From positions 1 to 33,770 of the forward strand of contig JAFGWF010000166.1 in NCBI GenBank assembly GCA_016937295.1: 33,770 nucleotides of DNA, written 5' to 3'. Below, in pieces: positions 1-33,770 of the stretch (position 1 is the first letter of the stretch; every line of letters begins with the position of its first letter). Source of the stretch: Bacteroidales bacterium (GTDB lineage: Bacteria; Bacteroidota; Bacteroidia; Bacteroidales; UBA1556). The notes under the pieces were generated by a model that ran no database searches, was not told the DNA's origin, and worked only from the letters and a program-made list of their open reading frames with translations. A program made the position numbers and the translations under genes.

Positions 1-707
1 TGATAGTTGTCGCCCACCTGAACATGATCTTTAATCAACCCAACATCGCCCCACGACCAAGCATAGGTTACGCCGCCCCGCATTTCGCTATAATCTCCTC
101 CAGGTCGTCCGCCCTCGCCAATTTTATAATTTCCGCCCTCTTCTTGAGTGAAGTAATTAGGAAAAGCCGTTATTTCGGTGATAGAGTTGTCGCGCAGTGA
201 GGCATAAATCGACCAATGACTGCCAACTGTAGCCCAAGCTCCTAAACCACCCCAAAAATGACGAACCGAACCACTATCATTGCTGCGATAATCGACCCCC
301 CAAATTGGTTTTATGGCAAAGCTAAACTTGTCGTCTTTGTAGAAATAACCAAGCTGATTTAACTGCACTGCTGATTTATCGGTCCATTTTTTTATCAAGT
401 TCAAATTAGAAGCGCCATAAGGATTTGTTGTTTGAATCGAAGCAAACCGGTATTCCTTTAAATAAAAATCTATTTGCTTTTTTTGTCTTTCTGTTAAACC
501 CTCTTGATTATTAGCCTCCTCCAGCCAATCAAAAATCTGCTTTTTGGAATACGGTTTCACTGCCGAATTCAACAAAATATAGCCGTCATTAGCCAATTCA
601 TCCATAAAATCATAAAGGTCGGTTTGAGTCAGATGAACAGGAACCGACTGAGCAAAACCGGATGAAAAAGCGATTAAAAGAGAAAATAATATTAATAGAT
701 GTCTCAT
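1..707 (-). CDS. Capsule assembly Wzi family outer-membrane protein (partial, N-terminal part)
   Basis: The minus-strand frame opens with ATG at 707 and stays open to the window edge, so the C-terminal part is missing (about 235 codons seen). The first 19 residues form a signal peptide ending in SSGFA-Q. Next comes a segment reading YDFMDELANDGYILLNSAVKPYS, a short helical stretch, then alternating aromatic beta-strands typical of an outer-membrane barrel (for example WGGLGAWATVGSHWSIYASL). I recognise this as the Wzi-like family, whose E. coli member anchors group 1 capsule at the cell surface. The gene faces away from a sugar transferase, which fits a role in surface polysaccharide. The family call is by eye; the ligand is unknown. 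Confidence 0.7.
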   Translation of the reverse strand, partial: MRHLLILFSLLIAFSSGFAQSVPVHLTQTDLYDFMDELANDGYILLNSAVKPYSKKQIFDWLEEANNQEGLTERQKKQIDFYLKEYRFASIQTTNPYGASNLNLIKKWTDKSAVQLNQLGYFYKDDKFSFAIKPIWGVDYRSNDSGSVRHFWGGLGAWATVGSHWSIYASLRDNSITEITAFPNYFTQEEGGNYKIGEGGRPGGDYSEMRGGVTYAWSWGDVGLIKDHVQVGDNY

Positions 708-856
708 TTTGAACAAGTTAAATAAAATAATTAAGTATCACTTCTTATTGCATAAAACAGCAAACTGTAATCGAAAAGATTGTTTGAATTTGAATGCAAA
801 TTAACAACTAATCCTTTCAGTGCTACCAAAATTTACGATTATGACTTAATGGTTGT

Positions 857-885
857 TTTGTAAATAAGAAAATCCTATACCTTTG
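857..885 (+). promoter_or_regulatory. Bacteroidota sigma-70 type promoter for the sugar transferase
   Basis: A -33 box TTTG (857-860) and a -7 box TACCTTTG (878-885, consensus TAnnTTTG) are separated by 17 bp. Transcription should start near 890, giving only about 15 nt of leader before the TTG start at 907. The rest of the 708-906 gap is AT-rich and must also hold the divergent promoter of the Wzi-like gene, for which I see no clean match. Confidence 0.75.
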
Positions 886-906
886 TGAAGAATTAAACTG
901 CATATC

Positions 907-1941
907 TTGAAAGAACTTATAATCAGAGAAACCAGCAGAAGAGCTTACGATTTTATTTCCAAGTCATTGGATATCAATGACGACCATTCTTTAATCGTGG
1001 CCACAACAACACCTTTCAACGTGGAAATGCAGCCACGAAATACCTATAAAAACATCGTCAACCTAAAGCCTGTAAATGACATTCGCCGCATAAATAAATT
1101 TTTTGAAACCATAAACTCGAAATTAGACCAAGGAGGATATTTTATCTGCAATGCCGAGACTTACAGTTTAAGAAAACGTCGAATTCTGAATAAATATCCT
1201 GTTGGAATCAATTGGATTATGTATGCGATTGACTTTTTTGTCAAACGCGTAAGCCCAAAAGTATGGGGATTGAAGAAAATCTATTTTTTTCTCACCGCCG
1301 GACGCAACCGTGTTTTGTCGAAAGCCGAAACCCTTGGCAGGCTTTATTCATGCGGTTTTGAAGTTGTTTCGGAAGACTATTTCGACAGTAAGCTTTGGGT
1401 AAAAGTTCGGAAGGTAAAGGAGCCGGCATTCGACTATAGTCCCACTTATGGTCCATTGATTCGTTTGAAGAGAGAAGGCAAAGGAGGCAAGTTTATCAAA
1501 GTTTATAAAGCACGCACCATGCACGCCTATTCGGAATATTTGCAAGAGTATATTTACCAACAAAACAGTTTGCAAGAGGGTGGAAAGTTTAAAGACGATT
1601 TTCGAATAACAACCATTGGACGAATTTTACGCAAGTTTTGGTTAGATGAGTTACCAATGCTCATTAATTTAGTGAAGAGAGATTTGAAATTGGTAGGAGT
1701 ACGTCCGTTAAGCAAACATTATCTGAGCCTTTACCCTGAAGAGCATCGTGAACGCAGAAAAAAATACCGCCCCGGCTTAGTCCCTCCTTTTTATGCAGAT
1801 ATGCCAAAAGAATTGGAAGACATCATCGCCAGTGAACGCCGCTATATGGATGCTTACGATAAAAATCCAATCCTGACCGATATCCGATATTTCCGCAAAG
1901 CGATGTATAATATCCTTTGGAAAAAAGCACGTTCAGGATAA
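907..1941 (+). CDS. Polyprenyl-phosphate sugar transferase-like protein with methyltransferase-like N-terminal half
   Basis: The C-terminal part (about residues 180-335) is a bacterial sugar transferase domain (WcaJ/WbaP/PglC type, monotopic phosphoglycosyl transferase). It has YGPLIRLKREGKGGKF followed by YKARTM, the catalytic Asp-Glu pair in WLDELP (D247, E248), and GVRPL. Such enzymes move a sugar phosphate from a nucleotide sugar to undecaprenyl phosphate to start a glycan. The usual hydrophobic re-entrant helix before this domain is absent. Instead residues 1-170 read like the end of a class I methyltransferase fold (LDQGGYFICNAET, then SKAETLGRLYSCGFEVVSED), with no visible SAM-binding glycine motif. 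The start is TTG: an in-frame stop lies at 886-888 and no ATG fits. It is divergent from the Wzi-like gene, so surface glycan synthesis is likely. The N-terminal call is uncertain. Confidence 0.8.
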   Translation: MKELIIRETSRRAYDFISKSLDINDDHSLIVATTTPFNVEMQPRNTYKNIVNLKPVNDIRRINKFFETINSKLDQGGYFICNAETYSLRKRRILNKYPVGINWIMYAIDFFVKRVSPKVWGLKKIYFFLTAGRNRVLSKAETLGRLYSCGFEVVSEDYFDSKLWVKVRKVKEPAFDYSPTYGPLIRLKREGKGGKFIKVYKARTMHAYSEYLQEYIYQQNSLQEGGKFKDDFRITTIGRILRKFWLDELPMLINLVKRDLKLVGVRPLSKHYLSLYPEEHRERRKKYRPGLVPPFYADMPKELEDIIASERRYMDAYDKNPILTDIRYFRKAMYNILWKKARSG

Positions 1942-2099
1942 TCCATTGCGATATTTTTTACTTACCACAATCGTATTTCCCCAAGATGATAAATAACATA
2001 TCCATAACATTTGGTTGAGCATAATTTTTTGATTTTTCTCGAAGAAACTGCTCTGCTTTCCATCAAAAACACCACTTAAATCACTGATATTCCATAATA

Positions 2100-2135
2100 T
2101 ATAACATTATCAAATAAATAAAACACAATGTTATA
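2100..2135. repeat. 9-bp inverted repeat upstream of the EF-G paralogue
   Basis: TATAACATT (2100-2108) and its exact reverse complement AATGTTATA (2127-2135) flank an 18-bp spacer, about 75 bp before the EF-G2 start. Two more direct copies of ATAACAT lie at 1993-1999 and 2004-2010. A regulator-binding site is a reasonable guess; AT-richness makes chance possible. Confidence 0.4.
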
Positions 2136-2207
2136 AAAAATGCTATTTTTACCGTCCTTTTTTAGCGAATTAACATAATTATCAATACGTTTTAAAGTAA
2201 AATTAAT

Positions 2208-4337
2208 ATGAAAGTATTTGAAACCAGCGAAGTAAAAAACATTGCACTCGTCGGAGGGGCGGGCAGCGGCAAGACAACTCTTGCCGAGACCATGTTGTTT
2301 GACGGAGGAATTATTAGCCGTAGAGGAAGTATTAGCGACAAAAACACGGTATCAGATTACCGTGAAATTGAACTTGAAAAAGGTCAATCTATTACCTCCA
2401 CAATCATGTACACCATTCACAACGGAAAAAAAATAAACATCATCGACACTCCCGGAACTCCCGACTACGTTGGAGAGGTAACCAGTGCGCTTCACGTTGC
2501 TGACACTGCGTTTTTGTTGGTTGATGCGCATCAAGGTGTAAATGTGGGAACTGAAATCGCTTGGAGAAATACAACTCGATATAATAGTCCGGTGACTTTT
2601 GTTATCAACCAAGTTGATCACGAAAAGTCCAATTTTAATGAAACCTTAAACCAAATGAAAGAAGCTTTTGGCGAAAAGGTAACTCTTGTGCAATATCCTG
2701 TTTCTGAAGGCCCTGATTTTAACGCAATCATCGACTTAGTGTTGATGAAAATGCTCAAATATGGACCAAATGGTGGCGAACCGGAAATTTTAGATATTCC
2801 TGAATCTGAAATTGATAAAGCCGAAGAATTGAAAATGACTCTAATCGAATCGGCTGCCGAAGGCTCCGAAGAGTTAATGGAAAAGTATTTTGAAAACGAC
2901 ACTCTAACGTTAGATGAGCTCCGCCTTGGTATTCGCCTTGGATTAGCAAACAGAGCCTATTTCCCTGTATTTTGCATTTCCGCTATGAAAAACGTTGGAA
3001 TAAGCCGCCTTATGGAGTTTATCAATCTGGCAACTCCAACACCGGATGCTCGACATCGCTTCACAACTGAAGGAAAAGAATTATCTTCTAATCCCACCGA
3101 CCCAACAACTATTTTTGTCTTCAAAACATCCATTGAGCCTCATCTTGGAGAAGTTTCTTATTTCCGAGTTTATGGCGGTTGTGTAACCGAAGGTATGGAT
3201 TTGATTAACAGCCGAAACGGAAACAAAGAGCGTTTGTCGCAACTATTAGTTACTGCCGGTAAAAACCGGGAAAAAGTAGAAAAAATTACCGCCGGCGACA
3301 TCGGTGCCACTATCAAACTAAAAGATACGCATACCAACGACACGCTAAATATTCCTTCAGCGAAAGATATTCAACTTGAAAAAATCGTTTTCCCTGATCC
3401 AATCTATTTTATTGCAATTAAAGCTTTAGAATCGTCGGATGATGAGAAAACAGGTGCCATTCTAAATGACGTTCACCGTGTTGATCCTTCCTTCCGCGTT
3501 CAGTATTCTAAAGAACTTAAGCAGATGATTATCAGCGCTATGGGTGAAACTCATGTGAATAATGTAAAATGGCATTTTGATAAAATCCATAAAATTGGAA
3601 TTGAATTTCTTCCTACAAAAATTCCTTATCGTGAAACCATCACCAAACCAGCGAAAGCCGATTATCGTCACAAAAAACAATCAGGCGGAGCCGGACAATT
3701 TGGAGAAGTACATTTAATGATTCAGCCCTATTTTGAAGGATATAAAGACCCAACAGAATTTCCTGTTCGTGGTACGGAAACCATCGAACTGCCTTGGGGA
3801 GGAAAGCTTATCTACAACAACTGTATCGTTGGAGGTTCCATCGACGCTCGTTTTATGCCCGCCATTCTAAAAGGTATTCGCGAACGCATCGAAACCGGAC
3901 CGTTGACGGGAAGTTATGCCCGCGACATTGTAGTTTATATTTACGATGGTAAAATGCACCCGGTTGACTCCAACGAAATTTCGTTCATTCTTGCCGGAAG
4001 AAACGCTTTCAGCACCGCTTTTAAAAATGCAGGCCCAAAAATTATGGAGCCAATCTACAATATGGAAATTATAGTTCCTGAAGAAATGATGGGAGGCGTA
4101 ATGACCGATTTACAAGGAAGACGAGGCATTATCATGGGTATGGATTCCAACGGACGCCAACAAATTATCCGTGCCAAAGTGCCATTAGCTGAGTTAAATC
4201 GTTACGCAACAGCTTTAAGCTCAATCACTTCAGGCCGAGGAATGTTTAGTATGTCTTTCGATGCTTACCAACAAGTTCCCGCTGACGTACAAACAGCCCT
4301 TCTCAAGAAATACGAAGAAGAACAGGACGAAGATTAG
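2208..4337 (+). CDS. EF-G paralogue (EF-G2 type translation factor)
   Basis: This 709-residue protein has the EF-G layout and length. The GTP-binding domain shows a P-loop GGAGSGKT (16-23), then DTPGTPDY (80-87) in place of the usual DTPGHVDF, and NQVD (134-137) in place of NKxD. The catalytic histidine position is therefore Thr84, and the G4 lysine is Gln. Later domains are intact, including the domain IV region with GGAGQFGEV (about 496-504). Bacteroides thetaiotaomicron carries an EF-G2 paralogue reported to support translation without detectable GTP hydrolysis and to matter for gut colonisation; the altered G motifs here suggest the same class, by inference. It is followed by a strong terminator, so it is probably a single-gene unit. 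A tetracycline-resistance-type ribosomal protection protein is less likely. Confidence 0.88.
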   Translation: MKVFETSEVKNIALVGGAGSGKTTLAETMLFDGGIISRRGSISDKNTVSDYREIELEKGQSITSTIMYTIHNGKKINIIDTPGTPDYVGEVTSALHVADTAFLLVDAHQGVNVGTEIAWRNTTRYNSPVTFVINQVDHEKSNFNETLNQMKEAFGEKVTLVQYPVSEGPDFNAIIDLVLMKMLKYGPNGGEPEILDIPESEIDKAEELKMTLIESAAEGSEELMEKYFENDTLTLDELRLGIRLGLANRAYFPVFCISAMKNVGISRLMEFINLATPTPDARHRFTTEGKELSSNPTDPTTIFVFKTSIEPHLGEVSYFRVYGGCVTEGMDLINSRNGNKERLSQLLVTAGKNREKVEKITAGDIGATIKLKDTHTNDTLNIPSAKDIQLEKIVFPDPIYFIAIKALESSDDEKTGAILNDVHRVDPSFRVQYSKELKQMIISAMGETHVNNVKWHFDKIHKIGIEFLPTKIPYRETITKPAKADYRHKKQSGGAGQFGEVHLMIQPYFEGYKDPTEFPVRGTETIELPWGGKLIYNNCIVGGSIDARFMPAILKGIRERIETGPLTGSYARDIVVYIYDGKMHPVDSNEISFILAGRNAFSTAFKNAGPKIMEPIYNMEIIVPEEMMGGVMTDLQGRRGIIMGMDSNGRQQIIRAKVPLAELNRYATALSSITSGRGMFSMSFDAYQQVPADVQTALLKKYEEEQDED

Positions 4338-4360
4338 TGTATTTAGGATTTTTTTGTATA

Positions 4361-4392
4361 AACCGTTTCTGTTTCAGAGACGGTTTTTTTTA
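4361..4392 (+). terminator. Rho-independent terminator after the EF-G paralogue
   Basis: A 10-bp stem (AACCGTTTCT with AGAGACGGTT, one G-U pair) closes a GTTTC loop and is followed by eight T residues. It starts 23 nt after the stop codon and separates this gene from kbl. Confidence 0.9.
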
Positions 4393-4441
4393 TACTTTTA
4401 CGCACTTCTAATACGTTTTTAACTATCTAAAACTTAATATT

Positions 4442-5632
4442 ATGTATAACCGCTTTCAAGAATTCTTATCTGCTGAACTAAACGACATTAAATCAGCAGG
4501 TTTATACAAAGATGAACGAATTATCACCAGTCCGCAAGGAGCCGAAATTACTATCAGCACAGGCCAAAAAGTACTGAATTTCTGCATGAACAATTATCTC
4601 GGATTGAGCAATAGCCCCGATTTGATTGATGCCGCTAAAGAAGCACTCGATTCTCACGGCTACGGAATGTCGTCTGTTCGTTTTATCTGTGGTACTCAAG
4701 ATCTCCACAAAACACTTGAGAAAAAAATTGCCGATTTTTTTGGCACCGAAGACACCATTTTGTACGCTGCGGCTTTTGACGCCAATGGTGGAGTTTTTGA
4801 ACCGTTGCTTGGTGCCGAAGATGCTATCATCTCCGATTCCCTCAATCACGCTTCGATAATTGACGGCGTAAGACTTTGCAAAGCTCAACGCTACCGCTAC
4901 GAAAATGCCAATATGGAAGACCTTGAAAAACAACTTCAAGATGCACAAGCTAACCGCTTTAGACTCATTGTAACCGATGGCGTATTTTCGATGGACGGAA
5001 ATGTGGCTCCTTTGGATAAAATTTTGGAATTAGCCAAAAAATATGACGCCATGATTATGGTTGACGAAAGTCATTCGGCAGGTGTTGTTGGCAAAACCGG
5101 TCGTGGAGTAACAGAGCTTTTCAATTCCGTTGGCCAGATAGAAATTATCACCGGTACTTTGGGAAAAGCCTTTGGTGGTGCCATTGGCGGATTCACAACC
5201 GGAAAAAAGGAAATTATTTCCATGCTTCGTCAACGCTCTCGTCCATATCTTTTTTCAAACTCTATTCCTCCAGTAGTTGTTAATGCCGGAATCCGCATGT
5301 TTGATATGGTGTCGTCAACTAACACTTTACAAGATAAACTGCATGATAATACTGCGTATTTTATGAACAAAATGAGTTCCGTTGGATTCGATATTAAACC
5401 AACGAAATCAGCTATTTGCGCAGTGATGCTTTACGATGCCAAACTTGCTCAGGATTTTGCAGCTAAATTATTGACCGAAGGTATATATGTGATTGGATTC
5501 TCATTTCCGGTTGTACCAAAAGGTCAAGCCAGAATCCGCGTTCAGCTTTCGGCAGCGCACGAAACTGAGCATCTTGATAAATGCGTTACCGCTTTTACTA
5601 AAGTTGGAAAAGAATTGGGTGTGATAAAATAA
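4442..5632 (+). CDS. kbl: Glycine C-acetyltransferase (2-amino-3-ketobutyrate CoA ligase)
   Basis: This PLP-dependent alpha-oxoamine synthase interconverts 2-amino-3-ketobutyrate plus CoA with glycine plus acetyl-CoA, the second step of threonine breakdown by threonine dehydrogenase. At 396 residues it has the normal length of the family. Diagnostic stretches are NNYLGLS (50-56), GYGMSSVRFICGTQDLHK (73-90), LNHASIIDGVRL (134-145), VDESHS (207-212) and the PLP lysine K242 in GTLGKAFGG. The RFICGT segment and overall match favour KBL over serine palmitoyltransferase or 8-amino-7-oxononanoate synthase. No threonine dehydrogenase gene lies next to it. It is bounded by terminators on both sides and so is probably transcribed alone. 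No exact TAnnTTTG box lies in the short upstream gap; TACTTTTA at 4393-4400 is a near match. Confidence 0.92.
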   Translation: MYNRFQEFLSAELNDIKSAGLYKDERIITSPQGAEITISTGQKVLNFCMNNYLGLSNSPDLIDAAKEALDSHGYGMSSVRFICGTQDLHKTLEKKIADFFGTEDTILYAAAFDANGGVFEPLLGAEDAIISDSLNHASIIDGVRLCKAQRYRYENANMEDLEKQLQDAQANRFRLIVTDGVFSMDGNVAPLDKILELAKKYDAMIMVDESHSAGVVGKTGRGVTELFNSVGQIEIITGTLGKAFGGAIGGFTTGKKEIISMLRQRSRPYLFSNSIPPVVVNAGIRMFDMVSSTNTLQDKLHDNTAYFMNKMSSVGFDIKPTKSAICAVMLYDAKLAQDFAAKLLTEGIYVIGFSFPVVPKGQARIRVQLSAAHETEHLDKCVTAFTKVGKELGVIK

Positions 5633-5643
5633 ACACAATTTTT

Positions 5644-6075
5644 TTATATCTCAGAAGCCGCCTCCACATCAGGGGTGGCTTTCTTTTTTCTACTACTCTG
5701 ATACTTCTTTGAATGGCGAAAATGACGATACAGATAATAAACAGAAATGATTATAAGCAATACAAAATCAGCTATTTGAGTGATGTTTTCAATAAGAAAA
5801 TTATCACTGCTCATATAAATTAGTATCTTGAAAAAACTTCCGGCAATAATGGAAGAAAAACCAATAATCTTGAACATATTTTTTTCTAATACAGAGAGGA
5901 GAATTCCATAGATTGCGATAATTATTATTTTTATTATAATGCCAAGTTTAAATGCCTCTGAACGAGAAAAGGTTTCAACTATAACAGGATCAAAAAATAA
6001 AGACGCAACGAAAAATATGATGGCAAATTTAAGAATCCATTCGGTCAATACCGACTTTGTGTCGCGAATATCCAT
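5644..6075 (-). CDS. Small integral membrane protein of unknown function
   Basis: The 143-residue product has four hydrophobic segments, at about 13-28 (ILKFAIIFFVASLFF), 44-60 (LGIIIKIIIIAIYGILL), 68-85 (FKIIGFSSIIAGSFFKIL) and 99-114 (IADFVLLIIISVYYLY). It ends in a basic tail rich in Lys and Arg (RHFRHSKKYQSSRKKK), which by the positive-inside rule would be cytoplasmic. I recognise no family or catalytic motif. It is convergent with kbl and its coding end carries the kbl terminator. A TATATTTG -7 box on the minus strand at 6112-6105 sits about 30 bp before the start codon, so it likely has its own promoter. Confidence 0.7.
   Translation of the reverse strand: MDIRDTKSVLTEWILKFAIIFFVASLFFDPVIVETFSRSEAFKLGIIIKIIIIAIYGILLSVLEKNMFKIIGFSSIIAGSFFKILIYMSSDNFLIENITQIADFVLLIIISVYYLYRHFRHSKKYQSSRKKKATPDVEAASEI
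5655..5690 (+). terminator. Rho-independent terminator after kbl
   Basis: The stem AAGCCGCCTC (5655-5664) pairs with GGGGTGGCTT (5672-5681) with two G-U pairs and a 7-nt loop. A T-rich run (TCTTTTTT) follows on the plus strand. It overlaps the last codons of the convergent membrane-protein gene. Confidence 0.8.
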
Positions 6076-6414
6076 AAAACTACGATTAAGTAATATTTAA
6101 GGGACAAATATACAAATTTTTTCAAAATAAGACTTCTTCCCACTTTTTTTCTTATGACTTTTTCTAATCATTATGAAAAATTATATATATACCTGATTAA
6201 CATACCTTTAATAAATTAATATCCTAAAAACTAATAGCCGAATAGTAATTCTGAGTTCTTAATAGCGATTTTTTTCTTTACAAATAATGGAATTTATTTT
6301 CCAAAATTTGGAAATATTTTTAATAAATTCTATCATAATATTCTGATTATCTTATATTTAGAATTATGGTATTTTATATGAAAACTATAAACCGTTAACA
6401 ATAAGCTATTTTAT
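6076..6414. other. AT-rich intergenic region between divergent genes
   Basis: This 339-bp gap holds the minus-strand -7 box at 6105-6112 and the duplicated start-site sequence at 6370-6422. The middle is AT-rich, with several stretches of T and A runs. I see no tRNA, clear hairpin, or coding sequence beyond the six-codon ORF described under the repeat. Confidence 0.6.
6105..6112 (-). promoter_or_regulatory. -7 promoter box for the small membrane protein
   Basis: The minus strand reads TATATTTG, an exact TAnnTTTG match, with predicted transcription start near 6098 and start codon at 6075. No TTTG -33 box stands at the right spacing, so this rests on one box. Confidence 0.5.
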
Positions 6415-6422
6415 ATGAAAAC
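6370..6422 (+). repeat. 16-bp direct repeat duplicating the start-codon region
   Basis: TATTTTATATGAAAAC occurs at 6370-6385 and again at 6407-6422. The second copy contains the real start codon of the LamG protein. The first copy starts a six-codon ORF (MKTINR, 6378-6398) in another frame. The two copies are 37 bp apart, so they initiate in different frames. Confidence 0.75.
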
Positions 6423-7707
6423 GACCATTATTTTTCTCAGTCTATTATTTTTTATTCTTGAATTAGAATTATTCGCACAAGATAACGCCATTTCCTTTGA
6501 TGGAACTGACGACTATATCGAAATAAACACTCCCGATTTAGGAATTGGTGATTTAGACGAACTAACCGTTATGGCGTGGGTTCGTTGGGATGTAAATCCC
6601 GGCACAGGAAATCAATGGGCCAACATAGCATCAAGTCAGAGCAATACCACGCGCGATTTCGGGCAATTTTGGCTTCAACATAATAGCGACAACTCCAAAT
6701 TTGAATATGCCGTGCAAACCGCGACCGGCAGAGCTTACGTTCAAAGTTTGACGACAACAGTACAAGGGCAATGGTATCATGTTGCGGGAGTTTACGATGG
6801 TTCGCATGTGAAAATATTTATAAATGGTGTCGAAGAAGCCCAAACTTCAAGAAGCGGAGCTATTCGTGCTTACGATGGGTCATTTAGAGCGATGATTGCT
6901 CAATGGGCTCATAATTCTGAAACTTACAGAAGACTTGCTGGCACCTTAGATGATGTGGCAATTTATAGCAAAGCACTCACCTCCACTGAAATAATTCAAC
7001 GAATGAATAATCCAGATTTGATTGAAGATACAGAAACTGATTTAGTTGGTGCATGGAAATTTGATGAAGTAAGCGGCTCAACCGTTCAAGATGAAAATGA
7101 TACCGACAATGATGGAACTCTCTATGGTGCAGTTACCAGAGATGAAACCTCAGCACCAAAAGACCCTGACGGCAGCACGCTTCCGATTGAATTAGGAAGT
7201 TTTGCGGCAACTCAAACGGAAGATGGCATTTTGTTAAAATGGATTACTTTGGCTGAAATAAATAATAGCTATTTCACATTATTTTCAAGTAATGACGGAA
7301 AAAACTATTCTGAAATTGGTCGTGTTGAAGGAGCAAACAATTCCAATACGCCTCTCTCCTATCAGTTTTTAGATAGAAATCCGAAGTCGGAGATGATGTT
7401 TTACAAGCTTCAACAAACGGATTATGACGGGAAATCTCAGATATTTCTTCCAATAACAATTCAATTGGAAAAATCATCGAATATTCAAGTTTATCCCATT
7501 CCATCTATTGCAAATCAACCAATTACAATAGACTTCGCTAAAAGCGTTTCAGCTATAGTCGAGATTTACGACCAAACCGGTAAACTGTTGATTTCCAATG
7601 AAGTTTTGGATTCACAAATGGAATTTTCACTCCAACAAAGCGGAATATATTTTCTTAAGATATTCAACAACGGAGAAATTTCTACCCGAAAGATAGTTAT
7701 TGAATAA
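6415..7707 (+). CDS. Secreted LamG/concanavalin A-like protein with T9SS sorting domain
   Basis: This 430-residue protein is exported by Sec and then by the type IX secretion system. It has a signal peptide (residues 1-22, ending LFAQ). Next is a LamG/jellyroll fold at about 24-240, with AISFDGTDDYIEI, LTVMAWVRWD, WYHVAGVYDGSHVKIFINGV, LDDVAIYSKALTSTEI and GAWKFDE. A linker domain common in T9SS cargo follows, beginning LPIELGSF and continuing through ILLKWITLAEINNSYFTL. The last 75 residues are a type A sorting domain, with VYPIPS, VEIYDQTGKLL and GIYFLKIFNNGE, ending in KIVIE. Such LamG domains often bind carbohydrate, but no ligand can be read here. It stands alone, convergent with the aldehyde dehydrogenase gene. 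Confidence 0.88.
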   Translation: MKTTIIFLSLLFFILELELFAQDNAISFDGTDDYIEINTPDLGIGDLDELTVMAWVRWDVNPGTGNQWANIASSQSNTTRDFGQFWLQHNSDNSKFEYAVQTATGRAYVQSLTTTVQGQWYHVAGVYDGSHVKIFINGVEEAQTSRSGAIRAYDGSFRAMIAQWAHNSETYRRLAGTLDDVAIYSKALTSTEIIQRMNNPDLIEDTETDLVGAWKFDEVSGSTVQDENDTDNDGTLYGAVTRDETSAPKDPDGSTLPIELGSFAATQTEDGILLKWITLAEINNSYFTLFSSNDGKNYSEIGRVEGANNSNTPLSYQFLDRNPKSEMMFYKLQQTDYDGKSQIFLPITIQLEKSSNIQVYPIPSIANQPITIDFAKSVSAIVEIYDQTGKLLISNEVLDSQMEFSLQQSGIYFLKIFNNGEISTRKIVIE

Positions 7708-7743
7708 GTGTGTTTTTGGTTAAATATTTAGTTAAACGAGCCT

Positions 7744-9156
7744 CTACTTTACCAAAAGTCGGGGCTCCATCATTTCAAACATACTGTATTTCACACCTTC
7801 GCGACCCAAACCGGAATTTTTCACGCCGCCATAGGGCATGTGATCCACTCTAAAAGTTGTTATATCATTGATAATCACGCCACCGACTTCCAAATGCCGA
7901 TGAGCATAATCCATCTGCTGAATGGAATTCGTAAAAACTGCTGCTTGTAAACCATAATCACTATTATTTATTTCCGCAACAGCTTGTTCAAAGGAATCAA
8001 CAGGTTCTAAAGTTACCACCGGACCAAAAATCTCCAAGGCACAAACCTTCATGGCAGGTTTGGTTTCAGTAAGCACCGTTGGAGGATAATAACTACCATC
8101 ACGCTGTCCGCCACAAAGTAATTTTGCGCCCTCTTCAACAGCTTCATTCACCCAATCTTCCACGCGCATGGCATTTGCTTCATCAATCATGGCACTAATC
8201 TCTGTATCAGGATTTTCCGGTGCTCCCCTCTTCAAGTTTTTAGCTAATTCCACAAAACGAGTTGCAAATTGGTCGAAAACCCCGTTTTCGACATAAATCC
8301 TCTGAGAATGAATACAAACCTGACCACTATAAGCAAAAGCACCTGCAACACATTTTTTTACGGCAGTTTCCAAATCGGCTGAATTAGTCACAATCACTCC
8401 TGCATTTCCTCCCAATTCTAAAAGCACCTTTTTGCGTCCCGCTTGAGATTTCATCTTCCAACCCACAGCCGGTGAGCCGGTAAAGGACAAAAGTTTAATT
8501 CTATCGTCAGTTACCAAAAGATTACCTGTTTTGCGATCCATCGGCATGATAGAAACAGCTCCTTTTGGCAGGTCGGTTTCATCTATAATCTTAGCAAGAG
8601 CCAAAGTTGAAAGCGGGGTGGAAGTAGATGGTTTTAGAATTATCGGACAACCGGAAGCGATGGCCGGAGCTAATTTATGCACAGCCAAATTCATTGGAAA
8701 ATTAAACGGTGCTATTCCTGCCACAAGACCCACCGGAAAATATTTTACAATGCCTTGTTTTCCTTCTCCTGCCGGAGTCCAATCGAGGCTAAGCAGTTCA
8801 CCCGGATGCCTTTTTGCCTCTTCGGCTGCCACAACGAAAGTTTGAATGGCACGGTCGATTTCACCTTTGGCATAACGCCATGGTTTTCCGGCCTCTAAAG
8901 CCAATAACTCTGACAAATGCCGATGTGAATCTTGCATCTTCTCAGCAATCTCCATAAGAATTTTATACTTTTTCCATGAAGGAAGTTGCGCCACCTCCCC
9001 TTGAACCGAAAGAGCAAGTTGAATAGCTAATTCCAACTGTTTTTCATCTGCCTGTCCTGCTCTGGCAATCCGCTTATTATCAAAAGGATTTAACACATCC
9101 AAATAGGTTGTTGAATCCGTAAAATTGCCCGCTAAATAAATTTTATAAGTCTCCAT
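7744..9156 (-). CDS. NAD(P)-dependent aldehyde dehydrogenase
   Basis: This 470-residue protein belongs to the aldehyde dehydrogenase superfamily, which oxidises aldehydes to acids. Key residues are visible: N152 in PFNFPMN, K175 in ILKPS for the cofactor, FTGSPAVG (225-232), E247 in LELGG, and the catalytic cysteine C281 in SGQVCIHSQRIYV. The tail has EIFGPVV and PYGGVKNSGLGREG. The sequence looks most like the lactaldehyde/phosphorylated-aldehyde branch (ALDH family 21-like) rather than betaine-aldehyde or acylating enzymes; the substrate cannot be told from sequence. Its ATG lies inside the end of the DAHP synthase/chorismate mutase gene (14-nt overlap), so the two are translated from one message. 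Confidence 0.88.
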   Translation of the reverse strand: METYKIYLAGNFTDSTTYLDVLNPFDNKRIARAGQADEKQLELAIQLALSVQGEVAQLPSWKKYKILMEIAEKMQDSHRHLSELLALEAGKPWRYAKGEIDRAIQTFVVAAEEAKRHPGELLSLDWTPAGEGKQGIVKYFPVGLVAGIAPFNFPMNLAVHKLAPAIASGCPIILKPSTSTPLSTLALAKIIDETDLPKGAVSIMPMDRKTGNLLVTDDRIKLLSFTGSPAVGWKMKSQAGRKKVLLELGGNAGVIVTNSADLETAVKKCVAGAFAYSGQVCIHSQRIYVENGVFDQFATRFVELAKNLKRGAPENPDTEISAMIDEANAMRVEDWVNEAVEEGAKLLCGGQRDGSYYPPTVLTETKPAMKVCALEIFGPVVTLEPVDSFEQAVAEINNSDYGLQAAVFTNSIQQMDYAHRHLEVGGVIINDITTFRVDHMPYGGVKNSGLGREGVKYSMFEMMEPRLLVK

Positions 9157-10255
9157 TATTTGGTTTTTTAGTTAAAAGCTTCGTTTGAACTTGAATGGAT
9201 TCTTTATGTACCAACTGCAACAACTTGAGGATAAAAGCAGAATCTAATCCAAGCTCCTTTCCGGTTTTCAGGCGCGAAATCATCATTTGACGTAATCGTT
9301 CAATCTGAAGGATAGTGATATTATTTTCCATTTTAATTCGGCCAATCCCTTCAATTTTTTCCATTCTTCGCGATAATATTTGAAGCAATTCGGAATCAAT
9401 ATGGTCGATTTCACGGCGAATTTCGGTAAGTATCGACTCGAAATCTTCAGTTCCAAATTCTTGACGAAGATTCAATTTATTCAAAATTTTGCTTAGAGAA
9501 GCTGGTGTGAGTTGTTGATTAGCGTCAGTTTTAGCATGATTCGGATGAAAATGACTTTCAATCATCAACCCGTCCATGGCCAAGTCTAATGCTTTTTGAG
9601 CAACTTCAGCAACTAAACTTCGCTTTCCGCTGATATGGGACGGATCTGTAATTACCGGCAAATCAGGGTTTAATCTCTTCAGTTCGATGGGCAATTCCCA
9701 CATGGGGAGATTTCGAAACGGGCCATTGTCGTAGGTATAAAATCCCCGATGAACGGCGCCCAATTTTCGCACTCCAGCCTTGTTGATTCGTTCCAAAGCG
9801 CCAATCCAAAGTTTAAGGTCGGGGTGCAGCGGATTTTTTACTAAAACAGGAATATCAACCCCTTGCAAAGCTTCCGCAATTTCTTGCACCGAAAAGGGAT
9901 TTGCAGTAGTGCGAGCTCCAATCCAAAGTAAGTCGATTCCAGCTTTGAGGCTCAATTCAACATGCGAGGGCATAGCTACTTCAACAGCCATTTTAAGTCC
10001 GGTTAACGCCTTAGCTTCGGCAAGCCACGGCAGCGCTTTTTCGCCAAGACCTTCAAAACCATCAGGTCGGGTTCGCGGCTTCCAAAGGCCTGCACGATAA
10101 TAGGTTACCTTATTCAGCGAAGCAATTTGCGAAGCAGTCGAAATAACCTGATGTCGGGTTTCAGCGCTACAAGGACCGGCAATAATCAACGGAAAATTCG
10201 GATCTATTGGATTAAAAGAATCATAGAAAGAGTCAGTATCAAGATTTATGCTCAT
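9143..10255 (-). CDS. Bifunctional DAHP synthase / chorismate mutase
   Basis: The N-terminal part (about 20-265) is a class I DAHP synthase, joining phosphoenolpyruvate and erythrose 4-phosphate in the first step of aromatic amino-acid synthesis. Motifs are AGPCSAE (26-32), KPRTRPDGFEG (59-69), VLVKNP, and ITDPSHISG. The C-terminal part (about 272-365) is an AroQ-type chorismate mutase, converting chorismate to prephenate: EIRREIDHIDSELLQILSRRMEKIEGIGRIKMENNI. This fusion is usual in Bacteroidota. I chose the ATG at 10255 (MSINL). A GTG at 10279 would add eight codons, but it overlaps a -7 box at 10279-10286, so the transcript should begin downstream of it. The stop overlaps the aldehyde dehydrogenase start. 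Confidence 0.9.
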   Translation of the reverse strand: MSINLDTDSFYDSFNPIDPNFPLIIAGPCSAETRHQVISTASQIASLNKVTYYRAGLWKPRTRPDGFEGLGEKALPWLAEAKALTGLKMAVEVAMPSHVELSLKAGIDLLWIGARTTANPFSVQEIAEALQGVDIPVLVKNPLHPDLKLWIGALERINKAGVRKLGAVHRGFYTYDNGPFRNLPMWELPIELKRLNPDLPVITDPSHISGKRSLVAEVAQKALDLAMDGLMIESHFHPNHAKTDANQQLTPASLSKILNKLNLRQEFGTEDFESILTEIRREIDHIDSELLQILSRRMEKIEGIGRIKMENNITILQIERLRQMMISRLKTGKELGLDSAFILKLLQLVHKESIQVQTKLLTKKPNNGDL

Positions 10256-10278
10256 TATTTTCAACTTATTTTCAGCCA

Positions 10279-10286
10279 CAAAATTA
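10279..10286 (-). promoter_or_regulatory. -7 promoter box for the DAHP synthase/ALDH pair
   Basis: The minus strand reads TAATTTTG, an exact TAnnTTTG match, 24 bp before the ATG at 10255. It supports that ATG over the upstream GTG and suggests a promoter separate from the mannosidase genes. No clean TTTG -33 box is seen. Confidence 0.5.
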
Positions 10287-10330
10287 GGCTGTTTTTCTTG
10301 AAAACACTATCAGACTTTTAGCCGATTTTC

Positions 10331-13210
10331 TTAATTAACCTCAATTTCGTCGATAAAAATAAACGCATCGAAACCTGCACCAAGATGCCATGATGGTAGT
10401 TTGCCAAAATTTTTTGCCTTCACTTTTACATATCTTGCCTTGGCAACTTTTTGTAAATCAACTGTTAACCTCATAGTTCGGGAGGTATAATCATCTGCCT
10501 TTTCGCTATGCAAAACCTCTCCAACAGCAGTAAAATCGTTTCCATCATCCGATACAGAAATTTCCATTTTTGTGGGGAAAAGAATCCATGAGCGAGTATC
10601 CTGAAGAAATCCGGCACTTACAGAACGAACATTCGTTGCTTTTTTTAAGTCAATAATCGCCTCAAAATCTTGTCCTTGATAACCTTGCCAGTCGCCTTTT
10701 CGCCAGTTTTCGGAGCCATAAATACCGTCCACCAATCCATCGAATCCCCCGGCAGAATACTGTGGATTATATTCCGAAATCAGATTTACTGAAAAATCAT
10801 TTGGCTTTTTGTAAAACTGTGCCGTAGAAATTCCACTACTCTCACCTTTATCATCCACTGCAACACATTGTATTACAGATGTTTTATCAATAAAAAAAGG
10901 AAGAGAATATACCATTCCGGACTCTAAAGGATTGCTGCCATCAGTGGTATAAAGAAGTTTTGCGGATTGTTTGTTTGGCATGGAAAGACTAATCTCCAAA
11001 TTATTCACAAAACTTCTGCCCGAAGCCTTGATAAGAGGAGCAACAAGAATGGATTCTATGGTTTCTTCAAGGGGAGGCAACATAGTATCGCCCAAAGTAA
11101 CCGCTTCATTTGTCATATAAAAATCCATCGTGCCCCCTTTCATTAAATCGGCATAGTTTAGAGCCAAAGGAGTCTCAATTTCTTTCTTATTTACAAGAAT
11201 TTTGATTGGAAAAACATTTTGATTGGAAAGATCTAAAGCATTAAATTCAAAGGTATTACCGTTCTCTAAATGCAAGATAATTTTATCAAAATAAGGAGCA
11301 TTTATTAGGAAATAGTTGGAGCCGGGATTTATTTGATAAATACCCATCGCATTCATGACAAACCAAGCGCTCATTTGCCCACAATCTTCATTTCCAATCA
11401 ATCCATCAGGTTGAGACGTATAAAACTCGTCCATAATTTTTCTCACAATTCGCTGTGTTTTGTCGGTGCGCCCTGCGTATTGATACAAATAAGCTTTATG
11501 ATGACTCGGTTCGTTTCCATGTGCATATTGTCCGATGAGACCGGTGATATCGACCTGTGTGCGTCCGGTAGTTTGAGTTGGAGCCTTAATAAGTTCATCC
11601 AATTTTGCCTCAAAAGCCATTTTACCGCCCATTTGTTCCATAAGTCCATAAATATCATGCGGAACAAAAAAAGAATATTGCCAACTATTGCCTTCCGTAA
11701 AATAATTATTCACCTCTCTTGGGTCGAAAGGCGCAATCCAGTCACCATTTTTTCTGGGTCGCATGAAATTTGTTTGTGGGTCAAAAAGATTTTTCCAAGC
11801 TTGTGATCTTTTCATATATTCCTGATAAACTGCATCTTCCCCAATAGCCTGAGCCATTTGAGCAATGCACCAATCATCGTAAGCATATTCCAATGTTTTT
11901 GATACTGATTCGTGTTCATCCTCAACATTCAAGTATCCGTTTTTGATATATGCCGGCAAACCAAGATGATTCCAAGTGGCACTTTTCTGCATGGCTTCTA
12001 ACGCCAGCTTCGTATCGAAATCGTTAATCCCTTTTGCAACAGCGTCTGCAATCACCGAAACGGAATGATAACCAATCATGCAATCGGTTTCGTTGGAAGC
12101 AAATTCCCAAACCGGCAAGCGTCCACCTTGTTGATACTGAGCCAGAAAAGTATGGATAAAATCGGAAGTGCGTTTTCGGTCGATGATGGTATAAAGCGGA
12201 TGCGTTGCTCTAAAAGTATCCCAAAGTGAAAATACGGTATAATAATCGAAATTTTCGGCTGTGTGAATTTTATTATCTCTTCCCCGATATTGTCGATTTA
12301 CGTCCATCGCTATATTTGGCTGAATCATAACATGATAGAGTGCGGAATAAAACACTGTAACCTTATCTTTCTGGCTTGATTTCACTTCAATTTTGCTTAA
12401 AGCATCATTCCAAACTTTATTAGCCTCTTTTTTTTGTTGATTAAAATTCCAATGAGGAATTTCCGTTTCTAAATTCAATTTTGCGCCCTCAGTGCTCACA
12501 AAGGAAAAACCTGTTTTGATGAGAATTTCACCGCTTGAAGTCGAAAAGTCTAAAAGAATCTTGGTTGAGTCTAAATTAAAAGTATAACTAAATGGCTCCG
12601 AAAAAACACTATAACCATAAGCATGTTGATTTTCAGCCCATGCACGACTTATTCGTTTCATTTTTAGGGTTTTATTGTCAACCACCTTAATAAAACCTTC
12701 TAAAAGTACATCTCGATGATTCAGGTCAATTATCACCAACTTCTTTTCATTAGGGAACGTATATCGCTGAAAACCAACACGCGTAGAAGCCGTTAAATCT
12801 ACCTGAATACCGTTGTTGAGTGTAACGGAATAGAAGCCCGGCGAAGCCATTTCGTTTTCATGTGAAAATGCAGCTTCGTAAGTTTTTGACTCAAGAGATG
12901 CGACTTCTGCGATTGGCATCATCATAAAATCGCCATAGTCGCTCACTCCCGTACCGCTCAAATGGGTATGGGAGAAGCCATAAATGAGACTGTCGCTGAA
13001 GTGATAACCTCCGCAGCCATCCCAACTGCCATCGATGCGCGTATCCGGTGAAAGTTGAACCATTCCAAAAGGCAAAGTTGCTCCCGGATACGTATGACCA
13101 TGACCGCCGGTGCCAATAAAAGGATTAACAAAATCCGTCCACTCTTTGGATTTTGAACAACCGCCAAGAAGAAAGATAAATGCAATGAAAACGATTGATT
13201 TATAGAACAT
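10331..13210 (-). CDS. GH92 family alpha-mannosidase lipoprotein with C-terminal F5/8-type domain
   Basis: GH92 enzymes are calcium-dependent exo-alpha-mannosidases that trim mannose from N-glycans and other mannans. This 959-residue protein starts with a lipoprotein signal (LLGGC, Cys18), so it is membrane-anchored. The GH92 core (about 25-715) shows VNPFIGTGGHGHTYPGA, GCGGYHFSDSLIYGFSHTH, ATWNHLGLPAYI, EYAYDDWCIAQMA, HGNEPSHHKAYLYQYAG and the GNEDCGQMSAWFVMNA segment near the catalytic acid. After it come a chitobiase C-terminal-like segment (about 725-800, LLYTTDGSNP) and a discoidin/F5-8 type C domain (about 805-959, with ARYVKVKAKNFG), likely carbohydrate binding. The linkage specificity cannot be read. 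It follows the GH2 gene on the same strand after 109 bp. Confidence 0.93.
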   Translation of the reverse strand: MFYKSIVFIAFIFLLGGCSKSKEWTDFVNPFIGTGGHGHTYPGATLPFGMVQLSPDTRIDGSWDGCGGYHFSDSLIYGFSHTHLSGTGVSDYGDFMMMPIAEVASLESKTYEAAFSHENEMASPGFYSVTLNNGIQVDLTASTRVGFQRYTFPNEKKLVIIDLNHRDVLLEGFIKVVDNKTLKMKRISRAWAENQHAYGYSVFSEPFSYTFNLDSTKILLDFSTSSGEILIKTGFSFVSTEGAKLNLETEIPHWNFNQQKKEANKVWNDALSKIEVKSSQKDKVTVFYSALYHVMIQPNIAMDVNRQYRGRDNKIHTAENFDYYTVFSLWDTFRATHPLYTIIDRKRTSDFIHTFLAQYQQGGRLPVWEFASNETDCMIGYHSVSVIADAVAKGINDFDTKLALEAMQKSATWNHLGLPAYIKNGYLNVEDEHESVSKTLEYAYDDWCIAQMAQAIGEDAVYQEYMKRSQAWKNLFDPQTNFMRPRKNGDWIAPFDPREVNNYFTEGNSWQYSFFVPHDIYGLMEQMGGKMAFEAKLDELIKAPTQTTGRTQVDITGLIGQYAHGNEPSHHKAYLYQYAGRTDKTQRIVRKIMDEFYTSQPDGLIGNEDCGQMSAWFVMNAMGIYQINPGSNYFLINAPYFDKIILHLENGNTFEFNALDLSNQNVFPIKILVNKKEIETPLALNYADLMKGGTMDFYMTNEAVTLGDTMLPPLEETIESILVAPLIKASGRSFVNNLEISLSMPNKQSAKLLYTTDGSNPLESGMVYSLPFFIDKTSVIQCVAVDDKGESSGISTAQFYKKPNDFSVNLISEYNPQYSAGGFDGLVDGIYGSENWRKGDWQGYQGQDFEAIIDLKKATNVRSVSAGFLQDTRSWILFPTKMEISVSDDGNDFTAVGEVLHSEKADDYTSRTMRLTVDLQKVAKARYVKVKAKNFGKLPSWHLGAGFDAFIFIDEIEVN

Positions 13211-13319
13211 AACGTTATAATTGTGGTTAAAAAATCAGGTTAACAAAAATGTGTCTTATGGTCTGAACCAAAAGGCCAAAATTAGAAAAAAATTTAAATG
13301 TTTTATTACGTATTTAACA

Positions 13320-15818
13320 TTAATTTAATGAACCGTTAAAGTAGAGAACATAAATGGAATCAGGACGAAGTGACAAAGAATTTAACCGCCTATATTTTAT
13401 TCGAATCGGTTTGTTTGGCAATAAGTCTATGAAATTATCATCGAAAACAGTATTGGATTCTTGCAACCAAATATGGCGTGCAACATGGTCAGACTCTAAT
13501 TCAATATACTGATTATCAATTTGTTTTATAGATATTTTTGGCTTAGGAAAATCCCAATCTTTATAGTTTTGAAAAAAATAAACCTCTTGAATCGACTTTT
13601 GATTATCCATAAAAATTTCAACATAAGCCACATAAGGCTCAGCGGACGAAATACGATATAAATGGATAGAATCTGTTATAAAGGGAATATTTGATTGTGC
13701 TTCAATAGCTAATTCTCTATTAATCAATATTTTTCCGGAAAAAGTGACAATCTGAAATTTTATTAATATGGATTTTTTTTCCATGTAATCTGAAACAACA
13801 TAAAGGTATAGGCTGGAATCACGCTGTTGAAAAACAGGCAAAACGGGAGAAAAACTATGTTTCACTTGATAATATGCCGGTTTTGGGGATTTGTAAAAAT
13901 CTATTAAACTCCATGAAACAACCGGCCAACTGTCGTTGAATTGCCAAAGTAGGGAGCCCATGCAGTATGGCTTGGCCAAACGATGGCTTTCAATGGCTGT
14001 TTTAAACGCCTTAGCTTGAAGCAGTTGGGAAAAATAGATGTATTCCAAAAAATCATTTGACTGTGGAAAATCTCTTCTTAAATAGAGGTTGATAGTTTCA
14101 TAGCCGGTTGGATGTTTTTGATGATTTTGCATCGATTCTGAACCCAAAAACAGCTCATCTTTTGGAATAAATTTTTGCAAAGAGTGTAAATTTGGCAGCC
14201 CTTGAAAGCCATATTCAGAAACAAATCGGCCAACTTTAGAGCGATATTTCTCAAAAGGTTCGTTTCCCCACCAAACGCCCCAATAATGAATGTCGCCTTG
14301 CGTAAGACTTTCAGGCCGTCCCCAGCCTGTTGTGGGAGAAGAAGGATGATATGGTCTGTGCGAATCGTGAAGAGCCAAAATCTTTGGAATCCTTTCCTCA
14401 AAAATGGTCAAGTATTCCGACCATAAAAAGGTGGAATCGGACTTGGAATAACCAAATTGTTTTTGCCAACCCCAGTTATGCCATGCCTCACTTATCTCAT
14501 TGTTTCCGCACCAAAGCACCAAGGAAGGATGATTTCGTAAACGGAATATCTGTTGCGTAATTTCTTCATTTACAGATTGTAAAAAATCCTTGTTCGCCGG
14601 ATACATGGTGCCGGCAAACATAAAATCTTGCCAAACCATTATTCCCAAACTATCACAAATTTGGTAGAAAATATCCGATTCGTAAATGCCGCCCCCCCAT
14701 ACGCGAACCATATTCATGTTGGCCTCTTTTACTTTCGTAAGATAGAAAAGATAATCGCTCTGCTTAACTTGCGAAGGAAAATGATGAAACGGAATCAAAT
14801 TGGCTCCTTTGGCAAATACAGGTTTTTCATCGACAGAAAAATAAAACTCAGACCCAAATTTATCCTTCGGTTGATGAAGTCGTATGTTTCGAAATCCGAA
14901 TTTAACCCGTTGATTATCTATTAGTTGATTATTGTCGAACAGACTAAACTCAAAGATGTAAAGGTTTTGATCTCCCATATCATGTGGCCACCATTTTTGC
15001 GGATTAGAAAGAAATCCATCTATCCAAACAGTTGCTGAATCGACCTTCAACATAAAAACATCTTCAATATGATTTTGGGGATTATAAACTTGAATTCGCA
15101 GTCGCAAACCTTCTTTAGATGCAAACTTCACATTCGATTTCATTCGATAAAATGCCGTGTCGGTCGTTAGATTTGATTGGCTAATCGAAATTTCTTGTAG
15201 CCGGGCTTTATTCCAAAAGTTCAACTTAACATCCTTCCAAATACCCACTCCCCGCAATTTTGCTCCCCAATCCCAACCAAACATATACTGAGCTTTGCGA
15301 ATATAAACACGCTGATTTTCAGGCCGCACAATAGAATCCTTTTGGCAATAAAACTGGGCTTTTGAAATTGCAGGTTGAAAATGAATTTGAAGATGATTTA
15401 AGCCTTTCCGTAAGACTGGTTTTACATCCAAACGCCAAAGAATGAACATATTGTCGGTAGAAGCAATACGCTGATTATTGAGAAAAATTTGGGAATAACT
15501 ATCTATACCTTCAAAAATCAACTCCACAAAATCGTGATTAAACTCAGCATCAGACACATAAAACTCAACTTGATAAATAAAGGCCAAACTATCAACCCAC
15601 TGAACTTTGAGCTCGTTAGTTTCAATAAAAGGATCGGGTATTAATTGATTGTTAAACAAGTCGATAAACACATTGCCGGGGAGTTTTGCTTCATATTGAT
15701 TGGTTTTACCTGCTTGTTGAAAAGTCCATTTTTCAGCACTAAGATTTCTTTCAATAATTTGGTTAAATGCAAAAAGTCTGACAAAAAGAAAGATACAAAT
15801 TAGCAAAGTTTTTATCAT
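13320..15818 (-). CDS. GH2 family beta-mannosidase
   Basis: This 832-residue protein has a signal peptide (about 1-18) and the GH2 layout: a jelly-roll sugar-binding domain (WTFQQAG through VYIRKAQYMFGWDWG), an immunoglobulin-like domain, and a TIM barrel from about residue 330. The acid/base is E441 in LWCGNNE and the nucleophile is E535 in FVSEYGFQ. The WGWDWG-like motif (FGWDWGAKL), VRVWGGGIYE and WQDFMFAGTMYP are typical of beta-mannosidase rather than beta-galactosidase. It would release beta-linked mannose, such as the core mannose of N-glycans, in the periplasm. Its ATG overlaps the CutC stop (ATGA, 15815-15818), so translation is coupled to the gene before it. Confidence 0.9.
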   Translation of the reverse strand: MIKTLLICIFLFVRLFAFNQIIERNLSAEKWTFQQAGKTNQYEAKLPGNVFIDLFNNQLIPDPFIETNELKVQWVDSLAFIYQVEFYVSDAEFNHDFVELIFEGIDSYSQIFLNNQRIASTDNMFILWRLDVKPVLRKGLNHLQIHFQPAISKAQFYCQKDSIVRPENQRVYIRKAQYMFGWDWGAKLRGVGIWKDVKLNFWNKARLQEISISQSNLTTDTAFYRMKSNVKFASKEGLRLRIQVYNPQNHIEDVFMLKVDSATVWIDGFLSNPQKWWPHDMGDQNLYIFEFSLFDNNQLIDNQRVKFGFRNIRLHQPKDKFGSEFYFSVDEKPVFAKGANLIPFHHFPSQVKQSDYLFYLTKVKEANMNMVRVWGGGIYESDIFYQICDSLGIMVWQDFMFAGTMYPANKDFLQSVNEEITQQIFRLRNHPSLVLWCGNNEISEAWHNWGWQKQFGYSKSDSTFLWSEYLTIFEERIPKILALHDSHRPYHPSSPTTGWGRPESLTQGDIHYWGVWWGNEPFEKYRSKVGRFVSEYGFQGLPNLHSLQKFIPKDELFLGSESMQNHQKHPTGYETINLYLRRDFPQSNDFLEYIYFSQLLQAKAFKTAIESHRLAKPYCMGSLLWQFNDSWPVVSWSLIDFYKSPKPAYYQVKHSFSPVLPVFQQRDSSLYLYVVSDYMEKKSILIKFQIVTFSGKILINRELAIEAQSNIPFITDSIHLYRISSAEPYVAYVEIFMDNQKSIQEVYFFQNYKDWDFPKPKISIKQIDNQYIELESDHVARHIWLQESNTVFDDNFIDLLPNKPIRIKYRRLNSLSLRPDSIYVLYFNGSLN

Positions 15819-16489
15819 GTTCGCAAGATTTGAATCATAGATTTAAGTTCCTCAATATCTGCATATTCGTCATCGCCCAAAATGGCTGAAGTATGAAAAT
15901 AATCTCCATCGAAACCATTTTTCAATTCCGACAAATTTGCTGACCGAACTCCTCCGCCCACGACAAAATTTATGCGGTTTAGGGAAAGTTTTTTCAAGTT
16001 GTTCAGCATCTCCAATCCATCAATAGCTGTGGACCTGTGCCCGGAGGTCAAGATATTTCTAAAACCACAGTCGATGCAATCTTGCAGAGCGATTTCAGGA
16101 TTCGGTGTCCTATCGAAAGCCCGATGAAACGTTGTTGGAAAAGGAGTGCATAGTTCCACCAATTGACAGTTTATTTCTTTATCTATCAACAACTTATCAT
16201 TTAAAACTCCAAATACAAAACCATCAGCCCCATGATTTTTAAAAACCTCAATGGATTTTTTCATTTCAGATAATTCCGAAGGAGAATACGTAAAATTGCC
16301 TCCTCTGGGACGAATCATCACATAAATCGGTATGGATGCTCTTTTACGTAACTGTTTATATTCCTGAATATTAGGCGTGATTCCACCGGATAAAAAATCG
16401 GCACAAAACTCAATTCTATCCACTTCGGCTTCTATTCCCGTGAGAGCCGACTTTAAATTAAAGGCCGCAAGTTCCAATTGTTTAATCAT
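15815..16489 (-). CDS. cutC: CutC family TIM-barrel protein
   Basis: The 224-residue protein has CutC family hallmarks: LELAAFNLKSA, DRIEFCADFLSGGITPN, IYVMIRPRGGNFTYS, GADGFVFGVL, TFHRAFD, ILTSGHRSTAIDG and VVGGGVRSANL. The name comes from an E. coli copper-tolerance phenotype later attributed to the small RNA MicL encoded at the same locus, so the protein's job is unsettled. I start it at ATG 16489 because the family motif begins right there (MIKQLEL) and a TATTTTTG -7 box lies 17 bp upstream; the open frame runs on to 16663 without family similarity. Here it is coupled by an ATGA overlap to a beta-mannosidase, which points to glycan metabolism. Confidence 0.88.
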   Translation of the reverse strand: MIKQLELAAFNLKSALTGIEAEVDRIEFCADFLSGGITPNIQEYKQLRKRASIPIYVMIRPRGGNFTYSPSELSEMKKSIEVFKNHGADGFVFGVLNDKLLIDKEINCQLVELCTPFPTTFHRAFDRTPNPEIALQDCIDCGFRNILTSGHRSTAIDGLEMLNNLKKLSLNRINFVVGGGVRSANLSELKNGFDGDYFHTSAILGDDEYADIEELKSMIQILRT

Positions 16490-16505
16490 GGCTATGGTTT
16501 GCCTA

Positions 16506-16513
16506 CAAAAATA
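16506..16513 (-). promoter_or_regulatory. -7 promoter box for the cutC-mannosidase genes
   Basis: The minus strand reads TATTTTTG, an exact TAnnTTTG match, with predicted start of transcription near 16500 and the ATG at 16489. This supports the short start for cutC. No clear -33 box. Confidence 0.45.
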
Positions 16514-16735
16514 AAAATTTATAAACCTGAGACTATAAAGATTTTTTGCGCTGCGTTTATTTTGCATCCCGTCGATATATCGGCACAAATCGTAAGAGCA
16601 ACTGGCAATATCGAAAATCTTAAAATTCTCTTCACTTAAATTAACCAACCTCATAATTTTCAAACAAATGTCTTTAATACTTTTGACGCCTTCATTCCTG
16701 TCAAGGAATTATTGATAACGAAATTCAAGTTTAAA

Positions 16736-17896
16736 ATGAAAAATTATGCTATTCTGATTTTTTTCAGTATTGTTTCCATAGTCTATTTCTTAGTTAATTA
16801 TTATGTAGTTAGTCGAGGGGCAAAAGCACTTGGCGACAGTTCGTTTACGCCATATTTTAAATGGATTTACTGGATTTTAGCCCTTAGTTTTATCATAGGG
16901 CAAATTTTAGAGCGTGGCGAACCAACCCAGATTGCCCGCATTGTTACTCATATTGGCTCCGTTTGGCTTGCGGTATTTTTGTATTTACTCCTTTTCACTA
17001 TTTCTGTCGATTTGCTAAATCTATTGAATAACTGGCTGAAAATCATGGATAAACCATTAGTTTCCATTTTTACAAACGGTCAGATGATTTTCATTGCCGG
17101 CTGGGTAATTGCCCTGTCAATCGCCGGCAGTGGCTGGTTAAACGCACGTTATCCTAAGATTAAACAGGTGGATATTGTTGTGAATAAAAATGTTCCTGGA
17201 AAAAATGAGTTGACGGTTGTTTTAGGTACAGATTTGCATATCGGCGCCATGATTGGGAAAAAACGTATTCATGAAATGGTTCAAAAGATTAACTCACAAA
17301 ATCCTGATTTAGTGCTATTTGCAGGTGATTTAGTAGATCATAATCCGCTTTTTGTCAAGGCAGCCAATATTGGTCCTGAGTTTTTATCCATAAAGGCACC
17401 ACTTGGGGTTTTTGCTGTTGCGGGCAATCATGAATTCATTGGACATGCCGAAACCAGTATCGATTATTTGCAGCAGTTTGGCATAACCTATCTCCGCGAC
17501 ACATCGGTTTTTGTTGGAAATACGCTAACAATTATTGGTCGTGACGATAGAGAGCGCAAGCAATTTGAAGGTGTAAGCCGAAAATCCCTTGATTCGGTAG
17601 CTCAAATCAGGCATCCCGAATTACCTGTGATTTTGATGGATCATCAACCTGTAGAATATCAACAAGTTGCTGAATATCCGGTTGACCTCATGGTTTCTGG
17701 ACATACGCACAAAGGACAGTTGTGGCCTTTTGGCTATATCACCTCTTTGGTTTATGAAAACGATTTTGGCCTGATTCAGAAAGGCAAAACCTGGTTTTAT
17801 ACCTCAAGCGGTTATGGCACTTGGGGGCCACCAATACGCACCGGAAATCGCCCTGAATTAGTCTTGTTTCATATTCGGTTTCAGAATGAAAAATAG
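16736..17896 (+). CDS. Membrane-anchored metallophosphoesterase (YkuE-like)
   Basis: The N-terminal third holds about four membrane segments (residues 3-22, 40-56, 74-96 and 111-130). The rest is a calcineurin-like phosphoesterase with the metal-binding motifs in order: GTDLHIG, FAGDLVDH, AGNHEF, MDHQP and SGHTHKGQLWP. These bind two metal ions and hydrolyse phosphoesters; the membrane form with this ending resembles YkuE-type proteins, some of which act on lipid-linked substrates. The substrate is unknown. I start at ATG 16736 (MKNYAILIFF); a TTG at 16712 would add eight codons. It is divergent from cutC and convergent with the gene at 17917. Confidence 0.85.
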   Translation: MKNYAILIFFSIVSIVYFLVNYYVVSRGAKALGDSSFTPYFKWIYWILALSFIIGQILERGEPTQIARIVTHIGSVWLAVFLYLLLFTISVDLLNLLNNWLKIMDKPLVSIFTNGQMIFIAGWVIALSIAGSGWLNARYPKIKQVDIVVNKNVPGKNELTVVLGTDLHIGAMIGKKRIHEMVQKINSQNPDLVLFAGDLVDHNPLFVKAANIGPEFLSIKAPLGVFAVAGNHEFIGHAETSIDYLQQFGITYLRDTSVFVGNTLTIIGRDDRERKQFEGVSRKSLDSVAQIRHPELPVILMDHQPVEYQQVAEYPVDLMVSGHTHKGQLWPFGYITSLVYENDFGLIQKGKTWFYTSSGYGTWGPPIRTGNRPELVLFHIRFQNEK

Positions 17897-17916
17897 CTGG
17901 TAAACGACTTTGGCAA

Positions 17917-19737
17917 TTACTCTAATATATAGATTTTTAGGCGATTACGATAAATCGTTACGTTCTTTTTGGTAACATTCCAAATATAACTGACTTTTCG
18001 ACTTGTTTGTTGTGGCGTATTAAATAAAACCATCCCAAAATGAAAATGACTCCTATCAAAATTGGGTTGAGCTCGATAAATGGGCGTGAATTCGTATTGG
18101 GTAGTTTGGAAAAGACTGTCGTTAGCGCTTAAAACAACCCAAGATTCACGAATTAATTCGTCAGAACTCAATTTCAAATCGTACTCGAAAAAAAGATTTT
18201 CTGCATTTAAACTATCGCCAAAAATATCCCATATTGGAATAAACTCAGCAGCGGTTTCTCCGGTAAAAAGGGAATCTCCACTGTCGTAAATCAAGCGCCT
18301 TTTAATCGGAGTTTTTCTTTTCAGAACGTGGCGTCCGTTAATTTTTTCTGAGATAATAGATTCATAACCAATACTATAAAAAGGATTTTTATCCGGTTTG
18401 GCAATCACAAAATCCGAAATGGTGTCGGGAAAATGTGTCCAAAAAACGTAGGGAATATGGCCTCTCTGACGATAGTTCTGAAAATGCCAACCCATTGCTT
18501 TGGTGCGATATGTTCCCACAATGGGCACTTGGTTTTTACTATTTTCCGCAATGGTTGAATAGAATTTTTCGGGAAGATAATCATCTTTATAACAAGCAGT
18601 TACTTTAATATTAGCGTTGTAAATGAAATGAATCGGCAAAGCTATGACCACAAAAGGAAGGAAATTTAATACTCGGTTATGTGGTTTATTCAAAACATCG
18701 AACACCTCAAAAAACGCTACAATAAAAAGTAAATAAAGGTGCATTCCAACCCTATCCTCAGGATAATTGACTTTGAGAATCAAACCCATAAGTATCACAG
18801 CAACCACATTTCCTATTAAAAAATGGAAAATCGTCAAGCGGGGATTTGATAAAAACTCCACAAATTTTAACTTTGAAAAGCTAATCAGATATGCAGATAA
18901 AAATAAAAGAAACAGTATGACAAAAAATAATCCAATCCAAAGATGAAACGAATTGAATATGAGAGCGATAACCGATTTCACAGTGACTTCCCAAAACCCA
19001 TCTAAAGTTCCGTAATAAAGCAGCCCTAAGTCTTTATAATAGAACGAAACTTTAAGGAAAAATACTAAAGGGATAGCCCAAACGAATGCAACGATAACCG
19101 ATACGAATGGTTTTCGATATTTGACAATCCATGCGAAAAGTGCTAAAATACCGGAAATCAAATAAATAATCATCAACGACAAATTGGAACTCAGCATTAG
19201 TGTTGCTGCCAAAATAAAGAAGAGACCGGAGGAAAATTTGCCTGTTTTTTGAATTTGAATTAAGTAATAATAGGTTGCCAATAGAAATGCCATAGAGAGG
19301 CCGTAGCCACGGGACACGCTGAAGAATTCAATTAAATTATGTGAAAACAGTAATGCAATCAGTGTTAGCCACTTACGGTTGGTTGAGTTTTGATTTTCAG
19401 CTATCAAAATAGAAAAAACAGCAAAAATGGGGAAAGCAATTAGAGAGCCTAACCTTAAGAAGACTTTTTCCGATTCAAATAGGTGATAAAAAACTGCGGT
19501 AAGAAAACTATTCAGTGGGTGATTATTAGCATCGGCATGAGCAGTTAAGGGGTTGATTTCAAAAGGAATAGCATAAAAATAAAAAGTTGCTGCTTCATCG
19601 CCATACAACGGCATGTAGAACGCTTTAAGAGCCAAATACAGAAAAACCGTAAAAGACAGCATTGTTCCAAAAAACCGAAACCGGGTCTTTGGATTACTCA
19701 GAGAATTATAGAGTTGGAAGTCTAACATAAAAACCAT
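17917..19737 (-). CDS. Multi-pass membrane protein, probable GT-C type glycosyltransferase
   Basis: The 606-residue product has about ten hydrophobic segments from residue 25 to about 370 and a soluble C-terminal part of some 230 residues. Between the first and second segments is an extracytoplasmic loop with YGDEAATFYF and then DANNHPLNSFL. An acidic pair right after the first helix followed by an HPL motif is what GT-C enzymes (PMT/ArnT-like, lipid-linked sugar donors) show, so I infer a glycosyltransferase or a relative. The C-terminal region is beta-rich and unknown to me. A TATTTTTG -7 box lies 84 bp upstream on the minus strand. No neighbouring glycan gene supports a specific acceptor. 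Confidence 0.65.
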   Translation of the reverse strand: MVFMLDFQLYNSLSNPKTRFRFFGTMLSFTVFLYLALKAFYMPLYGDEAATFYFYAIPFEINPLTAHADANNHPLNSFLTAVFYHLFESEKVFLRLGSLIAFPIFAVFSILIAENQNSTNRKWLTLIALLFSHNLIEFFSVSRGYGLSMAFLLATYYYLIQIQKTGKFSSGLFFILAATLMLSSNLSLMIIYLISGILALFAWIVKYRKPFVSVIVAFVWAIPLVFFLKVSFYYKDLGLLYYGTLDGFWEVTVKSVIALIFNSFHLWIGLFFVILFLLFLSAYLISFSKLKFVEFLSNPRLTIFHFLIGNVVAVILMGLILKVNYPEDRVGMHLYLLFIVAFFEVFDVLNKPHNRVLNFLPFVVIALPIHFIYNANIKVTACYKDDYLPEKFYSTIAENSKNQVPIVGTYRTKAMGWHFQNYRQRGHIPYVFWTHFPDTISDFVIAKPDKNPFYSIGYESIISEKINGRHVLKRKTPIKRRLIYDSGDSLFTGETAAEFIPIWDIFGDSLNAENLFFEYDLKLSSDELIRESWVVLSANDSLFQTTQYEFTPIYRAQPNFDRSHFHFGMVLFNTPQQTSRKVSYIWNVTKKNVTIYRNRLKIYILE

Positions 19738-19820
19738 TTAGTTGGCGATAAGAGGGAATCAGTATTGTTTCCACAAAAAACATCGTCCTAAAAAACGCCA
19801 TGTTTATTAGGAGAATTGTG

Positions 19821-19828
19821 CAAAAATA
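19821..19828 (-). promoter_or_regulatory. -7 promoter box for the GT-C-like membrane protein
   Basis: The minus strand reads TATTTTTG, matching TAnnTTTG, giving a leader of roughly 75 nt. No -33 box with correct spacing is visible. Confidence 0.4.
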
Positions 19829-19941
19829 CAGGATTTTATCTTGATATGCCTATAAAATACTGTTCTACATATTTCTATTTTTTGTAAAAACGATAGTTTT
19901 GGATTACCCAAAAATAAATTTTTCAATCCTGAAAAAAATAT

Positions 19942-19971
19942 TTTGAAGTAAAAGAATTAATATTACTTTTG
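19942..19971 (+). promoter_or_regulatory. Promoter of tRNA-Val
   Basis: A -33 box TTTG (19942-19945) and a -7 box TACTTTTG (19964-19971) are separated by 18 bp, both exact matches to the Bacteroidota pattern. Transcription should begin near 19978, about 28 nt before the mature tRNA. Confidence 0.8.
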
Positions 19972-20005
19972 CAATCCTGTTTTCGAGAGAGTTCATAGTA
20001 AAAAT

Positions 20006-20080
20006 GGGAGTTTAGCTCAGTTGGTTCAGAGCATCTCGTTTACACCGAGAGGGTCGGCGGTTCGAATCCGTCAATTCCCA
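20006..20080 (+). tRNA. tRNA-Val (anticodon UAC)
   Basis: The 75-nt cloverleaf is complete: acceptor stem GGGAGTT with AATTCCC (one G-U pair), D stem GCTC/GAGC, anticodon stem TCTCG/CGAGA with loop TTTACAC giving anticodon TAC, variable loop GGGTC, and T arm GGCGG-TTCGAAT-CCGTC. The discriminator is A; CCA is not encoded. It has its own promoter and terminator. Confidence 0.97.
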
Positions 20081-20084
20081 CATC

Positions 20085-20114
20085 AAGCCTTACTTATCAG
20101 TAGGGCTTTTTTTT
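20085..20114 (+). terminator. Rho-independent terminator after tRNA-Val
   Basis: A 9-bp stem (AAGCCTTAC with GTAGGGCTT, one G-U pair) with loop TTATCA is followed by TTTTTT. It begins 5 nt after the tRNA and ends only 13 nt before the Nudix start codon. Confidence 0.88.
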
Positions 20115-20127
20115 ATTCTATATAAAA

Positions 20128-20757
20128 TTGAACATATCCATATCACATATTGAATCTTGCTTGCAAAAACCACTTCTCGGTTGGGAAGGGCAGCGACTAC
20201 TTGCACCGGATTTTCGCGAAGAAGAAATACTCCGCATGAAGCAACAAATGGCGTTTGCAAAACAGAGCGCCGTTCTAATTTTACTTTATGAAAACCATGG
20301 CAAATGGACCATTCCTTTTATCAAACGTGCCTCATACGACGGAATACACAGCGGACAAATAAGCCTACCCGGAGGTAAAAAAGAAGAAAAGGATATCGAT
20401 TTTTTACAAACAGCCTTGCGCGAAACTCAAGAAGAATTGGGCATTTCCACCGAAAATGTAAGGATATTAGGTCAGTTGAGCGATTTGTATATTCCTCCAA
20501 GTAATTTTATAGTGAAAGTTTTTGTCGGTTATTGCAGCAACCTTGACACTTTTAGACCTGATTCTGTGGAGGTTGCATCAGTTATCGAAATTGCACTCGA
20601 TGATTTTTTCGCAAAAGATATTATAAATCGTAAAGCCTTTTATCGGTCGTCGGATGGAAAGGAAAAAACTGCCCCCTATTACGACTTATCCGGAGTCGAA
20701 TTATGGGGAGCTACTGCTATGATTTTGAGCGAGTTTGTCGAAATGATTCGTCAATAA
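20128..20757 (+). CDS. Nudix hydrolase, CoA pyrophosphatase type
   Basis: Nudix enzymes of this branch split CoA or its esters into phosphopantetheine products and adenosine bisphosphate. The 209-residue protein has the branch-specific stretch IKRASYDGIHSGQISLPGGK (66-84) just before the Nudix helix, with REtqEELG (R98, E99, E102, E103) holding the metal. The first conserved Glu of the canonical box is not in its usual place, as in some CoA-type members. The start is TTG at 20128: the family segment around PLLGWEGQRLLAPDFR (15-30) must be included and the next in-frame ATG (codon 37) would cut it off. The gene begins 13 nt after the tRNA terminator. Confidence 0.85.
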   Translation: MNISISHIESCLQKPLLGWEGQRLLAPDFREEEILRMKQQMAFAKQSAVLILLYENHGKWTIPFIKRASYDGIHSGQISLPGGKKEEKDIDFLQTALRETQEELGISTENVRILGQLSDLYIPPSNFIVKVFVGYCSNLDTFRPDSVEVASVIEIALDDFFAKDIINRKAFYRSSDGKEKTAPYYDLSGVELWGATAMILSEFVEMIRQ

Positions 20758-20914
20758 AAACTATTGAGAGATAGATTGCATTGGCATCGTAGATTGTTTT
20801 TACCATTCCATTCTTAAACAATACATTCATCAACCTCTATTTATTAACTATCCTAACGAAATAGCAAATGAATTTATGTATTAAAATGCATTTTTATTCC
20901 ATCGAGTCATATCC

Positions 20915-20948
20915 TTTGAAAAAAGTATGGACTATTTGCCTACATTTG
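20915..20948 (+). promoter_or_regulatory. Promoter of recJ
   Basis: A -7 box TACATTTG (20941-20948) follows a TTTG (20915-20918) at 22 bp, near the long end of the normal spacing. The transcript would start near 20955, 16 nt before the ATG. Confidence 0.65.
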
Positions 20949-20970
20949 CAAGCACAAATGAAACTCATTA

Positions 20971-22719
20971 ATGGAAAAACGCTGGAAGTTTAAGGCTAAG
21001 GGAAATCAGGAACTTATAGATAAATTATCAAGAGAGCTGAATATCAATACTACTTTAGCCAATATTTTGGTTCAAAGGAATATTACCACCTTTGAAGAAG
21101 CTAAGCGTTTTTTCCGGCCAAAGCTCGAACATCTTCACGACCCATTCTTGATGCTCAATATGGAAAAAGCCGTTGAGCGCATATCCAAAGCCATTTCTTC
21201 TAACGAAAAAATACTCATTTACGGCGACTATGACGTGGATGGCACTACGGCGGTCGCGCTGGTTTACAGCTATTTCAAAGATATCTACTATAATTTGGAT
21301 TTTTATATTCCGGATCGATATAAAGAAGGATACGGAATCTCTATAGAGGGAATTGATTTTGCCAAAGAACATGGTATCACATTGGTTATCAGCTTAGACT
21401 GTGGCATCAAGGCCGTTGACAAGATTGACTATGCCAATCAATTGGAAATAGATTTCATCATCTGCGACCACCATTTACCCGGCGAGGAGTTGCCCCGCGC
21501 CTTCGCCATTCTCGACCCAAAACAAAAAGATTGCCCCTATCCCTATAAAGAATTGTCGGGCTGCGGCGTAGGTTTCAAACTTGCCCAAGCCTTTGGTATG
21601 CGCAATAGCATTCCGGCAAAAGCTCTTTATAAATATTTAGACCTCACTGCCATAAGTATTGCCGCCGATATTGTGGACATTACAGGCGAAAATCGCATTT
21701 TGGCTTATTTTGGTTTAGCTCAAATCAACAAATCGCCTCGTCCGGGAATTGAAAGCATTCTGGAATTTGCAAACATTAAAAGGGTTTTTAATAATAAATT
21801 ACCTGATAATGTCTTTAATAAATCTCTTTCAATCAGCGACTTAGTATTTACTTTGGCTCCACGAATCAATGCAGCCGGACGCATCTCGGATGGTAGCAAC
21901 TCAGTGAACCTTTTGAAATGTTCCGAAAAAACGAAAGCCGCTCAAATTGCAATCGAAATCAATAAATTCAACGAAGAACGCCGTGAATTGGATGCCCAAA
22001 TCACCTTAGAAGCTCTTGAAATCATTGAGAATATTGAGAATTTTGGCGACCACAAAACCACGGTTGTTTATAAAGAAGGTTGGCATAAAGGTGTTCTTGG
22101 AATCGTGGCAAGTCGCCTGACCGAATCCTACTATCGCCCAACCATTGTGTTGACTTTGGATGGAGATACGCTCACCGGTTCGGCGCGTTCGGTAAAAGGT
22201 TTTGATATTCATTCGGCCATCGAATCTTGCTCCGATTTGCTTGTGAATTTTGGCGGGCACAAATTTGCTGCCGGTATGACCATCAAAAAAGCCAATATTA
22301 AAGAATTTATTCGGCGCTTCGAGAAATCGGTGATGGAAAATATTGAAGTGATGATGGAAACACCTGAAATTGAAATAGATAGCGAGCTTTGTTTGGCCGA
22401 TATAAACGACAATTTCGTAAAGGTTCTTAGTCAGTTTGCTCCTTTTGGCCCCGGAAACATGGCTCCAATTTTTGCCACTAAAGGCGTAAAAGATACCGGT
22501 TATGCAAGAATTGTGGGAAACAACCATATCAAACTTAAACTTCTGAAAAACAGCGACTACTCACATGCCATTGACGCAATAGCCTTTCAACAAGCCGAAA
22601 AGTTTGATATTGTGAGCAAAAACGACCCCTTCGATGCGTGCTATAATATCGAAGAAAACTATTGGCAAAACAAAATATCCATTCAGTTGAATATTAAGGA
22701 TATAGTGAAAAAAGACTGA
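20971..22719 (+). CDS. recJ: Single-stranded-DNA-specific 5'-3' exonuclease RecJ
   Basis: RecJ degrades single-stranded DNA from the 5' end in recombination and repair in the cytoplasm. The 582-residue protein carries the DHH-family metal motifs: YGDYDVDGTTA (84-94), SLDCG (141-145, Asp142), CDHHLPGEELP (165-175) and GCGVGFKLAQA. The second catalytic lobe (DHHA1) shows APRINAAGRISDG, and later WHKGVLGIVASRLTESYYRPT and FGGHKFAAGMTI. The C-terminal OB-like domain has FAPFGPGNMAPIF. Length and order match the family. It has its own promoter; no operon partner is evident. Confidence 0.95.
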   Translation: MEKRWKFKAKGNQELIDKLSRELNINTTLANILVQRNITTFEEAKRFFRPKLEHLHDPFLMLNMEKAVERISKAISSNEKILIYGDYDVDGTTAVALVYSYFKDIYYNLDFYIPDRYKEGYGISIEGIDFAKEHGITLVISLDCGIKAVDKIDYANQLEIDFIICDHHLPGEELPRAFAILDPKQKDCPYPYKELSGCGVGFKLAQAFGMRNSIPAKALYKYLDLTAISIAADIVDITGENRILAYFGLAQINKSPRPGIESILEFANIKRVFNNKLPDNVFNKSLSISDLVFTLAPRINAAGRISDGSNSVNLLKCSEKTKAAQIAIEINKFNEERRELDAQITLEALEIIENIENFGDHKTTVVYKEGWHKGVLGIVASRLTESYYRPTIVLTLDGDTLTGSARSVKGFDIHSAIESCSDLLVNFGGHKFAAGMTIKKANIKEFIRRFEKSVMENIEVMMETPEIEIDSELCLADINDNFVKVLSQFAPFGPGNMAPIFATKGVKDTGYARIVGNNHIKLKLLKNSDYSHAIDAIAFQQAEKFDIVSKNDPFDACYNIEENYWQNKISIQLNIKDIVKKD

Positions 22720-22795
22720 GCACAATTTTGCTAAAACACTTATTTATTTGTTAAATCATAATTTTTTTAATGTTTAACAAAATGGAAAATTGTTC

Positions 22796-22803
22796 TATAT
22801 TTG
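22796..22803 (+). promoter_or_regulatory. -7 promoter box upstream of the leader ORF and response regulator
   Basis: TATATTTG matches TAnnTTTG exactly; a one-mismatch -33 box TTTA stands 19 bp upstream. Transcription should start near 22810. Confidence 0.55.
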
Positions 22804-22843
22804 CTAATGAAAACCAAAACAAAACCGAATTAAAACTTTGACT

Positions 22844-22927
22844 ATGAAGAAATTAGGTAATAAAAACTTTTAAAAGCATAAAGTACTAAATATTAACACT
22901 TTAAGTAAATTTACCGGCTTTAAATAA
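22844..22927 (+). pseudogene. Short leader-like ORF, interrupted by a stop codon
   Basis: ATG at 22844 encodes MKKLGNKNF and then TAA (22871-22873). Reading on in the same frame gives KHKVLNINTLSKFTGFK before a second stop at 22925. MKKLG followed by Lys/Asn-rich residues and a Leu-rich helix-like stretch ending in Thr-Gly resembles the leader part of Bacteroidota GG-type peptide precursors (natural-product or lanthipeptide-like), but the double glycine and a core peptide are missing. It could be a decayed precursor, a regulatory leader peptide of nine codons, or chance. Confidence 0.3.
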
Positions 22928-22976
22928 AGTTGGGATAAAAATTGAACGGAGATTATACGCTAATAGGATGCCACTC

Positions 22977-22994
22977 AAAGGCAGTCTGCTTTTT
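22977..22994 (+). terminator. Possible attenuator hairpin
   Basis: AAAGGCA (22977-22983) pairs with TGCTTTT (22987-22993), one G-U pair, around a 3-nt loop GTC, with one more T after the stem. It lies 50 nt after the leader ORF and 70 nt before the response regulator. The stem is short and the loop tight, so termination is uncertain. Confidence 0.3.
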
Positions 22995-23063
22995 GTTGAT
23001 TCTTTCAATCGAATGCAAAATGAGCAGAGGTAATAGACTCACTTCGAGAAAAAAATATTTAAT

Positions 23064-23723
23064 ATGGAAATGAATATGAGGATAAAAATTGGAATTGTTG
23101 ACGACCACGCTATTTTTTGTGATAGTTTGAAATTGTTTTTAAATCAAAGAGAAAATATAGAAGTAATCTTAACGGCTAATTCAGGTGAGGAGCTTTTAAC
23201 TAATCTCTCCACAAATATTGAAAAACCAGACATCATTCTTTTAGACATTGATATGCCAAAAATGGATGGAATAACATTATTGCCCATTATTAAAAATAAT
23301 TATCCGTTCATAAGAGTGATTATGTTTTCATTTCATGCAGAATTATCAATTATTGACAAAACAATTAAAATTGGTGCTTCAGGATATGTTAGAAAGGGAG
23401 GATCAATTGAAGACATATATTATGCAATAAATTATGTGATGAATTATAATTTTTTTTTAGATGATGAAGTTATTGAACAACTTAAAGCCAAAAAACAAAG
23501 AGACGAAAATGATGAAGTCGATAATATTTCAAATCGGTTCACAGAGAGAGAGTTTCAAATACTAAAACTTATTTGCAAAGAGAAATCAACCAAACAAATT
23601 GCAGATATATTAAATACCAGTGTTAAATCAATAGAATACAATCGGGCTTGTTTGTTTAAGAAAATAAAAGTAGATAGTATGGTTGGTTTAGTATATTTTG
23701 CAATTAAGAACAATTTGGATTAA
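23064..23723 (+). CDS. NarL/FixJ-type response regulator (LuxR HTH), orphan
   Basis: The 219-residue protein has a receiver domain (about 6-125) and a LuxR-type DNA-binding domain (about 155-219). In the receiver the acidic pair is D13-D14, the phospho-acceptor is D61 in LLDIDMPKMDG, the switch residue is S89 (MFSFH) and the conserved lysine is K111 (GYVRKGG). The output domain reads FTEREFQILKLICKEKSTKQIADILNT, followed by the recognition helix SVKSIEYNRACLFKKI. All phosphorylation residues are present. No histidine kinase gene is in the window. The gene lies 102 bp upstream of the giant secreted protein's ATG, on the same strand, so control of it is a reasonable guess. The DNA here is noticeably AT-rich. 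Confidence 0.9.
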   Translation: MEMNMRIKIGIVDDHAIFCDSLKLFLNQRENIEVILTANSGEELLTNLSTNIEKPDIILLDIDMPKMDGITLLPIIKNNYPFIRVIMFSFHAELSIIDKTIKIGASGYVRKGGSIEDIYYAINYVMNYNFFLDDEVIEQLKAKKQRDENDEVDNISNRFTEREFQILKLICKEKSTKQIADILNTSVKSIEYNRACLFKKIKVDSMVGLVYFAIKNNLD

Positions 23724-23825
23724 AAATCGATTTAACATTTTCAGGGAAAACCCTTATAATTTTAACATTTTATATGTTTTACTTTGTATAATGATTATTC
23801 CTATTATTTATTAAATCAAGGTTTT

Positions 23826-24314
23826 ATGAAAAAAGTTAGAATAAATTTGAGGGTTGTCTTGATGATGACAATGGGCTTGATAGCTTCAATGCAAGCTAAA
23901 ACACAACTAAATTATGCAGATAGCCTGCAAATGCAATTTGATAGTTTGGATGTAAAGTATTTTCCAAGTGGAATATTATTAAACAGAAGTTTATTGTATT
24001 GGCATTATTTCGATTTTGACACAATAAATCATCAATGGTCATATAACGACTCTATTGATGTGAATCCATTTTTATTTTCATCAATATATGGCTCATATCC
24101 AGGACTATTGCATTGTAATACATGGAGATTTAAATGGTTGTATTATGAAATGCTTAAGTCAGCAGTTTCAGACACAATACTTAGGTCTGATTCTATACAA
24201 TTTGTATATCAAGCTAATGAAATAGCACAATGTGACTTTCCAATTTCACTTATGAATGTAGATTTTCATAACATTAGAAATGATGCCATTGCAGAATGGA
24301 AATCTATATTATGA
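23826..24314 (+). pseudogene. N-terminal fragment of the giant T9SS hydrolase (frame-broken)
   Basis: The ATG at 23826 (MKKVRINLRVVLMMTMGLIA) begins a signal peptide ending near QAKTQ, followed by a beta-rich region with many Asp, Ser and Tyr residues. The frame ends in TGA at 24312-24314 after AIAEWKSIL. The next frame, open from 24262, continues smoothly as NGNLYYDTTINKYTIMPD and runs for 1,500 residues without a signal peptide of its own. One base too many (or two too few) between about 24262 and 24311 explains this. So I read 23826-28848 as one gene with a frameshift, either real decay, a programmed event or a sequencing error. An upstream TTG at 23784 is open but would bury the signal peptide. 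Confidence 0.7.
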
Positions 24315-27300
24315 TACTACCATAAATAAGTACACCATAATGCCTGATACTCTTTTTATTAATGATTCTCTTTTTTCTATAATTGACAATCCTGATAGCC
24401 TAGCTTATACAGGGTTTCAACATAATGATTTATATGCGGCCTGTGCATTAACTCCATATACCTATAAACAAAAAATTGTTGTTGAGCCCATTGAAATTGT
24501 ACATGGACAAGTTGTAAGTCCTCCGAAATCAGGGTGGAAAATTAGTTTTAAATTATGTAGTAATCTATATATTACTAATAAGGATTCTAACCTCCCAAAA
24601 ATAAAAATTAATTTTGATGATGGTAATGGGTATATAGATGTTTCATGGGATTCGATTGTGTTTGTTAAATATATAGATAGCATTAATGCAGTCAAAGAAA
24701 AAAATATAAAAATTAAATTCTCTGATATCAATAGTGAAATGGTAATAGGTTTTCCAGTCAAACTTGTAAATGCTGTCCTGCCTGATACTGTAATTTATTC
24801 AACCGATCTTGGATTTACTTGTCCAATATCGGATCCAAATCCATCATTTTTGGCAGGACAAGCAATGGTTAGCATTAAATACGCTGACGCTATTGAAAAA
24901 AAACTCAGAAAACCATTAATACTTGTGGAGGGTTTTGAAGGTGCTTTAGAAGATTATGGAATAATTCATTATACAGGTGTTGCATCAGGACATATATTAA
25001 ATGCTAATGGTGAGGCTGCTTATGATTGGCTTAACGAACTTCATCTTGTTTATGATACTTTACATAATCATGGTTATGACATCATTCATGTTGACTTTAA
25101 AGATCCACGCACATATATACAAAACAATGGTTTGGCTTTAGTTAAAATCATTCAATATGTTGATAGCATGTTGATTGTTAATAATTCCAGCGAGAAACTT
25201 GTTGTTATTGGTGCCTCAATGGGAGGCCTGATATCCCGATATGCAATTAGGATGATGGAATTGCAAGGCTGTTGCCATAATGTAAGGCTATGGGCTACTT
25301 TTGACAGTCCACATAAAGGAGCTAATATTCCTGTTGGAACTCAAAGGTTTGTAAAAAGTATGCGGGAAGTATATGATAAAACACCAATATTTAAAGGAAA
25401 ATTTGAAGATGCAAAGAATGGGTACGAAAAAGTTCTTTGCAGCCCTGCCGCTGAGCAAATGTTAATTTATCATTTAGAAAACGATGCAACATTATTACAT
25501 AATAATTTCTATAGTTTCTTAGATTCAATTGGCTTACCGGAAAACTGTCGTAGAATAGCAATTTCTAATGGTAATGAAACCGGAATCGGTTTTCAGGGAA
25601 TGGATGCTAGTAAAAGATTAGTTGGAATAAATTGGAGATTATCAGCTCCTTATCATTATAATACTAATATTAATCCAATTTATGATTTCCCTGAGTTTAA
25701 GAAAAAGGATATTTGGGCAGTTGTTGGTTATTCAGAATCAAACTCATACTATTTTAAAAATAATACTTTTAATGGAGCGTTAATATCATATAATGCAGCA
25801 ACCGGATTAGCCTTCACCACAACATCATCTCTTCTTGCACTAGATGCCGGTACTGTAGTATCATTAATTTCTTTAAGCCCGGTTAGTGCTGTAACTGCAC
25901 AAGCAGCGAAATATGGAATTAAAACTGTTGTTAATCCGCCTTTAAATTTTCTATATAATATAGGGCAAAATCATTTTACGAATACAAGTTCACCTTATTC
26001 AATTTGTTTTACGGAAGCTCCCGGGTCAATGTCGGATACACAAAAAGGCATGGATGGTTTTCCTGTAAAAGCTTTTACAGAAAACCATACCTTTATGCCT
26101 ACGCCAACTACATTAAATATGCCTTTAAGCTTTGCCTATTCAAACATCCGTAGTCTATACCTTGCCGACCAATCTATTTCTCCATTCGATGCATATTGGG
26201 CTTGTGACAGAATTGAAGGTTACCCACAAGAAGTAAATATGATGCATGTGGAGTGTAATCTCGATAATCGGGAATGGATAAAAGATCATATTCTTGCTGA
26301 CTGGGAACTTAGAGATGATGTAACAGGATTATATAAAGGAACTCTGACTAGTTATTATAACTATGGAAGACCTAGGCCTGGTTTAAATGAAGATGATATA
26401 ATTATGGTTAACAAGCCTTACCAAACCATTCTCTACAGCTTAGATATTGAAAACAATGGTCAACTCTTTGTTAACAAACAAGACGTGATAGGATTATCCA
26501 ATAGCACATTATATCCAAGACCTGGCAGCACATTTAGACTCAAAACCAATTGCGAACCCTGCGACAGCACCATTGTAAGAATAAAAGACGGAGGGAAATT
26601 CGTAATCGGAGAGGAAAATAATGGCTATCTTAACAAAGGAGAGGTTCATTTTTGCAAGAATTCAACCCTTGAAATTTTTGGAAATGGTTATTTGATTGTT
26701 CGGGATAGCAGCCGCCTGATAATAGAAGAAGGTGCAAATCTGATTATTCATCCCGGAGCTATTGTTTTGCTTGAGGGTTCTGCATCCATCCTTGAACTTA
26801 AAGGAAAGGTTATCATTAAAGATCATGCAGCCCTTGCTCCACAAGGTGATGGATTTATCCGCTTTGCTGCCAAAATGAATGCTAATAATATAAGCGATTA
26901 TTGGCAAGTCGGATTTGCGAGCAGCTTAGTTTTTGCCAGTAATAGTACTAACCAAACCAAGAAAGGGGAAGTAGTGGAAAACACCTATCTACCCGATAAC
27001 TTAAACCAATATTTTATCAATACAATTATTGAATTAGATAGTATGGTTACCTTGAGCAGCTATGGTTCAATTCAGGCCCAGTATTCTAAGTTTATCGCAA
27101 TCGACAGCAATAAATTCTACAATGCCGTAAAAGTCTATGGACAACCCAACATTCGTTTTGGTAGTTGTGAGTTTAGAAACGGTAACTATGGACTTTCCGC
27201 CCAAATGAGTTATGGAGGTAGTACATTTGCCCTTGATACTTGTACCTTTACCAAAAATTATATTGGCCTATACACTTCCGATGAGTACATCTTTATCAAT

Positions 27301-28848
27301 AAATGCGATTTTATTGAAAACCTTGATTACGGCTGGAAAGCAGAAAACATGCAATCCAACTGCGATGTAACAAATTCCGTGTTTGATGATAATGGTTATG
27401 CAGGAGCCTATTTCAATGGGCAAGGCAATGTAACCCTGAATGTAAATTGGTCTAAATTCCGAAATAATTACCAACATGGAATGGAGATTTCGGAGGCCAC
27501 ACTGAATTCGTCATGCAGTAAATACCAATCCAATGGACAATCAGGTATCTTTGCTAAAGAAAATGCGGAGCTTGATTTATCAGGCAATAAAATGAACCAA
27601 ATAACCAATAATTATACAGGCGTTTTGTTAGATAAGGCGCTGACTTTAAATATTGAGCATGGTTTTAATAATTTCACCGGCAATCAATATTTTATTGTTG
27701 GTGAGGTAAAACCCGATAATTATTATTTGGGTATGAATAATACAGCACCATTAAACTTGCAATACAATCTATTACCTGCTCCTTCGGCAATGCAAATGCC
27801 CATAAATGTATATTTGTATGACCCCACTTATAATAATCAATTTATCTTAGGTCTGGATAATTGGACGCAGAACCTTTCATCATTTGAAACCTATTGTATT
27901 GGAAGTCCGATTCCTCCAAACTTTTATAATTATCAAATGTTTGAAGGAAAGATAAGCACGGCGGTTATAAGTACAGCTCATTTCCAAAACACCTACTTGA
28001 TGGATGCATTTAAATCGGCAGCCATGCAAATGAGCTATGGAATTGATTATATGGGTAATGATACCCTATCAATTGCCTTATTCAAAGAGATATTCGACAA
28101 TATTCCTGCAAGTGTAAACGATGATGAACATAACGCCATTGATGACGCATTGAATCTTATGATTTCTGCCTTGACTTACGCCATAGAATATGAATTAATT
28201 GACCCGAACAGGGCATTAGACGGAATGCCTGTGGATGAGTATGTGGCCATGATTGCTGATGAAATTCAGAATCGTTTGAATGACATTGAATATGCTAATC
28301 TTTATGCTGAGGAACAAGAAGCCTATTATCAACTGCTTTTGGCTCAAATGTACCGTGCTGCCGAACATTATGATTATGCTTTGGCTATTTTGCAAAACGA
28401 CAATTACTTCTTCAACACGACTCTGAAAAATCAGGCTGATTACTGGAATTGTGTGTGTATGGCTGAAAATCTTTTGCTAAAAGACAGCATTGAACGTTCA
28501 GAATATAATATGAGAATAGATAGTTGCCATGCAATGAGCGCAGCTAAATTGACCAGTTTCCATCCAATTTTTGGGACTAACTCCGTAAACCTTGATGAAT
28601 CAAATAACCAACTGATAGCCATTTATCCAAACCCTGCCGAACAACTTATAGCAGTTGAATTTAGCGAAAGAATTGAAGATGCAAGCGTTGAACTAATGGA
28701 TATTTCTGGCAAAGGGATTTGGTCAACCCATCAAATAGTGAAAGGCAAGCAAATACGATTGAAACTTCCGCAACTAAATAGCGGCACTTATTTGCTTAAA
28801 ATTATAACTAATAACGAAGTATATAATAATAAAGTAATTATTAAATAG
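24280..28848 (+). CDS. Giant T9SS-secreted alpha/beta-hydrolase with beta-helix (main part, lacks own signal peptide)
   Basis: The 1,522-residue frame has several parts. Residues 1-200 are beta-rich. An alpha/beta-hydrolase follows (about 205-680), with ILVEGFEG, a nucleophile S313 in VIGASMGGLISRYA, FDSPHKGANIP (341-351) and a likely catalytic His in FTENHTFMPT (about 605). This resembles PGAP1/DUF676-like lipases and esterases. Then comes a right-handed parallel beta-helix (about 710-1145), with repeats such as NGYLIVRDSSRLIIEEGANLI and CDFIENLDYGWKAENM. A helical segment (about 1180-1440) precedes a type A T9SS sorting domain (about 1450-1522: IYPNPAEQLIAVEF, VELMDISGKGIW, SGTYLLKIITNNE). 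Its true start is probably the fragment at 23826. The substrate is unknown. The first two thirds are more AT-rich than the last third. Confidence 0.8.
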   Translation: MMPLQNGNLYYDTTINKYTIMPDTLFINDSLFSIIDNPDSLAYTGFQHNDLYAACALTPYTYKQKIVVEPIEIVHGQVVSPPKSGWKISFKLCSNLYITNKDSNLPKIKINFDDGNGYIDVSWDSIVFVKYIDSINAVKEKNIKIKFSDINSEMVIGFPVKLVNAVLPDTVIYSTDLGFTCPISDPNPSFLAGQAMVSIKYADAIEKKLRKPLILVEGFEGALEDYGIIHYTGVASGHILNANGEAAYDWLNELHLVYDTLHNHGYDIIHVDFKDPRTYIQNNGLALVKIIQYVDSMLIVNNSSEKLVVIGASMGGLISRYAIRMMELQGCCHNVRLWATFDSPHKGANIPVGTQRFVKSMREVYDKTPIFKGKFEDAKNGYEKVLCSPAAEQMLIYHLENDATLLHNNFYSFLDSIGLPENCRRIAISNGNETGIGFQGMDASKRLVGINWRLSAPYHYNTNINPIYDFPEFKKKDIWAVVGYSESNSYYFKNNTFNGALISYNAATGLAFTTTSSLLALDAGTVVSLISLSPVSAVTAQAAKYGIKTVVNPPLNFLYNIGQNHFTNTSSPYSICFTEAPGSMSDTQKGMDGFPVKAFTENHTFMPTPTTLNMPLSFAYSNIRSLYLADQSISPFDAYWACDRIEGYPQEVNMMHVECNLDNREWIKDHILADWELRDDVTGLYKGTLTSYYNYGRPRPGLNEDDIIMVNKPYQTILYSLDIENNGQLFVNKQDVIGLSNSTLYPRPGSTFRLKTNCEPCDSTIVRIKDGGKFVIGEENNGYLNKGEVHFCKNSTLEIFGNGYLIVRDSSRLIIEEGANLIIHPGAIVLLEGSASILELKGKVIIKDHAALAPQGDGFIRFAAKMNANNISDYWQVGFASSLVFASNSTNQTKKGEVVENTYLPDNLNQYFINTIIELDSMVTLSSYGSIQAQYSKFIAIDSNKFYNAVKVYGQPNIRFGSCEFRNGNYGLSAQMSYGGSTFALDTCTFTKNYIGLYTSDEYIFINKCDFIENLDYGWKAENMQSNCDVTNSVFDDNGYAGAYFNGQGNVTLNVNWSKFRNNYQHGMEISEATLNSSCSKYQSNGQSGIFAKENAELDLSGNKMNQITNNYTGVLLDKALTLNIEHGFNNFTGNQYFIVGEVKPDNYYLGMNNTAPLNLQYNLLPAPSAMQMPINVYLYDPTYNNQFILGLDNWTQNLSSFETYCIGSPIPPNFYNYQMFEGKISTAVISTAHFQNTYLMDAFKSAAMQMSYGIDYMGNDTLSIALFKEIFDNIPASVNDDEHNAIDDALNLMISALTYAIEYELIDPNRALDGMPVDEYVAMIADEIQNRLNDIEYANLYAEEQEAYYQLLLAQMYRAAEHYDYALAILQNDNYFFNTTLKNQADYWNCVCMAENLLLKDSIERSEYNMRIDSCHAMSAAKLTSFHPIFGTNSVNLDESNNQLIAIYPNPAEQLIAVEFSERIEDASVELMDISGKGIWSTHQIVKGKQIRLKLPQLNSGTYLLKIITNNEVYNNKVIIK

Positions 28849-28858
28849 AAGAAATCAA

Positions 28859-28895
28859 GGGTGGTAAAATAAATATTGCGCCACCCCGATTTTTC
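28859..28895 (+). terminator. Hairpin after the giant secreted protein, overlapping the next promoter
   Basis: GGGTGG (28859-28864) pairs with CCACCC (28881-28886) around a 16-nt loop, then GAT and TTTT. The stem is short and the loop large, so it is a moderate candidate; it overlaps the -33 box of the following lipoprotein gene. Confidence 0.45.
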
Positions 28896-28906
28896 CTTTA
28901 TATTTG
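28876..28906 (+). promoter_or_regulatory. Promoter of the small lipoprotein gene
   Basis: TTG (28876-28878) and the -7 box TATATTTG (28899-28906) are 20 bp apart. Transcription would start near 28913, 18 nt before the ATG. Confidence 0.65.
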
Positions 28907-28930
28907 TAAACATTTTAAAATTAGAATATT

Positions 28931-29689
28931 ATGAAAAAGATAGTAATAATGATAGTAATACTTGGAATGGCATTGAGTTATTCATGTAAAAAAGACAGGG
29001 AAGTATCAACCAATATTTCAGGCCAGTTAAGAACCAACGGAACCGAAGATCCAATTAAAATGTCGGTTGAGCTACAAAGGCCTACAGTTATTCTTTATGA
29101 AAGAACCGACCAAGTTGGATATACAGGTAGTGGATATAGAGAGTTTGCTAAAACTACGGTTGATGAAAATGGCAGGTTTAGTTTTCAGGAAGACCTTAAA
29201 AACAACGAACTTTATTTTCTTGGAGTTGAAAATTTGGATACAACTATTTATTGGGAATTAGATCACTCCGGCTGGTGGAATATGGCATATAATGGAGATA
29301 TGAATGTGATTGACCCGGGGAAAGACAATTCTAAAATTCTTTATATTTCTGCAAAATCATGGATAAGACCAAGGTTTAATAATACAAATACGGATGTTAA
29401 TAATCAGGATTATTTTAAATATATTTATGGGTTATCAACAATATTTAAAATTGTTGACCCTAATTATAATCCAATTAATGGCATTCATTTTACTGGAACT
29501 GTTGATACTTTATTAGGTACAATTCACAAAACCTGGAGTGGACAATATGCCACAGGTTACGCTGATGGTATATGGCAGCGTTATCACCATATTGAAGGTA
29601 AATTAACTCGTAATGGAATTACAAGGGACACTAATATTTTTTACAATGTACCCCCATTTGATACAACGATAGTTGAGATTAGGTATTAA
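28931..29689 (+). CDS. Lipoprotein of unknown function
   Basis: The 252-residue product has a lipoprotein signal (MKKIVIMIVILGMALSYSC, Cys19) followed by KKDRE. Residues 24-90 (ISGQLRTNGTEDPI through VDENGRFSFQEDL and NELYFLGVEN) look like a carboxypeptidase-regulatory or CarboxypepD_reg-like beta-sandwich, common in Bacteroidota surface proteins. The remainder is rich in Trp, Tyr and Asn with no motif I know. It sits directly after the giant T9SS protein but has its own promoter. A surface or periplasmic role is inferred only from the signal. Confidence 0.75.
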   Translation: MKKIVIMIVILGMALSYSCKKDREVSTNISGQLRTNGTEDPIKMSVELQRPTVILYERTDQVGYTGSGYREFAKTTVDENGRFSFQEDLKNNELYFLGVENLDTTIYWELDHSGWWNMAYNGDMNVIDPGKDNSKILYISAKSWIRPRFNNTNTDVNNQDYFKYIYGLSTIFKIVDPNYNPINGIHFTGTVDTLLGTIHKTWSGQYATGYADGIWQRYHHIEGKLTRNGITRDTNIFYNVPPFDTTIVEIRY

Positions 29690-29746
29690 GCAAATACGAA
29701 TCTTACAATTCAACTTTTTAAGGGTTTCTTAATCACCTCTTCTAAT

Positions 29747-30409
29747 TTACGACCCGTTATCAGGTCGGGGGCGAATGGTTTCGTTAAAAGTGTAAACTAA
29801 CCTCAAAGTCAAGATATTATTAAACTGATTTCGCGTTTCGGATGAGCCGTCTTGATAGGTGAAGGTGCGGGTGCGAATTTTATCTAAGGAATAAGCGAAG
29901 CGGAAATTAAGCCGCAACGATTTATACATCCTCAACCGGATATCGACAATCCAATTAATATCATTCATGCTGTAAATATTGGCGCTTGTTCCTGAAGCTG
30001 TTTCCTTTCCCCATTCAATTTCGCGAAGACCAACAAGCCTGTTGAATGAGAATCCGGTTCCTAACATCGCAAACTGCTTATCCTCAATATGAAATAAAAG
30101 AGGAACTTCTAAGTAGTTGAGGCGCAGGTCGTAATATGGCAATCCTTGCCCAATCACCGACACGCGAGGATATTTTTGATAAGCTCCCTTTTGAGTAAAA
30201 CCAACTTCAAGACTTACGAAGAAAATTTCTTTGATTGGTAAAAAAGCTGCAGCACCTGCGTTGAAACCGATTTTTTTATAGCCAAAAACTTCATCACCAT
30301 CCACTTGCGTCAGGTTTCCGCCAAAGGCCAATGCGCCAAGAAAACGCTGGGAGTTTGCTTCAAAGATGAAAAAAATAGAAAAAAACAGCAGAAATAAAAG
30401 TCTATTCAT
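29747..30409 (-). CDS. Outer-membrane beta-barrel protein (PorT-like)
   Basis: I start at ATG 30409, which gives a clean signal peptide (MNRLLFLLFFSIFFIFEANS-Q); the frame extends upstream to 30499 but that part has no signal character. The 220-residue product alternates strands and turns as an eight- to ten-stranded barrel: LGALAFGGNLTQVDGD, IGFNAGAAAFLP, FVSLEVGFTQKGAY, LNYLEVPLLFHI, LRLNFRFAYSL and a last strand ILTLRLVYTFN. The order GGxxxxQxxGD..GF.k.Gf.aG is typical of the PorT/outer membrane beta-barrel family (DUF5106-independent). The function is unknown; some PorT relatives belong to T9SS. A TAATTTTG -7 box lies 34 bp upstream. Confidence 0.75.
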   Translation of the reverse strand: MNRLLFLLFFSIFFIFEANSQRFLGALAFGGNLTQVDGDEVFGYKKIGFNAGAAAFLPIKEIFFVSLEVGFTQKGAYQKYPRVSVIGQGLPYYDLRLNYLEVPLLFHIEDKQFAMLGTGFSFNRLVGLREIEWGKETASGTSANIYSMNDINWIVDIRLRMYKSLRLNFRFAYSLDKIRTRTFTYQDGSSETRNQFNNILTLRLVYTFNETIRPRPDNGS

Positions 30410-30442
30410 AAGTCTGAAAACGGAATCGGGTTGATTGTATTG

Positions 30443-30477
30443 CAAAATTAAACTAATATTTTTGTGGTTATAACAAA
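30443..30477 (-). promoter_or_regulatory. Promoter of the beta-barrel protein gene
   Basis: On the minus strand a TTTG (30477-30474) precedes a -7 box TAATTTTG (30450-30443) by 23 bp, giving a start of transcription near 30436. The spacing is at the long end. Confidence 0.5.
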
Positions 30478-30551
30478 TTACCATTTCCCAAATAAACAAG
30501 GTGTTTCTTATTAAAAATGCTTATTTTGACATTTATGTAAAAATAAATGTG

Positions 30552-30580
30552 TTTGAATATGCTTAATAATAGTATATTTG
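30552..30580 (+). promoter_or_regulatory. Promoter of the AAA/DUF4143 ATPase gene
   Basis: TTTG (30552-30555) and TATATTTG (30573-30580) are exactly 17 bp apart. The transcript would start near 30587, 11 nt before the ATG at 30598. Confidence 0.75.
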
Positions 30581-30597
30581 CATAAATAAACAATTTT

Positions 30598-32022
30598 ATG
30601 AATAATTTTAATCTTATTCCAACTGAAAAAGTCATCGAACGACTTCGATATGAAAACCCGTGGTGGATAAACATGAGAATACCTGAAGCTTATAGTTCAA
30701 TGTCTAAGCGTTTGTATTTCAATTTGTTTTACCCTTTTGTGGTCGATAAGGAGGTTAACAGGGCTGTTGTACTAATGGGGCCAAGACGTGTAGGAAAAAC
30801 AGTAATGTTATTTCATAGCATCCAACAACTAATTGAAGAAGAAGTAAATCCCCAAAAAATCTTCTTTGTGGGTATTGATAACCCTATTTATTTGCATTTG
30901 AGTCTGGAGGATATTTTGAGTCTATTCGGAAAAACGCAAAACTTAACCGAACTTAAAGGATGCTATGTGTTTTTTGATGAGATTCAATATCTGAAGGATT
31001 GGGAGCGTCACTTAAAAATCTTAGTCGATATTTATCCAGACACCAAATTTATTGTTTCGGGTTCAGCAACTGCTGCTTTGAAATGGCACAGTATGGAAAG
31101 CGGAGCCGGTCGTTTTACCGATTTTTTATTGCCACCACTTACTTTCCAAGAGTACATTCATTTAAAAAATCTAAACCACCTCATTTTCAGTGTAAGTAAA
31201 GATTTTAGCAAAGAGGTATTCCCTTCTTTTCTGACTCATGATGTAAAAGTTCTAAACATGGAGTTTATAAACTATATAAATTTTGGCGGGTTTCCCGAAG
31301 TAGTCATGTCTGAAAAAATCCATGGTAATATGGGGCGATATGTAAAAAACGATATTATTGATAAAGTTCTACTCAAAGATTTACCGAGTTTATATGGTAT
31401 TAAAGATGTGCAGGAATTAAACCGTTTTTTTTCTTATATCGCATTTAATACCGGCAATGAATTTTCATACGAAAATATGTCAAAGGATAGCGGAATTCAA
31501 AAGGAAACATTGAAAAAATATCTTGAATACTTAGAGGCTGCTTTTTTGATAAAAGTCCTTTATAAAGTAGATAATAATGCAAAGCGATTGAAAAGAATTA
31601 CAAGTTTTAAAGTATATCTGACCAATCCATCTATACGAACAGCTTTGTTTTCGCCAATTACTGCAACTGATAGTGAAATGGGAAATATGGTGGAAACTGC
31701 CCTTGTTTCGCAATGGATGAATCATCAAAATTTAGATTTAACTTATGCCCGATGGAAAAATGGCAAAAATGAAGGTGAAGTGGATTTGGTATTAGTCGAT
31801 AATAAAAAGTTTGAACCAGTTTGGAGTTTAGAAATAAAATGGAGTAACCGTTTTTTAGAAAAACCTCAGGAATTGAAGAGTTTAATAAGTTTTTGTAAAA
31901 CAAACGGTTTGCAAAATGCATGGATTACAACAATAGACCAATCAGGAGTTAAAGTGGTTGATACCTTGCAGTTTTCCTTCTTGCCTGCATCTGTTTATTC
32001 TTATAACATTGCTTTAAGGTAG
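30598..32022 (+). CDS. AAA-type ATPase with DUF4143 C-terminal domain
   Basis: The 474-residue protein has an ATPase domain (about 50-190) with a Walker A loop GPRRVGKTV (61-69), a Walker B strand YVFFDEIQ (123-130), a sensor-like FIVSGSA (151-157) and the family motif GAGRFTDFLLPPLTFQEY (169-186). A winged-helix-like middle part follows (about 290-345, SGIQKETLKKYLEYLEAAFLI). The C-terminal DUF4143 region ends in an endonuclease-like fold with GEVDLVLVD and SLEIKWS (about 398-428), echoing the PD-(D/E)XK pattern. Such genes are common and mobile in Bacteroidota and archaea; their role is not established. It stands alone with its own promoter. Confidence 0.9.
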   Translation: MNNFNLIPTEKVIERLRYENPWWINMRIPEAYSSMSKRLYFNLFYPFVVDKEVNRAVVLMGPRRVGKTVMLFHSIQQLIEEEVNPQKIFFVGIDNPIYLHLSLEDILSLFGKTQNLTELKGCYVFFDEIQYLKDWERHLKILVDIYPDTKFIVSGSATAALKWHSMESGAGRFTDFLLPPLTFQEYIHLKNLNHLIFSVSKDFSKEVFPSFLTHDVKVLNMEFINYINFGGFPEVVMSEKIHGNMGRYVKNDIIDKVLLKDLPSLYGIKDVQELNRFFSYIAFNTGNEFSYENMSKDSGIQKETLKKYLEYLEAAFLIKVLYKVDNNAKRLKRITSFKVYLTNPSIRTALFSPITATDSEMGNMVETALVSQWMNHQNLDLTYARWKNGKNEGEVDLVLVDNKKFEPVWSLEIKWSNRFLEKPQELKSLISFCKTNGLQNAWITTIDQSGVKVVDTLQFSFLPASVYSYNIALR

Positions 32023-32127
32023 TCTATAGTATCCAAAATTAACATTAGAAATTTTTGATTCGATTAAGAATTTGTAATTCAGTATTTTATAATTTCTATT
32101 ACAAATCAAAATCCAGATTAACCATTG

Positions 32128-32166
32128 AAAAAAAAACCGTTTTCTGCCAAACAGCAGAAAACGGTT
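32128..32166 (-). terminator. Strong Rho-independent terminator of the TonB/DUF4625 operon
   Basis: A perfect 13-bp stem (AACCGTTTTCTGC at 32135-32147 with GCAGAAAACGGTT at 32154-32166) and a 6-nt loop is followed on the minus strand by seven T residues. It lies 20 nt after the last DUF4625 gene. Confidence 0.92.
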
Positions 32167-32185
32167 AAATAAAAACGCAAAGACG

Positions 32186-32668
32186 CTATTTTAAAATCTT
32201 AACACTCAGCCCTTTCTGAACCGACCAGCCCGATTTGTCGGTCAAGCTGATAAAAAAGTGATAATCTCCCGTGTCATAATCTCCGATAGCATCCCCTAAA
32301 GGCAAAAGAATCTCTTGGGTGAATATGACATCAGTACTTCCATCAGCAATGGAGAAATCTCGGGTAAAAACTAATGGATTTACAGGTGTTTTAATTGGAT
32401 CGAACACACAGGGATTAATCTCAGTGGAATGATTATGATGATCGAAATTATGGTGAATATCGATGCTCAACGATCCCAATTCCACATTATCCGTCAGCCG
32501 TAGTTTGAGCGAAAATGTCTGACCGAAGTAAATGGTATCGCAGTTGTTTGGGAAAGCTCCTGCAACTGTTAAGTCAATCTCAGGTTTTTCCTGATCGGGC
32601 TCCGATTTCTCACATCCCGACGAAAAGATTAGAAGAACAGAAAATGTGAACAGAAAAACTTGTTTCAT
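32186..32668 (-). CDS. DUF4625-type lipoprotein, single domain, histidine-rich
   Basis: The 160-residue protein has a lipoprotein signal (LLIFSSGC, Cys19) followed by EKSEPDQEKPEIDL. One immunoglobulin-like DUF4625-type domain fills the rest: FGQTFSLKLRLTDNVELGSLSIDIHH, the cluster NFDHHNHS (about 73-80), then GDYDTGDYHFFISLTDKSGWS. It has the same plan as each half of the next gene upstream. The His cluster could bind a metal, but that is inference. It is the last gene of a tight minus-strand operon (12 nt after its neighbour) and is closed by the terminator at 32128-32166. Confidence 0.8.
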   Translation of the reverse strand: MKQVFLFTFSVLLIFSSGCEKSEPDQEKPEIDLTVAGAFPNNCDTIYFGQTFSLKLRLTDNVELGSLSIDIHHNFDHHNHSTEINPCVFDPIKTPVNPLVFTRDFSIADGSTDVIFTQEILLPLGDAIGDYDTGDYHFFISLTDKSGWSVQKGLSVKILK

Positions 32669-32680
32669 AGCTCATAGATT

Positions 32681-33484
32681 TTATAGTAAAACAATAGGAT
32701 AATGCTGCGAAAAAGCCCAATTGCCGGAGGCATCTTTGACCTTAACTAATAGATAGTAATCGGCTGATTGCCACCACCCTCCTGTGGTCAAATCTTTTGG
32801 AGGATTGTTATTGTCGGAGGCCGCACCAACGATAATTTGTGCCGAAAAATCATATTGAAGCGGATTGGTGAAAGCGTGAATATGGAGCATGGTTATGGTG
32901 TTTGTTGCTCCAACTTCAGCATCGGTAAGATTCAAACCATTGCGCACTAAACCAATATACAATCCGCCTAAACTCACATTGTCTGTCACTCTCCCGGAAA
33001 TAGTGATCGTGTCGCCGGTGGCAAAACTCTGATTACTAACAGGGACTTGATTGATTAGAATTTGGGGCAGTTCCGAATCTACGTTTATCCCAATATGCAA
33101 TTCCCCTTCCCATTCGGTAGATTGCCCTTCATTATCAACAACTTTCAAATGAAAATGATAGTCGCCTGTATCCGCTGTAGCCGGAATTTCGATATGCTCA
33201 TGAAAATTGCTGTTTTTCAAACCGACAAATTTGGCATAACTTGTATCAAACTCCCAACTGCCCGAAAATTCCGGATGAATTTCTATCGACACGGAACTGA
33301 TAACTCCCTCCGCCTCAATGTCGCCTTCCACATGAAGGTCGCTTCCGGTAAAAGCTTCACCGCTATTATTATAGCCCAATTCGGAAATGGTAACGATAGG
33401 TTTGTTAGGTAGTGAGTCCTCTTTTTTACAACTAAACCCGATAAAAATCAAGGTTGCCAATAAAATAAATGATATGGTTTTCAT
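32681..33484 (-). CDS. DUF4625-type lipoprotein with two domains
   Basis: The 267-residue protein has a lipoprotein signal (LIFIGFSC, Cys19) and two immunoglobulin-like repeats. The first (about 28-132) has FTGSDLHVEGDIEAEG, SVSIEIHPEF, FHEHIEIP and TGDYHFHLKVVDNEGQST. The second (about 140-266) has FATGDTITISGRVTDNVSLGGLYIGL, MLHIHAF and SADYYLLVKVKDASGNW. The shared order (gap, G-x-x-x-x-x-G-x-xxDN, long loop with His, GDYHF/ADYYL, KDxxG) shows that both halves and the 160-residue neighbour are copies of one domain. It starts 2 nt after the TonB-receptor stop, so it belongs to the receptor operon and probably sits on the cell envelope near that receptor. Confidence 0.8.
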   Translation of the reverse strand: MKTISFILLATLIFIGFSCKKEDSLPNKPIVTISELGYNNSGEAFTGSDLHVEGDIEAEGVISSVSIEIHPEFSGSWEFDTSYAKFVGLKNSNFHEHIEIPATADTGDYHFHLKVVDNEGQSTEWEGELHIGINVDSELPQILINQVPVSNQSFATGDTITISGRVTDNVSLGGLYIGLVRNGLNLTDAEVGATNTITMLHIHAFTNPLQYDFSAQIIVGAASDNNNPPKDLTTGGWWQSADYYLLVKVKDASGNWAFSQHYPIVLL

Positions 33485-33486
33485 AA

Positions 33487-33770
33487 TTAATTCTTGTTTA
33501 AAAATGTTTTAAATGGTATTTGAATATTTAAAATAAAGTTTCTTCCTGCTTCGGGAAGATTAATTAAACGATAATAACTTGTATGATTAAAATACTTATT
33601 GTTCAATACGTTATGAATTTGAAGTCCAATTTGAATTTCCGTTTTTCCAAGAGAAATTGTACTCCCAAAAGATAGATTTACCAAAAAATATCCCTCCGTT
33701 ATTTCTTCGGGAGGTACAATTCTATTTTGTGCTGCGACTAATTTCAAATCCGTCGAAATATAGGGCTGAA
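33487..33770 (-). CDS. TonB-dependent receptor (C-terminal end only)
   Basis: The minus-strand frame runs off the window edge. The visible 93 or so residues form the last strands of an outer-membrane TonB-dependent barrel: YFLVNLSFGSTISLGKTEIQIGLQIHNVLNNKYFNHTSYYRLINLPEAGRNFILNI with the typical NVLNNKYF turn and an aromatic-poor end at KTFLNKN. The Asn-Val-Leu-Asn-x-x-Tyr and PEAGRNF patterns are strong marks of this family. The ligand cannot be told from this part. It begins the operon that carries two DUF4625-type lipoproteins. Confidence 0.88.
   Translation of the reverse strand, partial: QPYISTDLKLVAAQNRIVPPEEITEGYFLVNLSFGSTISLGKTEIQIGLQIHNVLNNKYFNHTSYYRLINLPEAGRNFILNIQIPFKTFLNKN

Follow-up and report, generated by a model that had tools for sequence, protein, structure and literature searches.

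A Bacteroidota gene cluster joining DUF4625 lipoproteins to a ZnuD-like receptor: a probable zinc-starvation operon

The DNA analysed here, called the window, is a 33,770-nucleotide stretch of a Bacteroidales bacterium (contig JAFGWF010000166.1 of assembly GCA_016937295.1). We show here that the operon at its end is the tail end of a gene cluster that is widespread in Bacteroidota. As far as the sequence allows a judgment, the window would hold the downstream half of an operon for metal starvation, with zinc as the most probable metal, a reading to which we give a probability of about two in three. That the operon serves outer-membrane metal uptake, as the earlier note on this DNA had proposed, is supported by a Fur-family gene with a palindrome, by lipoprotein histidines kept in 15 of 17 proteins and by ZnuD as the best solved match of the receptor. 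Zinc would be the metal favoured, because of the ZnuD match, the Asp-His pair in the receptor plug, the AztD-like neighbours and, in Carboxylicivirga, the palindrome before znuA.

The features of the operon are collected in Table 1. The receptor fragment, with its codons at 33487-33768, shares 94% identity with residues 715-807 of the receptor of a genome from the same genus (G005, locus L045). It is separated from the gene of protein B by 2 nt (33485-33486), and 12 nt (32669-32680) lie between the genes of B and A. A TonB receptor ahead of DUF4625 genes on the same strand, with these gaps and one shared terminator, had been described in the earlier note, and the coordinates agree with it. The terminator, at 32166-32135, has 14 pairs and a T run; the histidine clusters named there are likewise present in the translations of A and B. 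The note had further counted three copies of the domain. Two of them are clear, while the third, domain 2 of B, is divergent and at 22.5 bits alone stays below the cut-off, hence the count is better given as two clear copies and one divergent copy. H261 of B lies directly past domain 2 in sequence order. The plus-strand gene at 30598-32022 is an AAA_14/DUF4143 gene unrelated to the DUF4625 operon. Elsewhere in the window, positions 24280-28848 hold a 1522-aa ORF, the C-terminus of which resembles by eye a type IX secretion sorting domain.

Table 1. Features of the DUF4625 operon; positions are those of the window unless a locus is named.
Feature	Position	Strand	Basis or remark
ZnuD-like TonB-dependent receptor, C-terminal 93 residues	33487-33770	-	open at contig end
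Protein B, two-domain DUF4625 lipoprotein, 267 aa, Cys19	32681-33484	-	Pfam E 7.7e-29, two stretches
DUF4625 domain 1 of B; H51, H70, H95, H97, H110, H112	33092-33436	-	79.9 bits
Divergent DUF4625 domain 2 of B; H201, H203 (LHIHAF)	32720-33079	-	22.5 bits alone, below cut-off
Protein A, single-domain DUF4625 lipoprotein, 160 aa, Cys19	32186-32668	-	Pfam E 7.6e-32
His cluster DIHHNFDHHNHS of A, residues 70-81; H72, H78, H80 conserved	32426-32461	-	translation, alignment
Intrinsic terminator of the operon	32135-32166	-	14-pair stem, loop 4, T run
Small His/Cys protein of the window genome	L055 1806-2153		

The window corresponds exactly to one contig of its genome (G000:C275), and the contig break falls inside the receptor gene, thus the upstream part of the operon lies outside the window. 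With the 807-aa receptor of G005 (L045) as query, residues 1-565 were recovered at 83% identity on a second contig of the window's own genome (G000:C223, 3077 bp; locus L055). Since the two contigs cover residues 1-565 and 715-807, about 149 codons are in neither of them, and the two receptor pieces were kept separate and unjoined. On C223, a gene for a Fur-family protein and one for a 115-aa protein that contains histidines and closes with an RGPP motif stand ahead of the receptor in the same direction, and a small lipoprotein-like gene is found before both. A palindrome at 2573-2591 of L055 lies 19-37 nt ahead of the likely ATG (2554) of the Fur-family gene. The earlier note had advised looking for a Zur/Fur-type site in the upstream part of the operon; in the same genome the operon is indeed headed by a Fur-family gene, with the palindrome just before it.

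A profile made from 11 proteins gave at least 594 matching stretches in the named genome contigs, of which at least 578 were confirmed; the best 80 of these were kept, and all counts out of 80 loci given here refer to this best-scoring set. The receptor is found in the same operon as DUF4625 in 69 of the 80 loci (67 by script, L132 and L146 from gene lists), that is in all but two of the 71 whose flanks reach far enough, indicating an association beyond chance. Nine loci run off the contig end, and in two (L074, L087) the receptor is absent from the operon. Two DUF4625 genes lie on the strand in 73 of the 80, one in six and three in a single locus. When the neighbours of the 80 loci were clustered, with not every neighbour annotated, the only clusters common to at least ten loci were DUF4625, the receptor, the small His protein, Fur and the AztD-like protein. 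Gene order varies in detail: five of the six Flavobacterium loci among the best 80 have lipoproteins, receptor and AztD-like gene in this order, and Flavobacterium L131 has lipoprotein, receptor, lipoprotein and AztD-like gene. A DUF4625 match was present in 19 genomes out of a set of 60 that contains the window's own (18 over the cut-off) and in 19 of 345 genomes across Bacteroidota (16 over the cut-off).

Proteins A and B are both members of DUF4625 (PF15418; 110.8 and 101.1 bits against a gathering score of 27). Pfam states no function for this family, and a literature search without most subscription journals found no paper that names it. The pattern used to search for relatives, [IV]HxNF[DN]xH[ST]H, includes H72, H78 and H80, hence the best-80 set cannot test these three residues. 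For each of H72, H78, H80 and H137, the histidine is retained in 15 of 17 mostly single-domain proteins that were chosen from the profile hits without any His pattern (set A1), so that the conservation of histidines on which the earlier note had made its reading depend is found in proteins unselected for His. In neither of the two exceptions, L047 and L051, does a neighbour match the window receptor fragment; the same is true of L042 and L048, which keep the histidines. In domain 1 of B (set A5, 53 proteins) H51, H95 and H97 are kept in 51 proteins each, H70 in 47, H110 in 43 and H112 in 39. For domain 2, H201 and H203 are kept in 31 of 39 and H261 in 41 of 45. Two ORFs of about 450 aa (G000:C219:3087-3236, L006; G005:C14:129590-129751, L054) have a weak partial DUF4625 match below the cut-off and lie apart from any receptor of the ZnuD-like kind.

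Structure models of A and B (mean pLDDT 94.0 and 92.6) have the appearance of Ig-type sandwiches. In the model of A, H72 closes one strand and H137 stands near the beginning of another, making it plausible that both contribute to one shared site. Foldseek and VIA-align searches with the DUF4625 models returned only generic matches of the Ig-like, FnIII-like or PKD-like kind, and for this reason a known metal-binding fold for DUF4625 was rejected. A sequence search of the PDB with DUF4625 likewise gave weak matches only, the best (0.0023) to a KIAA0319-like protein. In VIA-align, the A model matched best the agarose-binding module 8wac (Z 9.5, 104 residues, 2.7 A, 11% identity), from which one might read a carbohydrate uptake operon with DUF4625 as the carbohydrate-binding module. 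This is very improbable: a shared Ig-like fold carries no functional proof, the conserved lipoprotein histidines count against a sugar, and we rejected carbohydrate uptake on the score of the receptor against the SusC/RagA model TIGR04056 (78.5 bits, far under the cut-off of 368.25) and on the widely shared gene clusters, which hold no sugar gene among neighbours that were clustered and not all annotated. The lipobox Cys is followed within seven residues by at least two Asp or Glu in 64 of the 65 A proteins and in 46 of the 51 B proteins; acidic residues in this place are a surface-export signal in Bacteroidota, and the DUF4625 lipoproteins are probably located on the cell surface.

Among solved structures, the L045 receptor is matched best by ZnuD (5.1e-18), followed by BtuB (6e-11), OprC (1.1e-8 to 2.9e-8) and ShuA (6.2e-8). 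The two plug zinc ligands of ZnuD are Asp-99 and His-100 (PMC4557270). This pair aligns with D193-H194 of the receptor, and D193 is kept in 68 and H194 in 71 of 72 aligned receptors, a set that includes one second, His-poor receptor of L082; the pair is also present in the receptor half of the window genome (L055). With a chain offset of 14, which fits both the Asp-His pair and His-499, the latter faces N578, and H580, kept in 70 of 72, stands two columns on. Glu-340 of ZnuD lies outside the aligned stretches of the receptor. Against the ZnuD model NF038289 the L045 receptor scores 131.8 bits, below the curated cut-off of 950, and it carries an N-terminal CarbopepD_reg_2 domain. In the NCBIfam ranking ZnuD comes first for L045 and the TonB-hemin model (TIGR01785) first for the other three of the four receptors compared with it and for L132, all of them far below cut-off.

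Such a ranking, with the TonB-hemin score near or above that of ZnuD, would suit haem or iron uptake by a haem-type receptor, with the lipoproteins as haemophores like HmuY, and ZnuD itself structurally resembles haem receptors (PMC4557270). We nevertheless consider this reading unlikely, since solved haem receptors match far worse (ShuA 6.2e-8 against 5.1e-18 for ZnuD), and the conserved Asp-His pair of the ZnuD type and the AztD-like neighbours speak against haem. Copper uptake or handling through an OprC-like receptor, with which OprC among the solved matches is in line and which the small His/Cys proteins could suit, appears quite improbable: OprC is a far poorer match than ZnuD and covers the C-terminal part only, and the TonB-copper model reaches 56 bits at a cut-off of 472.

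If zinc is the metal, the regulator encoded at the head of many of these operons would be its sensor. A Fur cluster is present in 31 of the 80 best loci, in 30 of them on the operon strand, and the regulators of L045, L041, L040, L116 and L161 match PF01475. HxHxxCxxC and GxCxxC are found in 25 of 25 aligned regulators, and with them the structural CxxC...CxxC of Zur. By score, the regulator is not closest to Zur: Fur and PerR models are placed first by PDB and NCBIfam comparison, the best PDB match being Fur (2.1e-14), with the Zur-type entries 2o03 at 7.2e-11 and 4mtd at 1.7e-10. Its closeness to Fur would also fit haem or iron.

The candidate operator TTTGCAACATTGTTGCAAA was derived from the stretches ahead of Fur-headed operons, the same set in which it was then counted. 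Within 4 mismatches it is present in 30 of these 32 operons (28 of 30 in a fair count, because contigs L041/L095 and L040/L071 are each twice in the set), compared with 26 of 1380 stretches drawn at random from the same loci and 0 of 1380 shuffles. Operons headed by the small protein have it in 5 of 17 cases and those headed by the receptor in 3 of 20. Palindrome strength alone hardly separates upstream regions from shuffles (6.90 versus 6.61 of 9 pairs). Across 14 genomes, at most 3 mismatches gave 111 matches to TTTGCAACATTGTTGCAAA versus 23 to the reversed word, a tally in which both strands of a palindromic site may be counted. Of the copies inspected, several lie inside genes; palindromes within coding sequences (L196, L202 and L203 among others) were set aside as probable chance. 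Copies were found ahead of znuABC in Carboxylicivirga marina (L199; ZnuA 2.7e-56); in Carboxylicivirga sp. A043 the palindrome stands before znuA and before a gene for a COG0523 protein, a group that forms part of zinc-starvation regulons. Overall, the palindrome precedes 3 of 12 znuA genes, one weakly and two clearly, with two of the three in a single genome, and 1 of 12 COG0523 genes (the 12 best of 50 CobW matches). A general zinc regulon defined by the palindrome was rejected, as it is clear at znuA and COG0523 genes in Carboxylicivirga only; with so few such genes carrying it, the link to zinc genes is seen in Carboxylicivirga and unproven elsewhere. Other copies stand before different genes. 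In L198 (G409:C89) a copy with 3 mismatches at 2624-2642 precedes a gene for a His-rich DUF6769 protein; next come a His-rich membrane-fusion protein of the HlyD type and, by eye, an RND-like gene, as in metal efflux. In L200 (G413:C39), from Dyadobacter flavalbus (G413), a copy at 2349-2367 is followed by a Pyr_redox_2 oxidoreductase gene, and a similar gene occurs at 14055-15056 of L164, near the zinc-type cluster there.

The small His/Cys protein occurs in 47 of the 80 best loci, ending in [RK][AGS]PP in all 47 and carrying CxxC in 44; the small His/Cys proteins scanned gave no Pfam match over the cut-off and one weak match to DUF2946 (0.2). An AztD-like gene is found in 13 of the 80 best loci, with a PDB match to AztD of 2.7e-21 and a score of 84.9 bits against NF038015, below the curated cut-off of 400. 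AztD has two zinc sites, which were used to define motifs (PMC6689063), and the motifs of both sites so defined are kept in 12 or 13 of the 13 AztD-like neighbours. MerC and GTP cyclohydrolase I (FolE) are encoded near the operon in only 4 of 86 loci (L161, L164, L126 and L111), each with a Fur-family gene; L161 and L164 were brought in through a match to a NikR-linked protein. Around the L164 operon we find Fur-family, MerC and FolE genes, two CobW/COG0523 genes and an ABC unit. Searches of G000, G005, G003, G033 and G413 recovered no ZnuA; in the window genome (G000), at 92% completeness, ZIP matches occur at two places.

One genome points to a different metal. In the second DUF4625 operon of G047 (L039, G047:C26, 451-4368), a NikR gene over its curated cut-off (NF003381, 141 bits, cut-off 105) lies 32 nt before the receptor. 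Another NikR gene in G047, with 72% identity to the first, is found some 6 kb away from the other DUF4625 operon (L038). With one operon headed by NikR, nickel variants may exist, and the gene set as a whole could be read as a nickel (or cobalt) uptake system or as one chassis for several metals that are specified by the regulator. We hold this to be rather unlikely: the NikR-headed operon occurs in one genome only, and the AztD-like gene and the Carboxylicivirga palindromes indicate zinc rather than nickel. Among the 345 Bacteroidota genomes, DUF4625 is present in 19 and NikR in 64, but none has both, and on this count nickel as the main metal was rejected.

Gene order, protein families, conserved residues and the palindrome are read from the sequence itself; we infer the metal, the surface location, the hand-over and the regulation in the following scheme for zinc. 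When zinc falls, the Fur-family repressor, encoded by the first gene, would leave TTTGCAACATTGTTGCAAA ahead of its own start codon. The operon would then provide the small His/Cys protein, the ZnuD-like TonB-dependent receptor and the two DUF4625 lipoproteins. The latter, Ig-like beta sandwiches with conserved histidines and probably at the surface, would bind zinc and hand it to the receptor, which may move the metal through the outer membrane with the help of its plug Asp-His pair. An AztD-like chaperone encoded downstream would join them in some relatives. In the window genome, where ZnuA was not found, ZIP carriers could serve the inner-membrane step.

Judged from titles and abstracts, with most subscription journals outside the search, we found no description of an outer-membrane zinc uptake system of Bacteroidota. 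The scheme offers a testable function for a domain of unknown function found across this phylum and would name a whole operon for zinc uptake: sensor, operator, small His/Cys protein, receptor, lipoproteins and sometimes an AztD-like chaperone. Direct tests are within practical reach, since Flavobacterium, Pedobacter, Carboxylicivirga and Labilibaculum include relatives in culture.

Three known systems invite comparison. ZnuD of Neisseria (PDB 4rdr, NF038289) is the best solved match, with Asp-99/His-100 corresponding to D193/H194 and a conserved histidine near the place of His-499. The receptor of the window type differs in staying below the ZnuD cut-off, in its CarbopepD_reg_2 domain and in sharing an operon with DUF4625 lipoproteins. 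Most probably, this would be uptake of the ZnuD type, a known type, in which the DUF4625 lipoprotein partners are new; such a partner, if true, is a new twist on ZnuD-type transport. AztD of the AztABCD system (PDB 6cmk, NF038015) has its counterpart in the 13 AztD-like neighbours with the motifs of both zinc sites; the AztD-like gene, however, stands beside the operon in some relatives only, is absent from the window's operon and scores below the curated cut-off. In the XusA/XusB system of Bacteroides thetaiotaomicron, a ligand-binding lipoprotein and a TonB-dependent transporter take up xenosiderophores (PMC12574912). Here the likeness is one of arrangement, a lipoprotein paired with a TonB-dependent transporter, whereas the XusA/XusB ligand is ferric enterobactin. 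Somewhat short of an even chance, we would place the tentative idea that DUF4625 proteins are surface metal-catching lipoproteins that partner the ZnuD-like receptor as XusB does XusA, forming a lipoprotein-assisted system for bare zinc with a distinct Fur-family sensor and the operator TTTGCAACATTGTTGCAAA, and that at least one lineage has been re-wired to nickel under NikR.
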